This document shows positions 1-56,992 of a stretch of DNA of 56,992 bases, one piece after another. How positions within the stretch are numbered: the stretch's first letter is position 1; each line of letters starts with the position of its first letter. The position numbers and the translations under genes are program-made. The stretch comes from an uncultured Muriicola sp. Lineage in GTDB: Bacteria > Bacteroidota > Bacteroidia > Flavobacteriales > Flavobacteriaceae. The notes under the pieces are model-generated. The model was not told the origin of the DNA. It searched no databases and saw nothing but the letters and a program-made list of their open reading frames with translations. The stretch is from assembly GCF_947258935.1 (NCBI RefSeq), contig NZ_CAMYKH010000014.1, forward strand, positions 1 to 56,992, written 5' to 3'.

Positions 1-727
1 AAACTGAGGCACTATTAAGTACTTCATTTTGCAATGCCCGAAGAAGGAAATAAATAGAGAAAAAATTTGGCACCCCCAGGGCAATTCCCCCAAGGATGCT
101 TCTGGGAAGAATTTTCACGGGGGTTTTCCAGGATCTGATAAGGATAAAAATAAGTCCACATAGCGCGGCACTGGCAAATACTGTTGAAGAAAAAATGGGA
201 AACTCCTCTGTGGGAACCAGGTACTGCTCAGCGTATTGAATACTGGCATCAATGATCCCTGATCCCAGAAATACCAAAAGAGGTAAGTACAACGATCTTC
301 TGTTAAACGCCACTGTACCTTTTTTTACCGAGGTGAAATACACGGCGGCCAGCGCTAATACTATCCCCACAACCTTTAAGGGTCCCAGGTCTTCGCCATA
401 TATAATTACACCTAGAAGTACTGGAATCGTAAGGGACATTTTAGTGGCCACAGAAGCGACAGAAACGCCAAGGATCTGGGAGGTTTTCGCCATTAAATTG
501 AATATGATGATAAATAGCAACCCTAATAGCAGTGTGCCATAGAACCATTTTTTTGATGGAATTTCAATCAGACTCACCGTTACATCGGAAAGAAGAAAAC
601 CAACAGTACAGGCCGTCATATAGTTAACAATGATGGCATACAATGTTTGTACTCTAAATCTGGTATACAGCTTAAAGATGACAAAGATCAAACTAGAACA
701 AAAGATACTCAGGGCCAGGTCTAGCAT
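1..727 (-). CDS. DMT/EamA-family transporter, 3' part cut by the window edge
   Basis: An open frame runs on the minus strand from an ATG at 727 to the left edge with no stop (242 codons seen). The product is strongly hydrophobic, with about eight visible membrane segments in two halves, and has the small-residue helix starts typical of EamA drug/metabolite transporters (for example ASVATKMSLTIPVLLG near residues 93-108). Such proteins export or import small metabolites across the inner membrane; the substrate cannot be read from sequence. The start lies one base after the stop of the upstream HAD gene, so it is probably the last gene of a ribD-HAD-transporter operon. The C-terminal end is outside the window. 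Confidence 0.8.
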   Translation of the reverse strand, partial: MLDLALSIFCSSLIFVIFKLYTRFRVQTLYAIIVNYMTACTVGFLLSDVTVSLIEIPSKKWFYGTLLLGLLFIIIFNLMAKTSQILGVSVASVATKMSLTIPVLLGVIIYGEDLGPLKVVGIVLALAAVYFTSVKKGTVAFNRRSLYLPLLVFLGSGIIDASIQYAEQYLVPTEEFPIFSSTVFASAALCGLIFILIRSWKTPVKILPRSILGGIALGVPNFFSIYFLLRALQNEVLNSASV

Positions 728-728
728 A

Positions 729-1331
729 TCATAGATGGGAATTAAGTTCTGTAACATCTTCTTCTCCCACTTGTAAATGCCAGGTCTGGAATCCAAGACG
801 TTTAGCACTAAGTATATGTTCTAAAGTGTCATCAACAAAAAGTGTTTCTTTAGCTCCAAGGCCATGTTCTGTGAGGAACATTTTAAATATTTCAGGATCT
901 GGCTTTCTCATTCCTATACAATGCGATAGATAAAAACCTTCAAAACACGCTTTAAAAGCCTCGTATTTCTGCATTCCCATTTGAGAAATTACGTATTGGA
1001 TATGAAGTTCATTTGTATTACTTAATAGAAAAAGCCTGTACTTCTTTTTATTTGCTAATTTTTGAAGGTAGTGTAGTCTTTTCTCAGGGAAATCTAGAAG
1101 AATAGCATTCCACGCATCAATGATCTCTTCTTTTGTTGAGCTTGGCAGAAAACTATTTACGGCTTCCAAGAACGATGGGGTATCTAATATGCCTTTTTCA
1201 TAGGAATTCGCCAGGGGAAATAGACCCTCCGGAATTTCTTTATATCCTGCCTTGATCAAAGCCTGCAAAGTAGCTGGTTTATCGAGATTTATAAATACAT
1301 CGCCAAAATCGAAAATTATATTTTTAATCAT
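729..1331 (-). CDS. HAD-superfamily hydrolase (YihX-like subfamily IA phosphatase)
   Basis: A 200-residue protein with the HAD motifs in order: nucleophile motif FDFGDVF near residue 8, motif II Ser in LLSNTNE near 103, motif III Lys in RKPDPEIF near 143, and acidic motif IV FVDDTLEH near 165. The helical cap lies between motifs I and II, as in subfamily IA enzymes. It should dephosphorylate a small cytosolic phosphometabolite. Its start overlaps the end of ribD by 8 bp, which suggests co-translation. Riboflavin synthesis needs a HAD phosphatase to remove phosphate from the RibD product, so a role in that step is a reasonable inference, but not shown by sequence. Confidence 0.85.
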   Translation of the reverse strand: MIKNIIFDFGDVFINLDKPATLQALIKAGYKEIPEGLFPLANSYEKGILDTPSFLEAVNSFLPSSTKEEIIDAWNAILLDFPEKRLHYLQKLANKKKYRLFLLSNTNELHIQYVISQMGMQKYEAFKACFEGFYLSHCIGMRKPDPEIFKMFLTEHGLGAKETLFVDDTLEHILSAKRLGFQTWHLQVGEEDVTELNSHL

Positions 1332-2376
1332 TTCGCAAAATACTTAAGGTATCCTGGCCAACAAGTGTTTGACTTATTTCATTTCCTTTGATCAGAGGCG
1401 CTGTAAGACCCTTATAAAAAGAAATGGTTCCGGTAAAGATCCTAGCTTCATCCCAGAGAGCAGACTCTATAAACGTGTTAAGAGTGGCCGCACCACCCTC
1501 AATGATGACACTTAGTATATTCCTCTTAAATAAGGTCTCGCAAACTTGAGAAGCTACCTTTTGTGAGAAATCGATACATTCATATTGAATGCCCTTCTGA
1601 GCTTTATTAGGGACATTACTTTGTGTAAAAATCAGTGTTTCAGCTGTTCTATCAAAGATGTTGTAAGAAGCAGGTGTTTTCAGGTCCTTATCAAAGATGA
1701 TCCTTAGCGGAGAGTGGCCTGCCCAGGATCTGGTTGTTAATTTAGGATTATCTAAGAGCACCGTGTTGGTACCTACAAAGATAGCCTGCTCCTCACTTCT
1801 CCATTGGTGTACTTTTTGTCTCGAATAGCGGTTGGTGATCCAGTATGGACGTGGATCCTTTTCTCGCTGGTTGATCGAAGGTGCCATAAAGCCATCCCGG
1901 GTTTGTGCCCATTTCAGAATAATATAGGGGCGTTTCTTTTCATGGAATGTAAGAAAACGCCTGTGATGTTCACGACATCTGCTCTCCAATACTGGTGTAT
2001 TTACTTCACAGCCAGCAGCCAATAACTTTTCAATTCCTTTTCCGCCTACCTTATCATGAGGATCTTTTACACCAATAACTACTCTTGGGATCTTGGATGA
2101 AATGATCAGATCTACACAAGGCGGGGTTTTACCATGGTGAGCACATGGTTCCAGGGTCACGTACAAGGTCGATTTTTTTAGGAGTTCCTTGTTCTGTACA
2201 GAACGTATGGCATTTACTTCTGCATGTGCTCCTCCAAAAGGGCTGGTGAAACCCTCCCCAATGATGGTATTATTATGAACGATAACACAGCCTACCATTG
2301 GATTGGGTGCAGTGGTTCCAAGACCGTTTTTGCCGAGTTCAATACCTCGCAAAATATATTTTTCGTGTATCTTCAC
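1324..2376 (-). CDS. ribD: Bifunctional riboflavin biosynthesis deaminase/reductase RibD
   Basis: A 350-residue protein of normal length. The N-terminal deaminase domain (about 1-145) has the zinc-site motifs GGAHAEVNAI and LEPCAHHGKTPPC, which deaminate the pyrimidine intermediate. The C-terminal reductase domain (about 150-350) has ILKWAQTRDGFMA, FVGTNTVLLDNPKLT and IIEGGAATLN, and reduces the ribosyl side chain with NADPH. The start is GTG at 2376; the alignment-like beginning (KYILRGIELGKNG) fits the family there. A TATTTTTG box ends four bases before this GTG, so the message may be leaderless. The divergent acetyltransferase starts only 23 bp away. Confidence 0.95.
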   Translation of the reverse strand: MKIHEKYILRGIELGKNGLGTTAPNPMVGCVIVHNNTIIGEGFTSPFGGAHAEVNAIRSVQNKELLKKSTLYVTLEPCAHHGKTPPCVDLIISSKIPRVVIGVKDPHDKVGGKGIEKLLAAGCEVNTPVLESRCREHHRRFLTFHEKKRPYIILKWAQTRDGFMAPSINQREKDPRPYWITNRYSRQKVHQWRSEEQAIFVGTNTVLLDNPKLTTRSWAGHSPLRIIFDKDLKTPASYNIFDRTAETLIFTQSNVPNKAQKGIQYECIDFSQKVASQVCETLFKRNILSVIIEGGAATLNTFIESALWDEARIFTGTISFYKGLTAPLIKGNEISQTLVGQDTLSILRND

Positions 2377-2380
2377 CTCG

Positions 2381-2388
2381 CAAAAATA
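2381..2388 (-). promoter_or_regulatory. Candidate -7 promoter box for ribD
   Basis: On the minus strand the box reads TATTTTTG, an exact match to the Bacteroidota -7 element TAnnTTTG. Its last base is four bases from the GTG start of ribD, so the expected transcription start falls at or next to the start codon. No clean TTG is present 17-20 bp upstream, and that region already lies in the divergent acetyltransferase gene, so the call rests on the -7 box alone. Confidence 0.4.
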
Positions 2389-2399
2389 GGATATTAATC

Positions 2400-2897
2400 A
2401 TGATTTCAGACACCCTTAGAATCAGGGAAATATCACCAGCAGATAATGCCCAACTAGCAAGGGTAATCCGAACTGTACTGGTAGAGCACCAGGTGCCTAA
2501 AATAGGAACTACCTATGCAGATCCAATCCTCGATTCGCTATATGAATATTACAACAAAGCTAAGGCGGCTTATTTTGTGGTAGAAAATAAGGATAAAATT
2601 ATAGGAGGGGGAGGAATTATAGGGTTGGAAGCCCATGATGGGAATGTGTGTGAATTGCAAAAAATGTATTTTTTAAAAGAAGCCCGGGGATTGGGGATGG
2701 GCACAAAGATGCTGGAATGTTGCCTGGATCGTGCGGAAAAAGAAGGATATGATTTTTGCTATCTGGAGACCATGCCCTACATGAAAAACGCCCTGAAGCT
2801 TTATGCTAAATGGGGTTTTGAATACCTTGAAGCCCCAATGGGAAATACCGGCCATTATTCATGTACTGTCTGGATGCTCAAAAAACTAAGACAGTAA
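2400..2897 (+). CDS. GNAT-family N-acetyltransferase
   Basis: 165 residues from ATG 2400. The acetyl-CoA binding motif A is visible as LKEARGLGMGTKML near residues 93-106, and the C-terminal half has the usual YAKWGFEYLE strand-helix. GNAT enzymes move an acetyl group from acetyl-CoA to an amine or a protein N-terminus; the acceptor here is unknown. The open frame extends upstream to 2298, but that part lies opposite ribD and does not look like GNAT sequence, so the internal Met was chosen. prmC follows after 10 bp. Confidence 0.88.
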   Translation: MISDTLRIREISPADNAQLARVIRTVLVEHQVPKIGTTYADPILDSLYEYYNKAKAAYFVVENKDKIIGGGGIIGLEAHDGNVCELQKMYFLKEARGLGMGTKMLECCLDRAEKEGYDFCYLETMPYMKNALKLYAKWGFEYLEAPMGNTGHYSCTVWMLKKLRQ

Positions 2898-2907
2898 TTT
2901 TTTTAAA

Positions 2908-3765
2908 ATGCTATTAAAGGATATAAAACATATTTTTCATCAGGAATTAGACAGCCAATATGGGACAGAAGAGGTATCACATTTCTTCTATTATTTTGTA
3001 GAAAGCTATCTGGGACTTCCACGGTTCCATTTAGCGATTCACCCGCAATGGATCATTACCAAGGAAGATGAATCCTTATTTTTTGAAGGTCTAGCTGCAT
3101 TGAAACAAGGGAAACCCATTCAGTATATTTTAGGTACTACCTCTTTTATGGATCTCATATTGACGGTCAATGAAGATGTCTTAATTCCGAGGCCGGAAAC
3201 GGAAGGGTTAGTACAATGGGTACTAAATGACTGCCAAAAGTCAGAATCGAACATCAAGATATTAGATATTGGTACTGGCAGCGGTTGTATTGCAATTGCC
3301 TTGGCAAAAAACCTGCACCAGGCCGAAGTTAGTGCTATTGATATTTCGAAAGAAGCCCTGGAAGTGGCTAAACAAAATGCCAAAAACAATAAAGTATCCG
3401 TTTTATTCAAAAATGCAGATGTTCGTGATATGGACATAAGTGAGGAGAACTATGACATTATAGTTTCTAATCCTCCTTACGTACTTGAGAGAGAGAAAGC
3501 CATTATGCAAGACCATGTGAAGAATTCAGAGCCTTCCTTAGCACTTTTTGTTCCGGATACGCAACCTTTGTTGTATTATGAATATCTTGCAAAATTGGCG
3601 CAAAAGGCCCTGAAAGAGGGAGGTGTATTGTATCTTGAGATCAACGAAATATTTGGAAAAGAGGTAAGCGATCTTTTAAAGGAACATTCTTTTACCAATA
3701 TAGAAATACAGCAAGACCTCCATGGGAAGGATCGGTTCATTAAAGGAACAAGTTTGGTGCAATAA
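2908..3765 (+). CDS. prmC: Peptide chain release factor N5-glutamine methyltransferase PrmC
   Basis: 285 residues. The SAM-binding motif I is ILDIGTGSGCIAIALAK near residue 113, and the substrate-glutamine motif SNPPYV is near residue 187. These mark PrmC (HemK), which methylates the Gln of the GGQ loop of release factors RF1 and RF2 and so speeds peptide release. The N-terminal helical domain (about 1-80) has the expected size. It sits 10 bp after the acetyltransferase and 19 bp before ligA, in a likely plus-strand operon that ends at the hairpin after ligA. Confidence 0.95.
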   Translation: MLLKDIKHIFHQELDSQYGTEEVSHFFYYFVESYLGLPRFHLAIHPQWIITKEDESLFFEGLAALKQGKPIQYILGTTSFMDLILTVNEDVLIPRPETEGLVQWVLNDCQKSESNIKILDIGTGSGCIAIALAKNLHQAEVSAIDISKEALEVAKQNAKNNKVSVLFKNADVRDMDISEENYDIIVSNPPYVLEREKAIMQDHVKNSEPSLALFVPDTQPLLYYEYLAKLAQKALKEGGVLYLEINEIFGKEVSDLLKEHSFTNIEIQQDLHGKDRFIKGTSLVQ

Positions 3766-3772
3766 GACATAG

Positions 3773-5811
<2,039 letters not shown>

Positions 5812-5829
5812 AAGTTCGATTTAATTGAA

Positions 5830-6600
5830 TTAGTCTCCACTAAGAGCTTTGTCATAGACCCATATCTCATCCCACCAGTTAGAGTAAGTGACATCCCGGT
5901 TCCTGATAAATGAATCCCAGGTATTAGCACCATGTACCTCATCAAACGTTGTTCTAAAAGGCCAGGAGGTCCCAAAGTCGGTCCAATTTTTATGAAAGCT
6001 AACGGTTGCAATATGTCTGCCAATTTTACCCTGGACGAACAGATTGTTATAGACGCCCCATGGATGAACACCGGGCATTGCCTTTATTGTCTTACTGGCC
6101 ATTTCCAAATGTGATTCTACACTAAAGCCATGCCCAGGATTAACCTCCCAATAACGGGTAAAAAGGATTGGATAAGTACTTGGATCATTAGGAAGCATGG
6201 ACGTATTGGAAAGTTTGGAATCTCCTTCCCAATATTCCCCTTGTTCAGTTTGCATTACATATGGCATGATATTGTCTCTCCAATCTTCATCGTGCCCTCC
6301 TTCTGCCGGGCGCGTGTCCAGGTCACTAAATTTTAAGGGCCCCATCATCCATATTAATTTGCCTGAATTCGGACCGCTTAATATATTGTAAACTGAAGCT
6401 TTAAATGCTCCTTCCTTATGGTATTTCTGGTTGTGTTTCCGCATATTTTCACCAAGAACTTTTAACTTGGTATTATCCGGTACCAGCATAATGGATTCCC
6501 ACTTAGGTTCGTCTTGTGCTTCTTGTGCTTTTAGTTGTGTGGTGGCCCCCAATATGAGTAATACGGTGGCAATAAATGAAATTAATTTTTTAGACATCAT
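5830..6600 (-). CDS. Secreted protein of unknown function, Trp-rich
   Basis: 256 residues. The first 25 form a clear signal peptide (Lys-rich start, hydrophobic ISFIATVLLILGA, cleavage after LKAQ), so the product is exported to the periplasm or beyond. The mature part is soluble and rich in Trp and other aromatics (WIYD-like ending DEIWVYDKAL). I do not recognise a family. Repeated short segments that look like paired alpha/beta units (ESIMLVPDN.. and the later HIATVSFHKNWTDF) would fit a duplicated dimeric-barrel fold, but that is a guess. It stands alone, convergent with ligA and divergent from the small gene at 6720. A second Met at codon 2 is an equally possible start. Confidence 0.75.
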   Translation of the reverse strand: MMSKKLISFIATVLLILGATTQLKAQEAQDEPKWESIMLVPDNTKLKVLGENMRKHNQKYHKEGAFKASVYNILSGPNSGKLIWMMGPLKFSDLDTRPAEGGHDEDWRDNIMPYVMQTEQGEYWEGDSKLSNTSMLPNDPSTYPILFTRYWEVNPGHGFSVESHLEMASKTIKAMPGVHPWGVYNNLFVQGKIGRHIATVSFHKNWTDFGTSWPFRTTFDEVHGANTWDSFIRNRDVTYSNWWDEIWVYDKALSGD

Positions 6601-6719
6601 TTTGTTTTTTTAGAGATTAGGTTTCTCATAGGTATGTCATTATAAGAATCGGAACAAATCAAAAAGGACCAATAGCTTGTTATAATGTCCGTAACACTCA
6701 TTTTATTTATCCGTTAGAA

Positions 6720-7022
6720 ATGAAAAAGCCAAGTACACCGAAAGAATTTACGAAAAGTCTAGACCAACCTGGGCCAGGTTCCATCTGGCCCGATGAACTG
6801 AAGGCACTATGGTGGGATGCCAAAGGGAACTGGGAAAAAGCCCATGAATTAGTTGATTCCCTTTCTACACCAACAGCAATCTGGATCCATGCATACCTAC
6901 ACCGAAAGGAGGGGGATCAATGGAATGCCGAATACTGGTATCGCAGGGCAAGAAAACCCATCCCTGAAAAATCCCTTGAGGCAGAATTTGAAGATATTGT
7001 TATGGCGATGATAATTTCCTAA
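6720..7022 (+). CDS. Small conserved protein of unknown function
   Basis: 100 residues, soluble, no signal peptide or membrane segment. The pattern LWWDAKGNWEKAH, then IHAYLHRKEGD, then WNAEYWYRRARKPIP is one I recall from short uncharacterised proteins in many bacterial phyla; the regular helices resemble a single pair of TPR-like repeats. No enzyme motif is visible. It is a single gene, divergent from the secreted protein at 5830-6600 by 119 bp, in which I see no clear promoter motif. Confidence 0.8.
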   Translation: MKKPSTPKEFTKSLDQPGPGSIWPDELKALWWDAKGNWEKAHELVDSLSTPTAIWIHAYLHRKEGDQWNAEYWYRRARKPIPEKSLEAEFEDIVMAMIIS

Positions 7023-7082
7023 GCTTTAAATGCAATACCACTAGTGGGCAGATTGTCTTGGGATACATAATAGATTATAGAC

Positions 7083-7997
7083 CTAGACCGTAATAGATAT
7101 TCCCTCCCCGCTGCTTTTTTTTGAGCCATCGAAGAAAAAATCGATTCTTCCCAGATTGATGCCATAGCATCCTACCTGGTTGATCAAGACAGGAATATCT
7201 TTTCTGTTGTTACGGATAACAGGTCTTTCTAGAAAGGTGTGCGTATGGCCACCAATGATAAGATCTATATCTTCTGTTTTGGAAGCCAGGAGCACATCAC
7301 TTGGCATTTGAGGTTCATTTTTATATTCAAACCCAAGGTGTGATAGGCAAATGACCAGATCACACTTTTTTTCTTCTTTCAGGACCCTGCTCATATCCTG
7401 CGCAATTTCAATAGGATCGAGGTATTGAGTTTCTGCATACAGTTTTTTTGTGACCAATCCTTCTAGCGCTATCCCAAGCCCAAAAACGCCCACTCTTAAC
7501 CCATCAACCATAAAAATTTTAAAAGGGGAGGTGAAGCCATCCAAAACGGTATTGGTAAAATCATAGTTTGCAGAGAGAAAGTCAAAATTTGCATAGGGCA
7601 TTTGAGCTAACAGTCCATCTACACCATTGTCAAAATCATGGTTCCCGATGGTAGCTGCATCATAACGCATCGTACTCATTAATTTAAACTCTAACTCGCC
7701 TCCATAAAAATTAAAATAGGGTGTGCCCTGAAAAATATCTCCTGCATCCAAAAGCAAGGTGTTAGGATTTTCATTTCGAATCTGTGAAATAAGGGTAGCC
7801 CTTCTGGCCAAACCGAACAAATTAGGGAAAGTGGAATGGTCTGTTGGAAATGTATCGATATGACTATGCACTTATTTGGTGTGCAAGATCGTAATTTGTT
7901 TTTTGGAAAACGAGGAACAACTATTTAATAAGGTGCCTCCCAGACCAACAAATCCGGCACTCGAGATAGTATTTTCAATAAATGATCTGCGTTTCAT
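7083..7997 (-). pseudogene. 5'-nucleotidase/metallophosphatase (catalytic half) broken by an in-frame stop
   Basis: The frame starts at ATG 7997 with a twin-arginine lipoprotein signal (KRRSFIEN, then LLNSC), and runs into the family's first metal motif, where ILHTK is followed by TAA (7872-7874) and then VHSHID. The family reads ILHTNDVHSHID there, so the stop replaces the metal-binding Asp. The frame is unchanged after the stop and all later motifs are intact: LLDAGDIFQGT, TIGNHDFDNG, LSHLGFEY, IIGGHTHTFL. A GTG directly after the stop (7871) could restart translation, but the product would lack the signal and the Asp. It overlaps the C-terminal-domain gene by ATGA. Either a recent pseudogene or a consensus error. 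Confidence 0.8.
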
Positions 7998-8752
7998 GGA
8001 TGCTTAATTTGAATAAAACGATCATCTACTGTGGCCTCAAGCGTATCTACTTTTATAAAATAATCTATCATGGCATTTCTTAACAGATAGTCTAGTTCCG
8101 TAATACTTTTATTTTCTTTTAAAAAGTCCATATTTCCGCCACCTTGTAATAAATAATCTATGGTCGCGAGATAGTATGTTTTATTCTCGTCAAAAGGTTT
8201 TCCCTGGATGTTTACAGATTGTAATTTACCATCATTATTAAGTACGATCTTCATACCACTAAATGGTTGAGGTCTGCCGGAAGCAATGAGATAGCTAACC
8301 ATTTCCCTGATCGCTGTTCCGGGAAGCTCAAGGACCACAATATAATTTTCAAAGGGCATTACTTCAAAGGCTGTTCGGGACGTGACTGAACCGGCAGAGA
8401 TAACGTTTCGGATCCCACCGTAATTAAGTAAAGCAATGTCTACTTCATGACCCGTTCGCAGCTTAAAAATGGGCTGAGATTGCCTCATTAAAATATCTGC
8501 CATCAGATTGCCTTCGGAGGTGTTTAATTTGCCGTCAGTCTTCACAATGTCCTTCGGAGCGTAAGCCAGGACACTATCTAATACGGTATTAATCCTATTG
8601 CGATAAGGAGTGATGAACACTTCAATGGAATCATTGGAGGGAATTTCTGAATTTATAGGAAGTTGTGCGCCTTTAATAGAGGTTAGTTGTGACGGACTTT
8701 GAGCACAGGAAGTGAAGAGAACAATTGTTATAAATACAACAAAATGTTTCAT
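7994..8752 (-). CDS. 5'-nucleotidase C-terminal-domain lipoprotein
   Basis: 252 residues from ATG 8752. The N-terminus is a lipoprotein signal (VLFTSC). The rest matches the substrate-binding domain of UshA-type 5'-nucleotidases: NLMADIL, LNYGGIRNVI, FEVMPFENYIVVLELPG and the LLQGGGNMDF stretch near residue 206. In UshA this domain is fused behind the metallophosphatase domain; here it is a separate gene placed first, with its stop overlapping the start of the catalytic partner (ATGA). Both halves appear to be lipoproteins and should work together outside the inner membrane on nucleotides. The upstream extension of the frame to 8971 is not credible because it overlaps the divergent gene and its promoter region. 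Confidence 0.88.
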   Translation of the reverse strand: MKHFVVFITIVLFTSCAQSPSQLTSIKGAQLPINSEIPSNDSIEVFITPYRNRINTVLDSVLAYAPKDIVKTDGKLNTSEGNLMADILMRQSQPIFKLRTGHEVDIALLNYGGIRNVISAGSVTSRTAFEVMPFENYIVVLELPGTAIREMVSYLIASGRPQPFSGMKIVLNNDGKLQSVNIQGKPFDENKTYYLATIDYLLQGGGNMDFLKENKSITELDYLLRNAMIDYFIKVDTLEATVDDRFIQIKHP

Positions 8753-8806
8753 ATTTAAATCGTCTAAACGTGATAACTTAGCCCGGTGAAATGCTAAGAG
8801 AATGGT

Positions 8807-8830
8807 TATCTTTACCAAAACGTAAAGATA
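8807..8830. repeat. Perfect 9-bp inverted repeat in a divergent promoter region
   Basis: Arms TATCTTTAC (8807-8815) and GTAAAGATA (8822-8830) are perfect complements around a 6-base centre. Each arm resembles the Bacteroidota -7 box with the last base changed (TAnnTTTA). It lies between the nucleotidase gene (start 8752, minus) and the gene at 8832 (plus), ending one base before that ATG. It may be two overlapping divergent -7 boxes, an operator, or a short hairpin at the 5' end of the plus transcript. Confidence 0.6.
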
Positions 8831-8831
8831 G

Positions 8832-9365
8832 ATGTTTTTACAGGGACTCAAGGACAGATTCAAGCATAAATCGGGTGAAAAATATCTTAAGAATGAACTC
8901 TTAAAAATCCCGGATCTTGAAAGAAACAGGAATGAAATTAAGAAAGTAGGGGTCATAGTAGATCTCGACACTTTTCAAAATGCGGACCTTTTTTATCAGT
9001 TTATTGACATGTTCAATTTAAGACCCAATGCCGTTAAAATAATGGGGTATAGAGGGTTTTATGATAAGAACTCTCCCTATTCAACGCCTGTTTTTTCTGA
9101 CAAGGACCTTGGTTGGGGTGGAGCAGTTGAAAACAGTTATGCGCTGGAGTTTTTGACCAAGGAGTACGACCTCCTTGTGAATTATTATACGCAAGATACG
9201 TTGATCCTGAAACTTATGACCGTAAAGACCAAAGCTAGAATAAAAGTAGGTTTTGCCGAGATAGATCCTGAGTTGAATGATTTGATACTCCAAACGCAGC
9301 TACAAGATTTTAATACCTTTAAAACGGAATTAAAGAAGTATTTAAACGTAATGAACGAATTATAA
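8832..9365 (+). CDS. Conserved flavobacterial protein, DUF6913-like
   Basis: 177 residues, cytosolic by appearance. The N-terminal part is Lys-rich and helical (FKHKSGEKYLKNELLK); the rest alternates strands and helices, with LGWGGAVEN near the middle. I recall this type as an uncharacterised family placed before dapA in Flavobacteriaceae (the DUF6913 label is from memory). No catalytic motif is apparent. It ends two bases before the dapA start, so the two are almost certainly co-transcribed; a function linked to lysine or cell-wall precursor synthesis is possible but unsupported. Confidence 0.75.
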   Translation: MFLQGLKDRFKHKSGEKYLKNELLKIPDLERNRNEIKKVGVIVDLDTFQNADLFYQFIDMFNLRPNAVKIMGYRGFYDKNSPYSTPVFSDKDLGWGGAVENSYALEFLTKEYDLLVNYYTQDTLILKLMTVKTKARIKVGFAEIDPELNDLILQTQLQDFNTFKTELKKYLNVMNEL

Positions 9366-9367
9366 TC

Positions 9368-10255
9368 ATGGAACAATTATATGGAACGGGAGTAGCACTG
9401 GTTACTCCGTTTAAAAGAGACAGTTCTGTTGACGTAGAGGCCCTGAGAAGGGTAGTACGATACTCCATAGAAGGAGGTGTGGATTATTTGGTGGTTTTAG
9501 GGACCACAGGTGAATCGGTAACGCTGAACTCAGACGAGAAGCAACTGGTAATTCAAACGGTTATTGAAGAAAATAAGGGAAGTTTACCTTTGGTGATAGG
9601 GATCGGTGGAAATAATACATCTTTGCTCGTTGAAGAATTTAAGAATATCGATCTGGAGCCCTTTGACGCAGTACTTTCTGTGTCTCCCTATTATAACAAG
9701 CCCACTCAAGAAGGGATTTATCAACATTATAAAATGTTGGCTTCTGTGTCTCCTAAGCCAATTATCCTATACAATGTTCCTGGAAGAACCGGTAGTAATA
9801 TGTTGCCCGCTACAGTAGTAAGATTAGCCAAAGATTGCTCTAATATTATAGCAATAAAAGAGGCTTGTGGGAACATGGATCAAATTAGGCAGCTCTTAAA
9901 GGAAGTGCCTTCTGGCTTCCATATAATTTCCGGAGACGACATTACGGCGGTTCCAACAGTGGTAGAGGGTGGAATTGGTGTTATCTCGGTCTTAGGGCAA
10001 GGAATGCCTGTTCAAATGAGCAAAATGATACGTCTAGGTCTAAATGGAGATCATGAAGGGGCCTATCAATTGCACCATGCGCTTACGCCTGTTATGAATC
10101 TTATTTTTGAAGAAGGAAACCCGGCTGGGATCAAAGCTATTTTTGAGAGCCTCGGACTATCATCGGCTGTAGTTCGCTTACCGCTAATTGAAGCATCCTC
10201 AACTTTAAAGTCAAAGATTTCTTCATTCGTAAAGTCTTTTGCGGTCTCAATATGA
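9368..10255 (+). CDS. dapA: 4-hydroxy-tetrahydrodipicolinate synthase DapA
   Basis: 295 residues, normal length for this TIM-barrel enzyme. The family motifs are present: GTTGES for pyruvate-carboxylate binding (about 44-49), the Tyr of YNVPGRTG (about 137-144), and the Schiff-base Lys in IIAIKEACGN (about 165). It condenses pyruvate with aspartate semialdehyde at the entry to diaminopimelate and lysine synthesis. It follows the DUF6913-like gene by two bases; a 110-bp gap containing the bamD promoter box separates it from bamD. Confidence 0.97.
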   Translation: MEQLYGTGVALVTPFKRDSSVDVEALRRVVRYSIEGGVDYLVVLGTTGESVTLNSDEKQLVIQTVIEENKGSLPLVIGIGGNNTSLLVEEFKNIDLEPFDAVLSVSPYYNKPTQEGIYQHYKMLASVSPKPIILYNVPGRTGSNMLPATVVRLAKDCSNIIAIKEACGNMDQIRQLLKEVPSGFHIISGDDITAVPTVVEGGIGVISVLGQGMPVQMSKMIRLGLNGDHEGAYQLHHALTPVMNLIFEEGNPAGIKAIFESLGLSSAVVRLPLIEASSTLKSKISSFVKSFAVSI

Positions 10256-10353
10256 GTGTCAATAGTTAAAACTTCCTCAAAACCTTCTGTTTAAAGGCTT
10301 GAACCTAGTATGTTTGTGCTAAAGATTTAGTTTTTTATTCCACTTAGAATCCT

Positions 10354-10361
10354 TAATTTTG
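10354..10361 (+). promoter_or_regulatory. Candidate -7 promoter box for bamD
   Basis: TAATTTTG matches TAnnTTTG exactly and ends four bases before the bamD ATG, which would put the transcription start at the start codon. No TTG is seen 17-20 bp upstream (a T run is there instead). Confidence 0.4.
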
Positions 10362-10365
10362 CAAA

Positions 10366-11208
10366 ATGTTTTTGAAGCACCGAATCTTAATCCTCTTGGC
10401 CGCAGTAGCTCTCTTGTCACAATCTTGCAATGAGTACCAAAAGGTATTGAAGAATGAAGATGTTAAAGCGAAGTATGACATGGCTGAGAAATACTACGAG
10501 GCTAAGGACTTTAAAAGAGCGAATAGATTATTTGAACAGATAGCTCCTAAGTATGTTGGGAAACCGCAAGGGGAGCGTGTTCAATTTTTCTTAGCCGACA
10601 CATACTATCAGGTAAAGAACTACAATTTTGCAGGATATCAATTTGAACGTTTTCTAAAGTCGTATCCAAAAAGTGATAAAGCAGCTGAGTCTTCATTTTT
10701 AGGGGCTAAAAGTTATTATATGCTTTCCCCGAGGTATTCCTTAGATCAAACAGATACTGAAAAAGCACTTGTTAAACTTCAGAACTTCATCAATACTTAT
10801 CCCGAATCGGAATTTATGCCCGAGGCTAATAGTATGGCCAAGGAACTTACCACTAAGAAGGAGAAAAAGGCATTCGAAATTGCCAAGCAATTCACAAAAC
10901 TTGGTAATTCTTATATTTTAGACTACAGCATTTCAGCCGTGGCAGCACTGGATAATTTTGTTTCTGACTATCCAGGAACAATTTTTAGGGAAGAGGCCCT
11001 TTACCTCAAATTGGTAGCTACAGCAAATTTAGCGCTCAATAGTACACTAAATAGAAAAGAAGAACGTTTGGAAACCGCAGAAGCGGCCTACAAGAATCTC
11101 TTAAAATATTACCCTAAAACCAGCTTTTTAAAAGATGCTGAAAACTTACGTGAAAAAGTAAGTAAAGAAATGACCCGTTATAAAGAACAAGAAAATTTAG
11201 CTAAATGA
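10366..11208 (+). CDS. bamD: Outer membrane assembly factor lipoprotein BamD
   Basis: 280 residues. A lipoprotein signal (hydrophobic ILLAAVALLSQ followed by SC near residue 21) precedes TPR-type helices, seen in YEAKDFKRANRLFEQIAPKY and later FERFLKSYPKSDKAAESSF. BamD is the essential partner of BamA in inserting beta-barrel proteins into the outer membrane. It heads the conserved Bacteroidota cluster bamD-rpoZ-coaBC-porD-recN-fabI and overlaps rpoZ by four bases (ATGA). Confidence 0.93.
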   Translation: MFLKHRILILLAAVALLSQSCNEYQKVLKNEDVKAKYDMAEKYYEAKDFKRANRLFEQIAPKYVGKPQGERVQFFLADTYYQVKNYNFAGYQFERFLKSYPKSDKAAESSFLGAKSYYMLSPRYSLDQTDTEKALVKLQNFINTYPESEFMPEANSMAKELTTKKEKKAFEIAKQFTKLGNSYILDYSISAVAALDNFVSDYPGTIFREEALYLKLVATANLALNSTLNRKEERLETAEAAYKNLLKYYPKTSFLKDAENLREKVSKEMTRYKEQENLAK

Positions 11209-11540
11209 ATACGTACGATTTAAAGAATTCCAAAGCAGCGGTTTCTACCGTAACGATCAACAGAAATGAGTTCGATCAAAAGACAGGAAACATATATGAG
11301 GCTATTTCCATAGCTTCTAAAAGAGCCGTTCAGATCAACTCAGAGATAAAAAAGGAATTATTGGAGAAGTTAGAAGAATTTGCGACCTATAGTGATAGTC
11401 TTGAAGAAGTTTTTGAGAACAAGGAGCAGATAGAAGTTTCTAAATTCTACGAAAAATTACCTAAACCACATGCCATGGCCTTAAATGAATGGTTAGAAGA
11501 TAGAATTTACTACCGCAATACTGAGAAAGACGGAGAATAA
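11205..11540 (+). CDS. rpoZ: RNA polymerase omega subunit, Bacteroidota type
   Basis: 111 residues. The motif TGNIYEAISIASKRAVQIN (about 29-47) is the Rpb6/omega signature; omega helps assemble the RNA polymerase beta' subunit. The sequence C-terminal to it is the Bacteroidota-specific extension. It overlaps bamD (ATGA) and its stop is directly followed by the coaBC ATG, so it is deep inside the operon. Confidence 0.92.
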   Translation: MNTYDLKNSKAAVSTVTINRNEFDQKTGNIYEAISIASKRAVQINSEIKKELLEKLEEFATYSDSLEEVFENKEQIEVSKFYEKLPKPHAMALNEWLEDRIYYRNTEKDGE

Positions 11541-12746
11541 ATGTTAGTCGGCAAAAAAATCCTTTTGGGAGTTACCGGAGGTATTGCCGCCTATAAGACC
11601 GCTTTCTTAGTACGCTTATTAATAAAAGCCGGCGCTGAAGTTAAAGTTATTTTAACTGAAAGCGCCGTTTCTTTTGTGACCCCCTTAACGCTTGCTACCC
11701 TCTCCAGGAATCCTGTACATCTCGACTTTATTAACGAAAAGGAAGGCACATTAGATTGGAATAATCATGTAGAGCTCGGATTGTGGGCAGATCTTATGAT
11801 CATTGCCCCCGCAACTGCCAATACCTTGTCTAAGATGGCAAATGGCAGCAGTGATAATCTTCTTTTAGCCACTTATCTTTCGGCTAAATGTCCGGTGTTT
11901 TTTGCTCCTGCGATGGACCTCGATATGTATAAGCATCCCACCACAAAAGCCAGCTATCAAAAACTACAGTCTTTTGGAAACATAATGATCCCGGCTACTT
12001 CCGGTGAACTGGCCAGTGGTCTTGATGGCGAAGGGCGTATGGAAGAACCCGAAGAGATCATTGCGTTTATTATTCAACATTTAAAAGAAGGGTTGCCCCT
12101 GGTAAATAAAAAGGTGCTTATTACCGCAGGGCCAACTTATGAGGCTATAGATCCTGTTCGTTTTATTGGGAACTACTCTTCTGGGTTGATGGGAATAGAA
12201 TTGGCTAAAAAGGCCTCATCACTAGGTGCAAATGTAGTTCTGGTCCTGGGCCCATCAGATATAAAGATCAATGATCCTGCTATTGAGGTGGTCCATATAA
12301 CCTCTGCAGATGAAATGTATAAAGCGGCAATTTCTCATTTTAAGAAAGCTGAGGTGGTGATCGCAGCTGCCGCCGTTGCAGACTATAAGCCGAAGAAAGT
12401 AGCAAAAGAAAAGATCAAGAAATCTACCGGCGACCTTAGCCTGGAACTCGTAAAAAACAAGGATATTCTTTTAACACTGGGCAAGGCAAAGGAGGATCAG
12501 TACTTAGTTGGATTTGCTCTGGAAACTGAAAATGAGCTGGCAAATGCGCTTCAAAAATTAAAAAAGAAGAACCTCGACGCCATTGTTCTCAATTCTTTAA
12601 AGGACAAAGGAGCAGGCTTTGGAGGCAGTACCAATAAAATAACCTTTATAGACAAGAATTCTTCAATTAAATCGTTTGAAGTAAAGACTAAAGCCGAAGT
12701 AGCTTCAGATATTTGGAACGAAATTATCTCCAAGATTCATGCGTAA
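11541..12746 (+). CDS. coaBC: Phosphopantothenoylcysteine decarboxylase/synthetase CoaBC
   Basis: 401 residues. The flavoprotein decarboxylase half (about 1-185) begins with GVTGGIAAYK and has the His of NHVELGLWADL and the PAMDLDMYKHP substrate loop. The synthetase half (about 190-401) begins VLITAGPTYEAIDPVRFIGN, with AAAVADYKPK near residue 275. The protein makes 4'-phosphopantetheine for coenzyme A. coaE, the last step of the same pathway, lies 5.5 kb downstream on the same strand. It overlaps porD by 8 bp. Confidence 0.96.
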   Translation: MLVGKKILLGVTGGIAAYKTAFLVRLLIKAGAEVKVILTESAVSFVTPLTLATLSRNPVHLDFINEKEGTLDWNNHVELGLWADLMIIAPATANTLSKMANGSSDNLLLATYLSAKCPVFFAPAMDLDMYKHPTTKASYQKLQSFGNIMIPATSGELASGLDGEGRMEEPEEIIAFIIQHLKEGLPLVNKKVLITAGPTYEAIDPVRFIGNYSSGLMGIELAKKASSLGANVVLVLGPSDIKINDPAIEVVHITSADEMYKAAISHFKKAEVVIAAAAVADYKPKKVAKEKIKKSTGDLSLELVKNKDILLTLGKAKEDQYLVGFALETENELANALQKLKKKNLDAIVLNSLKDKGAGFGGSTNKITFIDKNSSIKSFEVKTKAEVASDIWNEIISKIHA

Positions 12747-13632
12747 TTCAGTGATGCTCTTATTTGTATTCCTTTTGACCTTTACGGTTGCAGGGCAGGA
12801 ACTCAATTGCGTTATTACAGTAAACTCGGATCAGGTAAGTCAGACCAATCAACAAATCTTTAGAACTCTGGAGCGTTCCCTGAACGATTTTGTAAATAAG
12901 AATAAATGGACCAACAGGGTATACAAAGAGAATGAACGTGTGAATGCCAGGATGTTCATTACAGTCAACAAATTTGAATCTAACAGGTTCGAAGCCAATA
13001 TTCAGATACAGTCCTCACGACCAGTTTTCAACACTTCTTATGAAAGTCCGGTTTTTAATTACAAGGACAACCAATTTAATTTTGAGTATATAGAATTTCA
13101 GCCACTGATCTATAATCAAAATGTTTTTTCGTCTAACCTGGTTGGAGTAATTGCCTACTATGTTTATATCGTTTTAGGCTTAGATGCGGACACCTATGCC
13201 TTAGAGGGAGGGACAGATTTCTACAAGGAAGCTCAAAAAATAGTGATTCAGGCGCAAGGCAGCAATTTTTCCGGGTGGAGCCAATCGGCCACAGATAATC
13301 GTACGCGGTTTGTATTAGTAGATAACTTATTATCCAATACATTCAGGGAATACAGGATCGCAATGTATAATTACCACCGCAAAGGATTAGATATACTTGG
13401 AGACAATAACAGTACCGGAAAGCAAGTGATCTCTGGTTCTATGCGCTTGTTTGAAACCCTTATACAGCGCAGACCAAATGCTTTTTTGATCCAGACTTTT
13501 TTTGATGCTAAATCCGAAGAGATCCTCAATATCTTTTCAGATGGTCCAAAAGTAGATATTGTGGCACTTAAAAGCACGCTGAATAAGGTAGCACCCTTCT
13601 ATTCTTCTACCTGGAACGAGATAAAATATTAA
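12739..13632 (+). CDS. porD: Type IX secretion protein PorD (DUF4835 family)
   Basis: 297 residues. The N-terminal signal peptide (VMLLFVFLLTFTVAGQ) sends it to the periplasm. ELNCVITVNSDQVSQTN near residue 21, followed by the ..YNQNVFSSNLVGVIAYYVYIVLGLDADTY stretch, fits the DUF4835 family that is annotated as PorD in gliding or T9SS-bearing Bacteroidota. The exact role in secretion is poorly defined. The position between coaBC and recN is the one the family holds across the phylum, which supports the call. Confidence 0.85.
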   Translation: MRNSVMLLFVFLLTFTVAGQELNCVITVNSDQVSQTNQQIFRTLERSLNDFVNKNKWTNRVYKENERVNARMFITVNKFESNRFEANIQIQSSRPVFNTSYESPVFNYKDNQFNFEYIEFQPLIYNQNVFSSNLVGVIAYYVYIVLGLDADTYALEGGTDFYKEAQKIVIQAQGSNFSGWSQSATDNRTRFVLVDNLLSNTFREYRIAMYNYHRKGLDILGDNNSTGKQVISGSMRLFETLIQRRPNAFLIQTFFDAKSEEILNIFSDGPKVDIVALKSTLNKVAPFYSSTWNEIKY

Positions 13633-13694
13633 GTTCCCTCATTTTTTTACAGGACATAAACGGTTATCTTTACGCTACGATTAACGCTAAAGAT

Positions 13695-15347
13695 TTGCTG
13701 ACACACCTCACCATAAAAAACTATGCCCTGATTGAAGATCTATCGGTCTCTTTCGATAAAGGATTTAGTACCATTACCGGTGAAACCGGGGCAGGGAAGT
13801 CTATTTTTTTAGGAGGCTTGTCGCTGGTATTGGGAAAGCGGGCCGATCTGAATTCTTTGCGAGACAAGGAACTTAAATGTATCATAGAAGCTGAATTTGA
13901 CATTGAACATTACGGGTTAAAAGTTTTGTTTGATGCCAATGATCTCGATTATGATCTGCGTACCATCCTTCGAAGAGAGATACACCCCAATGGCAAATCG
14001 AGAGCTTTTGTTAATGATTCACCAGTAACCCTCGATGTAATTTCTCAAGTGGGACAGCGCCTAATTGATATACATTCACAACATCAAACCCTGGAACTTA
14101 CAGAGAATGAATTTCAGCTTAAGGTGATCGATGCTTTGGCAAATAATAAACAACTACTATCTACCTATAAGGAACATCTAAAAGTCTTTGAGGCGGCACA
14201 AAAAGAGTTGAACCAGCTAAGGAAAACACTTGCCGATGCTGAAAAGGAACAAGACTATAACAGTTTCCTATTCAACGAGTTAAAGAATGCTCCGTTGCAA
14301 GCAGGGATTCTTGAAGAGTTAGAATCAACCTATGAGCAGCTTACCAATGTAGAAAGTATTTTGGAACAATTATCGAATGGTCATGAATTGCTGAATAACG
14401 AAGAGATAGGCGTTCAGGCCCTACTTGCTCAATGTAAGCATAGTATTTCTAAGGTTTCAGGATACGGTTCTGCTTATGCTTCTCTTTTTGAAAGAATCCA
14501 AACAGTTTTTGTAGAATTAGACGACATTAGGTCGGAAATTGAAACTTTGCAAGAACAGGTAACTCCTAATCCTGGTCTGTTAGAAGAGGTTAATGAAAAA
14601 CTACAATTGCTTTACAACTTGCAGAAAAAGCACAGTGCGGCAACGGTAGGCGAACTTCTGGAAATAAAGGACCAATTAGAAGAAAAATTAAGTAAGTCCG
14701 AAGATCTTGAACAGGATATAGAAGCACAGGAAGCCCTAATAAAAACTACACAAAAGGAATTGACAGTGCTGGCCAGTGAATTAAGTGATAGAAGACTAGC
14801 CGTAGTGCCACAATTAAAAAGCAAACTGGAATCTTCACTGCAATCTTTGGGGATGCCTAATGCCACATTTAACATACAAATTGAAAAAACGGAGTCATTT
14901 CTAAGTACGGGAAGAGATCAGCTAATTTTTGAGTTTTCCGCAAATAGGGGATCCGGTTTTGGGTCTTTAAAGAAAGTAGCCTCCGGAGGAGAGCTATCCA
15001 GAATAATGTTGATCATAAAATCTATACTGGCGTCCTATGAACAATTGCCCACAATGATGTTCGATGAGATTGATACCGGAGTTTCGGGCGAGATCTCTAA
15101 CAATATGGGAGACATTATGCAACAAATGAGTGCCAATATGCAGGTTTTTTCAATTACCCACCTGCCACAGGTAGCTTCAAAAGGAGATCATCATTATAAG
15201 GTATTTAAAGAAGATGATGGTGAAGTTACCAGAACACGTATGAAAAAGCTCTCTCCTGAGGAACGGGTGGTTGAGTTGGCAGAAATGCTGGGGGGAAAGG
15301 CCTTGTCCGATTCGGCCATGGCACATGCCAAGCAATTACTTAATTAA
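13695..15347 (+). CDS. recN: DNA repair protein RecN
   Basis: 550 residues. SMC-like ATPase with Walker A TGETGAGKS (about 29-37), long coiled-coil arms in the middle (about 150-400, rich in Glu, Lys and Leu), the signature KKVASGGELSRIMLIIKS, and Walker B MFDEIDTGVSGE (about 455). RecN acts in double-strand break repair and chromosome cohesion. The start is TTG at 13695; it fits the family N-terminus (LTHLTIKNYALIEDL) and no ATG is available nearby. A TATCTTTAC box lies about 22 bp upstream, so recN may have its own promoter inside the operon. Confidence 0.95.
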   Translation: MLTHLTIKNYALIEDLSVSFDKGFSTITGETGAGKSIFLGGLSLVLGKRADLNSLRDKELKCIIEAEFDIEHYGLKVLFDANDLDYDLRTILRREIHPNGKSRAFVNDSPVTLDVISQVGQRLIDIHSQHQTLELTENEFQLKVIDALANNKQLLSTYKEHLKVFEAAQKELNQLRKTLADAEKEQDYNSFLFNELKNAPLQAGILEELESTYEQLTNVESILEQLSNGHELLNNEEIGVQALLAQCKHSISKVSGYGSAYASLFERIQTVFVELDDIRSEIETLQEQVTPNPGLLEEVNEKLQLLYNLQKKHSAATVGELLEIKDQLEEKLSKSEDLEQDIEAQEALIKTTQKELTVLASELSDRRLAVVPQLKSKLESSLQSLGMPNATFNIQIEKTESFLSTGRDQLIFEFSANRGSGFGSLKKVASGGELSRIMLIIKSILASYEQLPTMMFDEIDTGVSGEISNNMGDIMQQMSANMQVFSITHLPQVASKGDHHYKVFKEDDGEVTRTRMKKLSPEERVVELAEMLGGKALSDSAMAHAKQLLN

Positions 15348-15395
15348 GAATAAATTAGATATATTTAAGGACAACATAAACCTAAGATTTAAACA

Positions 15396-16208
15396 ATGGG
15401 ATACGACTTACTCAAAGGAAAAAAAGGAATCATATTTGGAGCTTTAGATGAGAATTCTATAGCCTGGAAAACTGCGGAAAGGGTACATGAAGAAGGGGGG
15501 ACTTTTGTTCTGACTAATGCACCAATCGCAATGCGGATGGGACAGATCAATGAATTGGCCAAAAAGACAAAATCCGAGATCATTCCTGCCGATGCTACAA
15601 GTGAAGAAGATCTTGCTAATTTAGTTACCAAATCAATGGAAATTTTGGGTGGCAAACTAGATTTTGTCTTGCACTCTATAGGAATGTCTGTCAATGTTAG
15701 GAAAGGACGTTTATATACAGACGAGAAATACGATTTCACCACCAAAGGATGGGATGTTTCTGCGCTGTCATTTCACAAAGTGATGCAGAGTTTATACAAG
15801 GCAGATGCTATGAATCAATGGGGAAGTATTGTTGCGCTTACTTATATGGCAGCTCAGCGTACCTTCCCGGATTATAATGATATGGCAGATAACAAAGCCT
15901 ATTTGGAATCGGTAGCACGCAGCTTTGGGTATTTCTTTGGGAAAGAGAAAAAAGTAAGGGTCAATACCATCTCCCAATCACCAACGCCTACCACGGCAGG
16001 CCAGGGAGTTAAAGGCTTTGACGGCTTTATTTCATATGCAGAAAAAATGTCACCCTTAGGAAATGCCACTGCGCTAGATTGTGCTAATTATACGATTTCT
16101 CTCTTTTCAGATCTAACTAAAAAAGTGACCATGCAGAACCTGTTTCATGATGGAGGCTTTTCCAACACCGGCGTGAGTCAGGAAGTAATTGAGCGATTTT
16201 CAGATTAA
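15396..16208 (+). CDS. fabI: Enoyl-ACP reductase FabI
   Basis: 270 residues, SDR fold. The NADH site begins GIIFGALDENSIAW, and the FabI catalytic Tyr-(x6)-Tyr-(x6)-Lys region is seen as LTYMAAQRTFPDY followed by NDMADNKA (about 146-165). It carries out the last reduction step in each round of fatty-acid elongation and is the target class of triclosan-like inhibitors. It follows recN by 48 bp and a terminator hairpin comes 20 bp after its stop, marking the end of the bamD operon. Confidence 0.95.
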   Translation: MGYDLLKGKKGIIFGALDENSIAWKTAERVHEEGGTFVLTNAPIAMRMGQINELAKKTKSEIIPADATSEEDLANLVTKSMEILGGKLDFVLHSIGMSVNVRKGRLYTDEKYDFTTKGWDVSALSFHKVMQSLYKADAMNQWGSIVALTYMAAQRTFPDYNDMADNKAYLESVARSFGYFFGKEKKVRVNTISQSPTPTTAGQGVKGFDGFISYAEKMSPLGNATALDCANYTISLFSDLTKKVTMQNLFHDGGFSNTGVSQEVIERFSD

Positions 16209-16228
16209 GAAGATATAAAACAGCATTG

Positions 16229-16254
16229 AGCCATCCTCTTTGGGATGGCTTTTC
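16229..16254 (+). terminator. Intrinsic terminator after fabI
   Basis: A perfect 8-bp stem AGCCATCC / GGATGGCT (16229-16236 and 16243-16250) with a 6-base loop is followed by TTTCT. It lies 20 bp after fabI and just before the glycosyltransferase ATG. Confidence 0.75.
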
Positions 16255-16269
16255 TATTATCACATTGCC

Positions 16270-17271
16270 ATGGACCTTTTCTTTTCGTTCATCATACCCG
16301 TTTATAACAGACCAGATGAAATTAGGGAGCTGCTGGATAGTCTTTTGGAACAAACCTATCAAAACCCATATGAAGTAGTGATCGTTGAAGATGGGTCTCA
16401 AAACCGTTCTGAGGAAGTGGCACGTTCCTTTCAGAAAAAATTGCAAATATCCTATTACTTTAAAGAAAATAGTGGGCCAGGGGATTCCCGGAATTATGGG
16501 ATGCGAAAGGCAAAAGGCAATTATTTTATTATTCTCGATTCAGACTGTTTACTCCCGCCGACATACCTTGATAGCGCGTCCAAGGCTCTTGTGGACCATT
16601 ATGTAGATTGTTTTGGAGGTCCGGACACAGCGCATCATACTTTTAGCACAACTCAAAAGGCCATAAATTACGCCATGACGGCCTTTATTTCAACAGGAGG
16701 TATCAGAGGAAATAAAAAGGTGGCTCAACAATTCCAACCCAGAAGCTTTAACATGGGGATATCAAAAGAGGCCTTTGAAAAAACCGGTGGATTTGGAAAG
16801 ATACATCCCGGGGAAGATCCGGACCTCAGTATACGCCTATGGGGACTTGGATTTAATACCCGTCTAATACCTGAAGCTTTTGTATATCACAAGAGGCGCG
16901 TAGATTTTAATAAATTCTACACCCAGGTAAAGAAATTTGGAATGGTAAGGCCAATATTAAATAGCTGGCACCCTAAAACGGCCAAACTTACCTACTGGTT
17001 CCCTATCTTTTTCATTATTGGCCTTATTGTGTCTATTTTTTTAGCAATCGTTCAAATACCTTGGTTTTTGTTCTTTTATCTGTTATACTTTGTGGTAGTA
17101 TTAATTGATTCATGGTACAAGAACAAGAAGTTAGGCATTGCACTCTTATCCTTATGGGCCGTTATAATACAATTTACTGGCTATGGACTGGGTTTTTTTA
17201 AATCGACATTCTTACTTACATTTAGTAAGAAGAAACCTCAGGAATTATTTCCCTTCTTATTTTTTAAATAA
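16270..17271 (+). CDS. Family 2 glycosyltransferase
   Basis: 333 residues from ATG 16270. The GT-A fold begins FSFIIPVYNRPDEI, with VIVEDGSQNRS (about 37) and the metal-binding ILDSDC (about 84). The acceptor-side motif HPGEDPDLSIRLWGLG is near residue 180, and two hydrophobic segments near 240-300 should anchor it in the membrane. It transfers a sugar to an unknown acceptor, probably a surface glycan or lipid. A longer frame from 16240 starts inside the fabI terminator and was rejected. It ends two bases before the YbbR-type gene. Confidence 0.88.
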   Translation: MDLFFSFIIPVYNRPDEIRELLDSLLEQTYQNPYEVVIVEDGSQNRSEEVARSFQKKLQISYYFKENSGPGDSRNYGMRKAKGNYFIILDSDCLLPPTYLDSASKALVDHYVDCFGGPDTAHHTFSTTQKAINYAMTAFISTGGIRGNKKVAQQFQPRSFNMGISKEAFEKTGGFGKIHPGEDPDLSIRLWGLGFNTRLIPEAFVYHKRRVDFNKFYTQVKKFGMVRPILNSWHPKTAKLTYWFPIFFIIGLIVSIFLAIVQIPWFLFFYLLYFVVVLIDSWYKNKKLGIALLSLWAVIIQFTGYGLGFFKSTFLLTFSKKKPQELFPFLFFK

Positions 17272-17273
17272 TA

Positions 17274-18230
17274 ATGGCTGCAAAACAAGTTTTAAAAGGT
17301 GCTGTAAAGCGAAAAGTGAAGGTCTTTGTGATCTTATTGTTTTGCTCATTTTTAGCATGGCTTGTCAGTAAACTATCTGATACACATACAGATAGGACTA
17401 CTTTTGACTTGGTCTATACCAACATTCCCGATTCCCTTTTTTTTCTAGGGGCGTCCAAAGACAATTTAACAATTACGGCAAGGGGCAGTGGTTGGCAGTT
17501 TCTGGGATCCCGATTTGCAACCAGGAAATTGTCGATTGATCTTAATGAGATGAGTTATCGTGGTAATAAATTTTTCCTCGCAGAACCGGTATACAGAAAA
17601 CAGATTGAATCTAAACTTCCGGATGCCATGACCATCCTTCAAATGGATCAGGATACCATATTTTTTGATTTTACCCGTATGATCAGTAAGAAAGTACCCG
17701 TTCGCGTAGATGCTACTATAGACCTTGCACAAAATTACCTTATGTATGGTGATCTGGAAATTTCACCGGACTCTGTTGTTTTAAGAGGCCCGTTGCAGGA
17801 AATAGACACCATTAAAGAAGCACATACAGAGGCTGTTATCCTTTCTGATATAACCGATAGTTTTAAAAGAACACTACAGCTCTTAAAACCATCTGATCTG
17901 GTTCATGCGGTATACGAACAGCAAAGTGTAACCTTTTCGGCAACGGTATTCCGCTTTTCTGAAAAAATATTTCAGGTGCCCGTGGAAGTAGCCAATCTGC
18001 CTCAGGGAACGCAAATAAGGACCTTTCCCAATACTGTAGAGGTTTTGTGCAAAGCGAGCATAGAACGACTTAAGGAGATAGTTCCTACGGATTTCAGGAT
18101 AATTGCAGACCTGGCAGATATCAAAGAAGATTCACCCTTTTTGCCATTATATTTAATTCAACAACCAGACAGTCTTCCAAGTGTTCAGATGAGGCAATCA
18201 CAGGTAGAATTCATTTTAAAAAGAGAATGA
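17274..18230 (+). CDS. YbbR-like domain protein (CdaR-type), membrane-anchored
   Basis: 318 residues. One N-terminal membrane segment (VFVILLFCSFLAWLVSKLS, about 18-36) is followed by an extracytoplasmic part made of repeated beta units (SIDLNEMSYRGNKFFLA; VPVEVANLPQGTQIRTFP), the look of YbbR domains. In Firmicutes such proteins (CdaR) control a diadenylate cyclase; no cyclase gene is in this window, so the role here is open. It overlaps coaE by four bases (ATGA), a link common in Flavobacteriaceae. Confidence 0.82.
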   Translation: MAAKQVLKGAVKRKVKVFVILLFCSFLAWLVSKLSDTHTDRTTFDLVYTNIPDSLFFLGASKDNLTITARGSGWQFLGSRFATRKLSIDLNEMSYRGNKFFLAEPVYRKQIESKLPDAMTILQMDQDTIFFDFTRMISKKVPVRVDATIDLAQNYLMYGDLEISPDSVVLRGPLQEIDTIKEAHTEAVILSDITDSFKRTLQLLKPSDLVHAVYEQQSVTFSATVFRFSEKIFQVPVEVANLPQGTQIRTFPNTVEVLCKASIERLKEIVPTDFRIIADLADIKEDSPFLPLYLIQQPDSLPSVQMRQSQVEFILKRE

Positions 18231-18811
18231 TACGAATAGGGTTAACCGGGGGTATAGGTAGTGGTAAGACCACCGTAGCTGCAATGTTTGAGGATCTAGG
18301 CGTCGCAGTTTATAACTCGGATATAGAGGCAAAAAGATTAATGAATGAAGATCCCGGAATACGAACTGCAATTAGAACTCTTTTCGGAGAAATGGCATAT
18401 CAAAATAATGCGTTGAATAGAAAATTCCTTGCTGAAAAGGCGTTTAAAAATAGAGAGCTACTTATAGCTTTAAATGAAATTGTACATCCTGCCGTACGCC
18501 AAGATTTTAAGACCTGGGTTGAAAAGCAAGAAGGTGAGTACGTGATACAGGAGGCAGCCATTCTATTTGAAAATGGAGGATACAAGAATTTTGACAAAAT
18601 GATCTTAGTTACGGCGCCTAAGAAAGAAAGAATCGCCCGAATTAAACTTCGCGACCACCTAACGGAAAAGGCAATTCTGGAACGTATGCAGCACCAATGG
18701 CCTGTTAAGAAAAAAAAGGAACTGGCACAATATGTGATCATAAATAAAAACTTAGAGGATACACGTAACCAGGTACGTAAAATTCACGATCAAATCCTTC
18801 AAAAAAGTTGA
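18227..18811 (+). CDS. coaE: Dephospho-CoA kinase CoaE
   Basis: 194 residues, normal length. The P-loop GLTGGIGSGKTTVA is at residues 5-18, the acidic substrate site follows in YNSDIEAKRLM, and EIVHPAVRQDF lies near residue 85. The enzyme phosphorylates dephospho-CoA to coenzyme A. It is translationally coupled to the YbbR gene. An 82-bp gap with a TAATTTTAC box separates it from the histidine kinase. Confidence 0.95.
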   Translation: MIRIGLTGGIGSGKTTVAAMFEDLGVAVYNSDIEAKRLMNEDPGIRTAIRTLFGEMAYQNNALNRKFLAEKAFKNRELLIALNEIVHPAVRQDFKTWVEKQEGEYVIQEAAILFENGGYKNFDKMILVTAPKKERIARIKLRDHLTEKAILERMQHQWPVKKKKELAQYVIINKNLEDTRNQVRKIHDQILQKS

Positions 18812-18893
18812 TAATCAATAATTTTAACATTTTTGTTAAGATTAGGTTAAACAAGCAATCCGCTAAATGTTAAATTTTTAATTTTACGCCAAA

Positions 18894-20471
18894 ATGAATA
18901 AGCGATTATTTGTTTTTCTTGTCATCTTAATGAGCCTGTCCCTTATTGGGATCATTTCGGTACAATTATACTGGATCAAAAGGTCTGTAGATGACAAAGA
19001 AGAACAGTTCTCAAATGCGATAGCGGAGGTTCTCAATAGGGTCACAGACAAGATTGAGGAACGTGAAATGAGAGATTATTCCGATAGGTTCTTGAGCCTA
19101 AAGGATAGTCTGGGGGAGTTTAAGAGTTCGAACCTCAGTAATATCTTCTTTATAGACCGCGACATTAATTCTAACGAGATCCTTTTTTATTCTCACGGAA
19201 TACTTGAGGAAGATTACAATATAGCATCTACGTTCTTTGACAGCGTTACAGGGGATACCGCAGCAATTAAAAATATCACCAGTAAGCGTACAAAAACAAT
19301 TTTTAAAGAGGAATATGGCCTGGATGGTAAGGCATATAGCCTAAACCCTATTCAGAAACTCGAGAAGATAGGCGGACTTTCATCAATAGATAAAGCCGTT
19401 TTTGATGACGTATACAGACAGTATGCGGAAAATGTACCTATCCACAAGCGCGTCTCTAAACAGGAAATAGAATTATTGCTGAATCAGGAATTGAGCAATA
19501 TGACGATAAATACTGATTTTCAATATGGTATTTACAGCAGGGGATTGCCTACAAAAGTAAAATCTAGACGATTCAAGTTCGGAGAGTCTACAATCTACAA
19601 GGCTCCTATCTTTAAGAATAGTGAAGGGACCAGTAATTTTGCCCTTCTGCTTTCGTTTCCGAGTAAAAAGAAATTTCTTTTGCAATCTGTCTTGGGAATG
19701 GCATTTTTGTCATTGCTTTTTACCTTGGTGATCGTAATTGCTTACGCCAGCGCTATTTATCAACTAATTCGTCAGAAACAGATCTCTGAAATTAAATCAG
19801 ATTTTATCAATAATATGACGCATGAGTTTAAAACACCAATAGCGACAATAAATTTAGCAGTAGAAGCAATTCGCAATCCAAAGATAATTGGGGATGAGGC
19901 TAAAGTAAGACGGTATCTTCAAATGATTAGGGATGAAAATAAACGAATGCACGCTCAGGTAGAAAATGTATTACGGATCTCGAAACTGGAACGAAACCAG
20001 TTAGATATATCCAAGGATAGGGTAGATGCTCATGATCTAATACAGACCGCGATCTCTCATGTTGATCTGATCGTCTTGGACCGTGGCGGGTATATACATA
20101 CTCATCTGGATGCAAAACGTTCAGAGATATTAGCCAATGAAATGCATTTCGGGAACGTATTAGTGAATATTATAGATAATGCCATCAAGTATTCACCGGA
20201 GGCCCCTAAGATCGACATTAATACGGAGGTAGTTAATAATTATCTAATTATTAAGATCGAGGATCAGGGTGCGGGGATGAGTAAGGCTGTGTTGAATAAA
20301 GTGTTTGAGAAGTTCTATAGGGAACATACAGGAGATTTACATAATGTTAAAGGCCATGGTTTAGGATTGGCCTATGTTAAAAAAATAGTAGAAGACCATC
20401 AAGGTGAAGTTTATGCAGAAAGTGAAAAAGGAAAAGGCAGCACTTTCTATATTAAAGTGCCTTTAATTTAA
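18894..20471 (+). CDS. rprX: Sensor histidine kinase, RprX-like
   Basis: 525 residues. Two membrane segments (about 5-26 and 265-290) flank a periplasmic sensor domain of about 240 residues. The H-box is NNMTHEFKTPIATINLA (His near 313), then the ATPase domain with N-box NVLVNIIDNAIKYSP, DQGAGMS and GHGLGLAYVKKIVE. It should phosphorylate the response regulator encoded 6 bp downstream. The pair matches RprX/RprY of Bacteroides by layout and sequence feel, but the signal is unknown. A TAATTTTAC box ends six or seven bases before the ATG, so the leader is very short. Confidence 0.88.
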   Translation: MNKRLFVFLVILMSLSLIGIISVQLYWIKRSVDDKEEQFSNAIAEVLNRVTDKIEEREMRDYSDRFLSLKDSLGEFKSSNLSNIFFIDRDINSNEILFYSHGILEEDYNIASTFFDSVTGDTAAIKNITSKRTKTIFKEEYGLDGKAYSLNPIQKLEKIGGLSSIDKAVFDDVYRQYAENVPIHKRVSKQEIELLLNQELSNMTINTDFQYGIYSRGLPTKVKSRRFKFGESTIYKAPIFKNSEGTSNFALLLSFPSKKKFLLQSVLGMAFLSLLFTLVIVIAYASAIYQLIRQKQISEIKSDFINNMTHEFKTPIATINLAVEAIRNPKIIGDEAKVRRYLQMIRDENKRMHAQVENVLRISKLERNQLDISKDRVDAHDLIQTAISHVDLIVLDRGGYIHTHLDAKRSEILANEMHFGNVLVNIIDNAIKYSPEAPKIDINTEVVNNYLIIKIEDQGAGMSKAVLNKVFEKFYREHTGDLHNVKGHGLGLAYVKKIVEDHQGEVYAESEKGKGSTFYIKVPLI

Positions 20472-20476
20472 ACGAT

Positions 20477-21187
20477 ATGGAAACAGTAAATAAGAAAATA
20501 TTATTGGTAGAGGATGATCCGAATTTTGGTATCGTTCTAAAGGATTATTTATCTATGAACGATTTTGATGTCACTCTCGCCAAGAATGGCATGGAGGGAT
20601 TTGAGAAATTTAAAAAGGACAATTATGATATCTGTATTTTGGATGTAATGATGCCTTATAAAGATGGATTTACCCTGGCCAAAGAGATCCGTGAAAAGAA
20701 CGAAAATGTGCCTATCGTTTTTCTCACCGCCAAGACCATGAAAGAAGATGTCTTAAAAGGATATAAGGCGGGAGCTGATGACTATTTAAATAAGCCATTT
20801 GATTCAGAAGTTCTTCTTATGAAGCTTAAAGCAATACTTCAAAGAAAGGCATCTAGTACTTTGGCAGATAGCAAACAATTTGAATTTAAAATTGGTAATT
20901 TTCATTTAAATTCCAAACTCAGATTTTTAAAATATAAAGATGAAGAGCCCGCAAAACTTTCTCCCAAAGAGAATGAACTTCTCAGGTTGTTGGCCCTACA
21001 TGAAAATGATCTTATGCCCAGAGAATTGGCGCTTACCAAAATATGGAGAGACGATAATTATTTCACCTCCAGAAGTATGGATGTTTACATAGCCAAGTTG
21101 AGAAAATACCTAAAGAAGGATGATGTAGTTGAAATATTAAACATTCACGGAGAGGGATTCCGTTTGGTTGTAAAAACTCCCCAGTAA
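20477..21187 (+). CDS. rprY: OmpR-family response regulator, RprY-like
   Basis: 236 residues. Receiver domain (about 1-125) with acidic pair VEDDPNFG, phospho-acceptor Asp in CILDVMMPYKDG (near 56), Thr in IVFLTAKT and Lys in NKPF. The C-terminal winged helix (about 135-235) has LSPKENELLRLLALHEND and SRSMDVYIAKLRKYLKK, which is the DNA-contact helix region. It is the partner of the kinase 6 bp upstream. All phosphorylation residues are intact, unlike the LytTR regulator at 44508. Confidence 0.92.
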   Translation: METVNKKILLVEDDPNFGIVLKDYLSMNDFDVTLAKNGMEGFEKFKKDNYDICILDVMMPYKDGFTLAKEIREKNENVPIVFLTAKTMKEDVLKGYKAGADDYLNKPFDSEVLLMKLKAILQRKASSTLADSKQFEFKIGNFHLNSKLRFLKYKDEEPAKLSPKENELLRLLALHENDLMPRELALTKIWRDDNYFTSRSMDVYIAKLRKYLKKDDVVEILNIHGEGFRLVVKTPQ

Positions 21188-21205
21188 ACAAGATTGAACC
21201 AATAT

Positions 21206-21237
21206 AAAAAAGGCATTCAAACGAGTGCCTTTTTTAA
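21206..21237. terminator. Bidirectional terminator between rprY and gntK
   Basis: Stem AAAAAAGGCATTC / GAGTGCCTTTTTT with one G-T pair and a loop of four bases. It has T runs in both directions, overlaps the gntK stop codon, and so serves both the rprY transcript and the long minus-strand operon. Confidence 0.85.
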
Positions 21238-21734
21238 TACCCTAATTTTTCCAGGATCTCGTTGATGATTTCCTTCGGTTCCAGTTCAATAGAAATACAA
21301 ATCGCCTTTGTAGGTGGTTCTAAGTCATCGAACTGTGACCTTAATAGCTTGGCAGGCATAAAGTGCCCACTTCTTTGCTCCAGGCGTTTCAGAATAGCAT
21401 TATAGCTGCCTTCCAGATAGATCCAAATCGGAACAGGATCCAGGTCTTTTTCTATAATGTCTCTATACATTTCTTTTAATGCAGAACACGCAATGACCGC
21501 GCCATTATTTTGATTTTCCCCCCCAAGCTTATTGAGGGCCATCAACCACGAGTACCTGTCTTCATCATTCAATGGCTCCCCTTTAGACATTTTCTGGATG
21601 TTCTTTTCAGGATGATAATCGTCACCGTCAAAGAAAGGAATTGAAAGGGTTTCTGCCAGCATTCGCCCAATGGTCGACTTTCCACAACCGGAGACTCCCA
21701 TGATCACAAAGATATTTTTTGATGATTTTATCAT
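21234..21734 (-). CDS. gntK: Gluconokinase, GntK type
   Basis: 166 residues. P-loop GVSGCGKSTIGRML (about 13-26), then the family's FFDGDDYHPEKNIQKMSKG and LNDEDRYSWL. It phosphorylates gluconate to 6-phosphogluconate in the cytosol. It overlaps miaA by ATGA and is the last gene of the eight-gene minus-strand operon. No other gluconate gene is nearby, so its presence here looks like operon packing rather than a pathway group. Confidence 0.92.
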   Translation of the reverse strand: MIKSSKNIFVIMGVSGCGKSTIGRMLAETLSIPFFDGDDYHPEKNIQKMSKGEPLNDEDRYSWLMALNKLGGENQNNGAVIACSALKEMYRDIIEKDLDPVPIWIYLEGSYNAILKRLEQRSGHFMPAKLLRSQFDDLEPPTKAICISIELEPKEIINEILEKLGY

Positions 21735-22648
21735 AGCTGTTTTCTCAGTTCTTGTTGGATCCGCTCTACTATTAAGTTGAAGGACAGGTCATAATGGACC
21801 CATAAAATGGTTTTATTTTTACGAAACCATGTGCCCTGTCTCTTTGCAAAACGCCTGGTGTTTTTCTTTATTTCTTCTACCGCTTCTTCTAATGTGCAGT
21901 GCCCATCCAAGTATTGAAATAACTCTTTATAGCCAACAGTTTGAAGTGCATTAAGATTTTTAAATTCCTTCAAACCCGAGGCCTCTTGTAGAAGTCCGGC
22001 TGCCATCATACGATCAACTCTAGCATTTATCCTTTGGTAGACTACTTCTCTTGCGGCTTCTATACCTATAATAAGTGTTTTAAAGGGTCTGCTAGTCTTC
22101 TTGCGCCCCAGAAAGGATGAATACGGCTTCCCGGTTGCTCTCCATACCTCCAGTGCTCTTATAACACGTTGAGGATTCTGCAGATCTACTTTCTGCGCAT
22201 ATAATGGATCTGCCGTTACCAGCTCTTGCTGCAAAGGGCCCAAACCATTTTGGTCTAATTCCTTGTTAAGTACTTCACGAATGGAAGGCTCAATATCTGG
22301 AAAGGAATCCATACCAAAAAGTACCGCATCAATATACAAACCGCTGCCGCCAACCATGATCACCAGATCATGACGTTTAAAAAGCTTGTCCAGTAATTCC
22401 AGGGCTTCACGTTCAAAATCGCCTACAGTGTATGTATCGTGAATGCTTTTGTGCTGAATAAAGTAATGATTAGCCGTTGCAAGCTCCTCTTTGTCTGGTA
22501 CAGCCGTACCTATATGCATTTCACTATAGAATTGTCTGGAGTCTGCTGAGAGGATCTCAGTCTTGAAATGTTTAGCAAGTTGAACTGCAAGGGCTGTTTT
22601 CCCTATTCCAGTTGGACCTGCAACTACCAAAAGGGTTTTTGGAGCCAT
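21731..22648 (-). CDS. miaA: tRNA dimethylallyltransferase MiaA
   Basis: 305 residues. The P-loop GPTGIGKTALAVQLA (about 10-24), LSADSRQFYSEMHIGTAVP and the later ALEVWRATGKPYS are the usual MiaA blocks, with KRQGTWFRKN near residue 273. It adds the isopentenyl group to A37 of tRNAs reading UNN codons. It shares its first base region with the end of the ion channel gene (TAATG overlap) and overlaps gntK by four bases. Confidence 0.95.
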   Translation of the reverse strand: MAPKTLLVVAGPTGIGKTALAVQLAKHFKTEILSADSRQFYSEMHIGTAVPDKEELATANHYFIQHKSIHDTYTVGDFEREALELLDKLFKRHDLVIMVGGSGLYIDAVLFGMDSFPDIEPSIREVLNKELDQNGLGPLQQELVTADPLYAQKVDLQNPQRVIRALEVWRATGKPYSSFLGRKKTSRPFKTLIIGIEAAREVVYQRINARVDRMMAAGLLQEASGLKEFKNLNALQTVGYKELFQYLDGHCTLEEAVEEIKKNTRRFAKRQGTWFRKNKTILWVHYDLSFNLIVERIQQELRKQL

Positions 22649-23493
22649 TATTCATCTTTTAGCCTGAAACCACATACACGGCAATACATAGCATCAACAC
22701 GTAAGATAACGGTACCACATTCTGCACAGTTTTTTTCTTCCTTATCCTTTTTTTTCTTTTTGCTCTTTCTCGCTTCAGTGACATATTCTGCACTAACTAT
22801 CCCGGTAGGAACGGCAATAATTCCATACCCAACGATCATAATGATGGTAGCAATTATTTGTCCTAGTCCGGTTTCAGGAGAAATATCACCATAGCCAACC
22901 GTTGTTAAGGTAACTATGGTCCAATACACACTATGAGGAATACTGTTAAACCCGTGTTCCGGGCCTTCTACCAAATACATGATTGTACCCAAAAGCACGG
23001 ATACAACCAATATAAAAAATACGAAAATGAATATTTTGGTACGGCTGGCTTTTAGCGCTCGCAGCAGATTATTGGACTCTCCTATGAATCGAACCAGTTT
23101 TAAGATCCGAAATACACGCAGTAAACGCAATGCCCTGAAGGCGGTTATATATTGTGAACCTACGATAAAGAAAGATAAATATTTTGGTATGGTAGAGAGT
23201 AAATCTACGATCCCGAAAAAACTGAAAATGTATCTCTTGGGAGATTTAATGCAAATGATTCGTAAAATATATTCAATTGTAAATAATATTGTAACAAACC
23301 ATTCAGAGATGTTGAGAAATCCGTGGAATTTCTCATCGAAACTGGGAATACTCTCCAGCATAACCACGATAACACTAAAAACAATGACGACCAGCAGTAC
23401 AATATCGAACATTTTGCCTGCCGGGGTATGAGTTCCGTAGATGATCTCATGCAGCTTGTATTTCCAGTCTTTATTTGGCTTAGGTGTATCCAA
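22648..23493 (-). CDS. Voltage-gated potassium channel with C-terminal zinc ribbon
   Basis: 281 residues. Six membrane segments (about 27-245) including an Arg-rich S4 (FRALRLLRVFRILKLVRF, about 125-142) and the K+ selectivity filter TLTTVGYGD (about 198). After S6 comes a Lys-rich stretch and then two CxxC pairs (CAECG and CRVCG, about 258-276) that look like a zinc ribbon. It should pass potassium across the inner membrane in response to voltage; the metal ribbon could help assembly or sensing. It sits 5 bp after the exonuclease gene in the operon. Confidence 0.9.
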   Translation of the reverse strand: MDTPKPNKDWKYKLHEIIYGTHTPAGKMFDIVLLVVIVFSVIVVMLESIPSFDEKFHGFLNISEWFVTILFTIEYILRIICIKSPKRYIFSFFGIVDLLSTIPKYLSFFIVGSQYITAFRALRLLRVFRILKLVRFIGESNNLLRALKASRTKIFIFVFFILVVSVLLGTIMYLVEGPEHGFNSIPHSVYWTIVTLTTVGYGDISPETGLGQIIATIIMIVGYGIIAVPTGIVSAEYVTEARKSKKKKKDKEEKNCAECGTVILRVDAMYCRVCGFRLKDE

Positions 23494-23498
23494 TGTTT

Positions 23499-24620
23499 TT
23501 AATTGAGTTCAATTATCTTCAATACTTTCTTATAGTTAATATACGCCTCTACTTCTTGAACGATCTTAGCATTGCCTTCCATTGGGGTCATTATGGTTTC
23601 CAAGATATGAATATTATTGATTTGATAATTAAGATCATAAAATCCCATGCCTTTTAACTTACCATTTTTAATGAGAATGGCACTTCGCTCCCCTAATTCT
23701 CTTCCTTTATCCACTACCATAATGTTTTTGCCAGCCAGGCTAATGGCTTCCATGTCCGAATTCTCTTTGCTATTCTGGTCCAGAGATAAGGAAATCTCTT
23801 TTTTATGAGTTGGATATTTTGGAGAATTTCTTTTTAGTTCTTCACTCACTTTTAAAAAGGCGATGAGCTCATTACCGGTTCGTTCAAAAGTGATCTTCCG
23901 TGTTTCTTTCTGAAGACTTCTAGCCAACTTGGCGTTGGATGTGAAATGTTCATTTACACGTTTCTTAATATCGGAACTTTTTCCAATATAAATGACCTTT
24001 CCGTCCTTATTGTGCATATAGTAAACTCCTGTTTCTGAGGGCATCAAATCAACGATCTTTAATTGTCTGTGTGATAATTCCCCATGTGTCTCTGCTCTTG
24101 TAACTTCCGTTATAAAGGTCTTTTCCAGATCTTTGGTCAATAAGATCTTAAAGAGCTTCAAGGTTGCCAGGGCATCCCCATTTGCACGGTGCCGATCGCT
24201 AACAGCAATACCTAAAGATCTAACCAATTTACCAAGACTATGTGATTCAGCTTCGGGGATCAATGTTTTGGCAAGATCTACTGTGCAGAGGGTTTTGCGT
24301 TCAAAATTAAAACCTAGTCGCCTGAATTCTGTCCTGAGTATCCGGTAATCAAATTGTGCATTGTGAGCAACAATGACAGTATTCTGAGTTATTTCTACAA
24401 TGCGTTTTGCAACTTCATGGAATTTGGGAGCAGTTCGCAGCATTTTGCTATTGATGCCTGTAAGATTTACCACAAAGGGTTGTATTTCGCGTTCCGGATT
24501 GATCAGAGTGATAAATTGATCTACTACTTGCTGCCCGTCAAATTTATGAATAGCAATTTCTGTGATGCCTTCTTCATTGTACTTGCCTCCGGTAGTTTCT
24601 ATATCTAGAATTGCATACAT
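23499..24620 (-). CDS. DnaQ-like exonuclease fused to a GIY-YIG nuclease domain, probably with internal deletion
   Basis: 373 residues. The N-terminal DEDDh exonuclease (about 1-165) has AILDIETTGG, VAHNAQFDYRIL and HRANGDALATLKL. The GIY-YIG domain (about 195-265) has TGVYYMHNKDGKVIYIGKS. The C-terminal end (LKGMGFYDLNYQINNI..) also fits the flavobacterial family, which resembles a Cho/UvrC-like nuclease. From memory these proteins are about 450-460 residues, with a Cys-containing UvrC-like segment after the GIY-YIG domain; here about 80 residues seem to be missing between residues 267 and 295. Probably a repair or editing nuclease; activity of the shortened form is uncertain. Confidence 0.85.
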   Translation of the reverse strand: MYAILDIETTGGKYNEEGITEIAIHKFDGQQVVDQFITLINPEREIQPFVVNLTGINSKMLRTAPKFHEVAKRIVEITQNTVIVAHNAQFDYRILRTEFRRLGFNFERKTLCTVDLAKTLIPEAESHSLGKLVRSLGIAVSDRHRANGDALATLKLFKILLTKDLEKTFITEVTRAETHGELSHRQLKIVDLMPSETGVYYMHNKDGKVIYIGKSSDIKKRVNEHFTSNAKLARSLQKETRKITFERTGNELIAFLKVSEELKRNSPKYPTHKKEISLSLDQNSKENSDMEAISLAGKNIMVVDKGRELGERSAILIKNGKLKGMGFYDLNYQINNIHILETIMTPMEGNAKIVQEVEAYINYKKVLKIIELN

Positions 24621-24660
24621 ATGATACTCTTCCTTGAGTCTTTCTGTTCATTTAGACCTT

Positions 24661-25320
24661 CTAGGTCTTATTTCTTGCTCCAAAGATACTACTTCCTATG
24701 CGTACCATGGTGCTACCTTCTTCTATTGCAATGGGGTAATCACCACTCATTCCCATTGAAAGTTCTGTGATATCCGGCAGCTCTTTTCTTAATGCCCGGT
24801 ACATCGCCCCTAGTGTCTTAAACTCTTTCCGTATCTGTTTGGCATTCTCCGTAAATGTGGCCATCCCCATCAAACCTTTGATTTGGACATGCTCCAATTC
24901 CTGTAAAACTCTGCTATCTATCAATGCTTTTAATTCCTCCCTGTCGAAACCAAATTTGGTCTCTTCTTCAGCTATATGTATCTGCAATAGACAGGGGACC
25001 ACCCGTTGTACTTTTTTAGCCTGTTTATTAATTTCCTTCAACAGTTTTAAACTGTCTACACCATGTATCAATGCAACGTAGGCCGCCATGTACTTTACTT
25101 TATTCCGTTGTACATGACCTATCATATGCCATTCGATGTCCTTTGGCAGTTCTGACCATTTTTGAGTCATTTCCTGGATTTTATTCTCACCAAAAACTCG
25201 CTGCCCGGCATGGTAGGCCTCGAGAATCTCATTATATGACTTTGTTTTTGAGACTGCTACCAGGGTTACATTTTCTGGTATTTTAGTTTTGATACTTTTA
25301 ATATTAGCTGAGATAGACAT
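24661..25320 (-). CDS. YggS-family pyridoxal-phosphate homeostasis protein
   Basis: 219 residues. The PLP-binding Lys is in LVAVSKTKSYNEI (near residue 26), followed by FGENKIQEM, WHMIGHVQRNK, and near the end LSMGMSGDYPIAIEEGSTMVRIGSSIFG, which is the phosphate-binding part. These proteins hold PLP and balance vitamin B6 and amino acid pools; they have no known enzyme activity. It lies nine bases after the DUF1015 gene in the operon. Confidence 0.93.
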   Translation of the reverse strand: MSISANIKSIKTKIPENVTLVAVSKTKSYNEILEAYHAGQRVFGENKIQEMTQKWSELPKDIEWHMIGHVQRNKVKYMAAYVALIHGVDSLKLLKEINKQAKKVQRVVPCLLQIHIAEEETKFGFDREELKALIDSRVLQELEHVQIKGLMGMATFTENAKQIRKEFKTLGAMYRALRKELPDITELSMGMSGDYPIAIEEGSTMVRIGSSIFGARNKT

Positions 25321-25328
25321 AGGGCAAA

Positions 25329-26564
25329 TTATAATTCATATATGGCTATTCCACTTTTAAGCTTCGGCTCAATGAAGGTACTTTTTGGAGGCATCACTAA
25401 TTTGGCGTCCGCAATTGCCTTTATTTCATCTATAGTGATTGGGACCAAATTAAACCCAACTGCAAAACTCCCCTTGTCTATTTCGGTTTTCATACGAAGC
25501 ACATTGTGTTTTCCGTAGCCGTATTGTATTCTCTTATCATTGCGTAGATCTTCAATGCCTAAGATAGGTTCCAAAATTGTCTTAAAAAGGATGTGTGTAT
25601 CTAATTTGCTCAGCGGGTCGTCTAGAGGTAAAACATTTTTTCGCAAATAAAGCGAATAGAATTCCCCATCCAGGTACATGCTAAAATGGTGCTTCTTAGT
25701 AGGTTTATAAAGCTCCATTTCTGTCTTATTAATTCTATAGAGTTCGTCTAGCTTCACTAGGAATGACTCTTTAGTATGGCCGTTCAGGTCTTTGACCAAC
25801 CTATTGAATTCGTAGATCCTGATTTCGCTTTCGGGAATGAGATAGCTCATAAAGTAGTTGTACGCTTCTTTGCCGTTGTGCTTTTCATTCCGCTTCTCGC
25901 ACCATTGTGCCAAGAGATCTGAGGATGCACTTCGGTGGTGTCCGTCTGCTATATAAAGACTGTCTATATTGGCAAAAGCATCCGTAATCTCTTTTATTAT
26001 CTTCCCATTTGAAATTTTCCATAGACGGTGTGAAGTTCTATCGGGTGTAGTAAAGTGATGTAAAGGATCTTCTTTTTTAGTATGCTGAATTATCCTGGCT
26101 ATTGTTGGGTGATCCGGGTAGGTCATCAAAACAGGCTCGGCATTGAACTTTACGGTTTCAAGGTAATGGGCAAATAGTTGTTCCCTGCTTTCAATGGTAT
26201 TTTCGTGTTTTTTAATGCGGTTATTCCTGTAATCCTGCACACTTGTGGCACAAAATATCCCGGAGCATTGAGTTTCATTTTTAATTATTTCATAAATATA
26301 AAAGCTCGCCTCTGCATCTTTTACGAAGACCTTTTCCTCCAAAAACTCCATATATCTGTTGTGCACCAATTTAAATCGTTCATCTCCAGATACTTTCTTT
26401 TGGAATTTAAATCCAGGATTAATAATGTGCAGAAAAGAGAAGGGGTTAAACTTTAAATTGGCTTTTAATTCTTCCTTGGAATAATCCTCATAAGAGCGCG
26501 ATGCCACATGAGCTACTTTATCAGCGGCTGGCCTAATGGCTTTAAATGGTTTTACAATTGCCAT
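25329..26564 (-). CDS. DUF1015 family protein
   Basis: 411 residues. It starts with VKPFKAIRPAADKVAHVASRSY and contains FLHIINPG, SLYIADGHHRSAS (near 211) and LDTHILFKTILEPILGI, all typical for DUF1015. The GHHR motif suggests a nucleotide or phosphate site, and the family is often found near serine-synthesis genes, but no activity is established to my knowledge. It shares one base (TAATG) with the dehydrogenase upstream and precedes the YggS gene. Confidence 0.9.
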   Translation of the reverse strand: MAIVKPFKAIRPAADKVAHVASRSYEDYSKEELKANLKFNPFSFLHIINPGFKFQKKVSGDERFKLVHNRYMEFLEEKVFVKDAEASFYIYEIIKNETQCSGIFCATSVQDYRNNRIKKHENTIESREQLFAHYLETVKFNAEPVLMTYPDHPTIARIIQHTKKEDPLHHFTTPDRTSHRLWKISNGKIIKEITDAFANIDSLYIADGHHRSASSDLLAQWCEKRNEKHNGKEAYNYFMSYLIPESEIRIYEFNRLVKDLNGHTKESFLVKLDELYRINKTEMELYKPTKKHHFSMYLDGEFYSLYLRKNVLPLDDPLSKLDTHILFKTILEPILGIEDLRNDKRIQYGYGKHNVLRMKTEIDKGSFAVGFNLVPITIDEIKAIADAKLVMPPKSTFIEPKLKSGIAIYEL

Positions 26565-27460
26565 TATGCATTCTTAAATTGGGAAGATACCTTTTCTGCT
26601 TTCCTGCTTTCGGCGTAATCGTAGAAACCTTCACCTGTCTTTACCCCTAATTTACCTGCCATTACCATATTTACAAGTAATGGGCATGGGGCATATTTTG
26701 GAGCTTTAAAGCCATCATATAATACGTTCAGGATGGATAAGCATACATCCAATCCAATAAAATCTGCCAGCTGTAAAGGCCCCATAGGATGTGCCATTCC
26801 TAATTTCATCACAGTATCTATTTCGGTTACCCCCGCAACACCATTGTACAAGGTTTCAATGGCCTCATTGATCATGGGCATTAATATTCTGTTGGCCACA
26901 AATCCCGGATAATCATTGACCTCAGTTGGGGTTTTACCCAATTCTATAGATAAGGCCATAATCTGTTCTGTTACCGAAGCAGATGTGGAATAACCACGTA
27001 TGATCTCTACCAGCTTCATAATTGGTACAGGATTCATAAAGTGCATTCCAATTACCTTTTCTGGTCTTTTCGTAACAGAAGCTATTTGTGTTATAGATAT
27101 GGAAGAAGTATTGGTAGCCAGGATTGTATCAGAAGGACAATGATCATCTAATTCCTTAAAAATTTGAAGTTTAAGGTCGAGATTCTCTGTAGCAGCCTCC
27201 ACAACAAGATCCGATTGAGCTACTCCTGCTATGAGATCAGTATATGTTGCAATATTTTTTAAGGTGGATTTGGAAACCTCAGAAGTAATCGTATTTTTTT
27301 GTACCATTCTATCCAGGTTCCGGTTAATAGTTTCCATACCCTTTTTCAATGCCTGTTCTGAGACATCTACCATAGTTACCTTAAAGCCGTTTTGTGCAAA
27401 GACATGCGCAATTCCATTTCCCATGGTCCCTGCGCCTATCACAGTTACATTCTTTATCAT
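26564..27460 (-). CDS. 3-hydroxybutyryl/3-hydroxyacyl-CoA dehydrogenase
   Basis: 298 residues. The NAD-binding motif is VIGAGTMGNGIAHVFAQNG (residues 7-25). The catalytic His region GMHFMNPVPIMKLVEIIRG is near 140, and the C-terminal helical domain begins with ANRILMPMINEA. It oxidises 3-hydroxyacyl-CoA to 3-ketoacyl-CoA with NAD+, in fatty-acid oxidation or in short-chain (butyrate-type) metabolism; the short single-domain form fits the 3-hydroxybutyryl-CoA class. It is the second gene of the operon. Confidence 0.92.
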   Translation of the reverse strand: MIKNVTVIGAGTMGNGIAHVFAQNGFKVTMVDVSEQALKKGMETINRNLDRMVQKNTITSEVSKSTLKNIATYTDLIAGVAQSDLVVEAATENLDLKLQIFKELDDHCPSDTILATNTSSISITQIASVTKRPEKVIGMHFMNPVPIMKLVEIIRGYSTSASVTEQIMALSIELGKTPTEVNDYPGFVANRILMPMINEAIETLYNGVAGVTEIDTVMKLGMAHPMGPLQLADFIGLDVCLSILNVLYDGFKAPKYAPCPLLVNMVMAGKLGVKTGEGFYDYAESRKAEKVSSQFKNA

Positions 27461-27487
27461 ATATAGGAGTTTGACTATTCTAATTAT

Positions 27488-28447
27488 CTAAAACGAATCT
27501 ATTATTTGCAATGCCACTCGTAAAGCTTTTGTGCCATCGGTTAGGGTTACCATAGGTGTGGTATCCTGTGTAATGGCATCGGCAAAGGTTTCCAGTTCAT
27601 CCAGGATGGCATTATTGTTTTCGATGGATGGATTCTCAAAATAGATTTGTTTTTTGATCCCTTCAGCGTTTTGCAATATCATATCGAATTCACCTGGTGT
27701 TTCAGGAGCATCCTTCATTTTTACTACTTCCACCTTTTTTTCAAGAAAATCGACCGAAATATAAGCGTCTTGTTGAAAAAATCGGGATTTTCTCATGTTT
27801 TTGAGGGAAATACGACTTGCCGTCAGATTGGCTACACATCCATTTTTAAAGGCTATTCTGGCATTCGCTATATCTGGGGATTTACTGATCACAGATACAC
27901 CACTGGCGTGGATCTCCTTTACTTCAGAGGGTACCACACTTAAGATGGCATCAATATCATGGATCATCAGATCTAGCACAACAGGAACATCCGTACCCCT
28001 GGGATTGAATTCTGCTAATCTGTGTGTTTCTATAAACATGGGGTTGTGAATGGAATCCTTAATGGCAGTAAATGCAGGGTTAAAACGCTCAACATGTCCT
28101 ACCTGTCCTTTAACTCCGTGTTTCGTCTCAAGAACAATAAGTTCTTCGGCCTCTTCCAGTGTCTTGGTGATTGGTTTTTCAAGGAAGACATGTCTCCCTT
28201 TTTCCATGGCCTTTTTTGCACAATCGAAATGAGAAAGTGTAGGGGTCACAATGTCTACTACTTCTACGTCATCTATCAGTGTGTTGATATTGTCATAATA
28301 CCGGTATCCAAATTCTGCCTCTACTTTTTTTCCACGAATGGCATCGGGATCATAAAAACCAATCAAATCATATTTCGAGGACTCCTTTAAGAGCCGTAAG
28401 TGTATTTTTCCAAGATGGCCCGCACCCAGCACTCCAACTTTGAGCAT
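27488..28447 (-). CDS. Gfo/Idh/MocA-family oxidoreductase
   Basis: 319 residues. Rossmann motif VGVLGAGHLGKIHLRLL at the N-terminus, the conserved FLEKPITKT (about 90-98, with the active-site Lys), and a C-terminal alpha/beta domain with DLMIHDIDAIL near 158. Members oxidise or reduce sugars and related compounds with NAD(P). The substrate cannot be told here; some flavobacterial versions act in surface-sugar synthesis. It is the first gene of the minus-strand operon and has a consensus promoter 17 bp upstream of its ATG. Confidence 0.9.
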   Translation of the reverse strand: MLKVGVLGAGHLGKIHLRLLKESSKYDLIGFYDPDAIRGKKVEAEFGYRYYDNINTLIDDVEVVDIVTPTLSHFDCAKKAMEKGRHVFLEKPITKTLEEAEELIVLETKHGVKGQVGHVERFNPAFTAIKDSIHNPMFIETHRLAEFNPRGTDVPVVLDLMIHDIDAILSVVPSEVKEIHASGVSVISKSPDIANARIAFKNGCVANLTASRISLKNMRKSRFFQQDAYISVDFLEKKVEVVKMKDAPETPGEFDMILQNAEGIKKQIYFENPSIENNNAILDELETFADAITQDTTPMVTLTDGTKALRVALQIIDSF

Positions 28448-28463
28448 AGATCTTCAATTTTGT

Positions 28464-28493
28464 CAAAAATACGCAGATTAATCCTAAAACAAA
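28464..28493 (-). promoter_or_regulatory. Consensus Bacteroidota promoter for the eight-gene operon
   Basis: Read on the minus strand: TTTG at 28493-28490, an 18-bp spacer, then TATTTTTG at 28471-28464. Both boxes match the TTTG / TAnnTTTG consensus exactly and the spacing is right. The expected start is about 12 bases before the Gfo/Idh ATG. Confidence 0.75.
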
Positions 28494-28562
28494 CCAAGCT
28501 GAGAAATACAAAATGTGGTAACTTTACCAATATCAAACGAAACTAAAGAAATTAAGAACTTT

Positions 28563-29204
28563 TTGAAAGATACCTTCAAACACAAGGGAATGCGGAATCA
28601 GCTGGCAGAACTGATTGCTTCTAAGGGCATTCGTAATAAAAAGGTCCTTGCGGCCATTCGCACCATCCCCAGACACTTATTTATGGATAGCAGTTTTGAG
28701 GACCATGCTTACCAGGATAAGCCCTTTCCAATTGCGGCAGATCAAACCATATCTCAGCCTTATACCGTTGCATTTCAAACCGAATTATTAGACGTGGAAC
28801 CAGACCATAAAGTGTTAGAGATAGGAACAGGTAGCGGATATCAGACCGCTGTTTTATTGCATCTCAAGGCCAAAGTATATACTATAGAAAGACAATTGGA
28901 ACTTTTTAAGAAGACCAATTTATTCTTTAAGAAAATGGGATACAGACCAAAGAAATTCGTTTTTGGAGATGGATATAAAGGCCTGCCCGAACACGCTCCG
29001 TTCGATGGCATCATAGTTACAGCCGGGGCACCAGAAGTTCCTAAAAAATTACTGGGTCAATTGAAAATAGGAGGGAAGTTAGTGATCCCGGTAGGGAAAG
29101 GAGATCAGGAAATGCTTCGAATTACTAGAAAATCTGATACAGAATTTGCTCAGGAAGAGTTTGGCACTTTTCGATTTGTACCTCTGCTGGAGGATAAGAA
29201 TTAA
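28563..29204 (+). CDS. pcm: Protein-L-isoaspartate O-methyltransferase
   Basis: 213 residues. PRHLFMDSSFEDHAYQD, then QTISQPYTVAFQTELL, then the SAM motif VLEIGTGSGYQTAVLL are the Pcm hallmarks. It methylates damaged isoaspartyl residues so that they can be repaired. The start was set at TTG 28563 because the family begins at the KDTFKHKGMRNQL segment. The open frame continues upstream to a GTG at 28515, but that GTG sits within the likely promoter (TAACTTTA at 28519-28526). Confidence 0.88.
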   Translation: MKDTFKHKGMRNQLAELIASKGIRNKKVLAAIRTIPRHLFMDSSFEDHAYQDKPFPIAADQTISQPYTVAFQTELLDVEPDHKVLEIGTGSGYQTAVLLHLKAKVYTIERQLELFKKTNLFFKKMGYRPKKFVFGDGYKGLPEHAPFDGIIVTAGAPEVPKKLLGQLKIGGKLVIPVGKGDQEMLRITRKSDTEFAQEEFGTFRFVPLLEDKN

Positions 29205-29220
29205 GGAAATGATATTGGCA

Positions 29221-29267
29221 GGCATTTAGCCTAAAATGCCAGGAAGGAGGGAAGTACTTCCTCTTTT
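29221..29267 (+). terminator. Hairpin pair after pcm, likely terminator
   Basis: Two hairpins follow pcm: GGCATTT / AAATGCC (29221-29240) and a stem around GAAGTACTTC (29247-29263, one bulge) followed by TTTT. The second has the T run expected for the plus strand. It lies just before the smpB stop of the convergent strand. Confidence 0.45.
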
Positions 29268-29271
29268 AACC

Positions 29272-29733
29272 CTACTTGTTAAAACTTTTTTTAATCCGGT
29301 CCAGGCGAACTTTGCTTTCTCTGTTCTTGATGGTTTCGCGTTTGTCATATAATTTTTTCCCTTTGGCAAGGGCTATCTTTATCTTGGCGAGACCCTTTTC
29401 ATTTATAAAAACGGACAAGGGAATAATGGTGAGGCCGCTTGTATTCACCTCCTTATGTAATTTTTTTAATTCCTTTTTATTCATCAGGAGTTTACGCGCT
29501 GCTTTCGGTTGATGATTAAAATGAGAGGCATGAGAATATTCATCTATTTGCATATTCACAACGAACAATTCTCCCTGCTCATTAAATTCACAGAAGCTTT
29601 CAGTGATCGATGCCTTCCCAAGTCTGACAGATTTGATCTCGGTACCTGCAAGGACAATACCGGCAATATAGGTGTCGAGCAACTCGTACTGAAAATTTGC
29701 CTTCTTGTTTTTAATATTGATCTTGTTCTGCAT
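29272..29733 (-). CDS. smpB: SsrA-binding protein SmpB
   Basis: 153 residues from ATG 29733. The order NKKANFQYELLDTYIAGIVL, GTEIKSVRLGKASI, HFNHQPKAARKLLM and the Lys/Arg-rich tail KGKKLYDKRETIK is that of SmpB, which binds tmRNA and rescues stalled ribosomes. The frame is open further upstream to 29826, but that stretch is not SmpB-like and would cover the TATTTTTG box at 29741-29748. The tmRNA gene itself is not in the window. Confidence 0.95.
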   Translation of the reverse strand: MQNKINIKNKKANFQYELLDTYIAGIVLAGTEIKSVRLGKASITESFCEFNEQGELFVVNMQIDEYSHASHFNHQPKAARKLLMNKKELKKLHKEVNTSGLTIIPLSVFINEKGLAKIKIALAKGKKLYDKRETIKNRESKVRLDRIKKSFNK

Positions 29734-29740
29734 GATGGCA

Positions 29741-29748
29741 CAAAAATA
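29741..29748 (-). promoter_or_regulatory. Candidate -7 promoter box for smpB
   Basis: On the minus strand TATTTTTG matches TAnnTTTG exactly, seven bases before the smpB ATG. A TTG at the right distance was not found. It supports the shorter SmpB start and a leader of only a few bases. Confidence 0.4.
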
Positions 29749-29828
29749 AGAACAAATCTTGGAGCTCCTATGTTCATTTTGTGGAATAATCCCTGTTTCT
29801 TTGTACGGTAAAACCCATTTTATCATCC

Positions 29829-30578
29829 ATGTTAAAAAATTATTCCTTCGTACTCTTACTAATCTTTGTTTTATCCTGTAATGATAATACCGAAGTGGAT
29901 GATGTGCAAAAGATCATAGACGCCTCCATTGAAGTGGCAGGAGGCGACTTATATAAGACCAGCAATATTAGCTTTAGGTTCAGGGATAGAGATTATGTTC
30001 TGGAGCAACTAAAAGGTAAAAGAGCCCTAAAGAGGATACAGTATACAGATTCAGGGATGGTCACAGATATAAAACAAGGGAATAGTTTTAAACGTTTCAT
30101 AAACGAAGAGCCTATTCCCGTTACAGATAGTATGGCAACCGTATATGGCAATTCCGTGAATTCTGTACATTACTTCGCCCTATTGCCATATGGCCTTAAC
30201 GATCGCGCCGTTCGCAAAGAATTGTTAGGTAAAAAGCAGATCAAAGGAAAAGACTACTATAAAGTAAAAGTAACTTTTGATCAGCAAGGCGGCGGCAACG
30301 ATTTTGAGGATGTGTACCTCTATTGGATAGATCAGAAAACCTATAAGCCCACTTATTTGGCCTATGAATTCCACGTAGATGGAGGTGGACTTCGTTTCCG
30401 GAAAGCTTATAATGAACGTTATGTAAACGGAATACGGTTTGTTGATTATTATAACTATAAACCCATGGGAGAAATCGTGATCACCCAAATAGACTCGCTT
30501 TATGAAAAAGAGGAGCTCGTATTACTTTCTAAAATAGAACTCAAGAATGTTGAGGTTAATCAGGGCAATTACAATTAA
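29829..30578 (+). CDS. Lipoprotein of unknown function, DUF6503-like
   Basis: 249 residues. Lipoprotein signal (FVLLLIFVLSCND, Cys at 17). The mature part (IIDASIEVAGGDLYKTSNISFRF, then many beta strands with EDVYLYWIDQKT) fits an outer-membrane-lipoprotein-like fold of the LolA/LppX kind and the family I remember as DUF6503; both are from memory. It would sit in the periplasm attached to a membrane. Its 3' end overlaps the convergent histidine phosphatase gene by 23 bp. Confidence 0.75.
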   Translation: MLKNYSFVLLLIFVLSCNDNTEVDDVQKIIDASIEVAGGDLYKTSNISFRFRDRDYVLEQLKGKRALKRIQYTDSGMVTDIKQGNSFKRFINEEPIPVTDSMATVYGNSVNSVHYFALLPYGLNDRAVRKELLGKKQIKGKDYYKVKVTFDQQGGGNDFEDVYLYWIDQKTYKPTYLAYEFHVDGGGLRFRKAYNERYVNGIRFVDYYNYKPMGEIVITQIDSLYEKEELVLLSKIELKNVEVNQGNYN

Positions 30579-31101
30579 ATGTCAATCTAACATCAGTGGT
30601 CATGTCTCCAATTTGCTGCACAATAAACAGACTGCCATTGTCCATATCATCCATTGCAGGATATTTTTCCTCTCCTATCATCTTGTTCACAAAATCGGGA
30701 GTAGTATTACTATGACCAACTACTAAAACATTATTTCCCAGATTTTCGGCTTTAAACTCAGCTATATTGATCATGGAGGGATCATAGTACTGGCGGATAA
30801 GATCATTTTTAACTTCTGTTGGTGCTGCGGTCATGGTTGTACGCGCATAATCTGTGGTATAAATCGCATTTATATTAGCTTCCTTAAGGATCTCTGCCCA
30901 GTGCATAGCTCTTCCGAGGCCTTTTTGATTTAATTCAGGATCACTGTTCTCCGGATCACTCCTGTCTTTTTCCGCATGCCTGATAAAGTAAAAAGTAGTA
31001 ACCTCCGGACCAATCTCGGTACCCTCCACCTTAGATTCTTCTTTACAGCTATACATGGAAGTGAACAATGCTATCAGAATAATTAGGATTCTTGGTCTCA
31101 T
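30556..31101 (-). CDS. Histidine phosphatase family lipoprotein (phosphoglycerate-mutase fold)
   Basis: 181 residues. A lipoprotein signal (IILIALFTSMYSC, Cys at 19) precedes the catalytic motif FYFIRHAEKDRSDP (His near 41) and the second catalytic His in VVGHSNTTPD (near 130). These mark the two-His phosphatase fold; the short form resembles SixA-type or secreted phosphatases. Being a lipoprotein, it acts outside the cytoplasm. The substrate is unknown. It is divergent from the PorP/SprF gene. Confidence 0.85.
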   Translation of the reverse strand: MRPRILIILIALFTSMYSCKEESKVEGTEIGPEVTTFYFIRHAEKDRSDPENSDPELNQKGLGRAMHWAEILKEANINAIYTTDYARTTMTAAPTEVKNDLIRQYYDPSMINIAEFKAENLGNNVLVVGHSNTTPDFVNKMIGEEKYPAMDDMDNGSLFIVQQIGDMTTDVRLTFNCNCPD

Positions 31102-31163
31102 ATTAATTTGGTTTTTCTAGTGGGTTTCGATCTATTATGTAACTTTACTATTGTAAAAATAGT

Positions 31164-32723
31164 ATGAAATTTGCTTCATTGTATCCTTCTATGCCAAAAC
31201 TACTTATAATTTTCTTTGCGCTTCTGATCAGCAGAACATTGATAGCTCAAGAAGTACCCTTACCACCAGATCTCCGGCAATACAATCTAACTCAATACAA
31301 CAGCAGCTTACTTAACCCAGTTTTTACCTTAGATAGAAATAATCCACAATCCTTATCATTATGGACGAGATGGCAATGGCAGCAAATAGATACAGACCCT
31401 ACTACTGTCTTTGTAAACTATACCCATAGATTGAAGGGGAACGCTGCTTTTGGAGTTGGATTTTTACAACAGAATACCGGCGTATTCCTGCAAACAGGTG
31501 GTGTTCTAAATTATGCCTATGAACTCAATTTTAATCAGGATTTTCAAATTTCCCTGGGTGTAAACCTATTTGGATTTCAACAAGAACTTGCGGATAACAG
31601 TTTTCAGCAAGGACCGGGATTACCAATACTAGACGATGGTCCTTCATTTATATTACAAGCAGCTCCTGGGATTAGGATAGGCTATAAAAATTTTGGTCTG
31701 GGTTTTGTTGGTGAAAATGTGCTGGATTATAATATAACGGCTGGGGAGAAAAATAACGGGTCTAACGATAAGATTTTTATTGGGCATGCAAGCTATCAGT
31801 TTCCAATAACTGATGCTGGAAAATTAGAAGGAGCGTATTTCCGTCCTATGTTGTATGTAAAAACTATACCAAATCTGGACACGCAATTTGGCATAAATGC
31901 TCTATTTAGTAATAAGAAATACTGGTTACAAGCGGGGTATAATAATTTTTACGGTCTTTCGGGCGGTGTTGGTGGTACTCTTTTTAAAAAGTTATCCTTG
32001 GGTGTACTGATTGAAATAGCAGACTCATCCGAATTAATTGGAAAAGAACCAACTTTTGAGATCGTTACTTCATATCAATTTGCGGTCCCTGCTTCGCGCG
32101 ATAATATCTCGGAATTAGATGAAGAAGAGACAGAGACGCTTGAACCTGATGAAAAGGAAGAAGAAATAGTACAAGAAGAAGACACCGAAATTGTAAAGGA
32201 AAAGAAGCTTAGTAGAAAAGAGCGAAAAGCCTTCGCTTTAGCTCAGGAAAAAAAGACACAAGATTCACTTGAACTAGTTATAAGAACACGAGATTCCTTA
32301 GCCGTGGCCAAATCAAAAGCTGTAGCTGCGGAAAATGAATTGCGACTAATAGAATTGCAACGAAAAAAGGATTCTTTGGAGACAGTAGCTAAGGAAAAAG
32401 AGGCTGCTACAAAAGAATTAACCGCAGAAGAACTACCTAAAAAAGGAGAACGTTTTGAAGAAGCTGTTCTTACAGAGGATATTCGTCCCGGATTTTATTT
32501 AATTGTCAATGTCTTTGGAACGAAAACCTATTACAATAGCTTTATGAAAAGTTTAAATGAGAAAGGTCTAGATCCCAAGTCGTTTTACCGGACTCAAAAT
32601 AAGTATAATTACGTGTATCTTGAGCGATATGATAGTATGCAGGAGGCCAGAAAAGCAAGAGACAGCAAGTATTTTGGAAAGTACCCTGAGCCCATTTGGA
32701 TCTTTAGGGTGAAGGCGGAATAG
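31164..32723 (+). CDS. PorP/SprF-family type IX secretion membrane protein with SPOR-like tail
   Basis: 519 residues. After a signal peptide (LLIIFFALLISRTLIAQ) comes a PorP/SprF beta-barrel domain (about 30-310) starting PPDLRQYNLTQYNSSLLNP. Residues 315-430 form an acidic, then Lys/Glu-rich coiled-coil linker. The tail (about 440-519, FYLIVNVFGTKTYYNSFMKSL...YVYLERYDSMQEARKARD) looks like a SPOR-type domain. Such proteins anchor surface adhesins or gliding parts to the outer membrane. A start at 31191 would give a more usual signal peptide and is equally likely. TAACTTTA at 31140-31147 may be the -7 box. Confidence 0.85.
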   Translation: MKFASLYPSMPKLLIIFFALLISRTLIAQEVPLPPDLRQYNLTQYNSSLLNPVFTLDRNNPQSLSLWTRWQWQQIDTDPTTVFVNYTHRLKGNAAFGVGFLQQNTGVFLQTGGVLNYAYELNFNQDFQISLGVNLFGFQQELADNSFQQGPGLPILDDGPSFILQAAPGIRIGYKNFGLGFVGENVLDYNITAGEKNNGSNDKIFIGHASYQFPITDAGKLEGAYFRPMLYVKTIPNLDTQFGINALFSNKKYWLQAGYNNFYGLSGGVGGTLFKKLSLGVLIEIADSSELIGKEPTFEIVTSYQFAVPASRDNISELDEEETETLEPDEKEEEIVQEEDTEIVKEKKLSRKERKAFALAQEKKTQDSLELVIRTRDSLAVAKSKAVAAENELRLIELQRKKDSLETVAKEKEAATKELTAEELPKKGERFEEAVLTEDIRPGFYLIVNVFGTKTYYNSFMKSLNEKGLDPKSFYRTQNKYNYVYLERYDSMQEARKARDSKYFGKYPEPIWIFRVKAE

Positions 32724-32725
32724 GC

Positions 32726-33322
32726 TTATTTCTTGATCTCTTTTTTTACCAATACTTCTAGATACGCTATAGTATTGATCAGGTATTTCCTGTCTCCTGA
32801 GATGGTAGCCATTGCAATTGCTCCCTGTATCATGGTAAATAACTGTTTAGCGAATTGCAAAGGTGGTACTGGCAACTTTAATTCTCCATTATTTACGCCA
32901 TTCTCTAAAACTAAAGCGATCTTTCCTTCTATGGTTCGCAAAGTTTCTCTCGCTGCACCTTCTAAATGCCCGTTATTGTATTGTGCATCCACGCCAACAT
33001 TCAGAATTGGACAACCTCCCATGGGTGCTGTAAATTCATCGTAGTGCCGGTAGAAGTTCGTAAGTCGGAAAAGGGTATCGATGGCATTACCCGGACCATT
33101 CAAGTGTTCGTCTATGGCAGCCAATAATTTTTTACTGTGGTATTCAAAAGCCGCCAGTGCCAGGGATTCCTTGTTTTCAAAATTCCCGTATAAAGCTCCT
33201 TTGGTAAGGCCTGTGGCCTCTGTAAGATCGCTCATGCTGGTACCTATATAGCCTTGTTTATTGAAAATAGGCGCCACTTTTTCAATAATATAAGCGGACG
33301 TACGTTCGGCTTTGGTGGTCAT
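32726..33322 (-). CDS. TetR/AcrR-family transcriptional regulator
   Basis: 198 residues. The N-terminal helix-turn-helix (about 10-55) reads GYIGTSMSDLTEATGLTKG then ALYGNFENKESLALAAFEYH, which is standard TetR. The C-terminal ligand domain is all helical, with APMGGCPILNVGVDAQ near residue 100, a pattern seen in regulators of the YxaF/AcrR group. The ligand and targets are not visible. It follows the clpB terminator, so it has its own promoter; it ends two bases from the convergent PorP/SprF gene. Confidence 0.9.
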   Translation of the reverse strand: MTTKAERTSAYIIEKVAPIFNKQGYIGTSMSDLTEATGLTKGALYGNFENKESLALAAFEYHSKKLLAAIDEHLNGPGNAIDTLFRLTNFYRHYDEFTAPMGGCPILNVGVDAQYNNGHLEGAARETLRTIEGKIALVLENGVNNGELKLPVPPLQFAKQLFTMIQGAIAMATISGDRKYLINTIAYLEVLVKKEIKK

Positions 33323-33381
33323 GAAGGATCAATTTTTTACGAATATAAAAAATCTAATTCCTGCACCGAATATATTTTGAT

Positions 33382-33419
33382 TAAAAAAGGCATCCGAAGT
33401 CTTTTGAATTCGGATGCCT
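33382..33419 (-). terminator. Intrinsic terminator after clpB
   Basis: A perfect 11-bp stem AGGCATCCGAA / TTCGGATGCCT (33388-33398 and 33409-33419) with a 10-base loop. On the minus strand it is followed by TTTTTT, 25 bp after the clpB stop. Confidence 0.85.
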
Positions 33420-33443
33420 GTTATTTAGGGTTTATAAGAGAAA

Positions 33444-35987
33444 TTATTCTACCAGTTCTGATTGATTTCTAAAAACCAATCCATTGTCGAAAGAATCGAT
33501 AAGGATAATACTCTCTGCACTAATTGAACCACTTAAAAGTTCCTTGGAAAGATTGTTCAATACTTCTTTCTGAATGGTTCGCTTAATGGGTCGAGCCCCA
33601 TATTGTGGGTTATACCCTTTCTCAGCCAGATATTGAATAGCTTCTTCTGTGGCATCAATGGTAATATGTTGTTTGTCCACAAGTTTTTTCAAGTGGTCTA
33701 ATTGCAATCTTACGATCTCAACAATATTTTTCTTGCTCAGAGGAGTAAACATGATGATGTCATCTATCCGGTTCAAAAATTCAGGCCGGATGTTTTGTTT
33801 TAATAATCCCATAACTTCTATCCTTGCAGCCTCTGTAGCACTGTGAAGATCCTTCACATTCTCAAACGTTTCCTGGATGATATGCCCACCCATATTACTG
33901 GTCATAATGATAATGGTGTTTTTAAAATCGGCCACCCTGCCTTTGTTATCTGTAAGTCTACCTTCATCCAACACCTGCAACAAAATATTAAAAGTATCCG
34001 GATGTGCTTTCTCAATTTCATCGAGTAGAATAACGGAATAAGGTCGTCTTCTTACGGCTTCCGTCAACTGACCACCTTCGTCATAACCTACATATCCCGG
34101 AGGAGCTCCAATTAGCCTGCTTACAGAATGTCTTTCCTGATATTCACTCATGTCTATTCTAGTAAGGGCATTTTCATCATCAAACAGATAGTCTGCCAAT
34201 GTCTTGGCCAATTCAGTCTTACCAACCCCAGTGGTTCCAAGGAATAAGAAAGATCCTATTGGGCGTTTTGCATCCTGAAGACCGGCTCTGCTTCTTCTGA
34301 TGGCATCTGAAACGGCTTCGATGGCCTCATCTTGCCCTACGACTCTTTTGTGCAAAACTTTTTCTAGTTTCAACAGTTTCTCACGTTCGCTTTGAAGCAT
34401 CTTGGTTACCGGAATACCTGTCCATTTGGCAACCACTTCGGCAATATCCTCATTGGTGACCTCTTCTTTAATTAAAGTGCCGCCTTTCTGTGCCTCTACC
34501 AGGTCTTTTTGAAGCTTTTCCACAGTTTCCTGTGCTTCTTTTATCTTCCCATAGCGCAATTCGGCTACCAGCCCATAATCACCATTACGCTCTGCACGTT
34601 CAGCCTCTAATTTGAAGTTCTCAATATCGAGTTTCGTCTTTTGAATAGCATCTATGACCGATTTCTCACTTTCCCATTTGGCATAGACCTCATTGCGTTC
34701 TTCTTTAACATTAGCCAGATCAATATTAAGGGCCTTTAATTTAGCATGGTCTTCCTCACGCTTTATAGCTTCTATCTCAATTTCCAACTGCATAATTTTC
34801 CTGTCCATAACGTCGAGGTTTTCTGGTTTGCTATTGATCTCCATTCTCAGTTTAGCCGCGGCTTCATCCATAAGGTCGATCGCCTTATCAGGAAGGAATC
34901 TATTAGTGATATATCGCTGAGAAAGTTCTACGGCAGCAATTACGGCTTCATCCTTAATACGAACTTTGTGATGGGCCTCATATTTTTCCTTGATCCCTCT
35001 CAGAATAGATATGGCACTTTCTGTATCGGGCTCATTTACAACAACCTTTTGAAAGCGCCTCTCCAGGGCCTTATCCTTCTCAAAATATTTTGGTTTTAAG
35101 ATATTGGCCGCATCCATGGCTCCCTGACCACCACCGGCACCTACCAGCGTATGGATCTCATCTATGAACAAAACAATGTCTCCATCACTGGTGGTCACCT
35201 CTTTGATCACAGATTTAAGTCGCTCCTCAAACTCACCTTTATATTTAGCTCCTGCAATAAGGGCACCCATATCTAAGGAATAAATCACTTTGTCTTTTAG
35301 GTTTTCCGGCACATCTCCCTGAATGATCCTATGAGCCAATCCTTCGGCGATAGCGGTTTTACCTGTTCCTGGTTCACCCACCAATATTGGATTGTTCTTG
35401 GTGCGTCTGGATAGGATTTGCAAAATCCTTCTGATCTCTTCATCTCTGCCAATAACCGGATCCAACTTTCCACTATCTGCCAATTCGTTTAGGTTTCGTG
35501 CGTATTTATTTAAGGAGTTATATGTTTCTTCTGCACTTTGGGAAGTAACCTTGGCCCCTTTTCGCAATTCGGAAATGGCAGCAAGGAGATCCTTTTCTGA
35601 AACACCCTGATCCTTCAATATCTGACCAATTTTACTTTTGGACTTAAAAATGGCTAGCAAGATATGTTCAAGAGAAACAAACTCATCCTTCATTTTCTTG
35701 GCAATGATACTCGCCTCATTTAAGGTTTTGCCTGCTTCTTTGGAGAATTGCAACTCGCCTCCGGAAACCTTTGGGATACTTTGCAGCTCTTTGGCCAGAA
35801 TTTGTTCTACCAAGGCGAGGTTAACGTTCAATTTCTTTAGAATAAATGGAAGAACATTTTCATCAATTTCCATTAAGGCCTTAAATAGATGTTCATTCTC
35901 GATCTGAGGATGCTGCATCTCCTGAGCCATTTGCTGGGCCATTTGAATAACCTCCTGTGATTTTATGGTAAAATTGTTGATATTCAT
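33444..35987 (-). CDS. clpB: ATP-dependent disaggregase ClpB, lacking about 19 residues in the first ATPase domain
   Basis: 847 residues. N-domain (1-145), NBD1 with Walker [10 protein letters not shown] and Walker [10 protein letters not shown], middle coiled-coil domain (about 390-520), NBD2 with Walker [13 protein letters not shown], Walker [12 protein letters not shown] and sensor-2 [10 protein letters not shown]. ClpB works with DnaK to pull proteins out of aggregates. In NBD1 the sequence jumps from DAANILKP (ending at residue 299) directly to [14 protein letters not shown]. The family has about 19 residues between these, including the GATTLDEY segment with the sensor-1 Thr. The loss is in frame, and adding it back gives the usual 866 residues. 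Function of NBD1 is doubtful if the sequence is right. Confidence 0.95.
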
Positions 35988-36145
35988 TGTTATGTACTTT
36001 TAGTTCTTATGTCTACTTTTGCAGTGTATAGGTCAACAATCTTACCATTTAAAAAGAGCAGACAAAATGACCGATGTTTAGGCTAAAACACAGACAATTA
36101 GGCAGGTAGACTCAATAGGTACACCTATTAAAATAGAAAATTAGA

Positions 36146-36538
36146 ATGGGATTATTTGATTTGTTCAAAAGAAATGAAACTGCATCAACAGAGAAGAAAA
36201 GTCGAATTCCATGGATTCCACTTATTTCTGCGGATGAATTGGACACTCTGGTCAGTAAATCAAGTAAAAGACCACAACTGATCTTTAAAAATTCTACAAC
36301 TTGTGGAATTAGTAGTATGGCTTTACGGTCATTTGAAGCGCAGTACGATCTGAATTCGGAACAAGCAGATCTATATATGTTGCACATTCAACACAACAGA
36401 CCACTTTCTAATGAGATCGCACAAAGGTTCCGTGTGCGGCATGAATCACCTCAGCTGCTGATCATTAAAAACGGAAGTGTTGTAAAAGAAGCTTCTCATG
36501 GAGTAATTGCAGAAGTATCGATTGAGAAATACCTTTAA
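36146..36538 (+). CDS. ytxJ: Bacillithiol-system redox protein YtxJ
   Basis: 130 residues, thioredoxin-like fold. The active site has a single Cys in FKNSTTCGISSMALRSFE (about 50-67), the pattern of YtxJ, and the cis-Pro region RVRHESPQLLIIKNG follows. It probably removes bacillithiol from mixed disulfides on proteins, as a monothiol bacilliredoxin. It is a single gene, divergent from clpB by 158 bp, a gap that contains TACTTTTG at 36014-36021 (a -7-like box, but with no well-spaced TTG). Confidence 0.88.
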   Translation: MGLFDLFKRNETASTEKKSRIPWIPLISADELDTLVSKSSKRPQLIFKNSTTCGISSMALRSFEAQYDLNSEQADLYMLHIQHNRPLSNEIAQRFRVRHESPQLLIIKNGSVVKEASHGVIAEVSIEKYL

Positions 36539-36540
36539 AA

Positions 36541-36570
36541 AAAACCCGGAGGTGATGCCTCCGGGTGTTT
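36541..36570. terminator. Terminator after ytxJ
   Basis: A perfect 9-bp stem ACCCGGAGG / CCTCCGGGT (36544-36552 and 36558-36566) with a 5-base loop. It has an A run on the left and GTTT on the right, so it can serve both ytxJ and the convergent lipoprotein gene whose stop is at 36575. Confidence 0.8.
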
Positions 36571-36574
36571 ATAT

Positions 36575-37762
36575 TTAATTAAATCTGTGTCTAACGACGA
36601 TCTCTTTGAGTCGGGCTTTTAGATCCTCGCCCGCATCGTACACCATTTGTTCATTGGAAGGAAAAGGTACCGCACCAAGGTTTAACAAGGCTACCAGATT
36701 ATTGTCTAGTGCTCTTTTATCGCCATTGTAATTGGCATACACATGTTGAAACACAAACTCACTAGATAGTGGATAGGTATTCAATTGCTGTTTAGATTGT
36801 AAATCTATATAACTTACAGTTCCTGTTACCTGTGCTTGCTTTTGTTGGGTGAATTGATAATAGTTACAGGTTACAGTCTTGAAATTATCTACTTTAATTT
36901 CGTTGCCGAGACTGTCTTTTACCAGGTTTCCATTCTCATCTTCCAAATACTTGTAGCCATCTACCACCTGTTTTTCTTTAATGAATTGCTTTTCATTCAC
37001 TTGTTCAGGAGAAATGTTGATGTTTCTAAAAGCAACCTGCATTTCATAGTCATATTTAATTTCACTCAAAGGATTATTGTGATATTGTGTCCAAAGATCA
37101 TCCAAACCATAGGTGTTGAAATTCAACAGTTCTTCTTCCAATCTGTTAGGGATCACCATTTCAGTATCATTGATCATCTTCACTTTTACAAAATCCAATC
37201 CTTTTTGGTAGGCCTGTTCCATTTGTTCTTTGGTATCACCAAATCCAGGATTGATCTCATCCAAATACCTGAAATCTTCATACGCCCTTCTGTAATCTAA
37301 TTTACTAGAGGCATTGTTGTATAAAGACAAAGCGTTGTCATACAAATAGTCTGATAGTCTCTCCTTTGAATCAATAATATCCTCATCGAAATTTTTAAAG
37401 GCGAACCTGGCATCCCTGCCTTCATCTCTAAGATATAAGGGCAACAAAGGTCTAATACGCTGTTGAATATTCTTCAACCTGGCATATCCTTTATAAATAG
37501 CCTCAAGATTTGCCGGATTTCCATCTTTCTCTAAATAAGAGATGTTCTGGAGTTCCCTTTCCATGTTCTTGCTAAAGGCTTCTTCCAACATCAGGACATA
37601 GGGCTGATTGCCTTTTTTGTCCTTTTTTTCCGCAAGATTTCTAAGGGCGCTGTTAATTGCTTGTTGGTAATTTCCAGTATTAATAGCTTCCTGTGTTTTT
37701 TTCACACCTCCACAGGCAATCAAAAAAACAATGACCGAAAGGTAAAGTAATGCTCTTTTCAT
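36575..37762 (-). CDS. TPR-like lipoprotein of unknown function
   Basis: 395 residues from ATG 37762. Lipoprotein signal (LLYLSVIVFLIACGG, Cys near 17). The first half has helical repeats of TPR type (AINTGNYQQAINSALRNL; YRRAYEDFRYLDEINPGFGD). The second half is mixed, with a segment on secondary strands (NCYYQFTQQKQAQVTG-like, here TVTCNYYQFTQQKQAQVTG). I know it only as a conserved Bacteroidota lipoprotein; no function is known to me. A longer frame to 37810 was rejected because the internal Met gives a proper lipoprotein signal. Confidence 0.8.
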   Translation of the reverse strand: MKRALLYLSVIVFLIACGGVKKTQEAINTGNYQQAINSALRNLAEKKDKKGNQPYVLMLEEAFSKNMERELQNISYLEKDGNPANLEAIYKGYARLKNIQQRIRPLLPLYLRDEGRDARFAFKNFDEDIIDSKERLSDYLYDNALSLYNNASSKLDYRRAYEDFRYLDEINPGFGDTKEQMEQAYQKGLDFVKVKMINDTEMVIPNRLEEELLNFNTYGLDDLWTQYHNNPLSEIKYDYEMQVAFRNINISPEQVNEKQFIKEKQVVDGYKYLEDENGNLVKDSLGNEIKVDNFKTVTCNYYQFTQQKQAQVTGTVSYIDLQSKQQLNTYPLSSEFVFQHVYANYNGDKRALDNNLVALLNLGAVPFPSNEQMVYDAGEDLKARLKEIVVRHRFN

Positions 37763-37887
37763 GACGTTTTGTTTTATGGTTTGACAGGGCATATCCAAGA
37801 GCCGTGCCAAAATAATCCAAAATCATAACGAAAAAGGTTTATGTATCGTATACTCCCGACGAAATACACAACTAAAAAGATGGATAA

Positions 37888-39177
37888 CTATTTTTTATTG
37901 AGGTTTACAGCAGGTAGAATTTTCGTGGAAACTTCTCCAAATCCTATACGGACACCATTTTTTGCACAATGCCCCTTCATGATGACCGTGTCATTGTCAC
38001 CAATGAATTTACGAGTAGTCCCATTCTTAAGGGTGATCTCCTTCGTTCCTTGCCAGGAAAGTTCTAACATGGAGCCATAGGAATCCGGCGTGGGCCCGGA
38101 AATAGTGCCGCTTCCCATCATATCTCCACTATTGATCTTACATCCATTAATTGTATGATGTGCCAACTGTTGTGACATGGTCCAATACATATATTTAAAA
38201 TTGGTATTACAGACCGTTGTCACAGAGCCATCCTCAGTTTTAATATCCACGGCGAGATGAATGTCGAAACTTTTACTTCCTTTTTGTTTTAGATAGGGTA
38301 GTGGTTCCGGATCTTGCTTCGGACTTGCTACTCTGAAAGGTTCCAGGGCATCTAATGTTACTATCCATGGGGAGATGGAAGAGGCGAAATTTTTTGCTAA
38401 AAAAGGTCCCAGGGGTACATATTCCCATTTCTGAAGGTCTCTGGCGCTCCAGTCATTAAACAAGACCATACCAAAGATATATTCCTCTGCTTCGTCCACA
38501 GAGATAGGTTCTCCTAATGCATTGGCATCCGTGGTAATAAAGGCCATCTCTAATTCAAAGTCGACCAGCCTTGACGGCCCGAAAACGGGGTTTTCAGCTC
38601 CTTTAGGAAGCGTTTGCCCGTGAGGTCTCCTTACCGGAGTTCCACTCGGGATAATTGTTGAGCTGCGACCATGATACCCCACAGGCAAGTGCAGCCAATT
38701 GGGTAATAAAGCATTTTCAGGATCTCGGAACATTTTACCTACGTTTGTGGCGTGCTCCTTACTGGAGTAAAAATCCGTATAGTCGCCTATTTGAACAGGT
38801 AATTGCATCTCGATCTCGTCCATGGTAAACAAGACGATCTTTTGATGATCCTTATTTTTTTGTAATTCTTGATTATTTTTTTCAAAAAGCTGACTTATCC
38901 TGTTTCTAACCAGTCGCCAGGTCTTTTTTCCATCAGATATAAAGTCATTGAGTGTATCCTGTAAGAAGATATCATCTGTTAAAGGAATTTCACTAAAATA
39001 CCCAAGTTGATGTAAGGCCCCCAGGTCTATGGCATGATCTCCTATCCTTGTTCCTATTGTGATTACATCATCTCTTGTGAGAAATACTCCAAAGGGGATG
39101 TTCTGAATTGGAAAATCAGAATTTTCCGGTACTGCTAACCAGGAAGATAATGAAGGGTCATTGGCTTTTAGAGGCAT
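37888..39177 (-). CDS. fahA: Fumarylacetoacetase
   Basis: 429 residues, full length. The metal and substrate motifs are all present: DYTDFYSSKEHATNVG (about 127-142), WLHLPVGYHGRSSTI, LVDFELEMAFI and FNDWSARDLQKWEYVPLGPF. The enzyme splits fumarylacetoacetate into fumarate and acetoacetate, the last step of tyrosine breakdown. No other tyrosine-degradation gene is beside it. It stands alone with a good promoter 38 bp before the ATG, and is divergent from glyA. Confidence 0.96.
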   Translation of the reverse strand: MPLKANDPSLSSWLAVPENSDFPIQNIPFGVFLTRDDVITIGTRIGDHAIDLGALHQLGYFSEIPLTDDIFLQDTLNDFISDGKKTWRLVRNRISQLFEKNNQELQKNKDHQKIVLFTMDEIEMQLPVQIGDYTDFYSSKEHATNVGKMFRDPENALLPNWLHLPVGYHGRSSTIIPSGTPVRRPHGQTLPKGAENPVFGPSRLVDFELEMAFITTDANALGEPISVDEAEEYIFGMVLFNDWSARDLQKWEYVPLGPFLAKNFASSISPWIVTLDALEPFRVASPKQDPEPLPYLKQKGSKSFDIHLAVDIKTEDGSVTTVCNTNFKYMYWTMSQQLAHHTINGCKINSGDMMGSGTISGPTPDSYGSMLELSWQGTKEITLKNGTTRKFIGDNDTVIMKGHCAKNGVRIGFGEVSTKILPAVNLNKK

Positions 39178-39214
39178 GGTATAATTGTTAATTTGTATTT
39201 GATAAATTCCTGAT

Positions 39215-39243
39215 CAAATATATTATATTCTAATCATTAACAA
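39215..39243 (-). promoter_or_regulatory. Bacteroidota-type promoter for fahA
   Basis: On the minus strand: TTG at 39243-39241, an 18-bp spacer, then TATATTTG at 39222-39215, an exact TAnnTTTG. It would give a leader of roughly 35 bases before fahA. Confidence 0.65.
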
Positions 39244-39289
39244 TGTGCAATTTGTACTTTTACGCCTTAATTGAAAGAAAACATCATTT

Positions 39290-40588
39290 ATGAAAAGGGA
39301 TACGCAAATATTTGAACTGATCGCTGCCGAAAAAGAACGTCAGGTAAACGGAATAGAACTCATTGCCTCGGAAAATTTTGCGAGTCCACAGGTTATGGAA
39401 GCTGCAGGCTCTGTTCTTACCAATAAGTATGCAGAAGGCTATCCCGGTAAGCGATATTACGGAGGATGCGAAATTGTAGATCAAGTTGAAACAATTGCTA
39501 TTGAGCGGGCAAAAGAGTTGTTTGGCGCTGTGTATGCCAATGTTCAGCCTCATTCCGGATCACAGGCCAATGCCGCTGTTTTTCAGGCATGTTTGCAGCC
39601 CGGCGATACAATTCTGGGATTCGATCTCTCTCATGGCGGGCATCTAACCCATGGTTCACCAGTAAATTTTTCAGGGAAATTATATCGCCCCACCTTTTAT
39701 GGAGTAGAAGAGTCTACCGGAATGTTGAATTATGATATCATTCAGGAGATCGCGCTAAAGGAAAGGCCAAAACTTATTATTGCCGGCGCTTCAGCGTATT
39801 CGAGGGATATGGATTTTGAACGATTCAGGGAAATAGCCGATAGTGTAGACGCCTTATTACTTGCAGATATTGCGCATCCGGCCGGATTGATCGCCAAGGG
39901 TATCTTAAACGATCCTATGCCACATGCTCATTTTGTGACCACAACCACTCATAAAACACTCAGGGGTCCAAGGGGAGGGCTTATTATGATGGGGCAAGAT
40001 TTTGAAAATCCCTTTGGAATTCGTTTAAAGAATGGTAACCTCCGAAAAATGTCGGCTTTAATCGATTTAGCCGTATTTCCGGGGAATCAGGGTGGCCCGT
40101 TAGAGCACATTATTGCCGCAAAAGCCATTGCTTTTGGCGAAGCCCTCACAGAGGAGTTCTTGCATTACATGATCCAGGTAAAAAAGAATGCTGCTGCCAT
40201 GGCCGAGGCTTTTGTTGCAAGGGATTATAAAATCATATCTGGAGGTACAGACAATCATATGATGCTTATTGATCTTCGCAATAAAAATATAACCGGGAAG
40301 GAAGCTGAACATGTATTGGTAAAAGCAGATATTACGGCCAACAAGAATATGGTTCCCTTTGATGACAAATCACCATTTATTACCTCAGGAATACGTTTTG
40401 GGACTGCGGCGGTTACAACACGCGGGTTAAATGAAGATGACATGAAGATCATCGTATCCTTTATCGATGAGGTTCTTAGTCACCCTAAAGATGAGGAAGT
40501 TATTTCAGGAGTAAAGGAAAATGTAAATAAGATGATGAGAAAGCGTCCTCTTTTTATAGGTTTAGCAAGTTTAGATCTCCAGAAATAA
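39290..40588 (+). CDS. glyA: Serine hydroxymethyltransferase
   Basis: 432 residues. [19 protein letters not shown], the pyridoxal site [15 protein letters not shown] (Lys near 226), and [19 protein letters not shown] are the GlyA signature blocks, and [10 protein letters not shown] binds the cofactor phosphate. It converts serine and tetrahydrofolate to glycine and methylene-tetrahydrofolate. TACTTTTAC at 39255-39263 may be the -7 box. The last 35 bp overlap the convergent unknown gene, with no terminator visible between them. Confidence 0.96.
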
Positions 40589-41219
40589 TATTTTTACCCT
40601 CGAGGTCGTAAATAACTGCTTCAATATCTCTTTCAAAGTAGAGTCCCCAATAGGAGTAATAACCCTTTTGATCTATCCTTAATGGCCCTGCTAATCTGGT
40701 AATATGATCCCCGGAGGAGACTTCCTCATATACCGGAATAAAAATTTCACTGGGTGTTTCAGAGAGATGGCGGGTGATATAGACATAATTTTCAGCCAAA
40801 GTGCTTAGAATGGTATCTAATTCGTGTTCTACACTCTCCGGCCCCAGCTTTTTAATAATTATGCTGCAGTCTTTCAGGAAAAAAGAAAGTTCTTCTACAT
40901 CAATAAACGTATTATTTATTTCCCTTATGCTCTGCATGTGCTTACTTAGCACTGTGAGTCCTTTATTTACAAGCACAGGCTGGACAGTTCCCCAAGTTCC
41001 TTGTTGAATATGGAATAGAACTTCATGCAGGCTTAGTGCACAGTTTAGTTCAATGACAAGATTATTTTGTTCGCAGCAAACCGCAGAATTGCGTATGGTT
41101 ACATTAGAAAAGTAGTCTTTTTCAAGGCTGTTATTCAGTGACTCCAGCCCAAGGATATCACATTTCCCTCTTTCGCCGGAAGTAAACTGAGCGTCAACTT
41201 TATTAAACCTGTGAGGCAT
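40554..41219 (-). CDS. Conserved cytosolic protein of unknown function
   Basis: 221 residues, no signal peptide or membrane segment. It has several Cys in the first third ([28 protein letters not shown]) and a helical middle part, ending with a beta-rich segment ([26 protein letters not shown]). I do not recognise a family, though the codon use and composition are those of the neighbours and the frame is well kept, so it is probably real. It lies downstream of the two-component genes on the same strand after 150 bp, and its end overlaps glyA tail to tail. Confidence 0.7.
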
Positions 41220-41369
41220 AGCAACTCATTTGAAGGTTCTCTAATGTAAATTTAATGTTAATTTTTGGCAGAGTAGTATATAAAAACCATAGACTTTGTA
41301 AGGTTTCGCCTTGAAAAGCCAGGTTTATGAAGAATTATAGCCTAATATTCAGATAAAGTTGTATAAAAT

Positions 41370-42038
41370 CTAAATGAACCCTCTGTTTCGGGATGCGGTG
41401 ATCAAAGCCTGATCATTTTGTTTTTCAACACCAAAAAGTGATTTAAGCTGGCGTTTTCTATTCTCTATTCCCGGGAGGGAAAGAGAAATGAAGTTCACCA
41501 TGTCTTTGGTCTTGGTACCTATAGAGAGGTAGTACAGTATTTTTTTATCATTGTCATCTAGCGAGATATCCTGAGCCATCTTCCTACGAATGGCTACCAG
41601 CGCTTTCTGAGTGTAATAGGGGGGAGAAGTAAGAACAGTACTTACCATGGCTTGCAGTGATTTCTGATCGATCTCCGACTTCACCATATACCCTTCCGGA
41701 TCTACCGTTTGCATAATACTATTGATACGGTAATTATCACTAAAGGAGGACATAAAAACAATCTTGGTATCTGGAGACACTTTTCTGGCAAATATTCCAA
41801 TGTCTTCTCCGGTCTTTGCAGGGCCATCGGTTGGATTGGCAAGTTGAATATCCAATAAGAGAATATCATAGATAATGCCCTCAGCAGTTTCTTCAATTCT
41901 TTTTTTTGCATCAGCATAGGATTTGGCGGTATCCATCTGAACTTTGAAATCCTCAAATTCTGTGTCTTCCAGGATAAATTTATACCCAAGGGTGGTCATT
42001 TCATGATCGTCTACTGCTAAGATCTTTACCGTCTTCAT
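41370..42038 (-). CDS. Response regulator with C-terminal helix-turn-helix
   Basis: 222 residues from ATG 42038. The receiver domain has the acidic pair in LAVDDHEMT, the phospho-acceptor Asp in ILLLDIQLANP (near 60), Ser in VFMSSFSD and Lys in MVKSEID. The C-terminal part (about 150-222, ILYYLSIGTKTKDMVNFI) resembles the LuxR/NarL-type DNA-binding region in an unusual form. It is the partner of the TPR histidine kinase 10 bp upstream. A longer frame to 42143 overlaps that kinase and was rejected. Confidence 0.88.
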   Translation of the reverse strand: MKTVKILAVDDHEMTTLGYKFILEDTEFEDFKVQMDTAKSYADAKKRIEETAEGIIYDILLLDIQLANPTDGPAKTGEDIGIFARKVSPDTKIVFMSSFSDNYRINSIMQTVDPEGYMVKSEIDQKSLQAMVSTVLTSPPYYTQKALVAIRRKMAQDISLDDNDKKILYYLSIGTKTKDMVNFISLSLPGIENRKRQLKSLFGVEKQNDQALITASRNRGFI

Positions 42039-42048
42039 ACGTTTAATT

Positions 42049-44151
42049 TTAAACTTTCTGCAGGTCCATAGGTAAAGATATTTCTTTTTTTGTATCCTGC
42101 GAAATATGTTCCAACGGGATTTCCAGAAGAACTGTCGTACCAATTCCGGGGGCGCTCCTAAGATGCCACCTGCCTTTTATTTTTTCTATACGCGATTTTA
42201 TGTTCTTATGGCCAATGCCTGCTTTACCTTTTGAGGTATCAAAACCACGCCCATTATCCTGAATACTGATCAACATATCCTTTTCATTGGTTTCAAAAGA
42301 AATATAGACAGTGGTGGCAGCGGCATGTTTTACACAATTTTGCAAACTTTCCTGTAATATTCGATAAAGGTTGATCTTAGTGATCCCCTCCAGATTGTCC
42401 CAGTCCAGATCCTGGTCAAAGGTAAAATCATATTTTATACCGGCAGGTTCGCAAATGGTCTTTAATAATTCTTCAACGGAACTCATAAAGTTATTCAACT
42501 TCTGGTAAGAGGTGTCATTCAGTTCGTGCGAGATAGATCGGATCTCTTCCTGCACATCTTTCAACTTCTCAATAGCCTGCTCCCGTAAGGCCACTGCAGC
42601 ATCATCCGCTTTTTTATTGAGGCCCAGTAAGATCATTCGTACGCCATTCATCTCTCCTAGCACCCCATCGTGTAATTCTTCTGAGATCCTTTTTTGTTCA
42701 GATTGCTTCCCTTCTTCCACTTTCTGTTTCTGGGCAAGCATCAGGTTAAAGATCTCCTGGTTAGCTTCTTGTTGTTGTTGCTGAAATTTAAGTCGTTGGT
42801 TTTTGATCCGCTGTATGACGATTATAAAAAGTGCCATTGCTAAAAGTACTACTCCGGTGGCAACCCCGATCCATACCAGCCGCTGTTTGGACAGTTGCTG
42901 GTTTTTGGCTAAGGTTTCGTCTGTTTCAAACCGAATTCTATTGAATTTATTACGGATCTGGCGTTCTTCCTGTTGCAAACTATCTGATATCCGGATATAT
43001 TCCTTATTGTAGCTGATTGCATTGCCAGGATCCAGTTCGGCCAATAGATTCAGTGATTCCATATACCGCAGGTTATTGTCGATCTGTTTGGAAAGATCCC
43101 TTGAATTCTGAGCATAGATAAACGCATCTGTTGTATTTCCTGACTCCTTCATAAATAATGACAAATTGTAGTAGTTAAGTGAAAGGCCTTCGAGGTCCCC
43201 AATGCTATCGCGTATATAAAGCGCTCTAGTCAGATCGTTCTCTACCGAGGTGGTTTCACCTAACTTTAGATTGGTCATAGCAAGATGATCTAAAACTCTG
43301 GCATAAGTAATAGGCCTTAAAAGATATAGACTATCAATATTAAGGGCCTTCTCATACTCAATTTTGGCATTTGCAAAATCACCTTTTTTATAATACAATA
43401 GCCCAATATTATTATAAATGGTTACAAGATCGGTATTTGCCGGTTTTGTTTTATTTAGGTATTGATCCGCAAGATTGTAGTATTCAAAAGCCTCGTCGTA
43501 CTCTTCCAGCGCAGCTGCTGCAATGCCCATCGTATTGTAGGCCTCATATAGTCTTTTATTATTTTTAAGGGGCTTTAATAATTTAAGACTTTCTGTCATG
43601 GTTACCAAGGCTCCCGTATTATCATGAACAGCTGTTTGAATACTGGCCATGCTCCTTAATAATCTAGCAGATTGTAGATTTTCACCTCGTAAATCAAAAA
43701 GCTTTTGAGCTTTGGAAAGATAATAATAAGCACTATCTCGTTTCCTAACACTCCCCCAATTGAAATATTCCCCCTTATCCCAATAGGCTTCTGCCAATTT
43801 AGTTGAATCTTTAATTTTTATAGCAAAGACCTCCAATTCCTTATTCGTATTTAAGAAATTAATAGAATCACGGACTGTGTAATAGGCTAGCGATAATTCC
43901 GACAAGTATTTTACCCTTAAAGAATCTATTGAGATCGTATCAATGATCTGGGAAATCTTCAAAAGTTTAGGTAAGCTAACATCTCTACTGGTAACAGGAT
44001 TCTTGGCCATTTCTATCCAATTATCCAAACTGTCTATAAGGACAATATAGTGTTGATCATATGGCTTCTCACTATTTTTTTTGCATGAACCTATGAGGAT
44101 AATAAAAAAGAGCAATACCACTAAAATTCTGGTCATGGGGTAGGGTTTCAT
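42049..44151 (-). CDS. TPR-containing sensor histidine kinase with lipoprotein-like N-terminus
   Basis: 700 residues. The N-terminus looks like a lipoprotein signal (ILVVLLFFIILIGSC). Residues about 70-400 are TPR repeats (AYNTMGIAAAALEEYDEAFE; GLLYYKKGDFANAKIEYEKA), followed by one membrane segment (about 425-445), a coiled coil, the HisKA_3 motif SEELHDGVLGEMNGVRMILL, and an ATPase domain with NGRGFD and GIGHKNIKSRIEKI. The sensor part would be outside the cell membrane. The start may instead be ATG 44136, five codons on. It is co-transcribed with the response regulator downstream. Confidence 0.9.
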   Translation of the reverse strand: MKPYPMTRILVVLLFFIILIGSCKKNSEKPYDQHYIVLIDSLDNWIEMAKNPVTSRDVSLPKLLKISQIIDTISIDSLRVKYLSELSLAYYTVRDSINFLNTNKELEVFAIKIKDSTKLAEAYWDKGEYFNWGSVRKRDSAYYYLSKAQKLFDLRGENLQSARLLRSMASIQTAVHDNTGALVTMTESLKLLKPLKNNKRLYEAYNTMGIAAAALEEYDEAFEYYNLADQYLNKTKPANTDLVTIYNNIGLLYYKKGDFANAKIEYEKALNIDSLYLLRPITYARVLDHLAMTNLKLGETTSVENDLTRALYIRDSIGDLEGLSLNYYNLSLFMKESGNTTDAFIYAQNSRDLSKQIDNNLRYMESLNLLAELDPGNAISYNKEYIRISDSLQQEERQIRNKFNRIRFETDETLAKNQQLSKQRLVWIGVATGVVLLAMALFIIVIQRIKNQRLKFQQQQQEANQEIFNLMLAQKQKVEEGKQSEQKRISEELHDGVLGEMNGVRMILLGLNKKADDAAVALREQAIEKLKDVQEEIRSISHELNDTSYQKLNNFMSSVEELLKTICEPAGIKYDFTFDQDLDWDNLEGITKINLYRILQESLQNCVKHAAATTVYISFETNEKDMLISIQDNGRGFDTSKGKAGIGHKNIKSRIEKIKGRWHLRSAPGIGTTVLLEIPLEHISQDTKKEISLPMDLQKV

Positions 44152-44171
44152 CTTATTTCGGGATACAAGAT

Positions 44172-44204
44172 AAAAAAAGGAGCCTTAATTAACCTAAGAC
44201 TCCT
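44172..44204 (-). terminator. Intrinsic terminator after the small lipoprotein gene
   Basis: On the minus strand a 9-bp stem GGAGTCTTA / TAAGGCTCC (one G-T pair, short loop) is followed by seven T. It lies 25 bp after the stop of the 47-residue lipoprotein gene and before the TPR kinase start. Confidence 0.75.
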
Positions 44205-44229
44205 CTATCATTCCTAAATATTATTTGGA

Positions 44230-44373
44230 CTATCCATCACGACCTGTTGGAGGGTGATCATTTCCATCGGTAGATTGTTCGTAAAGGGTCTGGTCTTCGG
44301 CAGAATCATTGGTGCAGGAGAACATGGTAGAACTTAAAAGGGCTAATGCAAAAATACAGGCTAATTTTTTCAT
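44230..44373 (-). CDS. Small lipoprotein, 47 residues
   Basis: ATG at 44373, stop TAG at 44230-44232. The protein has a clear lipoprotein signal: KK start, hydrophobic LACIFALALLSSTMFSC with the Cys at residue 20. A 27-residue acidic tail follows (TNDSAEDQTLYEQSTDGN then DHPPTGRDG). Tiny lipoproteins with such short tails are common in Flavobacteriaceae near LytTR and TPR-kinase genes; no function is known to me. It has its own terminator and lies between the LytTR regulator and the kinase, all on the minus strand. Confidence 0.7.
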   Translation of the reverse strand: MKKLACIFALALLSSTMFSCTNDSAEDQTLYEQSTDGNDHPPTGRDG

Positions 44374-44507
44374 TATTATTTGTTTTAGTGAGTTAAAATA
44401 TTTCTTACTAATCTAGGAGGAGTAGTGTAAGCCTATTGTATTAGCTACAATGTTTTAGTAAACCCACCACATCTGTGAGGGAAAGCACCAGTTTTGGAAG
44501 AATTTTG

Positions 44508-45239
44508 TTATTTAAGGGTAGAGATGGCGTTTCTGGAGAGCACCTTTTTTAAACTGTCTATGTTCTCCTTATAGGTCTTTGAGAAGGGCAGTTGTTTTTT
44601 TCCTGTTTTTAAGGCGCAGATATTCTTACCGTAATTGATCCTTGAGACGTAATCTACATTCAGGATATAACTCTGATGTACACGAATAAAATTCTTTGGC
44701 AAGCTTTTTTCGAAGGTCTTTAAGGTTTTAAAGGCACTGATAACACTTCCATCTTTCATAATAAAATCAGTGGCATTATTATCAGCCTGGAGGTACAAGA
44801 TCTCATCTGTATCGAGATACTGGAAGTCCTTGTACGATTTTAAACAAATGGTATGAGAGCTTACTTCTTTGGGATGCTGCTTTTTAAGTCTGAGCAGCGT
44901 TTTGCGTATATCTAATTCATTATACGGCATTAGCCAGTAGTCATAAAAACCATTCTTTATAGCATGGTATGCATATTCCTTGCTTTTAGCGATCCCAATG
45001 ATCAAAGGAAGTTCGTTCATGTACTGATGTAATTCTGAGACCATCAGAAAATAATCCATTGCCAGATCAGATAAGTTGATGAAAACAAGGTCTGGCAAGT
45101 GTTTTAAAATGGAATTTATTCCTTCCCTGCTGTCTCTTACCCTATCTGCACAGATAAAATCACCATAGTCTTCCAGATAATGCTGTAATTGCAAATTGGA
45201 AGTGGCGTCCGCATCAATTATGGTGTAAGTATACTCCAT
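44508..45239 (-). CDS. LytTR-family regulator with degenerate receiver domain
   Basis: 243 residues. The C-terminal LytTR DNA-binding domain (about 135-240) is clear: DEILYLQADNNATDF, FIRVHQSYILNVDYVSRI. The first 120 residues have the receiver fold, but key residues are changed: the phospho-acceptor position in LVFINLSD is Asn (near 55), the conserved Thr/Ser is missing in IIGIAKS, and the Lys before Pro is Met in YWLMPYN (near 104). It is therefore probably not controlled by phosphorylation. It is the first of four signalling genes on this strand. Confidence 0.88.
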   Translation of the reverse strand: MEYTYTIIDADATSNLQLQHYLEDYGDFICADRVRDSREGINSILKHLPDLVFINLSDLAMDYFLMVSELHQYMNELPLIIGIAKSKEYAYHAIKNGFYDYWLMPYNELDIRKTLLRLKKQHPKEVSSHTICLKSYKDFQYLDTDEILYLQADNNATDFIMKDGSVISAFKTLKTFEKSLPKNFIRVHQSYILNVDYVSRINYGKNICALKTGKKQLPFSKTYKENIDSLKKVLSRNAISTLK

Positions 45240-45391
45240 AGACCCAACCTTGTGGGAAAATTAGTGAACCTTTGTGAGAAAGGACTATATATTTCCCTTA
45301 GAATATATATGGTTTTAGTAGCTAATATACTGAAAATCAATATAAAAGAAAGAATATTCTTACAAATATAAAAAAAAGTTACTTTTTGATT

Positions 45392-46930
45392 CTAGAGCTC
45401 GGGCTGATATGCCCCCAAAGCAGGATCTATACTGCGGTCTCTGCCAAGCAGATCGTAGGGTACCAAAAGGGCTGTATCTAATTCTGCCTTTCCAAATGCG
45501 GAAGAATTGTTTCCTATTTTGAAATCGTTTCGCAATGGATCAATAAAGTCGGCTTCAGTGTTGAGGTAGATCTCCTTATAAAAATTAGTATCACTAAAAT
45601 CATAAAGAGGATCATTGGCGAATTGTCCGCCGGTATCCACAAATTTCAGGAGCACATGAGAAAATAAATAGTTAAAATCAAATCCCTCGGTATCCTCAAG
45701 ATCCAATTCCCTGCTTGTATTCCCATCAATGATACAGTTGATAAGATCTGCTTTTAACAAGTTAGCGCCGGTTATTTCTCCTGAGCCATCTGTTTCGAAG
45801 TTACTGATCCTTATTGCTGCTCCTGTTCTAAAACCATTACTCCAATAATTGGCTATGGTACTGTGAAGAAAACTATATGAACCGCCAAGGGTACATAATA
45901 AGCTGTGATTCCCTGCATTCCCCAGGACTAAATTTTCTGCCTCTATTGAGGTGTTTCTGCCCCACAAATTTACGACTGTGCTATTGTATACCTGTGAATT
46001 CTTTATCGTCAGCGTAGGGGAGGCAGCTCCCGGATTACCCTCTGCCAGTATCCCCACCGTTGCATTTTTTAGTGTGAGATACGAAATCTCATTCTCTGCA
46101 CTTCCGGGTGCCAGCCAAAGTGTGCCCCACTGCCCGGGTACAGTAGAGAATTCGGGTTCCAATCGATCGCCTTCAAAGATCACCTCGTTTTCCAGGAGTC
46201 CGGGATCTTCACTAAGTGAACCATTGATCTTGAGGCTTCCTCCGGTACCAACAAGGATTCCAGAATTTTCGTGAAAATGCAGTCGGGATCCTGCCTCAAC
46301 GGTTAAAACCTTGTTTTCAGAAACTGCGGCATACCCATAGATCACATAGGGCTTTTCGCTGGTGAAATTGAGTTCATCATCGTCTAGAACAAATCCTTCT
46401 ATCCGCAGCTCGTTCCCTTGCTCGTCTAAACCCAGTAACAGACTTTCTTTACTGCCATCGGCCAGGGTAGAAGGATATAAGAATACTGCATCTTTTACCA
46501 ATGTTACTAAAGGGATACGCTGTTCATTCACTCCTGAATCGAAAAGTAAGTTATCAATATATAAGAATTCGTTAAGATTGGCGGGTGCTATATCATAAGT
46601 GGTCTCAATAAAAATATACATACTATCCCGGGCATAAAGCGAAATATTCTCAAATGAATTACCTGCAACACCCTCAACATTGAGCCTGTACTTGCTATTA
46701 ATACCATCTTCCAGGTAAATACTGGGAATTTCTATGTCATTCCCACTTCTATTGTACACTTTTAAACTGTAGGTACTGCTTCCTATATTAGTAAAGACGG
46801 TATCTAAAAAGACAGTGTCCTTCGAAAATTGAAGATCTCCGTTGCTTGCATCATACTCAAAATCTTTTCTGCAAGAGGTCACCCAGATAAGGCAACTTAG
46901 TACTAGTAATATGGGAATGAGGTATCTCAT
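45392..46930 (-). CDS. Large lipoprotein, probably beta-helical
   Basis: 512 residues. Lipoprotein signal (LLVLSCLIWVTSC, Cys at 20). DTVFLDTVFTNIGSSTYSLKVYN near residue 40 resembles an Ig-like or ASPM-type domain. The middle (about 200-400) alternates short strands with turn residues (LTLKNATVGILAEGNPG; SLLCTLGGSYSFLHSTIANY), as in right-handed beta-helix proteins. I recall similar Bacteroidota lipoproteins with no known role. It is last in an operon with the thioesterase (9-bp gap) and the glutaminyl cyclotransferase. Confidence 0.78.
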   Translation of the reverse strand: MRYLIPILLVLSCLIWVTSCRKDFEYDASNGDLQFSKDTVFLDTVFTNIGSSTYSLKVYNRSGNDIEIPSIYLEDGINSKYRLNVEGVAGNSFENISLYARDSMYIFIETTYDIAPANLNEFLYIDNLLFDSGVNEQRIPLVTLVKDAVFLYPSTLADGSKESLLLGLDEQGNELRIEGFVLDDDELNFTSEKPYVIYGYAAVSENKVLTVEAGSRLHFHENSGILVGTGGSLKINGSLSEDPGLLENEVIFEGDRLEPEFSTVPGQWGTLWLAPGSAENEISYLTLKNATVGILAEGNPGAASPTLTIKNSQVYNSTVVNLWGRNTSIEAENLVLGNAGNHSLLCTLGGSYSFLHSTIANYWSNGFRTGAAIRISNFETDGSGEITGANLLKADLINCIIDGNTSRELDLEDTEGFDFNYLFSHVLLKFVDTGGQFANDPLYDFSDTNFYKEIYLNTEADFIDPLRNDFKIGNNSSAFGKAELDTALLVPYDLLGRDRSIDPALGAYQPEL

Positions 46931-46939
46931 GGAATGGGG

Positions 46940-47341
46940 TCAGGTGCTTGGCTCGTCAATAAAAACAGAACGGATCTCCTCTGATATCCTCATTGGGCGC
47001 AGCGTAGCGGCATTAAGAAGACACCACTCGGTCTCTGAGCGCAACAAGGGTAATTTAGATTGTTCATCATGCATTTGCACAACCCTGGTAGAAATAGCCC
47101 CTTCAGACTTCTCGATATAGGTACTCATTCTTATTGTATCACCCAGTTTAGCAGAATTCTTATATTCAATTAAATGTTGTTTTACAACCCAGATGGCTTG
47201 GTTGCGCAGCGCTTCCGGGGCATAAGATTGCCAGTGTTCTTTTGAGATATCCTGTATCCATTGAACGTAGCGAACATTGTTTACATGGTCCAGATCATCA
47301 AGATCTTCTTCGGTTACTACCCTGGTCATTTCAAAGGTCAT
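46940..47341 (-). CDS. Acyl-CoA thioesterase, 4HBT hotdog fold
   Basis: 133 residues. The catalytic motif LDDLDHVNNVRYVQWIQD (about 14-31) is that of 4-hydroxybenzoyl-CoA thioesterase-like hotdog enzymes, and the following helix and strands (QHLIEYKNSAKLGDTI) agree. It should release free acids from acyl-CoA or acyl-ACP in the cytosol. Its ATG follows directly on the stop of the cyclotransferase gene. Confidence 0.9.
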   Translation of the reverse strand: MTFEMTRVVTEEDLDDLDHVNNVRYVQWIQDISKEHWQSYAPEALRNQAIWVVKQHLIEYKNSAKLGDTIRMSTYIEKSEGAISTRVVQMHDEQSKLPLLRSETEWCLLNAATLRPMRISEEIRSVFIDEPST

Positions 47342-48301
47342 TTATTCCTTTCTTTTAAGTGAGATCTCGAACATCGTATCCCAATTCTTTCCGGTCACAA
47401 AAAAGGTTTTCCGCGTAGGGTGATAGGCAATGCCATTGATACTTTCTTTTTGCCACACATTGGCATAGATCTTTCCTTCCACATATTCTAATTCGTTCGC
47501 CTTGTTAAAAATAGACTTGTTGGTAACGATCTGTATGTTGTCTTCTTCCACCAGCGTTTCAGGGTTAAGCAACCAAATGCGTTCAGAACCATCGCTTTTG
47601 AAAATGTGTGTCCCATCATTGCAAAGGCCCCATCCTTCCTTACTCTGGCCATATTGAAATTGATCTATTCGTTCCAAATCCGATACATTGTATAAGAACC
47701 CAACTTTACTTTGCCAGGTTAGTTGATACAATTTGTTATTGAGTACGGTAATTCCTTCGCCAAAATATTTTGTATCAAGATCAACTTGTTTGAATACTTG
47801 TCCGGTCTTAAAATCTAGTTTGCGAACAAACGATTTTGCTCCATTTCCAGAGCCTGTACTCTCATAAAGCGTATCCTGATAGAATTCCAGTCCCTGGGTA
47901 AAGGCTTGCATGTCATGTGGATACTCATTTATAATTTCATAGGTATACAATGCAGGGGCTATAGGAGCCAGGATCTTTATTTCCTTGCTAATCTCAATTA
48001 CATTTCCTTCAGATTTGAAATGGGCCTTTAAGGTTTGTGCTCCTAATTTAGATACTCTTAGAACTAATTGATCATTATTGTACGGAAGGTCTTCACCGGC
48101 GATAGAAAACCGAATGGAATCTATAGGAAATTCTTTTTTATTGCCAATGGCAGGACGAATTGTATCGAATTGCTGAAATTCCTTTTTGTTCTTCTCAAAT
48201 TGAATTGAAAAAAATGAAGAGGGATCTTTCTCCCCTCCGCAACTTAGAAAAAATAGCACCAGGCCATTAAGGATAAAATACTTAATGAAATTCATAGACA
48301 A
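47342..48301 (-). CDS. Glutaminyl-peptide cyclotransferase, shortened near the C-terminus
   Basis: 319 residues. Lipoprotein signal (LVLFFLSC). After an N-terminal Ig-like part (about 25-110), the five-bladed propeller enzyme domain is seen: PHDMQAFTQGLEFYQDTLYE, YFGEGITVLNNKLYQLTW, EGWGLCNDGTHIFKSDG. It converts N-terminal Gln of proteins to pyroglutamate, which many exported Bacteroidota proteins carry. Near residue 285 the sequence goes straight from YANVWQKES to INGIAYHPTRK. The family has about 35 more residues between these points (a strand-rich NP-x-TG segment), so most of one blade appears lost, in frame. Activity is doubtful if real. Confidence 0.88.
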   Translation of the reverse strand: MSMNFIKYFILNGLVLFFLSCGGEKDPSSFFSIQFEKNKKEFQQFDTIRPAIGNKKEFPIDSIRFSIAGEDLPYNNDQLVLRVSKLGAQTLKAHFKSEGNVIEISKEIKILAPIAPALYTYEIINEYPHDMQAFTQGLEFYQDTLYESTGSGNGAKSFVRKLDFKTGQVFKQVDLDTKYFGEGITVLNNKLYQLTWQSKVGFLYNVSDLERIDQFQYGQSKEGWGLCNDGTHIFKSDGSERIWLLNPETLVEEDNIQIVTNKSIFNKANELEYVEGKIYANVWQKESINGIAYHPTRKTFFVTGKNWDTMFEISLKRKE

Positions 48302-48349
48302 GAGTAGATTTAGAGCAAGTTAATTTAATAATTTAAGATTCTAAAACGA

Positions 48350-48379
48350 TTGTCTCATATTTAAAAGGTTGTATATTTG
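48350..48379 (+). promoter_or_regulatory. Bacteroidota promoter for the SRP RNA
   Basis: TTG at 48350-48352, a 19-bp spacer, and TATATTTG at 48372-48379. The expected start, a few bases later, matches the 5' end of the SRP RNA stem. Confidence 0.75.
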
Positions 48380-48382
48380 CAT

Positions 48383-48482
48383 GAGGCAAGTCCTACACGA
48401 CCAGCTCCTGTAGAATCCCCCAGGGTGGGAACGCAGCAAGGGTATATGGTTGTAGCGGTGCGATGTAGGTAGCTTGCCTTTT
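48383..48482 (+). ncRNA. ffs: Signal recognition particle RNA, small bacterial type (4.5S)
   Basis: The hallmark of the SRP RNA apical loop, GGGAACGCAGCAAGGG (with the GGAA-type tetraloop and symmetric internal loop that bind Ffh), is at 48427-48442. The ends pair: GGCAAG (48385-48390) with CTTGCC (48473-48478), and further helix pairs lie between. A run of T from 48479 ends the transcript. The RNA joins Ffh to guide membrane proteins to the translocon. It has no Alu domain, as expected outside Bacillus. Confidence 0.93.
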
Positions 48483-48573
48483 TTTTATGCCCAAAAGTGA
48501 GTAAACTTCCTAAATTTATAATGTTTCATCTTGTTTGTCCCCGGCGTCAATTATTTGTTTCTTTGTAAGACCT

Positions 48574-49383
48574 ATGAGCAATAAAGTTGTACTGGTAACA
48601 GGAGGTTCTTCCGGGATAGGGAGAGCAATTGGGAACTTCCTTAAAGATAAGGGCTTCACCGTTTACGGTACCACACGAGATCTTCAAAAAAATCAAGGAT
48701 TTACAGATTTTGAGCTTTTAGAGCTCGATGTGCGCGAGACAGAAACCATCCGTGCAGCACTTCAATTATTGCTTAAGAAAGAAGGCACACTAGATATCCT
48801 GATCAACAATGCAGGAATCGGGATCACCGGACCTATAGAAGAGACCCCAAACGAGGCTATTCAAAATGCCTTTGAAACTAATTTTATTGGGCCCTTGAAC
48901 GTGATGAAGGCATGCTTGCCCATCATGCGGTCGCAGCAGCAAGGGCGTATCGTCAATATTACTTCTATTGCCGGCAAGATGGGGCTGCCATACAGAGGCA
49001 TTTATTCAGCCAGCAAGGGAGCACTCGATCTGGCTACAGAAGCAATCCGACTGGAAACCAAGAAATTTGGAATTCATATTTCAACACTAGCCCCCGGCGA
49101 TTTTGCCACCAACATTGCAGCTGGTCGCTTTCATGCTCCAATTATCAAAGAATCTCCCTACAAAGTACCCTACGAAAAAACGCTGAAGATGATCAACGAT
49201 GATGTGGACAAGGCAGGAGATCCTATAGAAGTTGCTAAAAAAGTATATAAAATCTTACAGAGTGGAGCTCCAAAAGTTCACTACAAAGTAGGCAGCTTTA
49301 TGCAAAAATTCTCCTTGGTCCTTAAAAAGATTCTTCCCGGTAAAGTTTATGAGAATTTACTGCGAAATCATTATAAGTTGTAG
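48574..49383 (+). CDS. SDR-family oxidoreductase
   Basis: 269 residues from ATG 48574. Cofactor site VLVTGGSSGIGRAIG (about 6-20), ILINNAGIGITG (about 83-94), catalytic Ser in VNITSIAGKMG and the Tyr-(x3)-Lys in YSASKGALDL (near 150). Classical SDR of unknown substrate; the longer C-terminal part is similar to the retinol-dehydrogenase-like group. The upstream extension of the frame to 48535 does not fit SDR sequence. It lies after the SRP RNA on the same strand and 56 bp before fsa. Confidence 0.9.
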   Translation: MSNKVVLVTGGSSGIGRAIGNFLKDKGFTVYGTTRDLQKNQGFTDFELLELDVRETETIRAALQLLLKKEGTLDILINNAGIGITGPIEETPNEAIQNAFETNFIGPLNVMKACLPIMRSQQQGRIVNITSIAGKMGLPYRGIYSASKGALDLATEAIRLETKKFGIHISTLAPGDFATNIAAGRFHAPIIKESPYKVPYEKTLKMINDDVDKAGDPIEVAKKVYKILQSGAPKVHYKVGSFMQKFSLVLKKILPGKVYENLLRNHYKL

Positions 49384-49439
49384 CTTTGTAAGGCATTTAA
49401 AAAAATGCCAATAGAAATCGTTAAACAAAACAAGAACCT

Positions 49440-50093
49440 ATGAAATTTTTTATTGATACTGCAAATTTAGATCAGATAAGGGATGCTCAGGAATTGGGTG
49501 TATTAGATGGGGTCACTACCAACCCATCTCTTATGGCCAAAGAGGGGATCACTGGTCGAAATAATATCCTAAAGCATTATGTTGATATCTGTAATATTGT
49601 TGATGGAGATGTATCTGCAGAGGTGATTGCTACGGATTTAAAAGGCATGATCAAAGAAGGGGAGGAGTTAGCGGAGTTACACGATCAAATTGTAGTTAAG
49701 GTCCCGATGATCCGAGATGGAGTAAAGGCACTAAAATATTTTTCAGATAAAGGGATCAGAACCAATTGTACGCTTGTATTCTCACCCGGACAGGCTTTAT
49801 TAGCCGCAAAAGCCGGAGCTACTTATGTTTCCCCATTTATAGGAAGATTGGATGATATTTCTACAGACGGACTTAATCTCATTGCCGAAATAAGGCTTAT
49901 TTATGATAATTACGGTTATCAAACGCAGATCCTTGCTGCCTCCATTAGGCATACCATGCATATTATAGATTGTGCAAAATTAGGGGCCGATGTGATGACA
50001 GGACCGTTGTCAGCCATTGAAGGATTGTTGAAACATCCACTTACCGACATTGGGCTAGCGAAATTCCTGGAAGACTACAAAAAAGGAAACTAA
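49440..50093 (+). CDS. fsa: Fructose-6-phosphate aldolase / transaldolase-like protein
   Basis: 217 residues, the short transaldolase form. [16 protein letters not shown] and [13 protein letters not shown] are the family start, with the Schiff-base Lys in [11 protein letters not shown] (near 86), [19 protein letters not shown] and [10 protein letters not shown]. Proteins of this size act as fructose-6-phosphate aldolase or as transaldolase in the pentose phosphate pathway, and the two cannot be told apart here. Confidence 0.92.
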
Positions 50094-50102
50094 AAGGAGA
50101 CT

Positions 50103-51491
50103 TTAAAAAGATCTGTAAATGTTGGCAAAGGCATCTACAATGACCCCATTTTTGGCAACAATAGTCTTGTTGGGGTTGTAGACAATAAGTGTTTGAACGG
50201 CCTGCTCATAATTACTTGTCCAGAACTGATCGGATCTATCCAGATTATTACTGTCTATCATACCTTTCCATTTGGCTTTGTCTGTTCTTAAGTTAATACC
50301 AACGAAACGATAATCCGGGTGTTCAAGTTTCAATTCTGTTATTCGTTTACTGATGTTCCTGAAATGCCCTGGTTCTGTACCCGACCAGAAATAGAAAACC
50401 ACAGGAGATTTGTGGTCAATGTCAATAAGCTTTACTTCCTCACCACCGTAAGAATACAATGTAAAATCTGGGAGTGACTTGGACGGTTGCATGTTTATGA
50501 TCCCTTCATATAATGTAAAGATCTCTGTGCTATGAGTATTATTATGTGATAATTTTTTGAAGTCTTCAATAAAGCGCTGGTTGTTTTGCTCCGTATCGTG
50601 CTTTAATAGATAGTCTATGGCTACATTTCTGAATAGATTATCGCGAAGTTCCTTCTGAGTAATTAAGCTGTCTATAAGCTTTAACTTGTGTTCATTAAAG
50701 TGTAATTGTCTGCTGGCTCTTTCAATTTTATCGCCACAATCTGCTTTGCACATTGTGTAAGCCAAATTCCCAAGATGAAACTTCATAAAATTGTAATAGG
50801 GCCTTAAGTAAGTAAGATCCTTGTCATTGTAGTTGATATCTTTGCGGTACTCATAAAAGGAATCGGGTAATTGGTGCATTTTTGATTCACCGCTTCGCCT
50901 TCTATGATAGAATGGATAGGCTTCCATGGAAATATTAGAGCTGTAAGAAATAAGCGCTTTTGCCAAATCATAGGCCTTGGGAGAAATTTCAAATTCGGCT
51001 TTGGTTTGTTCCAGTAAGGACAATTTGATGTTTCTTAAAGAGTCGATCTTTTGATGAAATATTCCGGGCTCCAATTCGTAAATTGAGTTTACCAAGAATT
51101 CTTCTTCTTCACGCGCAAGAAACATTTCCAATAAAAAATTATTGATCTCTTCACCTTTCCCGGAAAACACTAATGACTCATCAAAGTCGGCAGTATTTAA
51201 TCGAACTTGAAGACTGTCCCCATTTTCTATGTATACATATTGTAATTCGGGGTTGTGGTAAAAGTGGTGAAGCCCCTCAGAAACAGAATCTAATCTGAAA
51301 ATAAATCGGTTATCGGAATCCAGTTTTACAGAATCTACGGGATTTTCGCCCTTAAAGAGCACTATCTGGTCACTTGTAGGGTTAACGATCTCGCCTGCAA
51401 AAATAACATGCTTCTCATTGCCTTTATTATCAAGGCAACTAACCGCGATCAATCCAACAAGAATATAGAGTAACTGTTTATTCATGTACAA
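50103..51491 (-). CDS. Thioredoxin-fold lipoprotein without a CxxC active site
   Basis: 462 residues. Lipoprotein signal (LLYILVGLIAVSC, Cys near 19). The first part has beta strands like the DUF4369/TlpA-linked domain, the middle is helical, and the C-terminal part (about 345-460) is TlpA-like: LPDFTLYSYGGEEVKLIDI then VVFYFWSGTEPGHFRNIS. The place that normally holds WCxxC has no Cys at all, so it cannot be a thiol oxidoreductase. It would sit in the periplasm. The first Met may be 51491 or the one two codons later. Convergent with fsa. Confidence 0.82.
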   Translation of the reverse strand: MYMNKQLLYILVGLIAVSCLDNKGNEKHVIFAGEIVNPTSDQIVLFKGENPVDSVKLDSDNRFIFRLDSVSEGLHHFYHNPELQYVYIENGDSLQVRLNTADFDESLVFSGKGEEINNFLLEMFLAREEEEFLVNSIYELEPGIFHQKIDSLRNIKLSLLEQTKAEFEISPKAYDLAKALISYSSNISMEAYPFYHRRRSGESKMHQLPDSFYEYRKDINYNDKDLTYLRPYYNFMKFHLGNLAYTMCKADCGDKIERASRQLHFNEHKLKLIDSLITQKELRDNLFRNVAIDYLLKHDTEQNNQRFIEDFKKLSHNNTHSTEIFTLYEGIINMQPSKSLPDFTLYSYGGEEVKLIDIDHKSPVVFYFWSGTEPGHFRNISKRITELKLEHPDYRFVGINLRTDKAKWKGMIDSNNLDRSDQFWTSNYEQAVQTLIVYNPNKTIVAKNGVIVDAFANIYRSF

Positions 51492-51586
51492 GATCCACTA
51501 AATATGACAACAAAGCTAAGCATTGCGCAGGGTAGGGGTTGTTAATAGGGCGTTAAAAATAAGCGCTGAAGAAGAACATTCGATGA

Positions 51587-53290
<1,704 letters not shown>

Positions 53291-53306
53291 GGCAAAGTAT
53301 ATCCAT

Positions 53307-53336
53307 AAAAAAAGCATTCGAAAGAATGCTTTTTTT
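53307..53336. terminator. Strong bidirectional terminator after the ABC-F gene
   Basis: A 13-bp perfect stem (53307-53319 and 53324-53336) with a GAAA tetraloop, bounded by seven A and seven T. It can stop transcription in both directions, including the convergent membrane protein gene. Confidence 0.9.
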
Positions 53337-53353
53337 ATTTATTTAGGTGCGTT

Positions 53354-54073
53354 TCAAGAGTTGAAATATTTGCTATTCCAAATCGCCGGATTAAAATTCT
53401 TTCCAAGCGCAAATCCGTAAAATATCACCACCGAGGCAATAGACTTGAACATAAAGAAGAATATGATCCAGAACTCTGAACTTGAATTATTTTTAGAAAA
53501 AAGACCTTCAGGGACCATCAAGGTGATCAAATAAGCTATTATAAGTACAATTGAAGTTAAATTAACGATGTTCTTAAAGGGCCAGGCAAATGCTCGGCGT
53601 AAAGGATGCAGATCATTACCCCAGCGATGGATAAGGTAGAAATATCCATTGCCGATGGGCGCAAATAATAAGGGATCATCCTTATCTTCCAACCTGAATA
53701 ATTTAGAGGGGGCTATAATTTTAAAGCCTTCAATCTGAATATTGTGCTCCTTTTCCAGGGCCTTGATTTTTGAGATCCCTTCCATGGGAATCTCTCCCTT
53801 AAAGTATTTGGTGTCCAGAAAACGAAGTCGGTATTCAATACAGATCCTCTTTATTTGTTCTATATGATAGATCTTGTCTGTCTCGAGCTGGTCAAAGTCA
53901 AAGTTATTCTGAATTCCTTTCGCCTTGCCGGCAAGTCTTTGCTGAATTCGCTCCTCACTCTCAGTATCCTTCCTTAAAAGCTCATAAACACTTGAGAGTA
54001 AATCTGCCTGCGCGATTTCTTTTTTGGTTATTGAAGATAGCTTCTCCTCAATATTAGTTCTCTTTAATAACAT
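53354..54073 (-). CDS. Membrane protein of unknown function
   Basis: 239 residues. The first 160 are soluble and charged (ITKKEIAQADLLSSVYELL; RICIEYRLRFLDTKYFKG); the last 80 hold two membrane segments (IVNLTSIVLIIAYLITLMV near 170 and IIFFFMFKSIASVVIFYGFA near 205). No family is recognised. The soluble part probably faces the cytosol. It stands alone between the ABC-F terminator and the fasciclin gene; a 196-bp divergent gap to the latter contains no clear promoter box. Confidence 0.78.
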   Translation of the reverse strand: MLLKRTNIEEKLSSITKKEIAQADLLSSVYELLRKDTESEERIQQRLAGKAKGIQNNFDFDQLETDKIYHIEQIKRICIEYRLRFLDTKYFKGEIPMEGISKIKALEKEHNIQIEGFKIIAPSKLFRLEDKDDPLLFAPIGNGYFYLIHRWGNDLHPLRRAFAWPFKNIVNLTSIVLIIAYLITLMVPEGLFSKNNSSSEFWIIFFFMFKSIASVVIFYGFALGKNFNPAIWNSKYFNS

Positions 54074-54269
54074 TCTTTTTCTTTTTGCAATTACAGCAAA
54101 AATACAGATTAGGAATCCTCAAAACAACCCCATAAATCAAATTTCTCTAATGTTAATATTATGTTAAATTCGTTCTACTACCGCAACCGCTCCCCAATTT
54201 CTAATTCCTAGATTGTATATTGTCGGACTTTTTGACCGTTAATCGATTAAAAGGTCCCTAGATATAACT

Positions 54270-54821
54270 ATGAAACAATACCGCCTGTATATTGTTCTAT
54301 TATGCTTTGTTGCATTGGCATCAATGAAAGCCCAATCGCCCGAGGGATATACCGACTTCAAGAAAACCATTTACACAAGTACTTTAGAGGCAGGGAATTA
54401 CACCACGCTTATTTCTGCTTTAAAGGCTACAGATCTCGATCTTACCTTAGATGGCGATGCTTCTTTTACAATTTTTGCGCCTTCAGATCGTGCCTTTCGT
54501 AAACTCTCATCTGAAAAGATAAAACATCTTTTACGCCCAGAGAATAAAAAGGAACTCAGAGAAATGGTCACCTATTTTATGGTAGCCGGTTCACTATCCG
54601 CGTCGAAGATTCTTAATGCGCTGGTCCGTGGCAATGGCATTGCTACCTTTACTTCGGTACAGGGTAAAAAGATCAAAGCATCCATTGAAGGAATAGATAT
54701 CGTTCTTACAGATGGGCAAGGAAATAAGGCCAAGATCACTGTGGCAGACGGCGATCAATGCAATGGGATTATTCATACCATTGACAGTGTTATTTTACCA
54801 AAACCTCTTTCAATTTACTAG
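54270..54821 (+). CDS. Secreted fasciclin (FAS1) domain protein
   Basis: 183 residues. A signal peptide (LYIVLLCFVALASMKAQ) precedes one FAS1 domain: TTLISALKATDLDLTLDGDA, FTIFAPSDRAFRKL, and the C-terminal H2 box NGIIHTIDSVILP. FAS1 domains mediate adhesion at the cell surface or between cells. One domain per protein is usual in bacteria. The stop overlaps the convergent pheT stop by four bases (CTAG). Confidence 0.9.
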   Translation: MKQYRLYIVLLCFVALASMKAQSPEGYTDFKKTIYTSTLEAGNYTTLISALKATDLDLTLDGDASFTIFAPSDRAFRKLSSEKIKHLLRPENKKELREMVTYFMVAGSLSASKILNALVRGNGIATFTSVQGKKIKASIEGIDIVLTDGQGNKAKITVADGDQCNGIIHTIDSVILPKPLSIY

Positions 54822-56992
54822 CGTAATTCTGCTCCCAATTGTTTCTCGTACGCATTTTTGATCTTGTTCATGATCTTTTCTATATTCTTGTCAGTGAGTG
54901 TTTTGGTTTCATCCTGAAGTGTAAAACTCACTGCATATGACTTCTTGCCTTTTGGTAATTTATCGCCTGTATAGACGTCGAATAAGGACAGATCCTTTAA
55001 TAATTTCTTTTCGGTTCTATAAGCGATCTCTTTCAGTTGTTTAAAAGGTACCTCCTTATTGAGCAGTAGTGCGAAATCTCTTCTTACTGCCGGAAATTTT
55101 GGGATGGGTGTAAATATAATTTGCTTTCTGGACGCCATTTTTCGAAGCGCAGCCCAATCAAAATCGGCAAAGAGCACCTCTTGTTTTATATCGAACATCT
55201 TTAGTAGGCTTCCCTGGATCACGCCAATTTTAACAAGCGGAGTTTTATCCTTCATAAGTTGGATGCCTTCGCCATATTCAGTGGATTCAATTCCGGCAGT
55301 TTGATATCCACCTACGCCCATCTTTTCCAGGATCTGTTCTACCACTGCCTTCAGCAAATAAAAATCTGAAGGTTTGGATTTCATCGTCCAACTTTCCGGT
55401 ACTCTATCTCCGGTTATCAGCAGGGTTAGGTGTTCCTTTTCCAGATGACCAGATGTAGTTTTGTGATAGGTCTTCCCAAATTCGAATAACTTTAAATTAG
55501 GTCGCTTTCTATTGATGTTATAGGCGGCTGCTTCAAGAGCAGAAAAGAGCATTGAAGGTCTAAGGACAGATAATTCAGAGCTTAGAGGGTTAAGAATGGT
55601 GACTGCTCCTTTTTCCCATGAAGGATCCAAAGCCTTTGAATAGTCGGGGTTACTCAAACTATTGGAAAGGATCTCGTAGAAGCCCTGAGCTGCCAACAGA
55701 TCCCCGATATTATTTTGCAGTTTGTGATCTTCAAATCTAGAGGTAGGTGCAACAGAGGCGTTTAATTTTGGTTCAAATTGGATATTGTTGTATCCATATA
55801 CCCGCAAGATCTCCTCTATTACATCAACCTCGCGCTGAACATCTATTCTGTAAAACGGAATAACAAGGCCCAATCCAGATTCCGTAACACTTTTTACTTT
55901 TATGTCGAGAGAGGCCAGGATCGATTTGATCACATCACGCGGAATTTCCTGCCCTATTAAGGCATTGATTTTCTCAAATGTTAGGAAGACCTGGTGATCT
56001 TCTATCTTTTTTGGGTAGAGATCAACAATGTCGGAAGTGATATCCCCGCCTGTGAGCTCACAAATTAGCAAAGCAGCACGCTGCAAAGCATATTCCACAT
56101 TATTGATGTCTATTCCGCGTTCAAAACGGAAAGAGGCATCTGTGTTAAGTCCATGACGTTTGGCCGTTTTTCGGATAGAAACCGGATCGAAATAGGCACT
56201 TTCCAAAAAGATCGATTTTGTATTTTCTGTAACACCGGTATTTATCCCACCAAAAACTCCTGCAATACACATGGCTTTTTCAGCATCGCAGATCATTAGA
56301 TCTTCCTTGTCCAGGATACGTTCTTCACCATCAAGGGTCATAAAACGAGTTCCTTCTATAGCGGTCCTCACCACGATCTCTTTTCCGAAGATTCTGTCTG
56401 CATCAAAAGCGTGCAATGGTTGTCCTAACTCATGCAGCACATAATTAGTGGCATCTACTACATTGTTAATGGGTTTTAAACCAATTGCTTTAAGCCTGTT
56501 CTTTAACCAGTTAGGGGACGGTTGAACAATTAGATTACTAATAGTAACGCCGGCGTATCTTGGAGCCTTTGTTTTATCTTCTACCTTAACCGCAATTTTC
56601 AAGGACCTGTTGGCCACATTAAAATTGCTTATTGAGGGAGTCATGAGTTCCTTCTGTATGCCTTGCTGCCTTAGTCCCGCTTTTAGATCTCGCGCTACGC
56701 CATAATGACTCATGGCATCTGCCCTGTTAGGAGTGAGGCCAATTTCAAAGACTTGATCTATCTCGATCTCAAAAAGATCGGCCACCGGGGTTCCAGGTTC
56801 TATACTTGCCTCAAGGATCATAATGCCATCATGACTGTCTCCTAATCCTAATTCATCTTCTGCACAGATCATCCCTGCACTTAGTTCCCCTCTGATTTTT
56901 CCTTTTTTAATAACCAAGGATTCTCCATTATTCATATGAAGCGTAGTTCCGATAGTGGCCACAGGTACTTTTTGTCCTTTGGCAACATTAGG
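54818..56992 (-). CDS. pheT: Phenylalanine-tRNA ligase beta subunit, 5' end outside the window
   Basis: About 724 of the usual 800 or so residues are seen; the frame is open through the right edge (NVAKGQKVPVATIGTTL is coded at the border). The tRNA-binding domain lies first, then B3/4 and B5 domains (GLTPNRADAMSHYGVARDLKA; DASFRFERGIDINN), the catalytic-like core, and the ferredoxin-like anticodon-binding domain at the end (FPAVRRDFALLLNKEVPF). With PheS it charges tRNA-Phe. The missing part is about 70 N-terminal residues. Confidence 0.95.
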   Translation of the reverse strand, partial: PNVAKGQKVPVATIGTTLHMNNGESLVIKKGKIRGELSAGMICAEDELGLGDSHDGIMILEASIEPGTPVADLFEIEIDQVFEIGLTPNRADAMSHYGVARDLKAGLRQQGIQKELMTPSISNFNVANRSLKIAVKVEDKTKAPRYAGVTISNLIVQPSPNWLKNRLKAIGLKPINNVVDATNYVLHELGQPLHAFDADRIFGKEIVVRTAIEGTRFMTLDGEERILDKEDLMICDAEKAMCIAGVFGGINTGVTENTKSIFLESAYFDPVSIRKTAKRHGLNTDASFRFERGIDINNVEYALQRAALLICELTGGDITSDIVDLYPKKIEDHQVFLTFEKINALIGQEIPRDVIKSILASLDIKVKSVTESGLGLVIPFYRIDVQREVDVIEEILRVYGYNNIQFEPKLNASVAPTSRFEDHKLQNNIGDLLAAQGFYEILSNSLSNPDYSKALDPSWEKGAVTILNPLSSELSVLRPSMLFSALEAAAYNINRKRPNLKLFEFGKTYHKTTSGHLEKEHLTLLITGDRVPESWTMKSKPSDFYLLKAVVEQILEKMGVGGYQTAGIESTEYGEGIQLMKDKTPLVKIGVIQGSLLKMFDIKQEVLFADFDWAALRKMASRKQIIFTPIPKFPAVRRDFALLLNKEVPFKQLKEIAYRTEKKLLKDLSLFDVYTGDKLPKGKKSYAVSFTLQDETKTLTDKNIEKIMNKIKNAYEKQLGAELR

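Follow-up and report, generated by a model that had tools for sequence, protein, structure and literature searches.

The clpB locus and its deletion junction

In the window, i.e., the whole stretch of 56,992 nucleotides analyzed here, the reverse strand encodes a ClpB protein of 847 residues. Searches of the draft genome to which the window belongs found no second ClpB, leaving this gene as the sole one detected. The gene and the features needed below are the following:

33,444–35,987, reverse strand: clpB, 847 residues as read (open reading frame, TIGR03346 chaperone_ClpB match and own-genome search)
35,355–35,378, reverse strand: NBD1 Walker A motif GEPGTGKT, residues 204–211, kept and conserved in the comparison with relatives
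35,151–35,171, reverse strand: NBD1 Walker B motif LFIDEIH, residues 273–279, kept and conserved in the same comparison
35,088–35,093, reverse strand: deletion junction, where Pro299 (CCA, 35,093–35,091) abuts Lys300 (AAA, 35,090–35,088), with 57 bases (19 codons) absent
35,052–35,060, reverse strand: arginine-finger-like RRF of ALERRF, residues 310–312, shortly 3' of the junction, kept and conserved among relatives

GEPGTGKT and LFIDEIH are taken here to be the Walker A and Walker B motifs of NBD1, and the RRF of ALERRF presumably acts as an arginine finger. The regions of ClpB are likewise assumed to be the N domain, NBD1, the M domain and NBD2, an order which the window protein follows in its end-to-end matches to TIGR03346 and to Thermus thermophilus ClpB. 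TIGR03346 is its best NCBIfam family, with positions 1–852 of the 853-position profile covered, and 1qvr, the structure of the T. thermophilus protein, is its best solved match (1qvr residues 1–847). The window protein thus resembles the bacterial ClpB disaggregase from end to end, and its locus is syntenic in a genome of the same genus. It differs from this family by the absence of 19 NBD1 residues (after Pro293 of 1qvr, aligned by hand) and by its score of 1220.1 bits, 12 below the curated equivalog cut-off of 1232.1. Among the records listed, which may lack nearer ones, the closest named loci belong to the Flavobacteriaceae Pseudozobellia, Kriegella and Flagellimonas (83–84% identity), a family from which the window probably stems as well.

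DNA comparison with intact relatives established that the 57-base loss in clpB is in frame. Adding the 19 residues to the 847 encoded gives 866, the length of ClpB in nine of the ten close relatives measured, the tenth having 867. The initial annotation had placed the junction at 35,090/35,091, described an in-frame loss of 57 bases from a protein usually 866 residues long and reported that all other motifs were kept. Its position and size were confirmed, as was the retention of the motifs checked (Walker A, Walker B and RRF). What the window protein lacks is a complete NBD1 core with its GATT (sensor-1) segment.

Occurrence of the segment in other ClpB proteins

A motif script was used to read 124 records and located both flanking motifs in 119 of them, of which three are the window locus, one is the ClpC of the same genome and 115 are further ClpB loci. 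In all of these 115, the flanking motifs are separated by 22 residues, against three in the window. This stretch reads exactly ALARGELRAIGATTLDEYQ in 89 of them and is a close variant in the remainder. Three loci missed by the script (L043, L082 and L116) also have the segment, so that of the ClpB loci read at this site apart from that of the window, all 118 contain the 19 residues. This count leaves out L042, whose contig stops just before the segment, and L003, a short match to the Clp C-terminal domain that has no such motif, and it includes a few organisms twice (e.g., L009 and L044, which sit at identical positions on contigs of equal length).

A query of 48 residues spanning the deletion site was also searched in samples of the genus, the family and the class, which overlap and each contain the genome of the window. 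The query matched its own genome without gap (E 3.7e-28). Outside this genome, no gapless junction was found among nine genomes of the genus (next best E 1.5e-10) or among 397 sampled genomes of the family (next best E 1.1e-10), the latter result resting on the best E value of each of the 397 genomes beside the best-ranked matches listed. Among the matches listed, the next best in genus and family covered one side of the junction only. In the class sample of 198 genomes, no second genome had a match at E ≤ 1e-13. The initial annotation had envisaged that relatives might lack the segment as well; the motif reading and the junction searches exclude this for the genomes searched.

Inside the own genome, ClpC on contig 15 is the only other full-length match to the intact NBD1 core, and searches of the other contigs did not recover the missing 57-base piece. 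The idea that the assembly holds clpB or the missing piece a second time was rejected, as these searches found no such copy.

In 43 of the 397 family genomes, the best match to the junction query was worse than E 1e-7, the level of ClpC in the genus search, and four genomes had none (counted by eye). These weak matches are probably ClpC. Many of the genomes devoid of a clear ClpB match are small or incomplete, and some are more than 90% complete; ClpB may have been lost several times within the family.

Structural and functional role of the missing segment

The NBD1 of an intact relative (Kriegella, L045) was modeled by AlphaFold with moderate confidence (mean pLDDT 68.6). In this model, the deleted columns (142–160) comprise the end of a helix, a strand (148–151) and the start of the next helix. 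When the window protein is modeled (mean pLDDT 67.5), this strand is missing and the P-loop strand is shorter, spanning residues 43–45 vs 41–46 in the intact model. The pLDDT of the window model falls to 32–37 past the junction. Model confidence was rejected as evidence, because the intact relative is also poorly modeled (below 50) at residues 154–180, just downstream of the strand.

According to the passages of PMC3940203 at hand, the AAA+ core is built on a central five-stranded parallel sheet, and the sensor 1 of NBD2 is required for nucleotide hydrolysis and dispensable for binding. The available text of PMC5540906 indicates that stabilization of the ClpB hexamer needs nucleotide binding at NBD1, and that of PMC4436881 assigns a mostly regulatory role to AAA-1 and that of main motor to AAA-2. 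Judging from the models, the deletion would take more than sensor 1, a core strand of NBD1 being also gone, and the expected effect would be an NBD1 failing to fold, beyond mere slowness. The initial annotation was right that the sensor-1 segment is lost, and understated the loss, which in the models extends to the core strand; its proposal of a disabled NBD1 is probably too mild for the same reason.

Constraint on the rest of the gene

Positions 1–43,278 of the window are largely syntenic with contig 124 of G003, a genome of the same genus, at 81–84% DNA identity, with a clean break in the alignment at 35,091. Thirty-nine open reading frames of the window, located between 729 and 44,151 (38 of the 53 listed plus one of 130 residues), were compared with this contig; overlapping frames and those beyond 44,151 were left out. 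A counterpart was found for 38 of the 39, and in these 38 gene pairs, no window gene other than clpB has an internal deletion. The exception is the frame at 5,830–6,600 (reverse strand), the only one of the 39 devoid of a counterpart on the syntenic contig.

The dN/dS of clpB against G003 is 0.018, the second lowest of the 38 pairs. With G003 as outgroup, the window branch has 89 synonymous and six non-synonymous codon changes, compared with 91 and 10, respectively, on the branch of the sister genome G008. Assuming a neutral ratio of three non-synonymous changes to one synonymous, no more than some 4% of the window branch can have evolved without constraint (rough 95% upper bound). Only two window-specific changes occur at otherwise conserved ClpB sites, both mild (L to M and V to I), and no compensatory-looking change was seen near the junction in the alignment with relatives. 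Since the rest of clpB is intact and constrained, a long-standing null allele is unlikely, and, given the low unconstrained share, a deletion that destroys the protein must either have arisen very recently or be absent from the organism.

State of the assembly

The genome of the window (G000) is a draft of 155 contigs with an estimated completeness of 94.22%. Runs of 19, 21 and 98 N occur in three of 20 sampled stretches of 20 kb; there is no N at the junction or elsewhere in the window. The 21-N run lies at 4,759–4,779 of locus L150 (contig C16 of G000), within an apparent fusion gene that we take to be lpxC/fabZ from its protein. It corresponds to 16 bases in genome G006, so that the frame is shifted. 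The reading frame that enters the 98-N run meets stops beyond it (by eye). Because 21 N stand for 16 bases and stops follow the 98-N run, these runs look like scaffold gaps of estimated size, the alternative being masking by the operator. The assembly would accordingly be a draft holding joins of estimated size, going by the N runs in three of the 20 stretches.

An assembly-wide check was performed on 104 orthologue pairs (32,304 residues), obtained by comparing the window and the 20 stretches of G000 with 800 kb of G006 and one G003 contig. Query frames below 120 residues, pairs below 60% identity or 100 residues and genes devoid of a counterpart in the compared DNA were not counted. Gaps of at least five residues occur in four of the 104 pairs, and clpB is the only clean loss in a protein more than 90% identical. 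Assembly-wide damage was rejected, given this single clean loss.

The two breakpoints

The flanks of the junction share, by eye, one base at most as direct-repeat microhomology, so that slippage between direct repeats is unsupported. Similarly, a hairpin-driven deletion was rejected, as the folded sequence of a relative proved unexceptional (z −1.43), and the deleted piece is not a highly shared block: it ranks 231 of 848 windows in DNA identity, and the number of words it shares does not exceed the average.

The position of the right breakpoint is, on the other hand, unusual. For exact words common to pairs of genomes, it lies in the top 1.0–1.6% of clpB positions (k = 21, 25, 31 and 41; 114 clpB genes) and reaches the maximum score for k = 25, 31 and 41. 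The left breakpoint is ordinary, 30–76% of clpB positions scoring equally high. This test was post hoc, having been prompted by the word-sharing result on the segment, and with two breakpoints its outcome amounts to about 1 in 40. What the window carries at the right breakpoint is a variant of the most widespread word, and it agrees exactly with the nearest relative over 23 bases.

In an order-level genome (G057), the left edge of the segment is where two contigs stop; in G110, one contig stops inside the segment. Both cases were noticed rather than sampled and were picked post hoc among split clpB genes, the others being in G136, G181, G216 and G232. In G057, the two contig ends (L042 and L043) lie at the same clpB spot just before the segment and overlap by about 13 bases.

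Origin of the deletion

The initial annotation left the choice between a natural mutant and a wrong consensus. Both readings stand, and the second is favored here: with a probability of roughly 0.56, an assembly or consensus error dropped 57 bases from an ordinary ClpB disaggregase gene. Its preference over a recent private null allele is a matter of judgement; the tilt arises from the scaffolded state of the draft, the error in gap size and the location of one breakpoint within sequence that many genomes share, and falls short of proof. According to the proposed course of events, a break in the assembly graph probably occurred within the A/T-rich sequence that borders the segment on the right, the part of clpB whose words recur most among species. 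The assembler would have rejoined both sides leaving out the 57-base piece, and the cells themselves would most likely carry an intact clpB.

Several observations count for such an error. The junction is unique to its own genome, clpB shows no sign of decay (dN/dS 0.018, few non-synonymous changes), contigs end at or in the segment in G057 and G110, and microhomology is limited to one base at most, slippage normally using a direct repeat. Others count against it. The window holds neither an N nor the commonest shared word itself, the left breakpoint lies outside a shared word, the missing piece is absent from other contigs, and this is the only such loss in 104 gene pairs. The loss is also exactly in frame, for which the chance expectation is 1/3, and, by eye, the join offers no overlap obviously usable by an assembler. 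In addition, graph assemblers seldom skip 57 bases silently. Indels and local misassemblies are reported for short-read metagenome assemblers (PMC5502489, PMC6350398), the passages at hand giving no rate for long bacterial deletions.

A possible, less probable explanation is a real, recent and private deletion in the population, which would have turned clpB into a null or dominant-negative allele that is being lost. An NBD1 ring deprived of its core strand and sensor 1 would fail to fold or to bind ATP, leaving hexamers unstabilized. The absence of the strand from the AlphaFold model of the deleted form agrees with this, as does the need for nucleotide binding at NBD1 for hexamer stability (PMC5540906, in the part available). 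A clean sequence devoid of any gap and the failure to find an intact copy of the segment elsewhere in the assembly also speak for a genuine event, and ClpB is maybe dispensable in the family, as suggested by the 43 of 397 genomes with only a ClpC-level match and the four with none (by eye). However, constraint on the gene has not been relaxed (the unconstrained share is about 4% or less, a rough bound), so that the event would need to be very recent; its breakpoints have no direct repeat, and it is known from a single draft assembly.

That the protein is a working natural variant, driven by NBD2 with a remodeled or silent NBD1, is improbable. The frame, the Walker and arginine-finger motifs of NBD1 and the remaining protein are kept and conserved, the two window-only changes at conserved sites are mild, and AAA-1 has been described, in the text of PMC4436881 at hand, as mainly regulatory, with AAA-2 as the main motor. 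Against this stand the presence of the segment in each of the 118 further ClpB loci read, the absence of the deletion from every other genome searched and the lack of compensatory-looking changes close to the junction. Slightly less credible still is an allele lacking the NBD1 core strand and sensor 1 yet under selection, in which NBD2 alone or mixed hexamers would do some chaperone work. Very little weight is given to a function supplied from elsewhere, by a second intact ClpB on an unassembled piece or by restoration of the segment after transcription, for which nothing speaks positively beyond the room that 94% completeness leaves for an unassembled copy, the good matches in the own genome being only ClpC and the window copy; all further explanations together receive equally little.

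Relation to known systems

Sensor-1 point mutants, namely Asn709 in NBD2 of T. thermophilus ClpB (PMC3940203) and N728A of Hsp104 (PMC2689388), resemble the window protein in that the sensor 1 of one ring is lost. As far as the available passages tell, these mutants differ from it in affecting single NBD2 residues and in retaining nucleotide binding, whereas a whole stretch of NBD1 is gone in the window. The local misassemblies described for draft metagenomes in the consulted parts of PMC6350398 and PMC5502489 share with the window two flanks joined on the same strand, a short missing piece and a draft with N gaps. Here, by contrast, misassembly is a candidate only, and the draft is presumably of metagenomic origin.

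These data do not point to a new kind of chaperone; the window gene most likely owes its shorter form to an error of assembly or to a harmful mutation that arose recently in one lineage, and neither of these readings involves a new type of ClpB. Should the consensus be wrong, the case would show that an in-frame loss, however clean, is not to be taken for biology in a scaffolded draft until reads have been consulted. A genuine deletion would capture ClpB in the course of being lost, in a family several of whose genomes have no clear ClpB match; with a far smaller likelihood, it would amount to a natural experiment on whether ClpB can work when NBD1 is not intact.

A split clpB in another genome of the genus

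In G002, a single-contig genome of the same genus, clpB is broken in two by a run of C that differs by one base (locus L037, G002:C1:1621400-1625500, at about 2,664–2,751 of this locus). The TetR-like gene beside it also seems, by eye, to shift frame. Either homopolymers caused a sequencing error, or this genus contains another broken clpB.
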